A stretch of 64,000 nt of DNA from Hyaloraphidium curvatum (lineage: Eukaryota; Monoblepharomycota; Hyaloraphidiomycetes; Hyaloraphidiales; Hyaloraphidiaceae): contig JAIVFI010000007.1 in the NCBI GenBank assembly GCA_025558095.1, positions 496,001 through 560,000 of the forward strand, written 5' to 3'. A program made the translations under genes and the position numbers. Shown here piece after piece: positions 1-64,000 of this stretch. The stretch's first letter is position 1. Every line of letters begins with the position of its first letter. A model generated the notes under the pieces. That model was not told the origin of the DNA. It searched no databases and saw only the letters and a list, made by a program, of their open reading frames with translations.

Positions 1-3000
1 GGTAGGGCCCGCTGTCGCATTCAGATCGCAGTCCGCTTATGTTTTCCATTAGACACCTCGGCGTCACCCGTGACTGCAATGATTGCGCAGGCGTTGTCTC
101 GATTCCTTGGGTTGTCGAAACGCCTTGGCAGCATCTATCGAGACGTTGGTCTCGTCACCATTCTCGGCAACATGACCTTCGACATGGCGACGAATCTGCG
201 TCGACTGCTGGGCAGTTTCCTTTCGGAATCATCGCTTGCGTCGGCGGATGCGTCGTCCCTCTCGCTCGTTGAAGTCGGCTCTGAAGATGGCCAGCCTTCC
301 GCCGTGCAGCTGGTCGGATCGGCAGACGAGCTGCGTTCAAGCCGGCGGAAGCCGTACACGCGGTTCCCCCCAACGATTCTCGAGAACTACAACGCTATGA
401 TGGCGCTTGCCATGCAGTTGTTGGAAGGTGACGTGGAAAGCTGCGGCGTCTGGATCAGGTGTGCCAAAGGGTACGCTTTGCCGTGAGATTCCCCATCGTT
501 CGGCTCATCTCCCGTAATAGCGCGCTCCTTGACCTTGTCGCGGTGGACGAGCTTCGTCCCTCGGCTCTCAAGGTCATGCGCACCATAGGTCTGGCCCTAG
601 CCTCGCGAGACAAGGCGGCGGTCGGCAACGAGTTCGACAAGATATTTGTCGCTGTCATTGAGACGATTCTCAGCGCACCTGCGCGGAGTGTTGCCTTCAA
701 GGCCGATGTCTTTGAGGTCAGCACAGTGCCTGCTCCCTGCTTTGTCGAATCTGAAACAGGTCGCCCCTGCTAGGTCATTGGCGAGCTAATGTCGTTTGCT
801 CCGGTTTTCAAATCTTCCTTCCGTGAAGCCGGAGGCTACATGACTGCGGTTTCCATTCTTGCTTCCCTGGAGGACGTCTTCCTGCGCTCCCCGCCGTTCC
901 CTCTCGACTCGGACTTGGTCGTACCTCACGGACATCTCGCTGCGGTCGCAAGCGTTGGGACGGAACAGGAGCGTGAGAGCATCATTCGCTCCTACAATCT
1001 GGCGGAGGACTTGGCACCGTCTTCGGCGCTGGCCGTTGATTACCCCGCCTGTGCGCGCTTGGTGAACGCCAGCTTGCTAGTTCTAATGGAAGCGTCGAAG
1101 AACGACGAAACCGGAAGGGCTTTGCTGGCCGCCGAGCTCGATTCGCTCATGCAGGCGATCAGACTCAGCGGTATCCTGCAGACTCGCTGGGCTGCGCATC
1201 TCCTGGGGACTCTGTTCTCGCTGGCACTGGAGGACGGCAGTCTGCAGCAAGTCTTTGTCGGGAACACGTGGGAAGCGCCTTTGGAATCCACGTGGGCCTC
1301 ACCCTCGGACGATCCGACGCAACGCTCCGGGTCTTCGTCGTCCTTGGGATCGGCAATGAAGGAGGAGTCCGCCGCGACGCAGCAGGTGACTGCCCTGCGA
1401 AACACCATGGCGAGGTCAACGAGGTTGCTGCGTAATCCGTCGACGTTGGTCGCTCTGTTGGCTTTGCTACCCGATCTCGGCGGCGCGGCACCTCCCAAGT
1501 TGGGCTACGCGTGCCTCATTGCGATCCATGGTCTGTCGCTGGGAAATAGGGGTAACCACGCGCGTATGAGTGGTGCCGCCATGCTCATGCGCCTGCTTGT
1601 GGATCTGTATGCTGCCGAGGGCTGGCTGGCTCCGCACAATGCGCACGCGCAACCTTTGCGGACGCAGTGCCGAGAAACGGCTAGGTTGCTGGCGATGCGC
1701 TTACTCGAGCTCGGCGTCGCTTCGGACACCGAACTTCGTTTCCTGTTCGAGCAAGCCAACCCTGACGCTCCGTGGAACCGCGAAGACCCCGCAATCCTGA
1801 ACGATGTCGCGGAAGTGATCTTGCACGGGATCAAATATGGTCGCACGCCGGCGCACGTTCATTTCGACCATAGGACTAGCTCCCTTTCCGGGGTGATGAT
1901 GGAGAACCAGAGCGTCAACTCGTCCTTCCCGCCCAACGGATGGAGCTACTCGATCTGGCTTCGCGTCCAGGACTTCGATCCGCTGGGGAACGTGAACCTG
2001 CTGACATTGCAGGCGGATGACTCCTCGGACCTTCCGATCCTTGGACTGAGCATCGAGGGCCAATCTCGCAAAGTGGTCGTCACGGCTGGCAAGAGCCACA
2101 TGCGCTTTGAGAACTTTGCGTTGCGCCCCCGCAAGTGGTACCACATGGTCATCGTTCACGCCAGATCGCGCATGACGCAGCTCACGTCGAGCTCGATCAC
2201 GCTGTTCATCGACGGGATCGTCGCGGAGCAGGCAAAGTGCGGTTACCCCTCTGGGAGCTCCAAGATCAAGCGCAGCGTGTTCGGGGTAGCGACCGAAGAA
2301 GCAGCTACTGGGCCGTCGCAGCTCGTTTGGGATTTGGGGACCTGCCACTTTTTCGGCGACGTGCTGGATTCCGATTCCGTGAACATCGTTTACAACCTTG
2401 GACCGCAGTACAGAGGTGCGTCGACTTGCTGCTCTGTTTGCACGTGGCGACTGATCCTGGCATTGGCATTGGCGCAGGCAACTTCCAAGATGCGCTGAAG
2501 AAGTACCAGACGTACGAAATCATCGACAGCGTCAATCTGGATTTTGTGAACAGCGGGAACGAAGACGGCACGGACTTGGGACACCTGGCACTCTCAAACG
2601 CCGTCGTGCGATGCGGAGGCGTCGCAGTGACCGAGGACCAGATCCTGTTCAGTTTGTCGGCGAACATCGAGATTGCGGACGCCAGCGTCAAGTCTCGTGC
2701 CCAGCTGCCCGATCAGAACCTGCTGGTCAACTCGGCAAAGCCCCGCGACCTGCACCTCGCCGACTGGATATCCGCGCCAAGCATGCCTGGAGCCGCGAAG
2801 CTACTCGGCAATGCTTTGCGCATCAACCCGCATCGACTCGTCGATGGCATCTGGAAAGTCGGTGGCTGCGCCCTGCTGGTCAAGTTTGTGGAGGGCATGC
2901 AGTCCCCCGAACTTCTCTTCAAAGCGGTGTGCATTCTCGTGGAATCCGTCCGTTTCAACTGGCGCAACACGGAGGACATGGAGCGGGAACATCTCTACGA

Positions 3001-6000
3001 GGCCTTCGCCAGCGTTCTGAGAAACCAAATCGAGCTGGTGACCGCCGAAGTGGTGGATCAGCTGCTCGTTCTCGTTGGCAAGCTCCCCAACTTGCCCACA
3101 GAGGCTGTGCTCGCGAACACAATGGCGTACCGCTTCTTGTTCCTCGACTTTGAGCTGTGGCGGAAGGCCAGCCGCGACATTCAGAAGCTGATTCTGAACC
3201 AGTTCCAGGACTTCACCGTCGGGAGTCGGAAGCGCGTCTTCAATGCGCGGAGGCTTGGGAAGCTATTCCTGACCAAGCGGCTCCTCATGGCTCTCCGGAC
3301 GGAGGTGTTTACGCAGAGCCTATTGCGGGACGTGGTGCACGTCATTAAGTCCTCGTTGATTGCTTCGTTCAACGTGGACTCGGTGCGGGCCATTGCGACC
3401 TTCATCATGTCGACGCTGCCTCAGAACTCGGCCTCGGATGCTGCGGCGGCGCCGCCCCCGGACGAATGGGGCGGACAGCGCCAGCGCAATGCTACGATGA
3501 CCCCCACGCTCGGAGTTCCGGGCACGGACTGGAACCGGCGCAATCGTGCCGCATCGATCGCAACCGTGTCGGGTGGAACGGGCGGGCCCGGATCCCCCGC
3601 CCGTTCTGGTTACCTTGCTGTGGAACCGCGGACACGTCGCGCGACAGGCGTTCCCGGTCCCGGGGAATGGGATGCGGGGGACTTCTTGTCGTCGAAAAGG
3701 GCTCGCATGCCCTCCACGCTCAACATAACTACGGAATCAACGCGGTCCGCATCGAGATCGGAATGGTACAACGCGGGAGCCCAGCTTCCCTCGCTTGTCG
3801 CCAATGCCGAAACGGAGGAGACCCGCTTCAGTATGCCGCAGGTCGTCACCGAGGTCAGAAACCTGCTGCTGGAGTGCCTGGTCGATATCGTCTGCCGAGA
3901 GCCGGGCAACAACCCGTACGCGGAGCACTTTGTGCAGATGATCACGGCCCGCTGGGTGCTGCTTTTCATGGAGGGCAAGATCAATTCCCACACCGTTGTT
4001 CTGGGCACCCGGCTCATGGCCAAGCTCCTGACGAGTCAGGGTTCCGCCTTCGTCGAGAGGTTCCGCTCGTCTTCGCAAGGCTTCGTCATCATGGCCAACC
4101 TCCTGCCGCGCCATTGGAACCTTCTCGAGGTGCACATAAGCATGCTGGCGCTCGCGTTCGGGGTGGACCAGAGCGAGATCCGCCCGCGGCTGCCCTTTGA
4201 CCTTTCGACTCTGGCCAGCCTTCTTAAGCCGGATGCCACCCGGGCCGCTGTTATGGTTCCCGAGGGTCTCACGCTCGCTTTGACCATGCTGAAGGAGATG
4301 GTCTACGTGATGTCGCGCCAGCGAAGCTACGCGAACGCAAGATTCGGCGGCTGGTCTGGAGCCGGGAGCGACGTTGATGCCGATGAGAGGATGCCCGTCA
4401 TGCGGGACTACTGCCAGCTCGTGAACATTTACTGCCAGCTCTTCGAGAGGCTTTACTCTGCCTCCAACGACGCGAAGGCGCTCCTCGCGTCCGCTGATGT
4501 AGTCGAGCAGCTGTTGCTCATCATCTTCCCTGTGATCTGCGATGCGGCACCAATTCCTGCTGAGGCCGAGATGGAGGACATGGAGTTCGACGGCGACCAC
4601 GGCGCGGCTGCCTCGAGGCGCCAGAACACGCTGGCCATCCCTGTTTCTTCCGCTCCTGCGATCGCGAGTCGTTGGCAAGATGCAGCGGGCCTCGGCGTGG
4701 ACGATGGCAGCAGGCAAAGGACGGTCACCATACCGACCGCATGGCAATCGGGTCCTACAGCCGCTCTCCACGATGATCAGCCGCAAGTCAACGAGGAGCA
4801 GCCTGCGTTTGTTCCCGTCGATCCTCTGAATGCTCAGAGCGACGATCTCGCCGTCGAGGCACATGCAAGCATGCACTCGAACTTGCCGACCGAAGAACCG
4901 CTCCTGCGGGGATCTTCCTCGGAGATGGAAGCCGTCGGGAAAGGGGCATCCGTGGAGACTCTGACCAGGTCTGCGGTCGATCGGCTCTGCGACTTCGTGA
5001 TCTATCTCTGCGTCGAATCCGTCATCGGCGATTACAAGCCGCTATCGGCGCTCGAGAACGTAATGAAAGGCAGCCCGCCTTCCACCCCGGCCGACCAGAA
5101 GCGCTTCAGGGCGTTCCTGCTGGCAAAGATCCTCCAGAAACTGCAGGGCATCATCGCTTCGTCGAGGAACTTGGTGCTCGACACCCGGGTTCAGAGCAGT
5201 CTGAACAAGCTCGCGAGCTATGTCGTGGACAAGCTGTTCCAAGGCTGGTTCAACGATCACGCGGAGCTGGCTTTCGATGTGTTCAGCGCGGTTTTGGAGA
5301 TCATTGAAGCGGACTCGAGGGGCAGCAAGACGGACTCGAACGTGCAGGGTCTGTTCCGGTCTCTGAACAAGGCGATCATGTTCCAGCTCAACGAGTACAA
5401 GAGCGACAAGGACAAGCTGCTGTCCCTGACCAGGAAATGCGCGTACCACCAGAAGATCATCTTCAGCTCGCAGAATGGCGACTCGGAGTTCTACAAGTGT
5501 CTCATCAGCAGGATGTGGAAGATGGTCGCTGGCTCGGACATCGAGCTCAGGAACGAGGCGATCAGCGTGGGTGTTCTTCCGGCAGGGCGCGGTGTGAAGC
5601 GGAGTTGACGGGCCGTCCTAAGCTTTGGAAGCTGCTTCTGCTCCAAAAGCCGGCTGAAATGGCCTCCGTGCTCAAGGCGAAGGGGAAGAGCAATGAGTAC
5701 GCGACTTTCGTCGAAGGCTTTTCCAAGCTCCTTGAGATGGTCAGTTGAGGCACGTCCGCGACCCAGCCTGACAGGTGGACTGACGTCCTATCCTAGGATT
5801 CTCGCCCGTTCTTGGCGTGGATTGCGGACCGGAAAGGCGATCTGGGCACCGTATTCCACGATGCCGTCGACACCGTGTGGGAGAGCTTCCTGGTCGCCGA
5901 GGTCAAGAACGCCATGGAGCTGGACAAGATCTCTGCGAGCAAACGCCTTGCCCGGCTAAAGCGCATCAGCAAACGATCGAGCTCAGAAAAGGCGACGTTA

Positions 6001-9000
6001 GCAAAGTACAACAGCCGGACGGAAATCTGGCTGAAGGATGTGCAGGAGAACGAGTACCTCCGGTACCGCAGGTTTGCGCAGGACGCGCTGGACACGCAGT
6101 CGTTCGTGATGGACGAATGGTCAACCACCTCTGGAGAGATTACCAGGGAATGGAGCCTGTGGGATCCGGCTCTGTATGCCTACGAAACGCCGATGGTCAC
6201 CTGGCAGCTGGACCTTGTCGAAGGGCCCCAACGGATGCGGAGAAAGCTGCGGCGCTCGCGCCAGGCTTCGGACCTGGAGGTGATGCAGATGGATATGGCA
6301 AAGAGGGTGGCCAGCCCTTCTCCTTTGGAACAGGCTTCCCGCCGGTCCGGCGGTTCCGGCAGGCTGCTTGCCGGACCGCAATCGTCGGCTGCCTTGGATT
6401 TGCTGGCTGATGAGGGCAAACTGGGTGGCGATGCCGGCGCAGAGGACGACCTGAAGCAGGAGGAAGCCGCCGCTGACCTTGTTGCCGGGAACACTTCTGC
6501 CGAAGGTGCGGAAGGCGAGGTCGACGATGACGATGAGGAGGACGGTTCCTTGATGGACGAGGACAAGAACCGAAAGGTTGCGCGTTTGCTGGAGGCGGGC
6601 GACACTGTCTTGGAATCGTACAATGCGGCGCGCGTCATGGGCTTGGACATTTGCGAGGGACTCCTTCTCGTTTGCAAGCAGAACATCTACCTCATCGACA
6701 ACTACACGCGCCGCTCCGACGGCGAGCTCGACGACATCGACAACGTACCGATCGATGAGCGAAACCCCTACAATGTCATACTGTCGTACAGCGCAACCCC
6801 TCGCGTGCCGGGACGTTCCCGGCACACGTGCCGCAAGTGGGCTTACGACAACATCAAGGAGGTGCACAGGCGGAAGTTCCTGTTCCGGAATGTCGGCCTC
6901 GAGATCTTCCTCCTCGACGGCCGGAGCTTCCTGGTCACTCTGGAACCGGCCGATCGGGACATTGTATACAACAAGCTCATGTCAAGGGCTTCTGTCGCGG
7001 CGGCAAACAGGACGGACTCGCTGGGCTCTGCGGACGACTGGTCCGTGGGAAGCAAGCTGACCAACATCTTCTTCGCCGCGTCGTCGCTGGCCGAGCTGAC
7101 TACCAAATGGGAGAAGTGGGAAATCAGCAACTTCGAGTACCTCATGAGACTCAATACCCTCGCCGGACGCTCCTACAACGACCTGACCCAGTTTCCCGTC
7201 TTTCCATGGGTCATTGCCGACTACGCGAGCGAGTCGCTGGACTTGTCTCTCCGTTCATCGTTCCGCGATCTCTCGAAGCCCATGGGCGCACAGACCGAGG
7301 AACGGGCCGCTGAGTTCGAGGACAGGTTCCGCAGCTGGGAGGATCCCGACGGCCGGCCGGCGTTCCACTACGGCACCCACTATTCGTCGTCCATGATCGT
7401 GTGCTCTTTCCTCATCCGCTTGGAACCTTTCACCCAGCTTTTCCTGAAGCTCCAGGGAGGTCACCTTGACCACGCGGACCGGCTTTTCCATTCCATCCAT
7501 CACGCGTGGCTGTCGGCGTCCAAGCTCAATACGACCGACGTGCGGGAGCTGATGCCCGAGTTCTACTGCAATCCCGAGTTCCTCAAGAATTCGAATCGCT
7601 ACGACTTCGGCGTCCGACAGAGCGGTGAACAGATCGACGACGTCGTGCTGCCGCCCTGGGCCAAGGGCGATCCGCGCTTCTTCGTCTTCAAGCTTCGTCA
7701 GGCGCTCGAGAGCACCTACGTGTCTCAACACCTGCACGAATGGATCGACCTAATCTTCGGCTACAAGCAGCAGGGCCAGGACGCCGTCATGGGTCTGAAC
7801 GTCTTCCACCACTTGTCGTACGAAGGGGCCGTGGACATGGACGCTATCCTCGATCCGGTGGAAAAGCAGGCTACGATCGGCATAATCCATAACTTTGGCC
7901 AGACTCCGCGGCAGCTGTTCAAGAAGCCGCATCCGCCGCGACTCATATTCCCTCCCGTGGTGTTTTACAAGCTCGCCAAGCAGCCGCAGCTCTTGTTCCC
8001 GGCGCAGAAGGTTGTGCTGAAGACGGAACAGCCAGTCAAGTCCTTGGCGATCTTGAACGACAAGGTGGTCGCTTTCGGCCCCGGGCGGGCGAAAGTGCCG
8101 AATCCTCCGGGGCAGGCGGCCATAGGCACTCGGTACCTGGAGTGGGGCTACGTCGATGGAAGCGCTCGCATTTACCAGATGGAGACCGACCGCCTGGTTG
8201 GCGTCTTTGAGGGGCTTCACACCGGACAACTGACGTGCGCCCAGTTCGCGGACGACAAGACGTTGGTCATCGGAGGGGCGGACACGGTGAGCACACGACG
8301 TTGTTTCGATGCACCGTTGGCTCATTCAGCTTCAGGTTGTCACGGTCTGGCGCGTTCGGCAATCGAAACAAGTCGAGCTCACTCTGTTGTATGTGATGCG
8401 CGGTCATCGCTCTGCCATCGCCTGTGTGGCGGTGTCCAGGCCGTACAATCTGATCGTCACGGGGGCTATTGAGGTTGGTGGCTCGCTGCGGGATCCTGTG
8501 GCTCAATCGCAGGGCTCAACCATTCTGCCTTAGGACTGCTTTGCGCTGGTCTGGGATCTCAACCGTCTGACCTATGTGCGGCATCTTCAGCATCCGGAGC
8601 CAATTACCTTGGCTATCGTCAACGACACCACCGTAAGGAGCCCGGTTTGGCGCACATTTTTGTTACATTTTCTGAATCGATTTCATAGGGCGACATTGCG
8701 CTGTGTTCGGACCTTAACATCAGCGTCTACACCGTTAATGGAGAACTTCTCGCGGCCCGCGAGGTTGCCGTGCTTTCTGCGGACGCCCTACAGTCGTGTG
8801 TCTTCTTCACCGGAGACGGATGGGCGGACGCGGACCTGATTGTGACTGGCCATCGATCCGGCGTTTTGAAGGTGAACGGTGTTGTCGTCCGGACTCGGCG
8901 CGATACTTACAATCCTTGGACGCGCTTGACAGCTGTGGAAGATGAATCTGGCAGGTCCTAGGAAGTCGGAAGAAGGTTAGTCAATGCATTGGGCAAGTCC

Positions 9001-9510
9001 TTGTACCGATCTGATTCTTCGGTTTCAGACTTTTCTCCGCGCTGGAAGCTGGATCTCGTGCACACGCTGTCGCCGAAAGTGGATCCGCGGGCGTGCACGG
9101 CCCTGTACCTTTCGAGGTAAGGCATTTGAGCCGCTCCTAGCCACACACGGCTTATTTTTGCACATGACCAGCTCGCAACGATTCTTACTCAGCGGCGATT
9201 CCGTCGGCCGCGTCCATGCCTGGCTGATGCCGGACGGCTCGGGAACCGAACTGCACTTCCAGAGCCTCAACGACGCCTCCAACTGCGCCTCATGTGGGCG
9301 GAGCATTGGCGGCATGACTCTCCTCGGAGACAAGAGGGTCAACTGCGTCGCTTGCGGCATTGTTTATTGCAGCGAGGTACGCGTTCTTCCTCGACGTTGA
9401 CGGAGACCTGGCTAACGATCATGCAGTGCGTAACTCCGCTGCCCACTCTCCCTGGACGCTACTGCATGGGCTGCGCGGAGAGAGCGCAGAAATACCGCGC
9501 AGAGCTATAG
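1..9510 (+). CDS. Alfy/WDFY3-like BEACH protein with C-terminal FYVE-like finger (5' partial)
   Basis: Large scaffold of the BEACH family, which acts in autophagy and membrane traffic. The reading frame is open to the window edge, so the N-terminus lies upstream; about 2,946 residues are visible. Order of domains: helical armadillo-like region, concanavalin-A-like lectin fold (about 1840-2400), long helical linker with low-complexity inserts, PH-like domain (about 6580-6980), BEACH domain (about 7060-7900, containing NFEYLMRLNTLAGRSYNDL), WD40 repeats (8040-9250) and a zinc finger with four CxxC pairs (CASC, CVAC, CSEC, CMGC) at 9280-9480. This PH-BEACH-WD40-FYVE order is that of Alfy/WDFY3 rather than yeast Bph1. 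The FYVE core basic motif reads KRVNCVACG, so the usual double histidine is missing. Introns I infer: 417-469 (weak), 717-773, 2416-2477, 5567-5622, 5740-5796, 8287-8335, 8474-8533, 8633-8688, 8872-8932, 8976-9028, 9117-9171, 9377-9426. The family is certain; the first intron could instead be a frameshift. Confidence 0.9.
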
Positions 9511-9674
9511 CTCGGGCGCCACTGATACCCCGGTGAATGAGTTTTAGACGTTCTTTGTCGTGGGCATGATGTTTGTATTTGACGATGTGTCAAGAGATGA
9601 ATGATTGCGAAACTCCTACGCACTGACACTCGATCACGGAGTCCCGGGCCTCGCTCCCTTCTGAAGCAAGTGCT

Positions 9675-12161
9675 TCAACGTGCCATGATCGACGGAGACG
9701 GCCTTGCAAGACAAATGTCAATCTTATGAACCGCAAAACTTTCGAGAGCACGTACTTCGTTTGGAACGAACGCATAGTCCACGCTCTCCAGCATCTGCTG
9801 CAACTTCTCACCCTCGGACCGTGGCTTCACGTCGGCGGAACCTGCGCCGAATGATCCTCCCTCTTCTTCCGTGATCTGCTCCGAGTAATCCAAGGTCCGC
9901 ACAGATCGCCTCACCGGCGTGACGTAGGAAGGGACACCGAGGACTGCATAGGACGAGGGGTTAAGTCCGGTGCATGGAAAGTGCCAAGGTTCACCTACGT
10001 TCCCGCTCGCGTGGTCGCGCCCTAGCCGGGGTCAGCATGATCATCGTACCGGCCTCGGGATGCTTTCCGATGGGCACGAGCTGCTCCACGCGCGAGCGGT
10101 GCGGGTTCGGGTGCGCTGGTGCCTGCAGCCGTGGAGTGCCCGCACGTTCGCGGCCCGAAGCTTCGGCGATGACAGAAGGCTCGGGCTCGGCTTTGACCTT
10201 GACTTGCTCCGAAGGGGAACCCAGACTGAGGCTGCTGAACTGGGAGTAGATCTTGACCATGTCCTCGACGGCTTCCTTGCGCGACTTGCTGGTGCCGGGG
10301 GTTGACGAGCGCTCGCGCGCACCAGGGGTCGTGGTAATTGTGACAATGGGCGACATATCCCTCAAAGGGAGCCCTTCCGGAGTTGCGACCTGCCTGTCCT
10401 CGCGGTCCTCCCGGTCAAGATCGATGATGGAGTGCGGTTCCTCCATGGACGGCGATTCTGGTTCCGAGCTTTGGTCCGCGAAGTGCGACATGGGAGGCTG
10501 CGGGGAAGCAGGAGACTCGGCTTCAAACTCCTCCCGATCGTGCCTCGGGGTAAGGAAGAGGTTGGGGTCCGACACGTGTTCAGAGTGGGGCTCTTCGGGT
10601 TGGAAGCGCCCCCCCTCGGCCGGAGATTCCGTTTCGACGTCCATCTCGACGTCCGCTGGCAACACATCGGCGGCGGAGGCCGAAGCCGATTCGCATGTGC
10701 AGTCCTGTGTCGCAGCTTCCGGCTCCGAGCCTTCAGCATGCACGGTAGCAGCGACTTCTGCCGAAGTGTCTGCCGGTTCCTCGGCGGCCTCGTGAATGGC
10801 ATCGAGGGGATGAGGGACAAAAGCTTCCGTTTCGGCTTCGACTGCGGCCGCATCCAAGCCGTGGTCAAGTTCGTCTCCCTCGGGTTGGTCCGGCGCTCCG
10901 GCCTCCTGCGCGGGTTCTGGGCTCTCGGGGACGCTGACGGTAGGCGTCAGAGCTGGCACCGAGTAACCTGAAAGGCAAGACTGTCACGCATCTTGCAAAA
11001 CTTTAGGAGACGGACAACTCACCGGCAGCTGACATGCGCTCCACAAAAGCGTCAAACTCGGCCTCCAGCAGGTCATCGGGGAAGGCACCCCGATTCTTTG
11101 CTTCCCGGAAGCATCCCACGGCGCCGTCCCACCAGCCCAGGAGTTCCAGCTCGCGGGCTTTGGCGATCCAAACGGATGCATGATTCGGGTCGAGGGCAGG
11201 GGCCTCCGGCTTGACAGCGGGTGCAGGCAGGGAGTGCGCACCAGCGATCGGACTACGCGGCTTGAATCAGAATGCAGGGCGTGAAGCGGCCGACGTCTGA
11301 TGCTCACCTTCCATCTCTGTCGTAGATGTGCTTCCTCTGCAGCTTGTGCGCGCTCTTCAGGCGGTCCTCGAAGTTCGACAGCCCGACTTCCACGCTCAAG
11401 CTCTTGATTGGCGTCGACTGCGACGCATCGAGGCCGCGGACCTTGGGCAGCAGCCTCTTGACCGAGTCGGGCACCGCGGCGTCCGTCCGCGCGACGGAGG
11501 GCGAGTCGAAGAGGCCCTTGCGCGAAACGGCCTGCTCCACGGCCGACGTCGCCTCGGCGAGAGAAGGGCCCTCGCGGAGGGATTTGCGCGCGCTCGGCGG
11601 ATCGGCCAGGCGCTGCTGCAGGACGGCGATGGGCTTCGCTGCCGCGGGCTTGGGAGCAGGAGCAGGCTTCGGCGGCACGACCACGCTCGGCCTGGCAGCG
11701 GGCTTCTGTCCAGTGGGAGCAGCAGCAGTCGCAGGTTTGGCCGGCACGGCGGGTTTCCGTGTCCTGGAATCGCGGGTTTCGCAGTCAGACCCTCCCGTTC
11801 CCCGCTGCCCGAGTGCCACCCACTGCTGCACGGCCCGCTGCTTGAGGAGCTCCCTTTCCTTCCTAAACTGCTCGAGCTTCGCGCGGCGGTCCTCCTGCCG
11901 TTTCGCGGTGTCCTCGTCGGTGCGTGCGGGGCGCGGCGGGACAGGGACCGTCGCAGCGCGTTTCGGCGCGGCGGCCTTGCCCGCGGCGGGCTTCCCCGGC
12001 TCGAGCGTGCCGACGCGCCGCGCACCGGCGGGATTCGCTGGGACGCGCGCGTTCTCCTTTGCTGGAGGCTCCATCTCCTGTGAATTCGAAGTCCGGTAGT
12101 AGGCATCAATCGCCCCCGCGGAAAACCCCTTGGCCGGAATCACAGCTTTTTTCCGAGCCAT
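9675..12161 (-). CDS. CKAP2-like mitotic spindle protein
   Basis: Predicted 773-residue, mostly disordered, Lys/Pro/Ser-rich protein. Exons: 12161-11308, 11252-11023, 10967-9999, 9943-9675, with three introns of 55 nt each. An N-terminal basic helix (RRAKLEQFRKERELLKQRA) resembles the start of vertebrate CKAP2. A TPR-like helical pair at residues about 308-358 (SVWIAKARELELLGWWDGAV) and a C-terminal YVTPVRRSVR followed by DYAFVPNE match, in the same order, the CKAP2 C-terminal domain (repeat-like helices, LTPVRRS, AFxxRPN). CKAP2 proteins bind microtubules and help spindle assembly; a spindle role here is inference. The middle 400 residues are acidic and unrecognised. The start at 12161 overlaps the start codon of the divergent sphingolipid gene; METs further in (12075) are alternatives. 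It converges with the BEACH gene, 164 bp apart. Confidence 0.65.
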
Positions 12162-12162
12162 G
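12159..12162. other. Overlapping divergent start codons
   Basis: The tetranucleotide CATG provides ATG on the plus strand (12160-12162, ssSPT) and ATG on the minus strand (12161-12159, CKAP2-like). If both are used, each mRNA leader must lie inside the other gene's coding region. ATG 12211 (+) or an internal minus-strand ATG would resolve the overlap. Confidence 0.5.
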
Positions 12163-12593
12163 GACGGCGTCGCGGACGACGCCGATGCGGCAGGCGGGCA
12201 GTACAAGTACATGAAGCCGCCGGCGGAGCGGCAGCGGGGCCCCGTGGCGTGGATCCGCCGGGCGTACTACAAGTATGAGCTTGCCACGGCCCTCTACATG
12301 CTGGACCCGTGGGAAAAGACCATATTCAGTCGGTGTCTGCCCGGAGAGGCTCTGCTGGTGCCGCGTCGGGCGTTGGGCTCACCATGGGGCCGAACGGCCG
12401 CCCTCCCACCTGCCCACGCGAACCCCAATACCTGTGCCCACGTTCTCCAGACACCATCGTCGTGTTCTGCTTGGTCTTCAGCGCCTATACGGCGTACCGA
12501 TATACCCCCGACCACATTCGAGAAACGGTGCGCCCTTGCAGTGGACTGCTCTTTCGCCTCCGGCACCTGATCCTCGACTCCAAACCAGATTGA
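12160..12593 (+). CDS. Serine palmitoyltransferase small subunit (ssSPT/Tsc3-like)
   Basis: Small activating subunit of serine palmitoyltransferase in the ER membrane, the first enzyme of sphingolipid synthesis. Two exons, 12160-12328 and 12451-12593, encode 103 residues; the 122-nt intron has GT and AG ends. The first exon carries the hallmark YYKYELATALYMLDPWEKTIF, closely matching the YYQYLLVTALYMLEPWERTVF of animal ssSPTa. The second supplies the hydrophobic segment TIVVFCLVFSAYTAYRYTPDHI, the single membrane helix. Start uncertain: ATG at 12160 overlaps the antisense start codon of the CKAP2-like gene, and ATG at 12211 (MKPPAERQRG) would also give a normal-length family member. The C-terminal tail after the helix is not conserved and could contain a further splice. 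Confidence 0.85.
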
Positions 12594-12762
12594 CTTCACG
12601 TCGTGGCTCTTTGCCCCGGAAGCCTCCAAGGAATGAGCTTGCTCTGTCTGATATCTTTGTCTCGGATCTGTATACCCCTCGTAAACCACTACACGAACCG
12701 TGAATACAGATAAGCTCCTAGCATGCCGTGTGCTCGAGAAGATGTCGGCCTCTGCCCCGACG

Positions 12763-15225
12763 CTAGGGCTGGTGAGCCCTCTGCAGCCTCTCCAGGGCCG
12801 CGAAGCACTTGTACAGCTTCGCATCCGTCTCCTGCAGCTTGTCGGAGAGGTACCCAACCCGGGCTTCGAGCTGGTCGCGCGTCATGTGCGCGAGGGCGAC
12901 GAAGCCGTCCCCGCCGGTGCCTGGCGAGGGCGTGGGAACCAGTGTGGCCTTGACATCCAAGTCAGCCGGGCCAGTCGCCTGATAGGGGGCATGAGCAGTC
13001 AGCAAGCTGCCGGAATCCGCGGTCGAAAAAGGAAATCTACCGGCGAAGGTTCGCTGCCGGGAGAAGGCTCCCCGTCCACGTCTCCAGGCGTCGCTTCGGC
13101 AGGGCTCACCCGCACAACCGCGGCCGCGTCCTTCAGGTGCTTTCGCAGCACACGCACATCGTGCTCCAGGCTCTTTGCCCAACTCTCCCGCTCCGCCACC
13201 TGCGACCGCAGGAGGTCCAGCTCGGTGGTCCGGTCCCTGAGCTCGGACGTCCGCGCCTCGAGCTGCCCCTCCACGGCCTGCTTGTCCGTCGTGAGGGTCT
13301 CCACCTCCCGCACCAGGCGCGCCGTCTCCTCCCCGATCATCGCCAGATCGCCCTCGAGGCGCTCGACTTCGGCCGCCAGCTTCTCGTTGGCCGATTTGAG
13401 CTCGGCGCTCAGCCTGGCTACCTCGGCCTCGCTGGTGCCGAGCTTCTTCTCCAGGCTCGCCAGCGTGACGGACCTGCACGTATCCAGCTCCGCCGACATG
13501 CTGTCCAGCGCCTCCCTCGTCGCAGCCAGCTCGCTCGCCACACGGCCGGACTCCAAGCCGGCAGCTTCCAGGTCCCGAACGCAGGAGCGGATAGTGTCCA
13601 AAAGCTTCCGCAGGGGAAGCAGGTCGGCCTGTTGTGAGGTTGGTTAGCGGTCGAGCAGAGGGGTGCCAGGCTTTTCTGGCCCATACCAAATCAGGATCAC
13701 TCGATCGAATGGATTGGACTGGAGGGAACCAAAATGTGAGCAAACACCCCAAGCGAGCCATCATTGGACCCACCAATGAGCTCCAAGATCGAATCCACGT
13801 CCCGGTGGGCCTGCGGAACCTTTTCCGCGATGCCTTCCCACGCCGCGAACCAGTCGACCAGGAGCCGCAACGACTCTGTCCGCACCGCCCATGGAACCTT
13901 TTCAGAATCTGAAGAAGCGTAAGCGCGGGCGGTACGTGGCAAAGACGAGACGAACCGCTGAAATCCTCCGCTATCCGCTCCAACCTGCCCTCGTACCGCT
14001 CCAGTGCCGTCCCGATGGCGCCCAATAGCGGGCGCCCGGCAATGTCCAAAGTCGTTGCCAGGGCCGCGCCGAGCCCCCGCACGCGGCGCAAAAGCTGCTT
14101 CACCGCGGGCGACCTCTCCTCAGGCCCGAGGTCGCTCCCGGCAAAGACGTCATCGAAAATGTCCACGGCTTCCGCCAGCGACCGGTTCGCCTCCCTGACC
14201 GGCTCAAAATCGGTCTGCGCCCGCGGCTCCTCTCCTGCCCCCCCGAACGCCTCCGCGAACCGGCAGCTGGCCTCGACCAACGGCACCCAGAGCCCAAACA
14301 CCCCCTTGAGCGGCGCCGCCGCCACCCCCTCGGGCTGCCGCTCCGCGCACCTGACCTCGGCCTGGATCACGAGCTGCCGGCTCTCCACGAGGCGCACCGT
14401 CGACATGCGCGCCGACAGCTTGTCCTCGTACTCCTTGGCCCGCAGCTCGCCGTCCCGCGCCGCGTCGTAGAGCTGGAGCTTCAGGGCGGCGGCCTCGGCG
14501 GCTTGCGCTTCAAAGTCCTTGGCCAGCTGGTCCTTGGACGCCTGGCGAAGGACGCGGGTCAGCGAAACGGGCGCGGCGGCGGGTCAAGTCTCACCTTCGA
14601 CTCCCTGAGCAGCTCCTGCAGCTGCTCCGTCCTCCGCCGCTCGTGGGCCAGATCCCGGGTGAGGTTCTCCGCCTGCTCCGACTTTTTCTGGAACTCCTCG
14701 AGGATCTGCTCGATGCTCTCCTGCTGCTCGGTCCACGTGTCACGCTGCGGCGCGCCCTTGGACTGCCGCTTCGACTGTCGCCGCCACCCGTGAGCCAGAA
14801 AGCGGCCTCAGAGTTCCAAATGAACCCACGGAGAGGTCGTCCTGCAGCACCTTGACGGTGCGCGACAGCTTCTCGCTCTGCAGCCGGTACATGTCCAGGT
14901 CGTCCCGCGCCTGCCGCCGACCCGGTTAGCGGGGGCCTTTGTCCACGAGTGCGAGCAACCCCACTTTCCGGAGCTCCACATCCTTCACTTTGCCGTCGGC
15001 CTGCAGCTGCTTCGCCAGGGCCTGCTCCTGCGTGCGGCGGGTCAGCCGTGGACGCGCCTCCGGGGAGGAGCGCCGCACCTCGACCAGCGCGCGCTTCAGG
15101 ATCGCGTTCTGCGCGCGCGTCTTTGCGTACTCGTCGAGCAGCGTCTTGTACGACTGCGCGAGGCGCGTTGGGTCTGCGAGGGCCGACACGCGCGGGGACG
15201 CGGAAGGCGACGACGCGGACGACAT
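12763..15225 (-). CDS. PPP1R21 / FERRY subunit 2 homologue
   Basis: Long coiled-coil protein of 673 residues. Human PPP1R21 is the Rab5-binding core of the FERRY complex that links endosomes to mRNA. The N-terminus has LAQSYKTLLDEYAKTRAQNAILKR, matching the family's KLRAQ signature, then EEQALAKQLQADGKVKDVELRK. A central helical region follows (VFGLWVPLVEASCRFAEAF; DIAGRPLLGAIGTALERYEG), then a coiled coil and the C-terminal segment AHMTRDQLEARVGYLSDKLQE, equivalent to the human HYMARIVELTSQLQ region. Eight exons: 15225-15079, 15027-14965, 14910-14830, 14774-14595, 14541-13956, 13908-13748, 13628-13041, 12978-12763. Introns are 47-62 nt except one of 119 nt (13629-13747), which might hide a small exon. 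It is divergent from Apn2 with 184 bp between start codons. Recognition rests on several collinear motifs. Confidence 0.75.
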
Positions 15226-15409
15226 CGCGGGGCGGGCGTTCTCGCCAACTCCGCCTGCCCTCCCGTCAGCCGCCCCGCGTCGGCTCTCCTTGGCCGGCTC
15301 TCCCGTGGCCTGTTCACCCGGGTGAGGGAGTTGCGCGTCGATCAGAGTGACGAGTCCCCGGTCCCATCGCTCGCACCTCCCACTCCTCCCGATGGGGTGA
15401 AGCCCCGCG

Positions 15410-17468
15410 ATGCGCATCGTGTCGTGGAACGTCAACAGCCTCGCCACGGTGCGCGGCTACAACCCGTGGCGCGGCCGCTCGTGGCGCGAGGTGCTCGACG
15501 CGCTGGACGCAGACGTGGTGTGCTTCCAGGAGACAAAGATCTCGCGGGCCACGGCGGCAAACCAGCCGGACATGGTGCTCGTGCCGGGATACGACGCATT
15601 CTTCTCGTTCTGTCGGCAGCGCGTGGGCGGCGGGGGCTACAGCGGCGTGGCGACCTATGTCCGCACCGAGCGCGTGCCGCCGCCCGTCGAGGCCGAGGAG
15701 GGCTTCCTCAACGTGCTGGGGCAGCGGCCGCAGAGCCGCATCGGACACTGGCCGGACCTGGAGGCCGACTTTACCCGCGAGGAGCTGGAGGCGCTGGACT
15801 CGGAGGGCCGCTGCCTCGTCACGGACCACCACCTCTTTGTCCTGTGCGTCTCCTTCGTCGCCCGCCATATCGACAGCTGATGTTCTTCGACGCAGGTTCA
15901 ACGTGTACTTCCCGAACGACGCCACGGACGAGCGCCACGTGTACAAGATGAAGTTCTACCGGGCCATCGAGGCAAGAGTGCGCGCGCTTCTCGCCGCGGG
16001 CCGGCACGTCGTCGTGGTGGGCGACGTCAACACGACGCACGAGGAGATCGACCACGCGGATCCCAAGAAGTCCATGAAGGAGCTCGGCATCGAATCCTAC
16101 GGCGAGACGCCCTCGCGGCGCTGGATCCACGCCCTGCTCCACCCGCGGGGGCCGATGGTCGACGTCTTCCGGCGCTTCCACCCGGACAGGACGGGCGCGT
16201 TCACCTGCTGGAACACCAAGATCGACGCGCGGCCGGCCAACTACGGCACCAGGCTGGACTACGTGCTCGCCTCGGTCGGGTTGGCGCCGGCATTCTGCGG
16301 CGGGGACGTGCACCAGGACGTCATGGGGTCGGACCACTGCCCCGTCAGCGGGACGATGCGGGACGAGGTGTGGGTGGACGCGGAGGGGAGGCTGGTCGAG
16401 GGCGAGGGGCCCGAGGGGGCGAAGCTGGTGCGCCTCGCGGATCTGATGGAGCCCGAGCCGGATGCGGCCCCGCGGAACCCGCCGGCGCTGTGCACGAGGT
16501 TCTGGGAGGAGTTCTCGGGCAAGCAAAAGAAGCTCAGCACGTTCTTCTCTGCCGCGCGGCCTGAGGCGGACAAGGCGGCTGCACCCGACTCGCCCGTCGA
16601 GGAGACGCCGGGAGATCGCGGGGGAAGCCAAACCGAGCGGCCGACGTATGCGCCGTCCGCCGCGATCGCCGCCGCTTCCGCGCCTGCCAAGCAGGAAAGG
16701 ACCTCGTGGACGTCGCCAAGCTCGAAGGCGGCCAAGAAGGCGGCGCCCAAGAAGAAGGGGTCGGCGGCGTCGGGTGCGGCCCCGGGACAGAAATCGCTGC
16801 TTTCTTTCCTCGCCAAACCCGCTTCGGCACCGTCGCCTCCATCGGTACCATCACCGCAGTCGTTGGCACCACCGCCTGAACCGGAGCTGCCCGTCGGAAA
16901 CGGACGTGGGGCCAGGAGCACTGGCGATGACGACGCTCCCTCCGCGGAACCGACGCCCTCCCTCGCCTCCCCCCACCCGCCGCATGCCGACCTGCCCCCC
17001 GACCCCGGCTTCACCTTTGAAAGCAACGAGCCCGTCGTCAAGACGGCCTGGAACGCGCTCTTCCAGCCGCGGCCGGCGCCGTTGTGCCACCACGGCGAGC
17101 CCACGAAGGAGTGGGTCACCGGCAAGCCCGGGCCCAACAAGGGCCGGGCATTCTACCTGTGCCAGCGGCCGGTCGGGCCGGAGGAGGAGGGCACGCAGAA
17201 GGGGGTGTTCGGCGCGAAGAAGGGGCCGGGGCTCAAGATCGGACAGTTCCGCTGCGATTTCTTCGAGTGGAAGCACGGGAAGAACGGGAAACGGTGGGCG
17301 GAGGTTGTTCGTGCATGGATTGGCTTGTCTAGCTGACGATCGCGGATCCGCAGGCGCGCGAGCGACGTTCCGGAGGACCCGAAGCGGGGCAAGGCGGCGA
17401 GGGTGGAAACGGGATCGAGCCAGGAGGAAGCGGAGCCCGACTGGTGGCCGAGCGACGTCGAGATGTGA
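15410..17468 (+). CDS. APN2: AP endonuclease 2 (class II, Exo III family)
   Basis: Cleaves DNA 5' to abasic sites and removes 3' blocks in base excision repair, in the nucleus. 648 residues in three exons (15410-15843, 15896-17293, 17354-17468). Catalytic exonuclease III-type domain: MRIVSWNVNSL start, FQETKIS (Mg-binding Glu), LFNVYFPND across the first splice, GDVNTTHEEID, and GSDHCPV at the catalytic His. The C-terminal half has a PCNA-binding PIP box QKKLSTFF (about residue 354), a second PIP-like QKSLLSFL (about 443), and a zf-GRF finger (about 540-605; CHHGEPTKEWV, YLCQRP, FRCDFFEWK). The last intron (17294-17353) replaces a readthrough ending in WIGLSS with a conserved-looking acidic tail ending DWWPSDVEM. 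Full length for the family. Confidence 0.95.
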
Positions 17469-17597
17469 TGTTCTTTCTTTCTCTTTGCGTGGTTGTCGTG
17501 TAGCTGGACGGCATGGTACGGATGGAAGGTTCGGGAGCCTTCTGCGTGGTGGCGGCTCGGAAGTCGTCGCACCCGATCGCATTTCGAAATCTCCGCG

Positions 17598-20500
17598 ATG
17601 CTCGCTCCACGCGGGCCCGGGCCCGGGCAAGCGAGCCGGACTCTGACCGCTGCAGTACGGCTCGGCGGCATCTTGGCCGAGGGCCCGGTTTCGGCTGCAG
17701 CAACCGCGATGCGGGCGGTGCCGGCGTTTGGCCGCCAGATCTCCAACGCGGCGTCGCGCACGCCCCTCGCGCCCGTCGGCCGTGCGGAACACGCGGCAGT
17801 GCGATGGACGCCTTCGATGCGGCCGCGTCTGCTGCTTCCGGGTTCCCCGGCGTCGCGGACTTCGGGCGCACGCCGCGCGTCCGCGGTCGCGTCGCTGCGG
17901 CCGTTCCCGCGCTTCGCACCGCCCCTTTCAGAGACGCAGGACCCTCGCGGCCGCCCTCCCTTTGCGCTGGACTCTGATGCGCCGCCGCCGGCGGGCTCGG
18001 ACGGCGACGGCCTCGGCGGAGCTGACTCGGCGGCCCCGCCCGCCGACGGCACCGGCGGCGGCGACGACCGCTCGGGCAAGTCCGGCAAGGGCCGCAGGAG
18101 GGCGCCCGCAAAGACGCAGGACGCGGAAAAGCCGGAGGAGGAGCGCCCCAAGGGCGTGAAAGCGGACCAGGACGGCGAGCCCGCCGAGGAGGCTCCGGCC
18201 CAGATCGTCGAGGACATCAAGGGCCTCGCGTCGCTGTCGGGCTCCGAGGCCGCCTCGGGCGCGCTCGTTGCCGGCGGCGACGGCTCGTCGAACGTGCCGG
18301 ACAAGGTCCAGATCCCCAAAGACTACCCCCAGCTGCTCGCCATCCCGCTCACGCGGCGGCCGCTCTTCCCCGGCTTCTACAAGACCGTCTACATTAAGGA
18401 CCCCCAGGTCATTGCCGCCGTGCACGACCTGGTCGCGCGGCGCCAGGCCTACGTCGGCGTCTTCATGACCAAGGACGACAACTTTGAGCCCGACGTGATC
18501 ACGGACGTCGACCAGATCCACCCCGTCGGCGTGTTCGCCCAGATCGCCAACGTCTACGCCTCGGGGCCCGACAACAGCGGCCTCACCGTGCTGCTGTACC
18601 CGCACCGCCGGATCCGCGTCAAGAGCCTGGTGCCGCTGCCGCGGACCGGCGCGGCGCTCAAGGCCGAGGTCGCCGACGAGCAATCTGGCCAGGATCAGGT
18701 GTCGCTCCCTGGTGGGTTTCCACTCGGCGGGGCTGCCGCGCGCACAGAAGGCTGACATATCGCTCCCTGTGTCAGGCGACGTCGACGTGATCCCGGACCC
18801 CTTCTCCAACTACATACCCATCAACCTGCCCCTGTCGAAGTTCGCCGCGGCCCTCGTCAACGTCGAGAACCTCGCCGACGAGCCGTACAACGCCGACAAC
18901 CCGCTGATCAAGGCCATCACCAACGAGATGCTCAACGTGATGAAGGAAATCTCGCAGCTCAACCCGCTCTTCCGGGACCAGATCATCACCTTCTCGATCC
19001 AGTCGGGCGGCTCCCTGCTCACGGAGCCCTCGCGGCTGGCCGATTTCGCCGCAGCGGTGAGCAGCGCCGAGCCCGCGGAGCTGCAGGCCATCCTCGAGTC
19101 GATGGTCGTCGAGGAGCGGCTCCACAAGTCGCTGCACGTGGTCAAGAAGGAGCTGGCCAACGCCAAGCTTCAGCAGGAGATCGCCAAGGAGGTGGACAAG
19201 AAGATCACGCGCAAGCAGCAGGAGTACTTCCTCATGGAGCAGCTCAAGGGCATCAAGAAGGAGCTGGGCATCGACAGCGACGGCAAGGACAAGCTGATCG
19301 AGAAGTTCAAGGAGCGCGCGGCCAAGCTCAGCATGCCCGAGGCCGTGCAGAAGGTCTTTGACGAGGAGATCCAGAAGCTCTCGACCCTCGAGAGCGCCGC
19401 CTCCGAGTTCAACGTGACGCGCAACTACCTCGACTGGATCACCAACATCCCGTGGGGTAGGTTCGCGACCGAGAACTTCGACATCAAGCACGCCGTCGCC
19501 GTCCTCGATGAGGACCACTACGGGCTCAAGGAGGTCAAGGACCGCATCCTCGAGTTCATCGCAGTGGGCAAGCTGCGCGGCACCGTCGAGGGCAAGATCA
19601 TCTGCCTCGTCGGGCCGCCCGGTGTCGGCAAGACCTCGATCGGCAAATCCATCGCCCGGGCGCTGCAGAGGGACTTTTACCGCTTCTCGGTCGGCGGCCT
19701 GTCGGACGTCGCCGAGATCAAGGGGCACCGCAGGACCTACGTCGGCGCCATGCCCGGCAAGGTCGTGCAGGCCCTCAAGAAGGTCCAGTCGCAAAACCCT
19801 CTTATCCTGATTGACGAAAGTGGGCAAAATCGACGAGCTTATCGTTTGGACAGATCACTCAATTCGTTTCCCGTTGTTCACTAGTCGACAAGCTCGGCCG
19901 CGGACACCAGGGCGACCCCGCGTCGGCCCTGCTCGAGGTCCTGGATCCCGAGCAGAACAACTCCTTCCTCGGTTGGTTCCGCTCGACTTTCCCGCGTGTC
20001 CACGCTTCTCACCGCCCTTCACACCAGACCACTATATGGACGTCCCGATTGACCTTTCCAAGGTCCTCTTCGTATGCACCGCCAACCTGCTCGACACCAT
20101 CCCCGCCCCGCTGCTCGACCGCATGGAGGTCATCCAGCTCTCGGGCTACGTGGCGGAGGAGAAGGTGGCGATCGCGGAAAAGTACCTGGCCCCCCAGGCG
20201 CGCGAGGCCGCCGGTCTGCAGGACACCAAGGTTGAGATCAAAAAGGACGCCATCGAGGCTCTCATCAAGTTCTACTGCCGCGAGAGCGGCGTCCGCAACC
20301 TCAAGAAGCACATCGACAAGGTCTACCGCAAGGCGGCGCTCCGGATCGTCAACGACCAGACCAACACGGACGTCGAGGAGGCCAGGGCCATGATCGCCCA
20401 GGCCCGCGCGGACCTCGCCAAGGATGTCGGCGGAGCCTCGTCAACCCCGGTGACGGTGCAGGTCGGCGACACTACGGTGACGGCGCCGGCGCCCAAGAAG

Positions 20501-21356
20501 CCCACGCACGGGCTCGGTTACGACAAGACGCTGGTCATTGACAGTGAGAACCTCAAGGACTTCGTCGGGTCGCCCGTCTACACGAGCGACAGGATGTACG
20601 AGACCACGCCGCCCGGCGTCGTTATGGGCCTCGCGTGGACTTCGATGGGTGAGTCCCTTTGGGCGCATCGGTTCTGTCGCCTCACTGACCTCGACTTTAG
20701 GCGGATCTGCCCTCTACGTCGAGTCGGTTCTCGAGGCCCCGCTGGTTGCCGACGGCAAGCCGTCCTTCAGCCGCACCGGCCAGATGGGCGACGTCATGAA
20801 GGAGAGCAGCGCCATCGCCTACACCTACTCCAAGTCGTTCCTTGCCCGCAAGTTCCCCGACAACAAGTTCTTTGAGCGTGCCGCGATCCACCTCCACGTG
20901 CCCGAGGGCGCGACCCCCAAGGACGGACCGTCGGCGGGCGTCACCATGACGACCTCGCTGCTTTCGCTGGCCCTCAACGAGCCCGTGATCCCCAATGTCG
21001 CCATGACGGGCGAGCTGACCCTGACGGGCAAGGTCCTCAAGATCGGCGGCCTGAGGGGTGGGTTCCATCGTCGGGGTTTCGCTGCCTTTCGCTGACACTC
21101 CTTTCCAGAGAAAACCATCGCCGCCAAGCGCTCTGGCGTGACCAACATCATCTTCCCGGCGCCCAACCGCAACGACTGGGACGAGCTGCCGGACTACATC
21201 CGTGAGGGCGTGAACGGCATCCCCGTCGAGAACTACGAGGACATCTTCAAGATCGTCTTTGCTCAGGCCGGCAACTCGTTGAAGGTGGAGAACGAAGGCA
21301 AGGGTTTCAACACCATCGGCACCCCGATCTCCATCCAGGCCCCGCTCGGAGGGTGA
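17598..21356 (+). CDS. PIM1: Mitochondrial Lon protease (PIM1 type)
   Basis: ATP-dependent serine protease of the mitochondrial matrix that degrades oxidised and misfolded proteins. 1,156 residues from ATG 17598; the Arg/Ala/Pro-rich, acid-poor N-terminus fits a presequence, and ATG 17710 is an alternative. Domains: presequence and low-complexity acidic linker, Lon N-terminal substrate domain (about 230-420, [20 protein letters not shown]), coiled coil, AAA+ module (Walker [10 protein letters not shown] about 650; [16 protein letters not shown]), and protease domain with catalytic Ser in DGPSAGV (about 1033) and Lys in [11 protein letters not shown]. Exons: 17598-18712, 18777-19819, 19885-19971, 20028-20648, 20701-21057, 21109-21356. 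All splice joins restore invariant Lon motifs. It lies 129 bp downstream of APN2 in the same direction and converges with the DnaJ gene. Confidence 0.97.
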
Positions 21357-21471
21357 AATATAGACGTGCTGGACAGGAAGGAACTGAACGATATCCCGAT
21401 CTGTGTCTTCTTGTACGCAAAGGAGCCAATGAAGGCATCTAAATGCGTTTATTGCGCCGGTCCACATTCTG

Positions 21472-23716
21472 CTATTGACGGCGGTAGCCGCGCGGCATGG
21501 ATCGGCCTCCCTGGCCCGGGAAACCGCCGCCGCCGTACGGGCTTCCCCCGAACCCGCCACCAAAAGGACTGCCGCCGAATCCTCCACCCCCGCCTGGGAA
21601 GCCGTGCATGCCACCCATGCCGCCGCCCATCCCACCTCCCTGCGACATAAATGCTCGTAGCACGTCCTCGACGTCCAAGCCTAGTTGATGAGCGGAGGGT
21701 AAGGACACTACCACGTCCAGCTCCGCACGCGGAGCTACGCACCTCCAGGGAAGCCTCCCATTCCTCCTCCCATGCCGCCCATATCCTCGTCAAAGTCCGC
21801 CCCGACGTCGTGTGCGCGCCGCTTCTGGGGGTCTATGAGACAATTGTAGGCCTCGCTGATGTCCTTGAACTTTTCCTCTGCCTTGGCCTTTTCCTCGTCG
21901 CTGAGGGAGGCCTGCTTGTCTGGATGGTACTGCAGCGCCAACTTGCGGTACGCCTTCCGGATCTCGTCCTCGCTGCAGCTTTTTTCCAACCCGAGGATCT
22001 GGTAGTAGTCCTTGCGCGCGGCGGCCTTTTCGGCCTTGGCCGCCGCCCGCTTGGCACGGGCCACCTCGGGGTCGTTCGGCTTGATGCCCTCGGCCACGCT
22101 GTAGGCGCGGAAAGCTTCCGCGTGCCTGTACAGCTTCGTGTTCGAGTCAGCAAGCCGCAGGTGCAGCTTGAAAAACAGGGATTCGTTCAGGCTCTTGCGC
22201 ATTTCCTCGGCGTGCGCCGAAGCGTGCGCGGTCGGGAACGACAACACAAGGAGTAGGGAAATGGCACGGGAAGCCGCGCTGGCCGACGGCTCGTAGGCCT
22301 TGAGCTGAGAATCAATGTGAGTGAGAACAGGCACTAGAGGACACCAGAGACGACCAACCTTGGATTGAGCGGTCGCGATGTTGCTAAGGCACTTGACGCG
22401 GACAACGCCTCCGCGCCACGCCTCCTTCTCCGCCCACTTTTCGTCCCCGGTTTTGGAATCCGCGTCGTCGCCGTACTCCACATCCTCGTCAATCTCCCAC
22501 CACCCCAACTTGGTGACCGACAGAGCCGTCCTCAGGGTGGATATGGCGTCCGTGTACAGCTCGATGGACTTTGTCCACTCCGAGCGGCCGAACGCCTCCT
22601 TCGCCTCCTCTCTAATCCTCTCGACGTTCTTCGTCAACCGCAGGAGGAGCAGCGACGGTTTGTGATCGGGATCGAACGACAGCGCCCGCTGCAGCAGCCC
22701 GGGCACAGAGGAAGCAGCGGTATCGGAAAGATAGAGCGCCAGCGCGCGGAGGTGCAGGAGGCTGGGCGAGGTCGCGTGCCCGAACCGTGTCAGACCGTAG
22801 TGAGCCGCCTGCTGTGCAGCGCCGAGATCTGACAGGACGAGAAGGATACGTGCGCGCAGCAGGATCCACTCGTGCGGCTGCGCGGAAAGGTCCGAGTCGG
22901 CCGTGAAGTAGCTGTGCGAGCCGGGATCCTTGGTCCCCCGATGCAGATTCGAGTCGAGCGCGATCATGGCCGATTCAATCGACGACAGAGCAGATGTATA
23001 GTTGCCCGTGCGGAGATACTGCCGCGCCGAAGCGACGTGGTGGGAGAGCCTGGACGTCGTGATAAGCTGGAAGGAGAAGTCAGAACTGGAGTGAATCGGC
23101 CGCGACGGTCGATGCCCACCTCCTTCTCGATTTCCTTCAAGCCATGGTGGTCGACGACTTTCTTTCCATCCCGGAGCACGGTCTCCGCGTCCTCGACGCG
23201 TCCAAGCCCGCACAGCGCTTTCGAGCACCGAACGATGGCCTTCACGTTGCCCCGGTCCGTTTCCATGACCTTTTGCGCGTCCCGCATGGCCGATGAATAG
23301 TCGCGCAGCATCAAATAGGAAGCCGCCCGGTTCAGGATCACGGTCGGGTTGCCGCTGGCTTCAAATGATTCCGTATAGAGCTCGACAGCCTCGGCATAGT
23401 TGCCAGCCTTGTAGGCTTCGTTGCCCCTCCCCTTCAGCTCCTCCGCGATGGCAGCGGGATCCCTAGGAGGCGCGGGACTCGCCGGCCCGTTGCCGGCAGT
23501 AGGAGCGGGATCTCTCGGAGCCACAGGGCTCGCCGGCCCGTTGCCGTTGGCCGCATTGTCCGCGGGGCTACCACTCGCGTGGCCGTTTTCCATCGGCGGC
23601 GTGCTGAACGGCCCGTCGCCCTGGGCGCCAGGCGACTGGGGCGATGGCGGGCCCGCGCTCGACGGCGATGTCGGCGTTGCCGATCCGTCGCCTTTCTTCT
23701 TCGGTTTGCCGGGCAT
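21472..23716 (-). CDS. TPR-DnaJ co-chaperone (DNAJC7/TPR2-like)
   Basis: Co-chaperone that links Hsp70 and Hsp90 through TPR clamps and a J domain, in cytosol or nucleus. 691 residues; exons 23716-23120, 23066-22359, 22304-21743, 21680-21472. A Pro/Gly/Ser-rich, disordered N-terminus (1-90) precedes a TPR block beginning [20 protein letters not shown], further TPRs, then the J domain [20 protein letters not shown] with the Hsp70-activating HPD in YHPDKQ. It ends in a Gly/Met/Phe-rich tail ([20 protein letters not shown]) like the G/F region of DnaJ proteins. The TPR-then-J order is DNAJC7-like. The 54-nt intron 22305-22358 is in frame, so its retention would add 18 residues without a stop; the [10 protein letters not shown] join is the more natural one. 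Confidence 0.93.
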
Positions 23717-23815
23717 CCTTGGGCAGCGAACCTATTCGGTCCTTCTGAGAAACCGACGGGTGGCCAGCGGGCCGCGGCTGGCCGCGGAAGTCTGGAGAAG
23801 CCAAGATCTCAACCT

Positions 23816-23826
23816 GGCCAATCAGA
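23816..23826 (+). promoter_or_regulatory. CCAAT box (NF-Y consensus)
   Basis: GGCCAATCAGA at 23816-23826 matches the full NF-Y consensus and lies about 100 bp upstream of the DnaJ-TPR start codon at 23716 (minus strand), in the short gap after the TFIIIC gene stop. The window also encodes the NF-YB subunit. Function is inferred from sequence only. Confidence 0.4.
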
Positions 23827-23851
23827 GGAGGGAGGTAATGATACACTTCTT

Positions 23852-25778
23852 CTACTCTTCGGCATCATCATCATCGCCGAAAATGTCGTCGAAAAAGTCG
23901 GGGAGCTCCTCCTCGTCCACCGCACCCGCATCCGATCCCGACTCGCTTTCGGTATCGCCTTCTGATCCCCCCTCTTCGCCTCCTCCCGATCCCTCCTCTT
24001 CCGATCCTGCATTGTGACGGAATCAGCCACGCATGGGGCGGGGTTTCAGAACATCCACGTACCTGACTCCGCTGCCGATCCCTGGTTCTGGCTGCGAAGC
24101 AAGGACTCCACCCGCTCGTTGAGCTCGCCCGGCGCCATCGGACGCACGCCCTGGGGCTGCGAGCCGCGCTGGCCCCGTCCGGACGGCGTGACTGCCCCCT
24201 TTTCCTTGCTCTTTGCTGCGGCCTTGCCCTTCTTCTTTGTCGGCGCCGGCGACTCCTCTCCGGATCCGCTCCCACTGCCCTCCTCCTGGGCCTTTTTCTT
24301 GCGTCCCCTCCTCCCCTCCCCCTTTTTCGCGTGCTTGGCCGCAACGCCCTCCTTCCTGCGATCGTCGGTCCGGTTCGCAAGCCGGAGGTACTGCGTCCTC
24401 AGCTCCTCCCTGATCGCATCCAACTTGGCCCTCGAGAACCACCCGTCCTTCGGATCGTACGTACCCCGCACGTCCTCTGGCGACTCGACCATGCCCTTGA
24501 GCTTCGGCTCGAGCAGGTCGACACCCTGGTACACTGTCATCTCGCGCTGGTGCACGCCGTCGAAGAGGTGCGAGTTCGGGTCCGCGGGCTGCGGCGCGCC
24601 CTCGCCGCGCTGCGGACCCAGCGCCGCGCGGCCCTCAATGAACCGCTTGGCGCGGGCCAGCGGGCGTGCCTCTTTGACGAAGCGCACCTCGAAGGTCTGG
24701 TAGGCGCGCGACGCCGGGTCCCGACGAAAGTCGTACCCGTACCGCACCCAGGCCTCGCGGAAGGGGCCCGAGGAGACGAAGTAGGCGGCGATGGGGAGGA
24801 GCTTCTTGATGTGCTTGCGGGCTTCCGGGGGGAGGGAGTTGAGCACGCCCAGGCGGGACCAGATGGGGCGGCGCTCGAAGAGCTTGCGGACCAGGGCGAC
24901 CTGGTCCTGCGGAAGCACCTGCGCGTCCCTGCCCGCCTGTGCAGGCGGTTCGGTCGGCACCGTGGGGGATTTGAGGTCCAGCACGTGGGCAACGAGCCGC
25001 GCCATCTTCTGCTTGTTGACGAGGCGGTAGCCCTCGCCGCTCTCGTTGGGCACCTTCACAACGGCCGGGTTCTGGCGGAAGCCGTAGACCTGCGGCACGT
25101 CCACGCGGGAAAAGATGGGCGGGGGGATGTTGCGCATCTGGCTCGAGCCGGGCACGTCGTCCGAGAGCGCCGACAGGCGCGCGATGGCGTCGACTGGCAC
25201 GAGGTGAGGCGCATTACACGGTGCGGCCGGCAGACTGCCTACCGTCGAGGTCCTGCAGCGCATGCCGCAACTGCGTCGTGTTCCAAGACAGGTCGGGAGT
25301 GTACTGGAAATCCGCCATGGCTGCCCAAACGCGTCGGTCGGCGGCCTCGCGGTCGGTGTCGTGGCCACCCACCCCTGAACCGCACCGTCCTCGCAATCGT
25401 CCCCACCACCTCGCTCCTCTCCTCCCACTCCCCCGCCGGCCTCCCCGGCGCCGCCCTCCGCCTCCGCCGCGTCACCTTGAGCAGCAGGTTCGCGGTGCCA
25501 ATCGCGTCGCCCACGATCGGGTGCGCGAACAGGTCCTCGGGCCGGTACCGCAGCTCCAGCGTGTCCGCCGTGCCCGCAGCCACCTTGCCCACGCGCTCCT
25601 TGCCGCCCAGCGTGGCGAACGCGCGCTCGGTGTCGCGCACGAAGCCGGGGTACTCGACCGAGACGAGGCGGCGGCCGCGCGGGAAAGCGTGCGACGGGGC
25701 GTGCTTGTATGCGACGGGCGGCGGCCGCATTTCGTCCACGTCGATGGGAGCGGCAGGGCCGCCCAACGAGGAGGCCAT
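23852..25778 (-). CDS. TFIIIC subunit 5 (GTF3C5 / Tfc1 / Sfc1)
   Basis: Subunit of RNA polymerase III factor TFIIIC (tau-95 class) that contacts the A box of tRNA genes. 589 residues; exons 25778-25373, 25320-25243, 25193-24063, 24006-23852. Conserved blocks are in order: VSVEYPGFVRDTERAFATLGG, LELRYRPEDLFAHP, FRAMADFQY across a splice, IPPPIFSRVDVPQVYGFRQN, FERRPIWSRLGVLN, LLPIAAYFVSSGPFREAWVRYG. The C-terminus is basic, then strongly acidic (ELPDFFDDIFGDDDDAEE) and is reached only through the last splice; acidic tails are typical of the family. ATG 25847 would add 23 residues; 25778 was preferred because it sits just before the conserved core. Confidence 0.93.
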
Positions 25779-26357
25779 TTCTCGGATGGGGGACGCGGGG
25801 CACGGCGAAGTGGAGGCCAACAAAGGTTTGATCTCTCGGCGTTCCATAATAGTGGAACCCCCCGCGCTCGCTGCGCCTGGCCGTGCGTCGCCCGGAGCCC
25901 TTTCGGGGGCGATGATGCCGCTTAGCCAATTCCGAGTCATCCCTGACGAGAAATCTCCGCTCGGGCGGCGGAGAGGACGGCCGGCTGCGCGGCGCGGGAA
26001 GGCTGTGAAGACATCTGTGCTGGGCCGAGCCGGACCGCTCGAGACGCGTGCTCGCGGGGGCGATGAGGCCGAGTTTTCAATCGGAGCCGCAGGCGGGGAA
26101 AACGGGCAGCGAATGAAGGGCGGGTGCGGAGACCCCGACCCAAAGTCCACTGCGGCAAAAGCACCTTCGAAGGCTCTCCGAGGGATCAGGAAACGTCGCA
26201 TGCAGATCAGACGCATCTACTCGGGTATCCACGGGCGGTCTACAGGGTATTGTACAAGGCGACTCCCACCCCCGACTCCCCGGCTCTACGTTCGGTGCAG
26301 ACAAAGACAAGGCATCGCAGGAAATCGGCTTTGCATCGCGTGCGCAACAGCGTCCGT
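25779..26357. other. Intergenic region, cyclin 3' side / TFIIIC promoter
   Basis: 579 bp with no supportable gene. It holds the 3' flank of the cyclin gene and the upstream region of the TFIIIC gene (both minus strand). A CCAAT pentamer lies at 25926-25930, about 150 bp upstream of the TFIIIC start. The open frames that cross this stretch have no recognisable protein content. Confidence 0.5.
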
Positions 26358-27682
26358 TCACGCAAACAGGAACCCGCTCCTTGCGTCCGGCAGCGCCCAC
26401 CGCGCATCCAGCCACGGCCACGGGCCGGACGTGTCCGGCGGGCTCGGGTTGGATGCGGGGGTGATGGGCGGCGTGGGGAGCTGCGCGGGGAACTGCGTTG
26501 GGAGCTGCGCGATGTAGGCGCGCAGGGGGTGCGACGACGGCAGCGGGGCCGGGCGCGCGTAGAAGGCGGGTATCTCGACCATGAGCGGCCGCGTGCGCTT
26601 GCCCAGGGCGGATGCGGGTGCAGCGGTCGCCCAGGCGGGGAGGAGGGCGGGGATCGCGGGGTGCGGCGCGGGGCGGCGGCGTCCGGTACGCTCGAGGGCG
26701 AGCTGCGCGGCCTCGCGGATGGCGGCGGCCAGGGTGCGTTCGCGGTCCGTCTCGCCGGGCAGCAGCGGCGGCGAGAGGGCTTCGGGCTCGTAGCCCCGCA
26801 CGGGGTCCGCGCGGCCGCGGGGCGGGCAGAGCGCCTCGCGGGCGGCGGCCAGCTCGCGCACGTCGGCGACGAGGCGGTCAAAGTCGCGGGAGGGGCAGCC
26901 GAGGCCGTGGTCCAGTGCGGCGAGGGCTGCGCGCTCGGCGCGGGAGATGGCGGGGCCGTCGAGGCCGTCCTGGCGCAGCCAGCGTGCCCAGCGCCGGTTG
27001 GAGCAGGTCCGGTCGTTGATGTACTTGTTGGCGATGATGAGGAGGGGCAGCAGGAGCAGCTGCGGGCGCGAGGCCGAGCAGGCGTGCGGGAAGAAGCTGG
27101 CTTCGCCGAGGTCGGCGGACCGCAGCCTGCGCAGGTAGTGCAGGGCGAGCACGGCGACGGACAGAGGCTCCTGCAGAGGGCGGGAAGGCGGTCAGACGCC
27201 GTTCTTTTCGAAGGCTCCGTGGCCGAGCGGGGTGTTTCCCCGATTTCCCGGGCCCGCCCTGGGGCTGCTGCGGGATACCCCGCCGGGGCAGGGCGCCCGA
27301 CGCACCCCCCGGGATAGGCAGCAGGGTGCCTGCAGACGGGCCCCCGGGGGTGTCCGGTGCCTGTGCAGCGCCGGCGGGGTGGCCGCCGGGGAGTGCTTCC
27401 GGGACGGCAAGCCCACCGGCCGGCGTCCGCCCACCGGCGGCGGTATCCTCCGCGGGACGTGCGCGAGAGCGCAAGAAGGAGACTCACCGCCAGCCTCATT
27501 GTCGCGATGGCGGTCGGGTGCAGCAGGCGGGCGAAGAAGTCGCGCAGGGCGGCGCGGGCTTCGGCGGGCGGGCGGCGGGGCAGCGCGGCGGCGGCGGCGG
27601 CGGCGAGCGCGGCGGCGACGGCGTCCGCGGCAAAGCCGGCCAGCGGCGCCGCGGCGCCGGCCATCTGCGGCTGCGCGGCCAT
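26358..27682 (-). CDS. PCL/Pho80-type cyclin
   Basis: Regulatory cyclin for a Pho85/CDK5-like kinase, by family. 335 residues in two exons, 27682-27488 and 27170-26358. Exon 1 gives an Ala-rich N-terminus then ALRDFFARLLHPTAIATMRLA. The splice joins it to EPLSVAVLALHYLRRLRSADL and LLLLPLLIIANKYINDRTCS with NRRWARWL, the cyclin box of fungal G1/Pcl cyclins including the conserved Lys in the ANKYINDR helix. The C-terminal 150 residues are Pro/Ala-rich and probably disordered. The intron (27171-27487, 317 nt) is by far the longest inferred here. The first Met used is MAAQPQM; nothing upstream in frame offers a better start. The upstream intergenic region is unusually long. Confidence 0.8.
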
Positions 27683-29944
27683 CGGCGGCGCGTAACGAGC
27701 GGGCACAGCCGGCGGCGGGTGCGCTATGCCGTCGGCCGGGAAGCCGGCGCGGCCTCGCTCGCTCGGCTCGGGGGCCGGCGCGGGCGGGCGGGGGTGAAGG
27801 CGGACCGCGCGGGCCGGGCGGTGGCTGTTCGGACCGAGTTTGTCGAGGACCCCGCGGCGGCAGTGGCTGCCGCCCACCGCAAAAAAAAGGCGGAGGTTGG
27901 CCCGCACAATATCCGCGCCCCCTGGATGTCGCACCCGGTTGCTTGCGGACCCTCGCGGCGTCCAGTGGGCTGCCTTTGGCACGCAAAGGGCGCTCAAGTC
28001 CTCCTGTCGAGGGCTCCTGTCGCACCGATCCCGGGACCACCCTTGCGGCCGGGAAAAAGGAACCGGCCCGACGCCTGGACCAGAATACCTCATAGGTCCG
28101 CAGCGCAGGAAACCGGTGGAGGAAGACCGGTCAGACGACGCCGTCCGAGTCGACCGAGCTCCCTTTCCAGCGCAGTTGTGAGTCCTCCCGCCGGGCATGC
28201 GCGAACGACACGACCGGCGATCCTCGCTTAGGCAGCCGCGCGACTGTCAGCCACCCGGGCGGCTGCGCCGGGCCGAAGCAGGCCATTACTGGTCCGGCCA
28301 AGGCGGCCGTTCTCGGTGCCCGTTTGGGCGTTGGGTCACACAAAGCGAGGCGTGCGACCGGTCACACGAGCTACTTGGCCGCACCCGCGCACCCGTCGCC
28401 AACGCAGAGGCTTCGCGGTTCCGCACCTCAGGGTCTCCCACGGCGTCCCTGAAAGTGCGGCACCGAACCCCCGACCGGCCCCGGGCTTCCCTGCCGACCG
28501 CGCCGCCGCGCCGCTCACCCACTCGACCCCCGGTCCGTCCCGCATCCACAAGGCCGCCGACCCTGCTTGGTGCCGCGCGACCATCATACCCATCCCATTG
28601 CAGTCTGTTGACTCATCCCCAACCCCCGGTCGCGCATGCCATCCCATCCGATCGGTGCCGCTACCGGCATGCCATGCAGCCCCTTCTCACAAACCGGCAC
28701 TGTTCCATCCGGCGGCAGGACGGCGTGCGGGCCGCCCAGAGGTGGCCGCCCCACCGGCCGGCCGGTCGTCGGCCGATGGCCGGCGGCACGACCGGCCGCC
28801 GTACCACGTGCGGCCACCCCCCTTTCGCCTCCGGGCTATTTGCCGGGGCATCCATCCGGTCGGCGATGGAAGGGCGCTTGTGGCTTGGTTCCGAGCCCGG
28901 GGATCCGGAAGGGGACGGATTGGTTTTCGGGACAGGGGACGAGGACCCTACGATCGGGGTACCGACCGGTGGCCAAGGGACGGAGGCGGGCGGACCTCCC
29001 ACGCTGCGGACATCTTCCAGCTGCACCGGACGGATGATCCGCCCCGCCAATCTCCGCGCTCCGCAATGGGCAGCCGAAACGGCGGGGGCGGGTTGGACAG
29101 CAGACCCTTGCACCCCGTACCGCTTTGCCGACGGCCACCCCTTCACATTCGTATCCCAGGCGGCCACCGCGGCCAGCAAGGCGCGCGATATTCCGTCGGA
29201 GGGAAGCCGGGACGTTGTCCATCCTTCGGGAAGCAGCGTAAGGCTGGCGACCGGCCGTGGGGATGGGACGGGATGGCCCAGGGCTCGGTGCCGCCCCCGC
29301 CAGGGCCCCGGGAAGCCTCGACCGGACCCCGTGACGTTATGCGCGAAGCCATCCCGGAGGAACGAGATGTGCTTTGCCTGTTGTTGCTGTGGGCCCTGGG
29401 GGTCGCGCTGCGGATGTGTGGGCGATCGGTGGACAGATCGGAGGATCGGCTGCCCCCCCGGCCCCTTGGGTCTTTCGGGGCGGAAGCCCTTGTCAGAGAA
29501 TCGAGAGAGGCGAGGTCAACCATTCTCTCTGCACAAATGAACGCAGCGTCGGATCGGTATGGAAAGTGCGAGCCTGGTTTGCAACCGCTCCGGTCCCGTG
29601 CTAACGCCTCGAGTGGCCCGCGGGAGTGGAACCGAAAATGTCCCCCGATCTTGCTCGCCAATTCTTCTCGGGAGATTGCTGCGATACCAGATCGGCCAGG
29701 ATTCGTCCCCCCGGGTAGCGAGAAGGAGCGGAGGTGGGGCCCAGGATCACGTGCTTGCGACAGATCGATCCCAAGCCCAAGCCTCGTACCCAAACAAAGC
29801 TCCGGTCGTGAACCTGCCCGCGATTACGGCCTCCATCGGCCTGGGACCTCAGCGGCCGCCTTTCCCGTGTTGCTGCCGAGCAGCTGCAGGGCGTCAGTTT
29901 GCTTGCATAGCCGGCACGCCGTGCTGGGGTCACCCGAGGCCCCG
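27683..29944. other. 2.26-kb gene-free interval between cyclin and hydrolase
   Basis: The longest stretch without a supportable gene. Open frames run hundreds of codons on several strands at once, but their translations are Arg/Pro/Gly-rich, lack any domain and overlap each other, as expected of stop-poor GC-rich DNA. It contains a TGACTCA (Gcn4/AP-1-type) heptamer at 28609-28615 and many CCGGCC, GATCGG and GCATGCC words. It probably holds the divergent promoters and leaders of the cyclin (leftward) and hydrolase (rightward). I see no tRNA or transposon signature. Confidence 0.5.
28609..28615. promoter_or_regulatory. TGACTCA motif (Gcn4/AP-1-type)
   Basis: A perfect TGACTCA lies about 930 bp upstream of the cyclin start and 1.3 kb upstream of the hydrolase start, within the long gene-free interval. 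bZIP factors bind this heptamer in fungi; function here is untested and a chance occurrence is possible. Confidence 0.25.
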
Positions 29945-31292
29945 ATGGCACTCGACCTGCAAACCGCCGTCCTGACATGGGTTGCCGTCGAGCTCGCCCT
30001 CGTCCCGCTCTTCTTCCTTCTCCGCCGCCGTCTCTCCCCCGTGCGGCAACCCCCTGTTCTCTCAAAGAGCGAGCGGCGGGCGCTCTGGGACGCCGTGTTG
30101 GGGGAGCTCGAGCCCCTGGACTCGTTCCTGCCCACCTGGTTTAGCCCGCGCGTGCCGCTGCGCGAGATCGGAGAGCTCAATGCGGCCGAGTTCCTCGGCT
30201 GGGCGTTCTGGCACCGGGCACTGCCGGGCGTGCCGGTGGGCGACGGTATAGACGAAATGTCGGCCGAGGACCTGGAGGAGGCGCTGGGGATGCTGAGGGA
30301 GGCGCAGGACAAGCTCGGGGGCGAGAAGCTGCGGAAGGGCTACTACAACCCTGAGCTGAGGTGCAGCCGGCTCACGATGGACAACATCAAGGCCCTGCCG
30401 AGGCCATGGGCTGTCTACCTGGTGGGTGCCTTGCGCGGACGTATTCGGCCCTTTCGCTGACCTCCTCGCGATCCAGTTCACGCACATGGCGTCTTACTTC
30501 CACCACCTTGCCCTGCGCTGGCTCTATGGCTTCGATTACCGGACCTTCTCGGATGTTCCGTATCTGATCCGCGATCCGAAGCCCACGGCGTCAGTGGACG
30601 GAGGCAAGGACTCCAAATCCGGCGCCGCCGCCGATGATCCCATCGTTTTCGTACACGGGATCGGCATCGGCAGCCCCCCGTACCACCACTTCCTCGACTC
30701 GCTCATCCGGCGCTTCCCGAACCGGAAGATCGCCGTCATCCTCCTACCTCACGTCTCGATGAGGATACACCACCGGGTTCCCTCGCGAGGGGAGTGGATC
30801 GACGCCGTCGGCGGCATCCTTCGCCGCGAGGGCATTTCGAGGGCGGCCTGGGTCGCCCATTCTTTGGGAACGACCTGCTTCGCGTGGGTCGCAAAGCACC
30901 GGCCCGAATGGGTTTCCTCGGCGGTGCTGATCGACCCCGTGTGCTTTGCGCTGTGGGACGGCAACGTCGCGGACAACTTTGTCTACTCCGATCGGTTCGG
31001 GTCGCTCGCCGACCGCATCGTTCGCTTTATGGCCGGGAGGGAGCTCTTTGCCGCCCACGCCCTCGCGAGGCACTTTATCTGGCACGAGAACCAGCTGCTT
31101 GCGAGCCATCTGGGGGATCTCAAGGCCGGCGTCCGCGCCTTCGTCGCGGAAAAGGACGCGATCGCCGACCCGACGCGGTGCGAGGCGTGGTGCCGGAAGC
31201 ACGGCATCGACGTGACTGTCATGCCGGGGCTCGGACACGCGGGATGGCTCTTCAAGGGCGACTGGACCACCAAAGTGATCGACGCAATCTAG
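29945..31292 (+). CDS. Membrane-anchored alpha/beta hydrolase
   Basis: 430 residues; exons 29945-30421 and 30477-31292 (55-nt intron). The N-terminus has one membrane helix (LTWVAVELALVPLFFLLRRR), placing the enzyme on an internal membrane or a lipid body. The alpha/beta-hydrolase core starts at IVFVHGIGIG (oxyanion loop), has the nucleophile elbow AHSLGTT (Ser288) and a late GLGHAGWLF whose His413 is the likely catalytic base. The 230-residue N-terminal region with many Trp/Phe/Tyr is conserved-looking but not recognised. Substrate unknown; lipase or esterase action is possible. The frame is open far upstream, but 29945 is the first Met placed sensibly before the membrane segment. It converges with the SDR gene. 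Confidence 0.8.
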
Positions 31293-31409
31293 ACACTGCT
31301 TTCTTCTCTCCGTCTCCTTCCTTTCTTGCCTCTCACACTCTGGCAGCTATGTACAAAGGAAAAACACGCTACTTTGTCCCCGGATCTGACCTCTCCGAAA
31401 CGGTTTCCA

Positions 31410-32308
31410 TCATCCCCGTCCAACGAAAGGCATGTCCCTCGCCATAATAGTAAGGTTGAGAACGTTGGTATCGAGGGGCAGCTTCGCCATCAACCTCACG
31501 GCTTCGGCAACCTCGGCCACGTCAATCATGGGCTCCGGCCTGAGCGAGCCGTCCGGTTGCTTGAGCGGGGGCCCCATTCTGGGGCCGGCAGTGTCTGTGG
31601 GGGCGGCGGAATCACCCCCGCGGAACTTATCAAAGATGCCGGTGGCGGCGTTTCCGATGTCGATCTGGCCGCATGCAATGTTGTACTTGCGGCAATCGAG
31701 GCCGGTCGACTTTGTGAGACCAGAGACGGCATGTTTTGTCGCAGTGTAGGCGACGGAGTTGGGCCGGGGAGCGTAGGCCGAGATGCTGCCGTTGTTGATG
31801 ATTCGGCCTCCGCCGTTGTTCTTCATCAGCTTGATGGCCTTGGTCCCCGCGATCAGTTGCGAGACGGCGGGCGAGCGGGGACCCCATTACCTCCTGAGTA
31901 CAAAGGAACATTCCCGTCAAGTTGGTGTCAATGACGGACTTCCAGAGCTCGAACGGCAGATCCTCGAGCTCGTACGTCGCAGGTGTGCCCTGGCCGGCAT
32001 TGTTGAATAGAAGGTCGCATCTGCCCCATCGTTCCTTGACCTGAGCAAAGAGGTTCTTGACCTGATCGGGCTGGGAGACGTCGACGAGGAAGACCAGTGC
32101 GTTCTCGGCGCCAAGTTCCCCAGCGACGGCCTCAAGAGGCTCCCTCCGGCGTCCAGCGAGCGCGATGCGGAATCCATCCTTCGCCAGCGCGATTGCACAT
32201 GCCCGACCGATACCGGTTCCAGCTCCCGTACTCGAGTGGCGAACGTCATGCTCTGACTGTACAAGAAGCAGCCGCAACGGCTCACATTACGGCGACCCTG
32301 TGTGCCAT
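31410..32308 (-). CDS. Short-chain dehydrogenase/reductase (SDR)
   Basis: NAD(P)-dependent oxidoreductase of the classical SDR family, 263 residues, full length. Exons: 32308-32286, 32230-31891, 31838-31410; introns are 55 and 52 nt. The tiny first exon (MAHRVAVI) joins to give [20 protein letters not shown], the complete cofactor-binding TGxxxGIG motif. NNAG follows, then catalytic Ser139, Tyr152 and Lys156 ([19 protein letters not shown]). The substrate cannot be told from the sequence. It is divergent from the Not3 gene with 202 bp between start codons, and its 3' end faces the alpha/beta hydrolase. Confidence 0.92.
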
Positions 32309-32510
32309 CGAGGTCCTGACGTAGAAGTCCTATCGAAATCGCTGTTTGAATGGGTGAAGCGAAAGGACGAAGTGAGAAGGCCGCCGCGCGGACGCGCCAG
32401 CGCGCCGCTGTCCATTTTCACACCGACACCTCCTGCGGGCGCAGGGCCGACGCCGACCGGCGGTTCCCATATGATTCTTCGGTGACGCTTCCAGGGAACC
32501 GGCCGCCAAG

Positions 32511-34934
32511 ATGATGACGGCAAATAGGAAGCTCCAAAGCGAGTGGAGCTGCGCGGCGACACCGCGCCCCGACTGACGCGTCGCCGCCTTTTGCCGCGAT
32601 GGCCCGCAGCGGAGATCGACCGCGCCCTCAAGCGGGTCTCCGAGGGGGTTGCAGAGTTCGAGGAGGTGCGCCGAGGCCGCGAAGCGCGCCGGCAGCCCCT
32701 GAGCGCGTCCCTCGCAGACCATGGAGAAGCTAAACGCGGCAGCGAACCTGGCGCAGAAGGAGAAGTACGAGGGCGAGCTGAAGAAGCAGATCAAGAAGCT
32801 GCAGAGGGAGCGGGACCAGATCAAGACGTGGCTCACGTCGAACGAGGTCAAGGACAAGACCATCCTGCTGGAGAATCGGAAGCTCATCGAGCACCAAATG
32901 GAGCGCTTCAAGGCCGTGGAGCGCGAGCTGAAGACCAAAGCCTACTCGCGCGAGGGCCTGAGCGCCGCGGCAAAGATGGACCCGCAGGAGAAGGAAAAGG
33001 CGGAGCTCGGGAACTGGATTTCCGAATCGGTCGACCGGCTCTCGGCCCAGGTGGACAAGTACGAGGCCGAGGCCGAGCTCTTGCAGGCGGCCGCAAAGAA
33101 GAGCAAGAAGGCGGACTCGGCAAAGGTCGAGAAGCTCACCCAGCTGGAGAAGCAGGTCGAGCGGCACAAGAACCACATGACCAAGCTCGAAATCGTTCTG
33201 CGCATGCTCGAAAACGGCAATTTGACTGTGGAAGAAGTCGGTTCCCCCCACACGGAGTTGATTGCGCCCTTCTGACGCGGAACGGCAGGTCCAAGGCCTC
33301 AAAGAGGACGTGGACTACTACATCGAAACCGCCGAGAACGGGGATTATCCGGAGGATGAATCCTTCTACGACGACCTCAACCTGGACGAGGCTGAGGTCT
33401 TTGGCTTCACTGCGGACGATGACGGAAGCGGGGACGACGAGGACGAGAAGGAGGCCTCGGTCGCGTCGCCAAAGGAGAAGGAGGCGCCCGAGAGCAAAAC
33501 TTCCACCCCGAGTTCGGCGGTGGGATCGCCGCAGAAGAAGGAGGTCAAGCCATCGGCACGTGAGTCGCGACGAGCCGATGTTTAGTCGACCTCGTGGTGA
33601 CCATTGAAACCGTCCAGCTGCACCTCCTCCGCCGAAAGTGGCTGCACCACCGCCAGCGAAAGTGCCTGCTGTGACAGCTGCGAAGCCGACGGCGAGCGCA
33701 CTCCCTCCCAGGCAGCCTTTCACGGCAGCGGTGCGCGCCCCTGCTGTGGTCCCGGCACCGCCCCCGGTCGTGAGCACCGCTGGGCGCGGTTACTCGGCCG
33801 TGGCGGCAGCGACGACCTCGACACCGGACTCGGCGTCTAGCACGCCCGTCGGAGCCTCCGACGAGAAGAAGCCTGCGGTTCCGGTGGCGCCCGGGCGGGC
33901 ACCGCCGCCAGAGCCTGCAAAGAACTTGCCTCCTGGGGCCGCTGGACCTCCCGCGCGGCCTCCCGGGTCGGGCCTCCCCCCTCCTGCCGCGAACGTTCCC
34001 CCGACCGCGCCGGCCGCGGCTTTGCCGCCGCCACAGGCCGCTCAGCTGGTCACATCCCCCACGCCGTCGTCAGTCACCTCCATGTCTCCGCAGCTCAACT
34101 CCTCGCGGCCCTCGTCGTCGTCGCCCGCACCGGCGACTCCGACGGTGCCGCCGCAACCGGTGCCGAAGCCCGCAGAACCTGCGAAAGAGGAGGCCGGGCA
34201 AGGGGCGCCAGCGCAACCGCAGCCTCCGCCGGCACAACCGCCGCAGGATGGCGCCGAAAACAGGTTGCCGCCGTCGCTGGCCGACCTCGTGGAGTCCTTT
34301 GAGGCTGCCAAAGCCCGGAGTGAGCTCCGTTCGGCGCAGATCGTTTGCTTTCTTACTGACGTCGCCACTTCAGCGACCAAAGGAGCTCAGGATGCTTCTT
34401 TCTCCCGGGTCATGCTGGAATCTTCCTTCCCCTTCATTCCGGATTCCATGGACTGGGAAAAGTACGCTTTCGCGCATGACGGGATGGCCGTCTTTCTAAT
34501 CGTGCCGCCACCAGGCCCAAGAACTATGTCCCGAAAAATCCCTACCCGACGCCCCTCTACTATCCGCAATCGCCCCCGTCCTACCTCGAGGACCCGTCCA
34601 TCTTCGAGAAGTTCGACGTGGACACGCTCTTCTTCGTCTTCTACTACCAGCAGGGCACCTATGCCCAGTATTTGGCGGCTCGGGAGCTGAAGCGGCAATC
34701 CTGGCGGTTCCACAAGAAGTATCTGACGTGGTTCCAGAGGCACGAGGAGCCAAAGGCAATCACAGACGAGTACGAGCAGGGAACGTACATCTACTTCGGT
34801 CGGTTCTCCTTCGCGCCAGTCCCGCACGCCCCTGACAGTGCTCCCGCGCCGCAGACTACGAAGGCGCATGGTGCCAGCGGAAGAAGTCGGAATTCCGGTT
34901 CGAGTACCAGTTCCTGGAGGATTTGACCGACTAG
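32511..34934 (+). CDS. CCR4-NOT complex subunit Not3/Not5
   Basis: Subunit of the CCR4-NOT deadenylase that controls mRNA decay. 693 residues; exons 32511-32538, 32610-32665, 32718-33236, 33289-33559, 33618-34461, 34515-34798, 34855-34934. N-terminal coiled coil: [62 protein letters not shown] Pro/Ala/Ser-rich linker of about 250 residues follows. The C-terminal NOT box is strongly conserved ([53 protein letters not shown]). The first intron must be a GC-AG intron to give the KLQ-x-EID spacing of other Not3 proteins. A weak 31-nt intron-like stretch near 34350 was left unspliced. Confidence 0.95.
32539..32609 (+). other. GC-AG intron in the Not3 gene
   Basis: The donor reads A|GCGAGT and the acceptor GCAG. 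No GT donor in the interval gives the right phase. Using GC joins KLQ and EID with one residue between, as in other Not3 N-termini. Length is 71 nt. Confidence 0.6.
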
Positions 34935-35029
34935 CTGTGCCACACCATGTAAACGAGGTTGCAGGGAATGTCGACTTCTGTCCCCCTTTTTTTTGTTGCG
35001 CGAATGTACGCACCATTTCCGCCTGGATT

Positions 35030-37168
35030 TCACGGCGACTTCGGCGCGACCGTTTGGAGTACCTGGCCCGTCGGCGTCGCTGTTGTGCCCGTCTTCAGCT
35101 CGTCGAGCCACTTCATGATATCCTGAGCGCCTTTTTCCACGATCCCGTTGATGTCGACCCCGGCGGCGACGGGATCCCAGTCCTCGGCGAGGATCGCTCC
35201 ATCTGCAGCAAAATCGACGGCCGCCGGCGAGTACTGGAGGTTGGCCGTGCACTTCCTCCTCCCCTTCATCCGGTCCCGGTTGTGCGCGCACAGCCGGAGC
35301 TTCGAGATCAGCTCGTCTGCCAGCGACTCGATCTCGGCTCCACTAAAGTGAACTCCGTCGGGGGCCCTGTGCAGCCGGGCGAGGAAGCGCTGGTGCGAAT
35401 TCAGCAGCAGGAAGCTGCTCCGGTTGTGCGGGGCCGGGTCGAACGGCGGGAGGGGGCCCAGGTTCTCCAGCGCTTTCTCGTCGATTCCCGGCGGGCAACG
35501 GCCTCCGGTCGCCACGACGTACTGAGTCCAGAGCGACCACAGCTGCATCCTGTCTGGCAATCGCCAATCGGCAATGGGATGCAGGCGCATGGAACCTGCG
35601 ACGCTAATGGGCTGCACGTCCGCGTAGAAGATGCGCAGCGGGCCCAACCGATCGATCTCCTTGCGCGCGGGCCGGTTCCGGTCGCGCGACCACCGGTTCT
35701 GCACGTCGACGGCCCTGCGCGCGGTCCGGACCAGGGAAAGCAAGGCATGCAGGTAGAAAAGGTGCGTCCAGTGCCCGTGGTGCGCAGTAGACGCGGCCGG
35801 CCAGTGTCCGAACCCGGCCACGACGGTGTCAAAGAACGTGTACGAGGTCCACAGCCGCCCGAAGCGGTCCGACTCGGGGCCCGAGGAATTGGCAACGGCG
35901 TAGGGTATCGCGAGGGTGTCGTTGGTCAGCCTCCTGGCCGCAAAAGCCATACGCGAAAGCATATCGTCTATCCAGAGATCGGCGCGGACCGTGCCGACCA
36001 GCTCGGTCTTGTCCAGGCGGTACTGTCTGTACGGCGTGTTGAGCACAAAGCCCCGGCCAAAAGGGTCGATGCGGGTCTTGAACGCCTCGTACATAGTGCG
36101 GAGCTGGGAATCGCCTTCGAAGAGCAGGGACTGGGAGACGGCGTTGGATTTGCGGCCCTTCTCGGGTCCTGTGGGCGCATCCGAGCACCGCTTGGGGCAG
36201 AACCTCGTGGTTCGTCCGGTCCGGTCCCTCCGGAAATCCACATGGCGATGGCTGCACGAATAGGGCACGAACACCGCGTCGCGGACGAGATCGGCATGGA
36301 CCCTTTCCACCGCCTCGTCCGATTCGACGCGGAGCCACGTCCCCACCAAGGGGCCGGAAACGTCGGCGCAGTCCGGCGCCGCGGCGGGGGCCGCGAGGTG
36401 CGGGTTGAACGCCGGGTGCCGCAGCTGCGGGCACACCTCGACGCGGTGGCCGCTCACGAGGGAAACGTTCTGGACGTCCGGATGGTGGTCGTACTGGTCC
36501 CGCAGGCCGTCGTGCTTCCGATTCCGCCAGGTCAGCGAAAGCTCGAACTGTCCGGCCGCCAGCAGGTGAAAGTGCAGCTCGGACCTGCACTTTCGCGGCG
36601 ATTCCCAATCCGACGTGCCCGAGTCCAGCTCCGGATGACGGTAGTTCCGCGCGCCCGACGCGGTCGTCCATGGCCATGAGGTTAGCTCGTCGGCCAAATC
36701 GCCCCAGATCGATCGGAGCTTTGTGGGCGACGGCAACAGAGCGTAAAGCTCCGGTCCCTCCAACAACGCGGTCAAGGTATCGGGAGCAAATCGATCTCGC
36801 AGGTATTTGTCCGTCGTGCTGCTGAGCGCACTGGTGTTTGTCTCCGTGGTGCACGCTGCGGCGTCTGTCCGTTGGATCCGAACCACGCCGCGGAAGCAAT
36901 TGTCCGTGGCGAAGCACAGCTGCACCGCGAAGCCCCCCGCGGCGGGTACGTCCGTGCAGCTCAGCTGTCCGGTGCCCAACGAGCTTGGCTGCCCGGTTGC
37001 CGCGGAGCCACCCAATGAGAGGTAATCGGGGTCCGCGATCGGGTCCAGCGGGAAGCCAAAGCCGAGCTGGTCCGGGTCCTCCAACTCCTCCGGTTCTATG
37101 CTCAACATGACCAGCAGCATCGCAGCCAGGAGGAGACCGGCAAACAGGCGCCATCTCGTGGTGCTCAT
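35030..37168 (-). CDS. Type II membrane protein with GDS/DxxH acyl-esterase domain (PC-esterase-like)
   Basis: Intronless, 712 residues. A short cytosolic N-terminus and one signal-anchor helix (LFAGLLLAAMLLVMLSI) predict a Golgi or cell-surface luminal enzyme. The middle has a beta-rich region with Cys pairs, then FEGDSQLRTMYEAF, the GDS nucleophile block of the PC-esterase/TBL/Cas1p group, and near the C-terminus APDGVHFSG, which fits the DxxH motif of the same catalytic triad. The family O-acetylates or de-acetylates glycans and other polymers; substrate here unknown. The overall layout resembles NXPE-type proteins. Its lack of introns contrasts with most neighbours. It is divergent from the DXO gene with 224 bp between starts. 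Confidence 0.7.
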   Translation of the reverse strand: MSTTRWRLFAGLLLAAMLLVMLSIEPEELEDPDQLGFGFPLDPIADPDYLSLGGSAATGQPSSLGTGQLSCTDVPAAGGFAVQLCFATDNCFRGVVRIQRTDAAACTTETNTSALSSTTDKYLRDRFAPDTLTALLEGPELYALLPSPTKLRSIWGDLADELTSWPWTTASGARNYRHPELDSGTSDWESPRKCRSELHFHLLAAGQFELSLTWRNRKHDGLRDQYDHHPDVQNVSLVSGHRVEVCPQLRHPAFNPHLAAPAAAPDCADVSGPLVGTWLRVESDEAVERVHADLVRDAVFVPYSCSHRHVDFRRDRTGRTTRFCPKRCSDAPTGPEKGRKSNAVSQSLLFEGDSQLRTMYEAFKTRIDPFGRGFVLNTPYRQYRLDKTELVGTVRADLWIDDMLSRMAFAARRLTNDTLAIPYAVANSSGPESDRFGRLWTSYTFFDTVVAGFGHWPAASTAHHGHWTHLFYLHALLSLVRTARRAVDVQNRWSRDRNRPARKEIDRLGPLRIFYADVQPISVAGSMRLHPIADWRLPDRMQLWSLWTQYVVATGGRCPPGIDEKALENLGPLPPFDPAPHNRSSFLLLNSHQRFLARLHRAPDGVHFSGAEIESLADELISKLRLCAHNRDRMKGRRKCTANLQYSPAAVDFAADGAILAEDWDPVAAGVDINGIVEKGAQDIMKWLDELKTGTTATPTGQVLQTVAPKSP

Positions 37169-37392
37169 GCCCGAAACGGGCGACTACAGGGTGCGGCCCG
37201 TGGCGGGCCGCCAGCCGAGCGGTCGAGCCGGGGCCGGCGCGGGCTGAACCAAATGGGCCCAGCGCTTCGCAATGAAGCCGAGAGCGGCGGGGACCTCCAG
37301 TGGGCAGGGCGGCGGGGCGGTGATGATGCGGGGATTCTCGTCCCCTTGTCGTCCCCGACCTGTCCCCGACCCTTCGCGCCCACCCGTACGCG

Positions 37393-38523
37393 ATGGCGCG
37401 TCCAAAGACGGCCGGCGCGTTCGAAATCCCGCCGGCCGATCGGCTGGACCGCGAGGGCGTGCCGTTCCAGCGGCCGTTGCAGGTCGCGTGCTTTTCATGG
37501 GATGCAAATCGCCGCCTCGCGCTCGACGACCGCGGCCTGCGCTTCTACGCGCCGCCAAACATCGCCGTGCCGCTCTCGGCGGGCTTCGAGAGCTACGTGA
37601 CGCGCGCGCTCGCCGTGCCCGAGCACCTGGACGCGCTGCTGGCCGCCCTGCTGGCAGGCTCGCTCGTGACCCCGCACCCGCCGGCCACGCCCGAGGCGCG
37701 CAGGCACCTGCCCGCGTTCGTCACGTGGCGGGGCATTCTCACGAAGCTCTTTTCGGCCGCGCACGATCGCCGGGAACCCTTCGAACTGCGCGCCACACGG
37801 TTCAACGGAACCATCTACCTCGTGGAGAATGAGCTGCCCGAAAAGGCGGAACGCGAGCGAAACATGAGCGCGAGAGAGGCGCTGTTTGCCTACGGGGGTT
37901 ACAAGTTCGAAGCCTTGTGCACGCTGCCTGTGCCCTTTCCAAAGGCCACGGAGCAAATGCTGCAGGCGCGCGACACCGCGCCAGTCAACAACAACGAGCA
38001 GTTCTGCTCCGTGCTCAAGACGCGGATCGGCGAGGATCTGGTGTTCATCGGGGCCGAGGTCGACTGCGCGGCGGCGCCGCCGGACCATCCCACGTCGACG
38101 GCAAACTACATCGAGCTCAAGACGAACCGCGTCATCGCCAACGACCGGCAGCGGCGCACGTTCGAAAACAAGCTGCTCAAGATCTACCTGCAGTCGTACC
38201 TGGCGGGCATCCCGAAGGTCATCGTCGGGTTCCGCAACGACGACCACGTCGTCGAAGACCTGCGCGAGTTTGCCACCCTTGACATTCCCGCCATGCTCCT
38301 CGGCCGCGTGGATTGGGATGCAAACGCCTGTTTGTCCTTCGGCGCGTCGTTGCTCGGTTTTCTGAAGCGGACAGTGGTCGTGGACGACCCCGATGTGGTG
38401 TATGCGGTCCGGATGGAGGAGGACGCCTTGCAGATCGTGGTGTACGAGGGCCGGCGCGATCCGGCACTGCGCTTCCTTCCCACGTGGTACACCACTGGCG
38501 AGGGCCGCCCGCCGGATGTGTAG
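37393..38523 (+). CDS. DXO/Rai1 decapping nuclease
   Basis: Decapping and 5'-end quality-control enzyme that removes incomplete or non-canonical (for example NAD) caps from RNA; fungal Rai1 also partners the 5' exonuclease Rat1 in the nucleus. 376 residues, intronless, normal length. Family motifs in order: YGGYKFEALCT, NNNEQFCSVLKTRIGEDLVFIGAEVDC (Glu and Asp metal ligands), NYIELKT, and the long conserved helix KLLKIYLQSYLAGIPKVIVG. The N-terminal PFQRPLQVACFSWD and LALDDRGLRFY also match the family. The 3' end lies 36 bp from the stop of the convergent Zpr1 gene. Confidence 0.95.
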   Translation: MARPKTAGAFEIPPADRLDREGVPFQRPLQVACFSWDANRRLALDDRGLRFYAPPNIAVPLSAGFESYVTRALAVPEHLDALLAALLAGSLVTPHPPATPEARRHLPAFVTWRGILTKLFSAAHDRREPFELRATRFNGTIYLVENELPEKAERERNMSAREALFAYGGYKFEALCTLPVPFPKATEQMLQARDTAPVNNNEQFCSVLKTRIGEDLVFIGAEVDCAAAPPDHPTSTANYIELKTNRVIANDRQRRTFENKLLKIYLQSYLAGIPKVIVGFRNDDHVVEDLREFATLDIPAMLLGRVDWDANACLSFGASLLGFLKRTVVVDDPDVVYAVRMEEDALQIVVYEGRRDPALRFLPTWYTTGEGRPPDV

Positions 38524-38559
38524 CCAGAACAAGGAGCGCCTCTCTGGACCTCAGCCCCT

Positions 38560-40109
38560 CTATGCACTCTCCTCGTGCGTAGCATGCTCTACACCGTCAC
38601 CCTCCTCGCCCTCCGCATTCTCCTCGGTACCGTACCGGTCCGTGTGCATGTCGTTCAGGCCGAGCATCTCGTTCTGCTCCCAAGTCCGGTCGTAGTCCTC
38701 TATCGTCATGTTCGGGTCCGGATCGGGCGCGTAGAGGTTCTGGAGGTAGCTGTTTGCCGCCGGGTCGTCCAGCACCAGGGTCCACGGCACCACCTCCATG
38801 TTGATCACGGAGGTGAGCTTCCGTATCAGGTTAGCAAACACCGCCTTGCGCGTCTGGTCCACCGAATCGCCGTGGCTGAACGGGTTCCTGGTCTCCAGCT
38901 CGTCCCGTACCCGGATCAGCAGCCCCTCCAGCGTCGTAAACTGCCCGCCCAGCGTGCCGGGCGTGAGCTCCAGCTCGACCTCGGGGATCGACAGCCCGCA
39001 CGTCTCGCTCTTGAGCACGTCCCGGGTGAGGTCCTCCGCCTCGGTCACCTTGAGCGTGATCCGCCGCCCCTGCTCGGCGATCGCGCCCCCGGCCTTGACC
39101 TCGTTGCTCTTGAAGCCGCACGAGTCACACGACGAGGCCATGATGACCACCTCCTTGAAGTAGGGGATGGAGATGACGTGCATGCGGGTGTCGTTGGGCG
39201 CGGTGCAGTTGGAGCAGTTGGTGTGGAACTGGAGCACCTCGGGCAAGTTCTCCTCGTCCTCTTCCACTGAACGGCACAAGCAATGAGTGGGAAATTCGGC
39301 GGGATATTGGCGGGAAGCGGAACCCACATTGCTTCGCGGACGCGGTAACGGCGGCTGCCTCGGCATCCTGCGGCACTTCGGGTTCGGCCTCGGTGGCGTT
39401 CAGACCCAGCATCTCGTTCTGTTCCGGAGTCCGCTCGTAACGTCGGGAGGCTATCTTCTTGTCCTTGAGCGGCGCCGTCCTGCGGAGAGGCGGTGAGCCT
39501 CCCGGATACCGTCGTTGCTCAGCAAGGTCCTCACAAGCTCTCGATGTAGCTGTTTCCTGAGGGATCGTCCAGCTCGATGTGAAACGGTCGCTTGAGCTCA
39601 ATGAGCTCGCCCAGTCCTTCCACGATCCCCTGAATCTTGTCGTGCAGCTCCGGTTCCATGATCTTCCGCACAGGTTGTTCTGCCGAGAGCGCCTCGACGG
39701 CCCGCTTCAGCAGCCCTTCCACCGTGGTCAGCATCGCCGGCTGACTCCGCGCCGGGATCTCAAAGTCCAGCTCCGGAACGCGCGCGGCGCAGCTCTCCAT
39801 CTTTACGATCTGGCGGTTCATGTCCGCCTCGTCCTCCACGCGGCACACCTCGAACAGGCCCTTCTCTGCCACGGACCCGGCGCTTTGCACCTCATTATTC
39901 TTGAACCCGCAGTGCGGGCACTCGAATGCCATGAGGACGATCTCCCGGAAGTGCGGGATGCGCGTGAGGAGCAGCCGGGTGGTGCCCTGCTCGTGGCAGT
40001 TCATGCACAGGGACTGGATCTCCGTCACCGGGTTGTCGGGATCGATGTCCACGAAAAGAGGCTGCGGAGCCGCCGCGGACGCGGTCTCCGCGTCGCCTTC
40101 GGAGGCCAT
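38560..40109 (-). CDS. ZPR1: Zinc-finger protein Zpr1
   Basis: Conserved eukaryotic protein that binds eEF1A and aids its folding, shuttling between cytoplasm and nucleus. 477 residues; exons 40109-39535, 39479-39328, 39266-38560 (introns 55 and 61 nt). Two Zpr1 modules, each a C4 finger plus beta domain: finger 1 CMNCHEQG...CPHCGFKNNEVQ, finger 2 CSNCTAPNDTR...CDSCGFKSNEVK. Each module ends in a DDPSGNSYI or DDPAANSYL signature. The end is acidic (TEENAEGEEGDG). Both splices restore continuous family sequence (PLKDKKIASRRYERT; EEDEENLPEVLQFHTNC). Confidence 0.96.
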
Positions 40110-40336
40110 CGCCGGGGGACGTTGATGATTTGTTTGCGCCGAAGCTCCGCCCCGATCGATTATCACTTCGAAGCTCGTCTGCCAGGATCGAAGTGCTTCT
40201 TCGCGAAGACATGCATTGCTCCAAACTCTACATCGCCTCGTCGCGTCCATCTATGCTTCTATGGATTCTCGTCGTCCCCGACGGCCGATCACATCTTCAC
40301 CGAAGGCGCTCCCTTGAACGAACCAACCCGAGCGGA

Positions 40337-43300
40337 TCACCTGCCCTGCTGAACGAGCCGCCCCAATGCCGCGAGCAGATCCTGCTGCCGCGCGGGCTTG
40401 GGAACAAAGTCGTTCATGCCGCTTTCCTGAGCACGCACCCGATCCCCGGCAAAGGCGTTGCCTGACAGCGCGCAGATGTAGATCGCATCGCCGGCGAGCT
40501 CGCGGATGCGCCTCGTCGCTTCGAACCCGTCCATCTCGGGCATCTGGAGGTCCATGAAGATGACCTCGTACTGCCTCCCGTCGTCCGCGGCACTCTGCAC
40601 CCTTTCGATCGCCTGGAATCCGTCGTTGGCAAAATCGTACTTCTGGTGCAAGCGCTGGAGCAGTTTGCCCGTCACTCTTTGGTTGATCAGGTTGTCCTCC
40701 ACCACGAGAACCCTGAAGACGGGCAGCTTGACGGGCCCGAGTTTCGTGTCCACAAAGATCTCGGCCGCGGCCGCAGGCCGTTTTGCGGGTTTCGAGGGGG
40801 ATGGCGTTTGACGGTCGGGTCCGGGCGCCGGCGACTCGAGCACCGTCGTCGCAGACAGGTTATGCGCCAGGGAAAAGTAGTCGCGCGGCTCCACGGCAGA
40901 CGCCCTCGGCGACGAGAGAGCTTCTAGTCCTGCCTGAGGAGTCCCAATGCCCGAAGGAGTTGTCAGGATGGTTGGCAGCGAGCTGTCCGAGGAGTCACCG
41001 ATCTCTTCCAACGACACGTCCGCCACGCGGGTCAGGCCACTCGTATCGGTAGTCGATGTTCGGAGGGGAGTCGCAGGCGACTTGACTGCTTCGACTTGGG
41101 CAGTGCCACCACCGGCATCCGTTGCCTCGAAAAAGACAGGCTTTGCACGCAGAACGTCGCGGACGTCCGCGACAGACAATGTGTCGTTCGGCAGCTCGTT
41201 GATGAAGCGCACGACCGCCGACATCTTGGCCGGTCGCAGGAGAACGGTCACCTCGTGCGCCTTGGTCAGGCGAAGCGACTTCCTGAACGTTTTGTGCGAC
41301 CCCGGTCCGCACAGGAGCAAACATCGTTTGGATAGTCCGCTCCTCAGAATGCACTTGAGAGCGCTGACCTCGTGCATGCATGTCCTGAAGTCCATCACGA
41401 GGGCCGAGACCGACTTGTCGGTCAGAAGGAAATCTCCCAGACTAGAGCATTCGATGATTGCAGCCGAATCCACCCCAAGCGCCTGCAACAGGTATCGCAG
41501 CGCGTCTCTGTTCAGGGGCCTATTGTCCACGATGGCGAACGAAATCGAGGACGGCGATCTCGAAAGCTCCAAAGGCTCCTGAACGGAGTCGGCCAGTTTT
41601 GCCTTGCCGGGAGAAAGGCGGTCGAGAAAGACCCGAAAGCAGAATGTTGCGCCCCGGTTCTCGAGCCGCGACAGGACCTCAAGGTCCTCTTCATGCATGC
41701 CCGCGCCATCCGAAAGCCACACGTCGCCACCCATTAGTGTCGTAAGCTTCTTTACGATGTTGAGGCCGAGCCCGGTGCCGCCGAAACGTCTCGTAATGCT
41801 CTCGTCCAGCTGTGCAAACTGCTTGAACAGCTTCTCCTTGTGCTCGTGCGAGACGCCAACGCCCGTGTCGCGGACAGCGCCCTCCACCAAGATACGCGTA
41901 GGGTCGTCTGCCGGGACACTCGTTCGCAGGATCAACACGACGTCGCCTTCCAGAGGCGTGAATTTGATCGCATTGTTGAGGAGCTGTGAATGACAATTAA
42001 ACGAAATTCACGGCAAGTAAAGGACCGGAGACTCACGTTGACCAAGATCTGCCGAAACCGCGTGACATCTCCGGCCGCCACTCGCGTCTCCGGCTCCTCG
42101 AACAGATACGCTGCGAATCTAAGTCAACAAAGGGAGACCAGGCCGAGCGAGAACCCCACCATTGATCTGCGGGCCGTCCTTGGAAGCCGCCGTGGACACG
42201 ATCTCGATTGCCAGATCCATGGCTTCCCGGATCGCAAATGGCCGCTTCTCCAACGCCAGCGAGCTCGACTCGTACTTGGAGAAATCCAGAATGTTCGACA
42301 CGATCTGCAACAGAAGGTCGCCGCTTTGCTTGATGATTGTGACAAGCTCCTGCGCCTCGGCGAACTCTGCGTCATCTTCGTTCTCCGCATTGGCAAAGAA
42401 GCCATCGAGCAGGATCCCGGAAAGAGCGGTGACGGCATACAGCGGTGCTTGCAGCAACCCGATCAGACGACCTTTGAAGTTTTGCTCTGCAAATGCACTT
42501 ACTTCTCAGCTCGTGAGAAACGATCGTGAGGAAGTTGCGATGCTCCGCCGCCACCTCGATCTCCTTCCGCGCCGCCAACAGCAATTCGTTTTGTTGCTTC
42601 AGATTTTCCATCTAAAGAAGCATGTCAAACGTCGTCCAGCATTGTCAACCAACCTGACGTACCCGAAGCCGATCGACTTCGATTGCGTTGGCTGCAACGG
42701 AAGGTAAGAACAATGATGAACGCAATTCGAGCTCGTCACCTTGATTCAGGGCGATACCGATTTGCTCCGCAGTGTCGGTGACCAGGCTCGCGGCAAACTC
42801 CACCCTCTCGGGCAGATTGTCCTTGTCCGGTCCCGGATCCTGAATGTGCAGGACAAGAAGGCCCCATTCCGACGCATCCATACGATCGTTCGAGGTCTTC
42901 GATGTGCTCTCCCCCACTGTCGCGTTCTGATCCGCACCAGGCGTACCTGCCGGAGTCGTTCCCGGTGACCCAGAGGTCGCGAACCCAGCATCGGAGGCCG
43001 TCGGAAGGGGGAAGCGAATCATGATGACAGCCCCGATATCATCCATGGGCCCGAGGCGATGTCGGACCCGCTGGTGCGGATGTTCGTGTCCGATCTCCAC
43101 AGCAGTGAAGATCTCGCGCATGGCCTCCGAATCGCGATCCGTGAATAAGGTGATGCATTTCGACGTCTCCAAGGCGACGGCGATTGGAGCGACCCGCGTG
43201 TCCAGATCGTGGAAAGGCAGCTTCTCCACGCCATTCGAATACTCAGCGAAGAGAGACATTTTTGTTTCCTGGAAGCTCGGAAGATAGATGAGGCAACGCC

Positions 43301-44309
43301 CTCCGTACCGGCCCTCCGGCTGGGCCATCCATGGAGAATCGCCGTCCGGTCCATACTGGTCCGCGTCCAAGTACTCTTCCAGCAAGCGGGCACTCGCATC
43401 CAACGGGTTTTCGGCAGCGTCTGGAGAGCCGGGCGCAGCGAATACAGAACCGTCCTCGCCCAGCTCCGAAGGAGGTTTGGAAAACAGGTCTCGCTTCAAG
43501 AGAGCCCTTCCAATCTCCCTCGCAGAGATCCGCAGAATCGCGGCCCGCGCGAGCGTTCTGCGAATCTTGATGATGATGTGGCGGAGCAGTACGAGAGAAT
43601 CGCTCTGGTACCGAAGCGATCGTTCCGACAAATGCTTCTTTGCCAGTTCGTTCTCCAACCTGTCGTGCGAGCACTGTGAGGAAGAGATGCGACTGCAACG
43701 GATCATGACCTACGCCTGAATGAATCTGGGAATCATGACGGCCTTTGGGGCCAGGCGAATAAGCACGTACGCGGTGTAAAGGCTCACAATGCTCGTCAAG
43801 ATCTTCGAGACGTTGAGGAGAACGAACGTCCAGTGATAGAACGGTACGAAGGCGCCGATGAAATGGGTCGTGCCGCAGAGGAGGATGAACTGAACGGTGG
43901 CAGATCAGAGGCGCGACGGTAGGTAACGCGTGTAGAAGGAACTCACGGCGACGAAGAGATGCACCACAGACTCCACCGGCAGGTGGGTCTGCGCTTGCTT
44001 CATGAACCAGAACATGCTCAGCGGGATGCTGAAGTAGGCCAGGGCGATGCCAAAGTCTGTAGTGAAGGAGCAAGGTTGAAGCGTAGTCGGCGCGGACGGA
44101 AGACCACGGCTCTCACCACTGACGGCGCTCACGACCTTCCCCGCACCGCTCATGGGCAGGCACGGCTGTGATGTGCCACCATAGAATGATGAGTCCCGTA
44201 CGGGTGGAGGGGCCGGGGCCTCGTTTCGGGCGACAATGGCAGCGCCCCCCACGGAGGTTGCACCAGCGACGCACAGAGCCGCAAGCGCCAGATGGCCCCA
44301 GCGCTTCAT
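40337..44309 (-). CDS. Ethylene-receptor-like hybrid histidine kinase
   Basis: 1,184-residue membrane sensor kinase. Exons: 44309-44117, 44056-43947, 43889-43714, 43659-42740, 42691-42654, 42611-42503, 42447-42160, 42110-42037, 41983-40337; introns 42-60 nt. A hydrophobic N-terminal segment (1-26) precedes a three-helix sensor matching plant ETR1: SDFGIALAYFSIPL, FILLCGTTHFIGAF and KILTSIVSLYTAYVL. Asp65, Tyr72, Ile103, Cys106 and His110 fall at the spacing of the ETR1 copper/ethylene-binding residues. Next come a coiled linker, a GAF domain (about 190-460), DHp with phospho-acceptor His512 (SHELRTPLYAV), HATPase (LLNNAIKFT, DTGVGV, GGTGLGL), a degenerate receiver (783-890) and a C-terminal receiver with Asp1114 (FMDLQMPEMDG) and FVPKP. 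Catalytic residues are intact. ATG 44309 is the only sensible start. Ethylene binding is inferred from residues, not shown. Confidence 0.92.
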
Positions 44310-44512
44310 TGCCAGCGACTCAGAGGCTCGATACTCCTCGGAAACCACCGGTTTCCGCTGGAAGGGAATGGTCGGCGGGTGATAGCTTCCGTATGTTTAC
44401 GAGAGGCTTTTGGCGTCGGCGGGCCCGACCGACCGATGACATGACATCAACCTGCGAAATACAACTCGTTCAGAATTGCCGGCAGAAGATTGATGCGGAA
44501 AACGTACAACAT

Positions 44513-45287
44513 TCAATCTGCGGAACCGTTCTCCCCTACTTCGCCGCCTGACGCGTCATTCGGTTCCGGTTCCTGCTTAACAGCTGAGGAGGCAGGTCTG
44601 CGGGAGCGACCCTTGTTCGAGCGATCTCCCGGCCCCGATTGCTTCAAATTGTCAAGAAAGGTCTCCATAACGGCTTCATAGTCATCGAAGCCGAGCTGTC
44701 CCATAGCCCATAACACGTCCTCGCCCGTCAAGGCCTTTCGGTCTTCCGACAAACAGTGCTCCGCGGCTGGAAAGAGACATCGATCAGACCGTCACCATCG
44801 CACAATCTCAAAGCAGGTCACCTTCGCTCGTAATGAAGCTGATGAACTCGCTCGCACACTCCAAGATGCTGTCCTTGGCGTCCTTGGCGATCTTTGCGGT
44901 TTCCGGCAGCACCGACTTGATGATCCTGGACACGTTCGCGTCCGGGAGGAATCGATCGTGCTCCTTGACATCCTTTCCGTCGTCCTCCTCGCTAGCCACA
45001 GCCGACGCGCTCCCGGAACGATCTCTCCGCTGCCGCCTCGGCGGTCCCGAGGAAGCAGACGCGTCGCTCGCGTCGTAATCGTCGTCCGCTCCATCGTCCT
45101 CGCTTTTTGGTGCCCACTCCTCGTCATCCGCGGCATCGGGAGCCAGTTTGGAGACGGAAACGGGGGTCGCAGTGGGGATCGTCACCTTCCCCTTGCGCGC
45201 TGCGGGACGCGTCCGCGGGCTCCCATCGGTCTCATCGACATCCTTAGAAGGTTCAGGTTCTTTTCCGCCGCGTTTCCGACCCGACAT
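44513..45287 (-). CDS. NF-YB / HAP3 CCAAT-binding factor subunit
   Basis: Histone-fold subunit of the NF-Y (HAP2/3/5) complex that binds CCAAT promoters. 239 residues; exons 45287-44822 and 44766-44513 (55-nt intron). The histone fold starts at residue 111: [60 protein letters not shown], then [14 protein letters not shown]. The splice falls in the conserved TSEA(S/A)E segment. An unusual 110-residue N-terminal extension is rich in Arg, Ser and acidic residues, with RRQRR that could be a nuclear signal. The C-terminal tail is basic then acidic. The upstream region contains an AATC-rich tract (45337-45355) but no perfect CCAAT. Confidence 0.95.
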
Positions 45288-46009
45288 GGTCGACCGGAGG
45301 ATGGGGACGCGATCACCCCCCCTCTCACCCCAACAATTAATCAATCAATCAGAGGAAGCAACAATCGCCATCCGACGCCGTTCATAATCCGGTGGGTAGG
45401 CGTGCGGTGAATGCAACCGCTCTCGGAATGAGGATAAAACTGGTAGTCTATCGCGGGCTCGGTCCGCGAGAGCCGGGAGAGCGTCGGCATCCTGCTCCTG
45501 GTGCCTGCTCCCTCTCCGGTCGAGCGGCTTCGGAAAGCAGCCGGCGGGCACAAAGTGCCGGCTCTCGGCGATGAAAGAACCAAGGCGAAGCGGACCGATG
45601 GCGACCCAGACGACGTGTTCTTCTCGTTCCTCTCTGGCTTACCTCCACCTCCATTTCCTCCCAGATTACCTACCAGGCGGAACTCTAAGTACCTGGTAGA
45701 ACTCTCAAGACAAACTGTGGAGAGACAATCCGTCATGGGAACTTCTGCCGGTGAGGATCGGAACGACCGTTGTCTGCCACCTTGCTCTGGGGTGGTGGGG
45801 GAACTCGGGCGAAGACGACAACACTCGACTCGACGCTCCAAAGCAATGGGTGTCAAACATCTCTAAGAAGTACTGAGCCTCGGGTTGCTCTAGCTGGATG
45901 GTTGGATGTGGCGGAGGTAGATTGGGCGCTGACTAGCTCATCCCGGGACAGGCACGAACAAAGATCAAGATTCCATCGGCATGGCGAGCATGTATTTCCG
46001 TTCCAGAAT
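45288..46009. other. 722-bp intergenic region between eRF3 and NF-YB
   Basis: No supportable gene. It contains the eRF3 3' flank and the NF-YB promoter (both minus strand). Notable words are the tandem AATC tract ATTAATCAATCAATCAG near the NF-YB start and a CT/CCACCT-rich stretch at 45637-45675. A 121-codon plus-strand frame (45501-45866) has no domain and was not called. Confidence 0.5.
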
Positions 46010-47851
46010 CTACTCCGGCGAAATGATTTTCGTCACCTTGCCGATAGCCACAGTCCGTCCTGCAGATCGGAAACGCGTCAGTGCCCGAGAAGCTCACACG
46101 CGCCCCCCCAAAAAGCAACGCACCTTCGTCGCGGAGCGTGAACCGCCCCAGGTTCGGGTGATCCGCGTACGTCTCGACGCACACGTTCTCCGCCACGTCG
46201 ATCCGCACGATCGCCGAGTCGCCCTGCTTGAGGAACTGCGGCGGCAGCTTGGTCTTCTTGCCCGTCTTCTTGTCCACCTTGTGCAGCAGCTCGGCGATGA
46301 CGACCTCCTCGGTCGCCGAGCCGAGATGGCAAACGCATTGGTAGCCGGCGGCCATGATGGATTTGAATTCCACGACGTTGATCTGGGCCTCGAAGCGGTT
46401 GGTGTAGTGCACGGGTTGGGAGGGGTCGCAGATGACGAAACCGGGTTGGACCTCCTGTTTCGCGGACGAAGGGGATGAGAGTATGCAGCACCGCGCCGTG
46501 ATGCCACCCACGTCTTCCTCGACGCCCTTTAGCCGCAGGCGGATGCTGTCCCCCGTCCTCGCGGAGCTCAGCTCCTGCTCCTCGATCCAGATGCCCTGCA
46601 CCTCGGTCGTCCGCTTGTTGGGCATGAGCAGCACCGTCTGTCCCTTCCTGATCCTCCCCGATTCCACCTTGCCCAGGATCACGGTGCCCATGTCCTTGAA
46701 CCGGTCCGCGACGGTGATGAGCAGGTTGCCGTCCGTCTTGCGGGCCAGCTCCATGCTGTCGAGGAGCTCCAGCAGCGCGGGGCCCTGGTACCACGGGCAC
46801 ACGGAGGCGGGGGCGCGGTCCTTGAGGTTCGCGCCGGAGAAGCCGGAGAGGGGGATGGTTTCGATGTCCGTCTTGGGATTGAAGCCGATGCCCTTGAGGA
46901 AGGGCACGACCTTGCCGATGATCTCGTCATATCTGCGGGCACTGAGTTAGACCCACGCCGCCGTGCAGCGCCGGTGACCTCACCTCTCCTTGCTCCACTG
47001 AACGGTGGGCTCGTCCATCTTGTTCACGGCGACGATGATCTTCTTGACGCCCGTCGTCTTGACCAGCATGGCGTGCTCCCGCGTCTGCCCGCCCTTTTCG
47101 AAGCCCGTCTCGAACTCGCCCCTGCGCGCCGAGATGACGAGGCAGGCCACGTCGGCCTGGGACGCGCCGGAAATCATGGACGGGACGTAGGTCTTGTGGC
47201 CGGGGGCGTCGAGGATGGTGAAGCGCCGCTTGTCCGTCTCGAAGTAGCCGCGGCCGTATTCGACCGTGATGCCCTGCGCGGGTGTCAGGTCGGCGGGACG
47301 GGTACGCAGGGCGGGGCGCCGACCTTTGCCCGCTCCTCAGAGTTGGCGTCCAGGGCCCACGTCAGGTAAAAGGTATCCCGCCCAAGCTCCTTGGCCTCCT
47401 TCTCGTACTTTTCCAGCGTCCGCTTGTCCACCATGCCGGTCAGGAACAGGATGTGGCCGCCCATGGTGCTCTTCCCCGCATCGACGTGGCCTATGAAGAC
47501 GATGTTGAGGTGCTCCTTGTACTCCTTGTCCTCCTTTTCCAGCAGCGCAGCCTCCTTCTCCGCGGCGGCCGCCGACTTTGTCGGCTGCGACACCGGGGAA
47601 GGCGTCTGCACGTCGGCGGCGGCAGTCTTTGCCGCGGGGACGGTGGCGACAGGCTTCGGCAGGTCCGCCTTTGGCTTCGGCGCCGGGGCTGGAGCAGGTG
47701 CGGGCTCCTCCTCCGCGGCCGCGGGGGCGAAGCCCGACGGCACGAAGCTGGGAACAAAGTCCAGGCTGTCCAGGTCGAGGTTCGCGAACTTGGAGGCGGC
47801 CTGTCCGACCGGCTCCTCGTCCCACGACTCGGGCGCCCCGTTCGCGGCCAT
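46010..47851 (-). CDS. SUP35: Translation release factor eRF3 (Sup35)
   Basis: GTPase that, with eRF1, terminates translation. 558 residues; exons 47851-47324, 47273-46984, 46932-46124, 46059-46010. GTPase motifs: GHVDAGKSTMGGHI (P loop), RGYFETDKRRFTILDAPGHK (G3), NKMDEP (G4). Domains 2 and 3 follow, ending with the highly conserved FTLRDEGRTVAIGKVTKI across the last splice. The N-terminal extension is short (about 110 residues), Ala/Pro-rich and without the Gln/Asn-rich prion domain of yeast Sup35. LDLDSLDFVPSFVPSGF resembles a PAM2 motif for poly(A)-binding protein. Hbs1 is a less likely identity because the FVPSF motif and the ISPE ending fit eRF3. Divergent from ATG14, 394 bp apart. Confidence 0.93.
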
Positions 47852-48245
47852 GGCTGGTTGCGAGGCGATGCGGGCCGTGTGGGGCAGTAGCAAGTAGAAA
47901 GAGTGCGGGAGATCGCAGGCGAGCCACAGAGAGGCGCCGATGCGGCCCGGGGGGCGGTGAGCGTCGCGAGCAGAAAGCCCGACGAGTGTGGAGTGCACGG
48001 CACACGAGGCGCGGCAGGAAGCACGGGGAACGGCGGAGGCTCCGATGACTCGGCGTTCCCGGCAGCGGCACCGATGAATGCCCACCTGCGGCCTTCCGCT
48101 CCGCGAGGAAAGAAACGTCGCTCGGGGGAGGGACTTGCTGCACCGCGCAGAGCGAGTGCGGTGTCTAGTGGCGCCGAACTCCGGCGCCGTACAGCTCAAT
48201 GGAGCCGCGAGATAGCCTCCAGATCAGCGTGAGCTGACCTTTGCA
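47852..48245. promoter_or_regulatory. Shared upstream region of eRF3 and ATG14
   Basis: 394 bp between divergent start codons. GC-rich with no TATA element that I can see. A TGACTC hexamer occurs near 48046. No small gene is visible. Bidirectional promoter use is inferred from the geometry. Confidence 0.4.
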
Positions 48246-50001
48246 ATGGAGTGCCCCGCGTGCCGGGTCCGCGCGCAGCGCTGGGTGTGCCAGAAGTGCC
48301 TCGCGACGACGCTCGCGTCGCACGGGCAGCTGTACGCGTCGCGCGAGGAGGCGCGCGACCGGACCGCGAAGCGCATCGAGGAGAGGCTGAGCAGCGAGGG
48401 CACGGACCGCAGGCGGCGGGTGGACGCGGCACTGGGGGACACGAGGGAGCTGCTCGACGCGGTGGACAGGGCCGTGGACGAGGCCAAGGATGAGATCCAG
48501 AAGCGTGGGTGTCCCCTCGGATCTGGGTGGCGACAATCATGGAGGTACCTTTGTTGCTGGGGCAACGTGAAGACCTTGGGGGAGGAGAGGCGGTTCCACC
48601 GTGGGGGATCTCAACGCCGTCGCCTCCTTCGACTCGCCCCCTGCCTTCCGTGTCTTGTCTTTTGCCTTTATCTAATTGTTTCTTCCAGTTCAACACGCGG
48701 TGGCCACACTGAAGGCCTCCAACGCGGCGCGGCGGCAGCAGCTGAAGCAGCAGCGCAGCGCCGTCAACCTCGCGCGGGCGACGGCCGTCGCCGAGCACGA
48801 CAAGAAGATGCTGGAGCTCAAGGAACGGTACAACGAGACCGCCGAGGTGCTCACGCAGACGCGCAAGGTGCTGGTGAAGGAGCTGTGCAGCGTGTTTGGG
48901 CTGCGGAGGGTGCGGAGGGAAGTGACGGGCAAGGCCGACGAGGGCGGGGCAAAGGAGCAGCCGCAGTCCCCGACGTCGGATGCGTCTGGGGGCAGCAAGG
49001 AGCCCGCGCGGACAGGGAGCCCGAAAGAGTACACGGAGGACTACAGGATAGTCAACGTGACATTTCCGACCCAGGGCGACTTTTGGAGTGCGTGGTTGCT
49101 GCTTGTTATGGAAAAACACGGGCTAACGATCGTTGCCCGGCCAGACTATTCGAGGGACGAGTTCAACACGGGCCTGGGCTACATCCTGCACATTACCATC
49201 CTCGCTTCGCGCTACCTCTCGGTACCCCTGCCGTTCCCGTTCGAGCACAAGGGCTCAAAGTCCTTTGCTAGAGCACCGTACCCCGCCTCCCTCGAGACTG
49301 GCCAGATGCCCCTGCACCTCTCATCGCAGCCGAACAACTACGACCTCTTCCTCGTCGGCTTCACCATGGTCAACTACAACCTCGCCTACCTGGCGCACAC
49401 GCAGGGCGTCCGGATCCACCTCGCCGACGTCACCCACTCCCTGCGAAACCTTTGGCAGGCCCTGCACTCCCCACTGCTGGGCCGGGACTCCTTCCCGCCG
49501 CGCCTCATGATCCCGAACGCCACGGGCACCGCGGCTTTCTACGCGACCCTGGGCAACTCCTTTCCTTTGGACTTTGGCAAGTGCATCCGCGGCCTTGCCA
49601 CGCTCCGCGCCGGGAACGGCGTCCCCGGCGCGCCAAACGGCGGCGCGGGGTACAGCTTCGGCGTCGGACTGGGCAACGCCTTTTTGGAGCGGCTGGCGGA
49701 CGACGCGCTGCTCTCGCGGTTGAAGAACAACCTCGTCGGATCGGCCAACGGGGCCTGGGCAAACGGGAGCGCCATGTTCTCGAGCATCGGCGGGGGCTGG
49801 AGCACGCTCTCCAAGCCCGAGGCCACGGAGGAGGTGGTGGGGAGCGCGAGGGCCGCGGCGAGGGCGGACAGGCCGCGCGAGGAGGGAAAGAACCGGGGGA
49901 AGCGGAAAGAAGAGGACGAGGAGAAGGTGCCCGCCACAGAGAGCGAGGCGCAGGGCGAGGGTCTGCTGGACCCGGACGATGCTGATTGGCTTGTGGTCTG
50001 A
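48246..50001 (+). CDS. ATG14: Autophagy protein Atg14 (PI3-kinase complex I)
   Basis: Autophagy-specific subunit that directs the Vps34 PI3-kinase complex to the pre-autophagosomal membrane. 504 residues; exons 48246-48504, 48689-49087, 49145-50001. The N-terminus has the two CxxC pairs of Atg14/Barkor (Cys3, Cys6, Cys15, Cys18 in MECPACRVRAQRWVCQKC). A long coiled coil follows (to about residue 190), then the conserved region GLGYILHITILASRYLSVPL and PFEHKGSKSFARAPYP. An Ala/Gly/Ser-rich insert and an acidic end (DPDDADWLVV) close the protein. UVRAG/Vps38 is the alternative, but it lacks the paired N-terminal cysteines. The first intron is long for this window (184 nt) and the second is 57 nt. 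Confidence 0.85.
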
Positions 50002-50033
50002 TTCTTCCCATTCGCGTCATCGTTGGCAATGCA

Positions 50034-51938
50034 TCAGCCTGTACCAAAAAGCCTCGACGCGGCGTCCTCCTCCTTACAGAACGGCATCTCGCACGATCCC
50101 GCCCGTCCGAACCGCGACTTTCCCCTCCCTGTGCCCTGCCAATCCAGTATCAGCACGTCGCGCCTCCTCCTGACCGCCACTGTCCCGTCCTGCTTCCCGA
50201 CGTCGATTCCGGCCCTCAACGCCGCCGCTCGCCCGCTGTCCCCTGCGAGGGCCATGAGGAGATCGCCCTCGTGCGTCGCGTTCTCACTCAGCAGGGCGTG
50301 GCAGAGCTGCCCTTCGAAGAATAGGGTCCGGAGGCAGGATAGGAACGGGAGCCAGCCGAACGGGAAGGCGGACTCGCCAAGGATCGGGACTGTCTCGATC
50401 GGCTGGAGGAGGGTGAGCCGGTGCAGGTTTGCGAACCTGGCGAGGCTGGGCAGGCATCGCGAATCGAGGACGCTGCCTCTGCTCGTGAGCGGGTTGGACA
50501 AGTTGAGCGAGACCGGGTTGGGCGCCGATTCCGCCAGTGCGTCCACGGCGGCGTTGCTGGCGAGCACGGATCCATCCGCCTGCAGGCGCCGCAGGGAGGG
50601 GGAAAGGTGCGAGCACACCGCGCGGATTTGCCGATCGCGGCCGAGGGCTTCCCAGGCGACATTGGGCGATGCGGGGCCCTCGTCGTCCTCGGACATTAGT
50701 GCGCGGGCACGCGCATAGTCCTCCAGGTCCAGGTCGGTCAGTTGCCGGCCGTATAAAGACAGCAATCGGTGCAACTGCGCCAGCGAAAGGCCAAGGCCGC
50801 CGGTGAGCTTCAGCACACGCAGGACAGGGAAAGCGGCGGGCAAGTCGGGCGAGCGGAGGAAGGACTCAAAGCGCTGATGCATGTTTGTCGGATCGTCCGC
50901 CGCATGGAGCTCGGAGAAGTCAAACTTCTCCAGCGAAAGAGCGAGGTGCTTCAGCCGAGAGCAACGTTTGATGCCGGCGCCAGGCTCGGGCGACAGGAGA
51001 CGCGGTGCATCTGGATAGATGCCCTCCACATCCAGACGCTCAAGAGTCTCCGAGTGCACGTCCACGAGCTCGGCAACAGCTGTCTCGCGAATCTCGGTCG
51101 AATTGTACCGGCGATCGTGGAGCGTCAATGAGGTGAGCTTGATGCCGGAAGTGAGGAACGCGGTCGGGAAAGTCCCTCGCGTGATACCAGGGACACTGAC
51201 GCAGACCATGTCTACGTGCACGATGCTGCGAGAGAGCGAGAGAAACATGTGGAGCACGCCGTCATTGATGCCGAGAGACGGAGTGAGGTCGAGGTGAAGC
51301 AGGTTGGGAAACATGGCACCTGCTTGTTCTGAAAGCAAGATGGATCCAAGAAGGTCCGAGATTTCGTTCTTCAGGTACCGTCCCGACAACACCGGTACCT
51401 TGAGGGAGACCAGACTCCTGTTGCACGCCAACAGCAGAATCCCAAACAGTTTGGCCAGGATGTACTCGGCATTGTCGATCGAAGGCGATATCCGACCTCT
51501 ATCGCCCGCAATTGAGTCGACCATGGCCTCGAACTCGCGGTATCTGGCACCGTCCGGCCAATGCGCGATCCGCTCGAACGACAGCTTTGACAGGCACAGA
51601 TGCTTCACCCGCGAAAAGCGTGCCAACGTCGCTTCTGGAAACAACGAATATAGATCTGGCGGGACTTCGTCCCCGGAAAACAAGAGTGCTCGATCAAGAC
51701 CCTCCAGCAGCACCTCAAAGAGCGCAAAGAGACCTCCGTAGCCGTTAACGTCCAGAGTTGTCCACAGCACCGCCAAGGCGGGTTCACTGAAGCACCGGCC
51801 GGTCAATGACAATGGTAGTAGATCATTTCTGCCGACAAGACTGAAGATGTCGAGCAGCAGCTCCCGGGGAAGGTCCTCGATTCGCGTATCCCGGCTGGCG
51901 GGCGAAGGAGCTGCAGGTACCCCGGAAACGGGCTCCAT
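50034..51938 (-). CDS. F-box protein with leucine-rich C-terminus
   Basis: Intronless, 634 residues. An F-box-like motif lies at residues 19-60 (IEDLPRELLLDIFSLVGRND, LLPLSLTGRCFSEPALAVLW), followed by about 550 residues of degenerate leucine-rich repeats (LLHLDLTPSLGINDGVLHMF; LKHLALSLEKFDF; LRVLKLTGGLGLSL). By family it would be a substrate receptor of an SCF ubiquitin ligase binding Skp1; the substrate is unknown. Such F-box/LRR proteins are expanded in many fungi. Its stop is 33 bp from that of ATG14 (convergent), and its start is 174 bp from the divergent PEX10 start. Confidence 0.8.
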   Translation of the reverse strand: MEPVSGVPAAPSPASRDTRIEDLPRELLLDIFSLVGRNDLLPLSLTGRCFSEPALAVLWTTLDVNGYGGLFALFEVLLEGLDRALLFSGDEVPPDLYSLFPEATLARFSRVKHLCLSKLSFERIAHWPDGARYREFEAMVDSIAGDRGRISPSIDNAEYILAKLFGILLLACNRSLVSLKVPVLSGRYLKNEISDLLGSILLSEQAGAMFPNLLHLDLTPSLGINDGVLHMFLSLSRSIVHVDMVCVSVPGITRGTFPTAFLTSGIKLTSLTLHDRRYNSTEIRETAVAELVDVHSETLERLDVEGIYPDAPRLLSPEPGAGIKRCSRLKHLALSLEKFDFSELHAADDPTNMHQRFESFLRSPDLPAAFPVLRVLKLTGGLGLSLAQLHRLLSLYGRQLTDLDLEDYARARALMSEDDEGPASPNVAWEALGRDRQIRAVCSHLSPSLRRLQADGSVLASNAAVDALAESAPNPVSLNLSNPLTSRGSVLDSRCLPSLARFANLHRLTLLQPIETVPILGESAFPFGWLPFLSCLRTLFFEGQLCHALLSENATHEGDLLMALAGDSGRAAALRAGIDVGKQDGTVAVRRRRDVLILDWQGTGRGKSRFGRAGSCEMPFCKEEDAASRLFGTG

Positions 51939-52112
51939 CCCCGCGGAGCAGTGCTCGGAGCACGAAAAATGACACTTTAGCACACGTTTCGATCCCGTAC
52001 GGGTGGATTTGCCGAAGAGATTGCTACCCGGTCGGTGCCCGGTGATCGAGGTGTTTTCGTCTGCGACGGCCTGGTCAGTGCGGGAAGTGTATTTCTCCCT
52101 CCTGTAGCCACG

Positions 52113-53423
52113 ATGGCTACAGTAAATCCGCCTGCCGTATCCGTACAAGGATCCTCGGCCTCCGCCCCCTCTCCATCGCCACCATCGAAGCCTCCGGCTC
52201 CGTCCCTGCCGGATCTGAGCTTCCCGTTCGCCTCCCAAGCGGACGTGATTCGGGCCGAGCAGAAGGATGCCTACGTGAAGTACACGTTGCGTGAGATGGT
52301 CAAGGAGGTCTACCAATCTTTCTTTGGTAAGCTGCCTCGATTGGACGCGTCCGGATCCTGTCCTCACGTCGGGGCAGGGACCCGGAGCCTCATGAACAAC
52401 GTCCCCCTCTTATCGACGGCATCCGACACTGCCTACTATGCTCTGACTACTTTAGTTGGATCCCAGACCCTCGGGGAGGAGTACACGGAGATCTTGCCCT
52501 ACGCGTTGGCGTCTGAGGAGTTCCCGCGGCTGCCGCGGAGATCCATGTGGATCGGACTTCACGTTTTGGCCCCCTATCTGTGGAACAGAACGCTTAACCG
52601 CGCGGTTAGGGAGAACCAGATGGGCAGCCCTGTAAGCTCGGGGGCGTTCGGTGTGGCCCGGCGTCTCCCCCGGAAGGACACGGACGATCTGGACCTCGCC
52701 GAGGACGCTGAGGAAGAGGAGGGACCCGTGCCGAAGATAACGCTGCAGACTCTGGCTAAGGAGCAGCTGGACAAGCTCTGGAGGTGGTTCGTGAAGTGGG
52801 CCCCGACGATTCGCAAGTTTATGGGCACCGAGTTTCGGGCGCTCCACTTGGCCATATTCTATTTCGTTGGCGCCTACTACAACATCGCAAACAGGCTGCT
52901 GCGAATACGATACGTGGGACCGAATCGTTTGGCAAATCGGCTTCGTCTGACTCGCCCGCGAACCAGATCTTTACCCGCCAGCTCGCCCCGAACGAGCAGC
53001 CCATCTCGTACGAATTTCTTGGACTCCTCATTGCAATTCAGATTGCTGTCTCCCTCTACATTCGGCTACGCGGCGGCAAGGCCCGCCTGGGCTCCGCGGA
53101 CCCGAACTCTATCGACGAGGAGGCCGACGAGGAGGAGGAGCGCGGGGAGGAGCTGCTCGGGGCCGAGCTCGAGAAGCTTGGCATGATTAAGGTCGAGCAG
53201 AAGAAGTGCACGCTCTGCCTGGAGCCACGCAAGGTGCCGACGGCGACGCCCTGCGGCCACGTGTTTTGCTGGAAGTGCATCGGCGACTGGTGCCAGAACA
53301 AGGTGGGCTTTGTCAGCGCGTTGCACCCTTGCTTTCTAACGTCTCGATATTCAGCCCGAGTGTCCGCTTTGTCGGCAGGACATCAATCCCAGTCATTTGA
53401 TTCCGCTGTACAACTACGCTTGA
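52113..53423 (+). CDS. PEX10: Peroxin Pex10 (peroxisomal RING E3 ligase)
   Basis: RING subunit of the Pex2-Pex10-Pex12 retrotranslocation channel that ubiquitinates the import receptor Pex5 in the peroxisomal membrane. 384 residues; exons 52113-52326, 52378-52913, 52967-53302, 53355-53423. The N-terminal Pex2/Pex12-type domain ([39 protein letters not shown]) leads to membrane helices ([40 protein letters not shown]). An acidic linker precedes the C-terminal [41 protein letters not shown]. The last splice supplies the final RING cysteines and the typical ending LIPLYNYA. Length normal. TIM23 follows 106 bp downstream. Confidence 0.95.
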
Positions 53424-53529
53424 AAGAACCCCTCGCCGAACCCAATGCTTTACACCGTACGATGTAGTACGGTCCGGTCGAAAAAGCTTTTCGACGACCA
53501 AATAGCTGTCCGATCTGACTGCGGAATCG

Positions 53530-54421
53530 ATGGGTCATGACAAGGCCGTGATGAATGGCGACGCCACCGCACACAACGCAAACGCAAACATGGATCGGTC
53601 CTCGTCGAGCTCCAATGGCCAGTCGGCGCCGCCGCCGTTCTCTCCCGAGACGGTTTCTTCCATGCTCGGCAACGTCAAATTTGACCCGTCGACGTACCGG
53701 CCGGTTCTGCCCCCGCAGAACAACGACAACCTGGAGTACCTTTACGTGGACGATGCGCTGCCGTTCCCCACGAACGCACCCGTGCACCACCCGAGCGGGT
53801 CGTGGGGCCCGCTTCCGATGCGGACGGACGGCGACAAAATGCTTTACGGCACGGGCACGGCCTACATGCTCGGGCTCAGTTCCGGCGGCCTCTACGGCTT
53901 CGTGCGCGGCCTGCAGCACCCGATGGCGACCACTTTCAAGCTCAAAATCAATAGCGTGCTGAACCTGTGTACGCGATACGGGCCGTGGGCGGGAAACCAC
54001 GCCGGCATCCTGGGTGGGTCCTTTGCTTCTCGGTGATCCCTGCGTCTTCTAAACGAGTCGCCTACTCCAGCCCTGGCGTACACGTCGCTGGACTCACTTC
54101 TCGGGAAGTACCGAGACGTGAAGGATTATTCGAATCACATCCTCGCGGCATTCACAACCGGTGTCATCTTCAAGAGCACAGGTTAGTAGGCCGGGGCGGC
54201 GCGCTCCACCACGGATGCTTATTACCTCCGTCTCCCTTCCTCGCTTGCTTGCAGCCGGTTTCCGCCAGGCCATCGTGATGGGGAGCACCTTGGGAACCGG
54301 AGTCGTGCTTTACGGCATGCTGGACGCTTACCGGAAGGGGGAGCTCGAGATCCCCGGGCTCAAACTGGGGACGGTGGAGAAAGCTGGCGATGCCGGCAGC
54401 AACAAGCTGCCCGCGCACTAG
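53530..54421 (+). CDS. TIM23: Mitochondrial import channel subunit Tim23
   Basis: Component of the presequence translocase of the mitochondrial inner membrane. 253 residues; exons 53530-54013, 54071-54181, 54255-54421 (introns 57 and 73 nt). A hydrophilic intermembrane-space N-terminus (about 90 residues, Asn/Ser-rich) precedes the Tim17/Tim23 domain: GTGTAYMLGLSSGGLYGFVR, NSVLNLCTRYGPWAGNHAGI, LAYTSLDSLLGKYRDVKDYS, AFTTGVIFKSTAGFRQAIV. These give the four Gly-rich membrane helices with the family's SxxxKSTxG loop. Both splice joins restore continuous conserved sequence. Confidence 0.93.
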
Positions 54422-54548
54422 CTTGTTGGTCTTTGGACTTGCGGGTCCTGTGGACTCACGATTCTGTGGACGTGCGAGGTCGGCTGGATGTACCGGTATA
54501 GAGATTTCGCTCAATCCATACAATGATTGTGAAAACAAATAGCAGTCC

Positions 54549-55400
54549 TCAGTCTCGGAACTCCCAATCTTTCTGATTGCCTCCAGACAAGTAAGAGGAA
54601 ATATACTCGAGTTTCCAAGGCTCGTCGGGCCCGGCCCGTGTCAAGATGTTCGCTGCGCAGACACCAGAGTGCACTCGCATGCCACCGTCCAGAGCAACCT
54701 CAGAGGTAAACGCCACATGGCTCGGATCGGAAGGGATGCTGGCTTTTTCGAAATCGAAGCCTCTCACGAGAGCAACGATACTGGCCGCGTGCGAAACACA
54801 TATCAATGTCCTGCCTTGACACACTGACTCGAGCTGTTCGCTGAACGCCTTCAGCGAGAACAAAAGCTGATCCTTAGTCCTCGCCAGCGTTTCGCCTTCC
54901 GGCACCGCGATCCAGGGTTCGGAATTCTCGATGAGGCCGTCTGCGCCCGGAAGGAACCGGCAGACGTCCTCTTTCGCCCCCAAAGGTGGTGCGGCCAGCT
55001 CATCCTCGGGCAGATACCACTCCCGCAGCTGGACCGCGATTCGTATCCGAGGGAGCTCGCCTCTGGGAACTCCGAGTTCGTAAAGCCGTTCGAGAATCGC
55101 CAACGATGTCTGAACGCATCTTAGGTAAGGGGAGCTCATCAGGACGAGCCCTGGAGCAAGTTTCGCGCCGACACCCGGTTCCAAAAGCAGCGGGGCGACG
55201 AATCTGGCCATTTCGCGCGCTTGAAACACGCCCAGCTCCGAAAGATACGGATCATTGAGCCGGCCGGTCTCGGAATAGGCCGGCAAGGGTGTGACACCGC
55301 CCGATGCGCCACCGTCGTGCAGAGCAAAGTGGGGAGCGATTGGGTCCCAATCCTGCCGGAATCCGTGTCGAATGACTATTATTCTGTCCTGCGATGCCAT
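54549..55400 (-). CDS. Histidine phosphatase (phosphoglycerate mutase-like)
   Basis: Intronless, 283 residues. The catalytic RHG motif is at the start (IIVIRHGFRQDW, nucleophile His12), with LSELGVFQAREMARFV, SSPYLRCVQTSLAILERL (second Arg) and the second catalytic His in LICVSHAASIVALVRGF. The insert REWYLPEDELAAPPLG is like that of UBASH3/Sts and fungal relatives, so a small acid or protein-tyrosine phosphatase is more likely than a true mutase. The substrate cannot be read from the sequence. The stop lies about 130 bp from the TIM23 stop (convergent). A CCAAT pentamer follows the start codon side at 55411-55415. Confidence 0.85.
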   Translation of the reverse strand: MASQDRIIVIRHGFRQDWDPIAPHFALHDGGASGGVTPLPAYSETGRLNDPYLSELGVFQAREMARFVAPLLLEPGVGAKLAPGLVLMSSPYLRCVQTSLAILERLYELGVPRGELPRIRIAVQLREWYLPEDELAAPPLGAKEDVCRFLPGADGLIENSEPWIAVPEGETLARTKDQLLFSLKAFSEQLESVCQGRTLICVSHAASIVALVRGFDFEKASIPSDPSHVAFTSEVALDGGMRVHSGVCAANILTRAGPDEPWKLEYISSYLSGGNQKDWEFRD

Positions 55401-55580
55401 TTTGACCAATGGTCGCCCAGGCTGGCCAGGAGGGACGCTCCGAGTGGTAGATTTTGGGGGAAAGAAGTTGGGACCAGGGTTGCCGCGAGAGATGACCACC
55501 GCGGAGGCGTTGCAGTTTTTCAAGCAGGTGAGCAATTTTTCGCCGTCCGCTACAAGTGCTGGAAGATCTCCTCGCAACCT

Positions 55581-57116
55581 TCATTCATCATCTTCCCCGC
55601 TCTCGTATCCGCCGATCGTCGCCAGCGCGTTGCCGCCCTTCTTTGCGGGCTCGTCCCTCTTGCGCTGCGCCAGCTTCGACGCGTTCTGCGCGATGGCATT
55701 CAACGTGTCCCGGGAAAGGATGCCGCCGGTCGGCTCGGGCGCCGCAGCCGCCGCCGTCTTGGCCTTCTTCGCGGCCGGCTCGGGAGGCGCAACTTCGTCC
55801 CCGGCCGCTGACGGGGCCTCCCGTGCCGCGGCAGCCGCCGGTGCCGTTTTAGCGGGCGCAGCAGGCGCCGCCTCGGCGCCGGCAGCGTACTGATGGCTCG
55901 TGTCCGGGTAGACGTACGGGTCGCGCTTGCTCGACTGGGTGGGATCGTACGTGCCGCCGAGGTCCTTCTCCGCAGGCTCGTAGGTAACGACGACCGCGGT
56001 TTCGGTCTCGTAAGGGTTCTCCTCGTCCGCAGCGACCTCGACCTCGGCAAACTTCCGCTTGGGCTCCCTGGCTTCCAGGGTGTTGACCGGCGGGGGTGCA
56101 ACCCCCTCGCCACCTCCGAGGCCGTAATTGTTCTCGGCCGAGTACGCCGAATAGGCGGCCAGCATGGCCGGCGACATGCCGGCCGTTCCCCACTGCGCGA
56201 CCTCGGCCTGCATCCTGGCGACGAGCTTATTGTACTCATTCTGCTTGGCCATCTCCTGCGCCCGCGGGTTCGGGTCCTCGTTGGCCCACCGGACGTTGAG
56301 AATCTCTTTGCCCTTGGACTTGCCGTCAAGCGTCTGGCCAACCATGGCCTCGCGGGCAAACTCGGCGTTGAGGCGCGACTTGTAGCGGATAAAGGCCACG
56401 GCCTTGCCCGTGAGCACCCGCACCGACTCCAGCTCCCCAAACTCGGCAAAGTGCTTCCGCACGGTGGCCTCCACGTCCTTGTACGAGGTGGGCACGTGCC
56501 CGACGTAGAGCGTGCGGTTGCCGGTGACGAACGAGCCCGTGCCGCTCTTGTCGTCGCGCTCATTCTCGTGCTTGTCCCGGCCAAACACGTCCTTGGTGAC
56601 CTCCCACCGCAGCTCGTCGCCGTGCTCCGGGATGCGATGCAGGAACGAGCAGTCCTCGCCCTTTGCGCAGTTGCCCTTTGCGAAGTGGATGCAGAACAGC
56701 GCGGTGGCCGGGTGGTGGCGCGAGCCCTTCGTGTATCCGGTGTCGCGGGCCGGGTTGCAGCGCGTCTCGGCGGGGATTGCCGACGCGTGCTTGCGCGAGT
56801 AGTCGCCGATAGTGTAGCCCCACCACATGTTGCGGTCGCCCTCGATGGCGGCGGCCTTTGCCAGCGAGGCCGCCTGCTTGCGCGCCGGCCGCTTCATCAG
56901 CGGGTTCTGCGACACGCCCTTCGGGTAGTAGTACGCCACCGCCGCCGCCGCCATCGCCGCCGGGTCGGTCGCCTGCGCGTACGCGGATGGGTCGTACGCC
57001 GCCGCGGCCTCCGCACCCGAGGGGTCCGTCCCGCCGGCCGCGTAGTACTCGGCCCACGCCCGCTGGTACTCGGCAATCTGCTCCGGCGTGTACTCCTGCT
57101 CCGCGGCCTGCTCCAT
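55581..57116 (-). CDS. CWC2: Pre-mRNA-splicing factor Cwc2
   Basis: RNA-binding NTC-associated protein that contacts U6 snRNA at the spliceosome core. Intronless, 511 residues. The conserved block starts at RPARKQAASLAKAA with NMWWGYTIGDYS (Torus), then a CCCH finger (FCIHFAKGNCAKGEDCSFLH) and an RRM with RNP2 RTLYVGHVP and RNP1 GKAVAFIRYKSRLN. The linker LNVRWANEDPNPRAQE is typical of Cwc2. The N-terminus is Ala/Tyr-rich and the C-terminus is an Ala/Pro/Lys-rich tail ending GGYESGEDDE, both low complexity. It resembles the fungal Cwc2 form; animals use RBM22 instead. Confidence 0.95.
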   Translation of the reverse strand: MEQAAEQEYTPEQIAEYQRAWAEYYAAGGTDPSGAEAAAAYDPSAYAQATDPAAMAAAAVAYYYPKGVSQNPLMKRPARKQAASLAKAAAIEGDRNMWWGYTIGDYSRKHASAIPAETRCNPARDTGYTKGSRHHPATALFCIHFAKGNCAKGEDCSFLHRIPEHGDELRWEVTKDVFGRDKHENERDDKSGTGSFVTGNRTLYVGHVPTSYKDVEATVRKHFAEFGELESVRVLTGKAVAFIRYKSRLNAEFAREAMVGQTLDGKSKGKEILNVRWANEDPNPRAQEMAKQNEYNKLVARMQAEVAQWGTAGMSPAMLAAYSAYSAENNYGLGGGEGVAPPPVNTLEAREPKRKFAEVEVAADEENPYETETAVVVTYEPAEKDLGGTYDPTQSSKRDPYVYPDTSHQYAAGAEAAPAAPAKTAPAAAAAREAPSAAGDEVAPPEPAAKKAKTAAAAAPEPTGGILSRDTLNAIAQNASKLAQRKRDEPAKKGGNALATIGGYESGEDDE

Positions 57117-57224
57117 TTTGCAGAGGGGGGGAGTCGAAGTGGAGGAAAGCCGGCCTCACTCCGACTCGCGGGCGGCTGCGCACATTCATCACGCTCTGCT
57201 TCCCCGTTTTTTCCAGATCATCGG

Positions 57225-58461
57225 TTACAGCCGACTGGCATTCGAAGTAAGGCCGAAGACGTAGCGCACGCGGATCCGGGCGCCCATCGTCTCATCCAGG
57301 TCCATCAGCTCGCCTTCGTCGCCGGCCGATCCGCTCTCGAGGCCCCACATCCTTCCCGCGTCGGCAATGAGCTCGATCTCGAACGGCGACGAGCCATTCG
57401 CCAAGATGTGGGCCACCTCGGCGGCGCTGGCCGCCTCTGCGACCACGATCCGCTGTCCGTGAGGGTGGAAGGGGCTTGGGGCGTCGCGCTGCAGCTGGAA
57501 CATCGCGGTCCTCCGCGTGAGTACAACGGTGTTCTCGGGCTGTGGGATGAGCTCGTGGGCCGAAGTAGAGTTCGACGATTCGGCGATCAGATCCTCCTCC
57601 GACTCGGTCTCGGCCAGCATTTCCTCTTCCTCGACCACGGACTGCCACGGTTTGCCCTCAGGGAGGCACCATCCAGAGTAGGCCTTGGCGACGTCTTCAA
57701 AGCTCGGGCCCTTGTAGGACCCGCGCTGCTCGTCGTTGGCGTCTGCCGCTTCCGCGACCCCGGCGAGGACGAGCACCGAGGCCAAGCCGACGATGCCGTT
57801 GGTGTGTCCGCCCGCGTCTTCACATTCCTCGAGGGGAACTCGCCAGGCTAGATACGGAAAATGAGATCGACCTGCCGTCGGGGTGAGCGCGGAGCAACTC
57901 ACGCCGCGGCGTCACGTCAAAGCAGAGAAATGGCAGCGGGCGGTGCGCCGAGTCTGCACCGCTGCTCTTGCCCGGCGCCAAAGACGGTGGCCAGCCCATC
58001 TTCCACTGCAGCTCCTTCCCCGCCGGGGTCTTGCGGGCTCCGGGTGCCGGGCCTGCGTAGCGCACGGGGTTCGAGGGAAGCTTGGCGAGCCCGGCGATGG
58101 CCGCATCGATGTCTGCGGGCAGGAGGGCAAAGTCGATCAGGCCCGGCTGCAGGCCCCACCAGCGGTGGTTCCCCGAAAGCTTGGTAGCCGCGTCCGGCGC
58201 GGGCTCCGACTCCCGGATGAAAGCGAGGAGCTCCAGGTAACAGCCATCAGCTTCAAACGGGATCAAAGCGTTCTCAGTGCGCTGCCCCGGGAATCCGGCA
58301 TGTTTGCCGCCCCGGATGACGCGGAAACCGAGCCGAGTGTAGGAACGAATCGCTTTCTCCAGGTCGGGCACAAGGATCACGGCGTGGTCGATGCAGGGAA
58401 AGAGAGAATGCGAGGCCTGCGCACGCGTGGCGGCGCGCTTGGCGGCGCGTTTCGGAGGCAT
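57225..58461 (-). CDS. Glyoxalase-like domain protein
   Basis: 393 residues; exons 58461-57903 and 57847-57225 (55-nt intron). A basic N-terminus (MPPKRAAKRAATR) precedes a glyoxalase/VOC-fold half: IDHAVILVPDLEKAIRSYTR, LGFRVIRGGKHAGFPGQRTE, NALIPFEADGCYLELLAF, then FDVTPRPWRVPLEECEDAGG across the splice. This matches the Glyoxalase_3/4-like family common in fungi, whose members have unknown or lactone/aldehyde-linked substrates. A C-terminal second half has VOC-like beta strands and acidic inserts. Metal ligands cannot be assigned with confidence. The start codon is only 67 bp from that of the divergent SMP-30 gene, suggesting shared control. Confidence 0.8.
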
Positions 58462-58528
58462 CGCTTGTCGACCGCGGGCGGGATGTGCCGATGATCGCGG
58501 GTGAGCATCGACTGTCTCCCCCAGCACG

Positions 58529-59811
58529 ATGCCCCGTCCCACGCAGCCCACGCTAGGTGCGTGAATTCTGCATTTGCTTCCGATCTGGGAATCAGACGAT
58601 TCACCCTTGGCCAGAGCCTTCGAAGTCCCCGGAGCTGGCGGCGCGTTTCAACGCGCTCTTCGCACCAAGCGGCCTTGCGTTCAAGCTCGTCACCGACAAG
58701 CAGATCTTCACCGAGGGTCCCTCCTACCTTCCGGCATTCGATGTCTGGGTGTACTCCGATATCCCCGGCAACCGCCAGATGGTTTACTACCGGAAGTCCG
58801 GGGCGGTGGACGAGCTGGTGCCTAAGAGCAACAACACGAACGGCACGTTCTACTCGCAGTACCTGAGCAACAAACGTGGCAAGGGTCAGGTCATGCTGTG
58901 CTGCGAGCACGCCGGCCGGGCCGTGGTCAGGATGGATCTCGACATGGTGGACGGAAAAGTGGTCGTCTCGGACCGCAGGGTAATCGTGAACACATACGGA
59001 GCCCGGCTTCTCAACTCGCCGAACGACTGCATTGAGACGGATGACGGTTTCGTCATTTTTACTGACCCGATGTACGGTACGAGCTTCCTTCTTCGATTGA
59101 AGTTCAAGCGTTGTTGTTCAACTCCGCCTCTTCAAGGTTGCTATCCTCAGGCTGTCGAGCGCGGACAAGGGCATGGCAACGAGCCCGAGCAAGACAAGGC
59201 CTGCGTCTACCGTTTCCACCATGATTTCCCGGCCGGAACACTGACGAGAATTGTGACCGACATGGTTCAGTGAGCTCCACGTTCGGCATCAGTTCCGTGT
59301 CCTCTTAGTAACCTGCTTCGGACCAGACCGAACGGCCTCACCATTCCTCCGAACATGCGGGACCGCCTCTACATCGCCGACACGGGCGTCGCCATGCCGT
59401 GGACGGACAAGCCTTTCGACAAGACCCGCCCGCACCACATGCGCGTCTACCCGATCGACCCGTCCAAGGGCTGGGCGGTTGATCAGAGCAAGGGTCGCCT
59501 GTTCGCAGACATCCCGGTCGGTGCACCGGACGGGATTCGGACGGACGCCCACGGAAATGTGTGGAGCAACTGCGGTTCGTGCCCATCCACCCTCGCCGCT
59601 ACCCTATCTTGATCGCTGGTTTGCAGGCGACGGCATCCACATCCACACGCCCGCTGGCGAGCTCCTCGGCAAGATCCGCTTCCCCGATTCGGCCGTGAAC
59701 AGCGTGTGGGGCGGCCCTGGTCTGGACGAGCTCCTCGTGTGCTCCCACGAACGGGTGTGGCACCTGACGGGGATCAAGGTCGGGCTAAAGAAGACTGGGG
59801 AGAAGTTGTGA
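58529..59811 (+). CDS. SMP-30/gluconolactonase family lactonase
   Basis: Six-bladed beta-propeller hydrolase of sugar or related lactones, 351 residues. Exons: 58529-58556, 58615-59076, 59137-59269, 59327-59574, 59627-59811. The short first exon (MPRPTQPTL) joins to EPSKSPELAARFNALFAPS. Metal-site features: FTEGPSYLP (Glu), LNSPNDCIETDDGFVIFTDP (Asn/Asp), VQPNGLTIPPNMRDRLYIAD across a splice, and GAPDGIRTDAHGNVW. These are the conserved Ca/Zn ligands of SMP-30 proteins. The 60-nt intron 59077-59136 is in frame and could be retained. No signal peptide is seen. The next gene, an SDR, ends 20 bp away on the other strand. Confidence 0.9.
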
Positions 59812-59831
59812 TGCATTATTGTAGCCAGATT

Positions 59832-60891
59832 TCACACACAACGACCGCCGTCGACCTCCAATGCCAGGCCTGCGATGCCCGTGGTTAGCCCGCCTCATCC
59901 CCCGTGTCGGGATCGCTGCTCACCGGTAATGAAATTGGATGCGTCGATGCAGAGCCAGAGAGCGGCGTTTGCGATGTCCTGCGGCGTACTCAGGCGGCCG
60001 AGGGGAATGGATTTGCGGAACATCTCGCGCCGCTCCGGAGTGTCCTCCCCGAGGAAGGTCGGGAGCAGCGGCGTGTCGCCGGCAACGGGACACAGAGCAT
60101 TGACGCGGATCTGCTGGGGAGCGAGCTCGACGGCCAGGCTCTTGGTCATGGTGATGACCGCCCCTTTCGACGAGTTGTCTGAAGGTGACGAGGCTCAGCG
60201 AAGTTCGTTCCGGAGCGAGACCGTCACCCACACCACGTCAGTCCGGGTCTAGGACGCAGTCCTGCAGTCGAAGCCACGTTGACGATGCTGCCACCGCCCT
60301 GCTTCTCCATGATCGGGACGACCTCCTGCACGGCGTGGTAGATGCTCTTCACGTTCACGTTGAAGACGCGGTCGTAGATATCCTCCGTTGTCTCCAGGCA
60401 CGACTGGTTCGTGTGCGAGAAGCCGGCGTTGTTCACGATGACTGGAGAAGCAATGAAGTGCCATGAGCGAAGGAGTGGGAGACAGGTCGTGGAGACCAAC
60501 TGTCCAAGCGTCCCGTGCCTCCGAACTCCACGCCGGCGGCAATCATCTTCTTCGTGTCGGCGCGACTGGAGACATCGGCTTTGCAGGAAACCGCCGCGCC
60601 GGGGTAGGATTTGTTGATATCCCCACAGACGCGCTGAGCCGCATCCTCCCGCAAGTCGGCAATGACGACCTTGGCTCCCTCCTTGGCGAACAAATGCGCG
60701 ATTCCTTCGCCAAAACCGGAGCCTGGAATCAGGAGGCTCGCGTCAGCGCCGGAATGGAGTTGACTGTTGACTGCGACGCAGACCAGCTCCCTGTAGCTCC
60801 GAAACTCAGTTCGGCACCGGTATACGCGGGTTAGCAGACTCACGGTTACGACGGCAACTTTGCCGGCAAGGCTGCCCTGTTTCGTGGCCAT
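59832..60891 (-). CDS. Short-chain dehydrogenase/reductase with 7-nt microexon
   Basis: Classical SDR of 259 residues. Exons: 60891-60844, 60790-60784, 60722-60501, 60441-60232, 60178-59924, 59869-59832; introns 53-61 nt. Exon 2 is only 7 nt, and is needed to complete VAVVTGAGSGFGEG, the cofactor-binding motif (Gly17-Gly23). Then LDIIVNNAGFSHTN, catalytic Ser150 (NVASTAG), Tyr163 and Lys167 (LTWYNSSKGAVITMTKSL), and the ending ITGLALEVDGGRCV with the typical SDR C-terminal VDGG. The family includes glucose and 3-oxoacyl reductases; the substrate is not determinable. The six-exon total is exactly divisible by three. Its neighbours suggest small-molecule catabolism. Confidence 0.9.
60784..60790 (-). 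other. 7-nt microexon in the SDR gene
   Basis: The seven bases GGAGCTG (minus strand) lie between a CTACAG acceptor and a GTCTGC donor. They supply Gly-Ala and the first base of the next Gly in TGAGSGFG. No two-exon join in this interval gives both the motif and the right phase. Confidence 0.7.
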
Positions 60892-61053
60892 TTGCTGCGC
60901 GTGGCGGGGACGTGCGTTTTGTCTTCCGCGCAGGTTGATGATTCCAACGCACTCGGGCCCGTCCTGCCAAACCGATTGCTGGATGTTCAAGTCCAAGATC
61001 TATCGTTATGTACAGATGTACAGAAAAAGAATCAAGGACCACACTCCTAGGAT

Positions 61054-61803
61054 TCAGTTCCGGCCCCGGCCGAACATCCCCTTCATCCGCGACAGAAAGT
61101 CGTCGTTCCCCTCGGAACCAGGCTTCGACTCGCCGACGATCTCTCCTTCTTCTGCATCCACCTCCTTCAGCTTGGGCTGCGAAGGCAGGAACCTCTTGTG
61201 GCCGGAAGCCGGCCTCAAAGGCTCCGCCGGGACCTCCTTGGGCGGCGCCTTCGCGCGCGGAGGCGCCGCCGGCGGTGGCGGGGCCGGTGCCGCCGCTCCC
61301 CCGCCCAGCAATGCCATCATCGTGGCCATCTGGTCCCCTCCCGCTCCGGCGCCGGACTCGCCCATCATCTTCTGGGCGAGCCTTCCCAGCTCCTGCACGT
61401 CCTCGGTCGTGATCCCGCACTGATCCATGACCGTCTTCAGCTTCGCAAGGTCCGCCCTGACCTGGGAGTCCATCATCATGCGCATCATGTCGCCCATGGA
61501 CGGCTTCGCCGTGGGGCTGCCCGACGGATTGACTTTAGAAACCATCCGCATCGAGATCTCCTGAACCTCGAGCATAGCGGACGGGTTTGCAGACAGTTTG
61601 CGGAAGAAGGCCGAGTTGAAGAGCTCCATCGGGTTCGGCGCGGACGCGTAGGCTCTCCGCGGGGCTGGGCGCGGCACGCCGCAAGATCGGGCGGGAAGGG
61701 CCGCGGGGAGGAACGCGAAGGCATGTCCGACGGCCGGGGCCTGGTGCCGCAGCACCGCCGCCCGCGTCGCCATCCGAAGCGAGGTCCCGATGAGCGACGG
61801 CAT
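61054..61803 (-). CDS. Orphan protein with mitochondrial-type presequence and Met-rich helix
   Basis: Intronless, 249 residues from ATG 61803; ATG 61866 would add 21 residues, and ATG 61770 (MATRAAVLRH) would give a cleaner presequence. I do not recognise the family. The first 60 residues are rich in Arg, Ala and Ser without acid residues (MATRAAVLRHQAPAVGHAFA), a likely mitochondrial targeting sequence. Next is a helical segment with unusual Met content (SMGDMMRMMMDSQVRADLAK; LGRLAQKMMGES), then a Pro/Ala/Gly linker and an acidic stretch EVDAEEGEIVGES. It ends FLSRMKGMFGRGRN. The frame is clean and codon use looks like that of its neighbours. It is divergent from the GPATCH11 gene with 67 bp between starts. 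Confidence 0.65.
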   Translation of the reverse strand: MPSLIGTSLRMATRAAVLRHQAPAVGHAFAFLPAALPARSCGVPRPAPRRAYASAPNPMELFNSAFFRKLSANPSAMLEVQEISMRMVSKVNPSGSPTAKPSMGDMMRMMMDSQVRADLAKLKTVMDQCGITTEDVQELGRLAQKMMGESGAGAGGDQMATMMALLGGGAAAPAPPPPAAPPRAKAPPKEVPAEPLRPASGHKRFLPSQPKLKEVDAEEGEIVGESKPGSEGNDDFLSRMKGMFGRGRN

Positions 61804-61870
61804 GTTGAGGCAGGTGGTTCGGTGTCCGGGGGCGGCTCTCTGAGACGGGCACCAGCGCCGTGCCATCGCG

Positions 61871-62857
61871 ATGCACGCCGGAGCAGCGGGAACGTTGGGT
61901 TCCGACTCGGAGGAGGAGGATTACATGTCTGCTGCCTTCTTGGAGACCGAGGCGGCCGCCAAGGCGCCGGAGACGTACGCGGAGCGCCGGCGGAAGCGCA
62001 TCTTGGAACAGGAGGCCAAGGGCCGGATAGCACCCCTGCGCGAGCGCGAAAAGGAGGCGCGGGATTCCGGGCTCGCGGCTCCGATACCGAAGGACAACGT
62101 CGGCTTCCGGTTGCTAGAGAAGATGGGATACAAGAGCGGCATGGCCTTGGGCAAGCCGGCTCCGGAGTCTCCGCCCCCCGAAAGCGCGCGGACGCCGTCG
62201 ACGGACCCCGAATTCGAGCGTCCGTCGTTCAGACAGGCCGAGAGCTCGGGGGACGACGAGGACAGGGCGACACCGGGGCCGCGACCGGCGTTGGACGACC
62301 GCGGCCGCCTCTTGGAACCCATTCCGATCGCAATGGTCGAGAAACGGACAGGGCTCGGCCTCCAGGCCGTGACGGAGAAGCGCAAACGGGAGCACGAGGA
62401 AGCGGACAGCCGGAAGAAGGCCGCGCTCGAGAGGGACTTCCAGGCGTCGCGGAGGCAGCAGTTTGAGGACAAGCGCGTGCGCGGGGAGGTGGAAGCCATG
62501 CGGCGCGAGCTGCGGGCGCTGGACGAAAAGAACGGCATCGACGCGGGGGAGATGTGGCCCGAGGTCAAGGTGCCTGTCCCCGACGGCGCTGAAGCCGCGG
62601 AAGAGGGGCTGCACGCGACCGCTCTCTCAAAAGAGGAGATCATCGGTCTGGACGGCGAGGACGGCAACAGTGAGGCAGCCGAGGGGCAGGACGGCGAGCC
62701 GCCCTTCTCGGCGCTCGAGCCGGTTGTGCAGCGCGAGAAGCTCATCAAGCATCTGCGGACTCAGTACCACTTTTGTCACTATTGTGGGGTCGAGTGCGCG
62801 AACGCAGAGGAACTGGCTCAGGACTGCCCGGGAGAGGATCGGGAAGACCACGAATGA
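61871..62857 (+). CDS. G-patch domain protein GPATCH11
   Basis: Intronless, 328 residues. The N-terminal EEEDYMSAAFLE and a charged coiled coil lead to the G-patch (NVGFRLLEKMGYKSGMALGK), followed by LLEPIPIAMVEKRTGLGL, which matches the second half of the GPATCH11 G-patch. An Arg/Glu-rich helix and a C-terminal C2-type finger (FCHYCGVECANAEELAQDCP) complete the family pattern. Relatives are nuclear, linked to kinetochores (CENP-Y) or RNA helicase activation through the G-patch; the role in this organism is inferred. The insert between the two G-patch halves (about residues 96-150, Pro/Ser/Asp-rich) is longer than in animals. Confidence 0.9.
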   Translation: MHAGAAGTLGSDSEEEDYMSAAFLETEAAAKAPETYAERRRKRILEQEAKGRIAPLREREKEARDSGLAAPIPKDNVGFRLLEKMGYKSGMALGKPAPESPPPESARTPSTDPEFERPSFRQAESSGDDEDRATPGPRPALDDRGRLLEPIPIAMVEKRTGLGLQAVTEKRKREHEEADSRKKAALERDFQASRRQQFEDKRVRGEVEAMRRELRALDEKNGIDAGEMWPEVKVPVPDGAEAAEEGLHATALSKEEIIGLDGEDGNSEAAEGQDGEPPFSALEPVVQREKLIKHLRTQYHFCHYCGVECANAEELAQDCPGEDREDHE

Positions 62858-62948
62858 ATGATTCTGGTGTATCACGACAAAGGATTACACTGGTATCAAA
62901 TGGAACAAATGATGAGCAGATGTCAGTCTCAATTCCGCGCGAGCTCCG

Positions 62949-64000
62949 TCACTTTCTGGAGCGGCCGCCGCGGACCAGCTTCTTCGGAGGTCCGGCTGGA
63001 CCCCTTGCTTTCCCGACCGCCTTCTTGGCCGCGGCAGGCATTTGGATTTGGAAAACTGCGCGCCCAGGGAGTCAGAGGCTGCGGAACTGCAAACTGAGAA
63101 GACCAACCTTCGTCGTCACTCGAGCTTTCGGTGGAATCGCCCCCGCGATCGACGCCCGGTGCTGCCTTCTTCTTGCCAATGACATCCGGCTCGGAGCCCG
63201 AAGAAACCGTCGTAGGCTCGGCCTTGCGTGCCTTTGCAGCCTTCTTGCCCGCGGGCGCCTTGCCCTTCGGCTTCGAAGCGCCTCCTCCGTCGCTCTCCCC
63301 GCTTTCGTCGGAGGCGACGGCCCGCTTATTGGAAGCAGCTTTCCTTGCCGGCTTCTTCCGCGGCCTCTTCTCCTCCTCGCTCTCTTCGCTCCCGTCCGAA
63401 GGGTCATTCCCGCCCTCCTTGTTGACCCAGCGCTTGACGATCTTTTGCACGCGATTCGAATGGAGCCGCTTAAGCTTATCCGTGGGGCCGAGCACAGCGT
63501 CCACGGGGAAGAAGCGGTCGATCGTCTGTTGCACGCCTTCGGTCTCGTAGCTTCCGATCTGGCGGATGATCGGAAGCACCACCTCGTCCGTCTTGTCGTG
63601 CGTCCAGCCTAGCTTGCGGTCGAGAAAATCGCGGAGCTGGTCCAACGAAGGCACGCCCCATTCGAAGGGTTCGGTGGAATCGTCCACGGTCGGGTTCATG
63701 TAGGCGTTCCGCACCTCCGGGGCGGGAAAGCTGTCCGGCAGCTCGACTTTGAGGCACAGGTTGGCGAGCCGCTTCTTCAGCGCGCTGCTCTTGTCCGCGT
63801 CGGTCAGCTGGTTCATCTTTGCCCGCCACCAGAACTTGGAAAACTCGCGCAGTCCGCCCAGCCCGTCGCCGCCGGCATTCCCCGAGTCAAACGAATCGAG
63901 GATTTCGAGCGCAGTGACACCGCCGACGCCCTTGATCCCGTCGGTGTAGTCGCTTCCAAGCAGGTACGCCAAACGGATGAGCTTCTGCTTGTCCAGGGCC
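62949..64000 (-). CDS. RAD2: XPG/Rad2-type nucleotide excision repair endonuclease (C-terminal part)
   Basis: 3' portion of the structure-specific endonuclease that cuts 3' of lesions in nucleotide excision repair; the N-terminal half lies beyond the window. Visible: the end of the XPG-I catalytic domain with LIRLAYLLGSDYTDGIKGVG (metal-binding Asp residues and helix-hairpin), then FSKFWWRAKM, and FEWGVPSLDQLRDFLDRKLG, the Rad2-specific region that distinguishes it from Fen1 and Exo1. A long Lys/Ser/acidic tail follows. A 52-nt intron (63056-63107) leads to a basic end (KKAVGKARGPAGPPKKLVRG) resembling nuclear signals. Without splicing, the frame would end at 62929 with unrelated sequence. 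Confidence 0.92.

Follow-up and report, generated by a model that had tools for sequence, protein, structure and literature searches.

A predicted ethylene-receptor-type hybrid histidine kinase in the genome of an early-diverging fungus

The analyzed window, a stretch of 64,000 nucleotides, belongs to an 890-kb contig; the genome as a whole comprises 31.9 Mb in 55 contigs. The window contains a gene on the minus strand which lies in conserved surroundings, flanked by genes for ZPR1 and an NF-Y/Dr1-type histone-fold protein. The gene model was rebuilt independently from the raw sequence and consists of nine exons encoding 1184 amino acids, with the ATG at position 44309 and a stop codon ending at position 40337 (Table 1). 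All eight introns are of the GT-AG type with lengths of 42–60 nt, and their removal leaves a single frame of 1184 codons. This model agrees with a preliminary description of the locus, according to which the joined exons encode a full plant-like ethylene sensor. Removal of intron 1 restores a Ser64-Asp65 pair at the start of membrane helix 1. The first position is Ser in 76 of 82 relatives and the second is Asp in 81 of 82 (bacterial counts at the positions of ETR1 C65 and D25 are partly biased, because the patterns of the genome scan described below include these positions). Thus, the junction of exons 1 and 2 is supported by the recreation of a conserved residue pair. The GC and GC3 contents of the gene are at or slightly under the range of the neighboring genes.

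Table 1. Position and content of the receptor gene and its exons in the window.
Feature	Position	Strand	Basis
Whole gene, ethylene-receptor-type hybrid histidine kinase (predicted)	40337..44309	-	spliced model, Pfam
Exon 1: start codon, hydrophobic residues 8-26, lumenal/extracytoplasmic stretch with Cys50	44117..44309	-	
Exon 2: membrane helix 1, D65, Y72, I75, P76	43947..44056	-	model, Pfam
Exon 3: helix 2 with I103, C106, H110; helix 3 with K130; start of coiled-coil linker	43714..43889	-	model, Pfam
Exon 4: linker and divergent GAF-like region, two low-complexity inserts	42740..43659	-	ETR1 alignment; Pfam negative
Exon 5: signalling helix, after GAF-like region	42654..42691	-	spliced model
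Exon 6: signalling helix, DHp start, H-box SHELRT, phospho-acceptor His512	42503..42611	-	model, Pfam
Exon 7: remaining DHp	42160..42447	-	model, Pfam
Exon 8: HATPase_c start	42037..42110	-	model, Pfam
Exon 9: HATPase N, G1, G2 boxes; REC-like ~782-902; Ser/Pro-rich linker; receiver 1061-1176	40337..41983	-	model, Pfam

The membrane region was compared with the profile of the ethylene-binding domain (EBD), a check proposed in the preliminary description. The Pfam profile ETR1_N (PF25487) matched residues 60–152 with 80.1 bits at a cut-off of 27 (E = 1.5e-22). This match covers all three membrane helices which had been postulated before. Hydropathy analysis marked an N-terminal segment and helices 1 and 2; helix 3 stayed under the threshold of 1.6 but aligns to ETR1. 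All seven ethylene-binding positions of ETR1, which we take to be D25, Y32, I35, P36, I62, C65 and H69, are present as D65, Y72, I75, P76, I103, C106 and H110, and the five of them named previously (D65, Y72, I103, C106 and H110) occupy the same ETR1 register in the rebuilt model. In addition, K130 is the helix-3 lysine matching ETR1 K91. Ethylene binding in ETR1 requires seven residues, and roles have been given for C65, D25, H69 and K91 (PMC11819568). When produced in yeast, the EBD of an Azospirillum receptor that has these seven residues as well binds ethylene (PMC11819568). Judged by this residue conservation, the receptor likely binds copper and ethylene. N-terminal to the EBD, residues 8–26 are hydrophobic, which suggests either a fourth helix, as known from plant subfamily 2, or a signal peptide.

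In the region that connects the membrane part with the kinase, Pfam matched no GAF domain, even at E = 10. An alignment of linker, GAF region and coil with the ETR1 sequence (entered by hand) beat 500 of 500 shuffles; for the GAF core alone, compared with the same hand-entered sequence, the real score was exceeded by 21 of 500 shuffles. AlphaFold run without an alignment gave pLDDT values of 35–37 for exon 4 and the HATPase/REC-like part, which are too low for use. The GAF domain of the preliminary description is only weakly recognizable. A GAF domain is likely present, mainly on account of position and flanking helices, though it is not established.

Pfam assigned HisKA to residues 504–576, HATPase_c to 625–755 and Response_reg to 1061–1176. 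His512 and the N, G1 and G2 boxes are intact, as had been claimed before for the kinase. When residues 1–533 were searched against PDB sequences, the DHp domain came out closest to an ethylene response sensor 1 structure (4mt8). The C-terminal receiver is likewise complete (E1065, D1066, D1114, S1143 and K1165). The assumption that all receivers are intact held for this domain but not for residues ~782–902, where a first receiver would be expected. This stretch gave no Pfam match, was weakly similar (z of 3.7 as the best value in shuffle tests) to the corresponding first receiver in a cyanobacterial relative and, as read from the sequence, lacks the second residue of the acidic pair, the Thr/Ser and the Lys. 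It appears to be a degenerate REC-like stretch, which leaves the C-terminal receiver as the only certain one. The degenerate stretch, the hardly detectable GAF core and the prediction of splicing from sequence could indicate a broken or mis-modelled gene and the absence of a functional receptor. We regard this as very improbable, since eight clean GT-AG introns give one uninterrupted frame, the motifs of EBD, HisKA, HATPase and C-terminal receiver are intact and the coding composition is like that of the neighbors.

The protein was further compared with known receptors. It shares with Arabidopsis ETR1 and with ETR2/EIN4/ERS2 the seven binding residues, the helix-3 Lys, the linker/coiled-coil and the layout of a hybrid kinase ending in a receiver; the identity of the EBD to the Arabidopsis receptors is ~37–40%, calculated with plant sequences entered by hand. 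Plant subfamily 2 receptors combine an extra N-terminal helix with a degenerate kinase. The present protein has a subfamily-2-like N-terminal hydrophobic segment, but its HisKA/HATPase is of the active, subfamily-1-like type with intact motifs. Compared with ETR1 it carries the additional degenerate REC-like stretch and is longer (1184 versus 738 residues). Cyanobacterial SynEtr1-like kinases also combine an EBD with a kinase. In contrast to the present gene they are intronless, and many contain PAS or HisKA_2. The Acaryochloris kinase, which gave the best match to the kinase core among those compared, has the architecture EBD-HisKA-HATPase-REC-REC-HPt with tandem receivers and a fused HPt, and without GAF.

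In fungi, ethylene receptors have been reported for Blastocladiomycota, Chytridiomycota, Rozella, Glomeromycotina and Entomophthoromycotina, and none in Dikarya (Herivaux et al. 2017, PMC5285503). This agrees with the statement in the preliminary description that Dikarya lack the sensor while some early-diverging fungi carry it. The homologs described there include Catenaria CaHHK1/2, Allomyces AMAG_07095 and others, Gonapodya GpHHK2, Spizellomyces SPPG_07928, Rozella RaHHK2 and Rhizophagus RiHHK6; the fungal receptors carry the crucial residues, and both subfamilies are represented (PMC5285503). Like these homologs, the present protein joins an ETR-type three-helix EBD with binding residues to a fungal hybrid histidine kinase, and it comes from the same region of the fungal tree. 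Unlike them, as far as a comparison by description allows, its true receiver is preceded by a degenerate REC-like stretch, and its GAF-like part contains large inserts. Agaricus bisporus AbETR1 and AbETR2 are hybrid kinases whose membrane region was reported to bind ethylene in yeast; according to that report, only two of the three residues regarded as essential are present, and the cysteine lies in helix 3 (PMC9603746). The present protein, in contrast, has a complete canonical site.

A scan of prokaryote genomes revealed 229 confirmed EBD-encoding stretches, of which 80 were kept, mainly from cyanobacteria and Bacteroidota. Bacterial EBDs occur in many phyla and in varying architectures (PAS, GAF, HisKA, HisKA_2, REC, HPt), and the identity of the window EBD to cyanobacterial and other bacterial EBDs is 35–48%. 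No EBD relatives were found on viral contigs. A tree of the kind proposed in the preliminary description was calculated from the EBDs of the window, the plant receptors and the 80 bacterial loci. The window sequence grouped with the plant receptors with a support of 91/70, both on long branches (1.57 for the window). The tree program flags possible long-branch attraction, so that the plant grouping is not reliable and the origin may be cyanobacterial or plant. The kinase core matched the Acaryochloris EBD kinase best, with 38% by BLAST and 40% over the tree columns, which is only slightly above the host's own kinases (35%), and the kinase tree indicated no clear donor.

Compared with related domains, the EBD has one inserted residue following helix 2 and has lost a commonly conserved Trp. 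Together with the long branch, these changes suggest that its ligand affinity may differ. The branch length and the local changes after helix 2 would also fit a protein that now senses another cue, such as copper itself, the redox state, or a gas or small olefin different from ethylene, as would the wide distribution of EBDs across bacterial phyla; to our knowledge, most bacteria with EBDs lack tests for ethylene responses. Nevertheless, all seven binding residues have been kept despite the long branch, which indicates selection on the same site. A cue other than ethylene is therefore considered unlikely.

The nature of the host was deduced from its genome. Several genes for PF03142 chitin synthases are present (best match 609 bits). 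The mitochondrial Lon encoded in the window reached 469 bits with structure 7sxo, which we take to be yeast Pim1, and 382 bits with the next mitochondrial Lon, presumably the human one. A selenocysteine tRNA was detected with 78 bits at a cut-off of 47, by ARAGORN as tRNA-SeC with the anticodon TCA, and also with Rfam (contig 14 locus, 1501–1586). A thioredoxin reductase gene on the minus strand (~5550–6340 of the contig 15 locus 691500–698000) ends with SGC-TGA-GGA-TAA (GCUG-stop), and its product fits solved high-Mr thioredoxin reductase sequences well above glutathione reductases. A SECIS element was not found with Rfam. Based on these genes, the host probably makes selenoproteins, which by 2019 were known from only nine early-branching fungal species. 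Because of the chitin synthases, the fungal-like Lon, the tRNA-Sec and the UGA-ending thioredoxin reductase, the host is assigned to the early-diverging fungi. The tRNA-Sec and the UGA-ending gene rule out an affiliation of the genome with Dikarya. Searches for the flagellar radial-spoke and IFT46 families, run without a positive control, gave no match in the genome. As a mere conjecture, the host could be related to the monoblepharids, for instance to Hyaloraphidium, which has no flagella.

Near the thioredoxin reductase gene, a microbial-type rhodopsin is encoded, a type known from fungi and algae (Bac_rhodopsin, 97 bits; minus strand, ~3840–4700 of the same contig 15 locus). A placement in the Blastocladiomycota was considered and rejected: the opsin is present, but the rhodopsin-cyclase signature was not found, as no guanylate-cyclase ORF was noticed in the 6.5-kb locus of the opsin. 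The PDB relatives of the opsin include proteins which, from their entry names, we take to be algal. Together with the high GC content this might point to a contaminating algal or plant contig as the source of the receptor gene. Such an origin is extremely improbable in view of the chitin synthases in the same assembly, the preference of the window's Lon for 7sxo, the introns of 42–60 nt and a composition matching that of the neighbors.

The receptor gene is the sole ETR1_N locus found in the genome, and no paralogue was detected. HisKA gave ~30 matches, which is very many for a fungus, and HPt gave one. Thus, a phosphorelay partner exists in the genome. Overall, the product of the gene in this early-diverging, non-Dikarya fungus is quite probably a hybrid histidine kinase of the ethylene-receptor type. 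From its parts and their residues we infer the following relay. C106 and H110 would hold one copper(I) in the three-helix membrane domain, and ethylene would bind to this copper. The signal would pass from helix 3 with K130 via the coiled coil and the divergent GAF-like module to the kinase, which would phosphorylate His512 and then Asp1114 of the receiver. From there, the phosphate could be handed to the HPt protein of the genome and onward to soluble response regulators. A more specific reading is rather doubtful and is put forward tentatively, namely that a selenocysteine-using, possibly non-flagellated fungus senses algal, plant or cyanobacterial ethylene with a single receptor in which a subfamily-2-like N-terminus is joined to a functional kinase and to a gate receiver that is degenerate.

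In 2017, it was suggested that the ethylene receptors found in early-diverging fungi aided fungi in their encounters with plants and algae (PMC5285503). Since the host itself belongs to the fungi in which such receptors have already been described, the gene is less surprising; it is a good further example of the receptors reported in 2017 for several early-branching fungi. It adds to the receptor family a member with an intact kinase and an extra N-terminal hydrophobic segment. The publications consulted contain no biochemical test of an early-diverging fungal ethylene receptor. Due to its complete canonical site and its single copy, with no paralogues to mask a loss, the gene is a clean candidate for a biochemical or deletion test.

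Elsewhere in the window, an ORF on the minus strand (35030–37183) resembles genes for esterases or acyltransferases anchored in the membrane, and its product contains an EGDSQLR motif. Between positions 26000 and 28000, the GC content peaks at 74% with a strong GC skew, compared with 57–70% in the remainder of the window.
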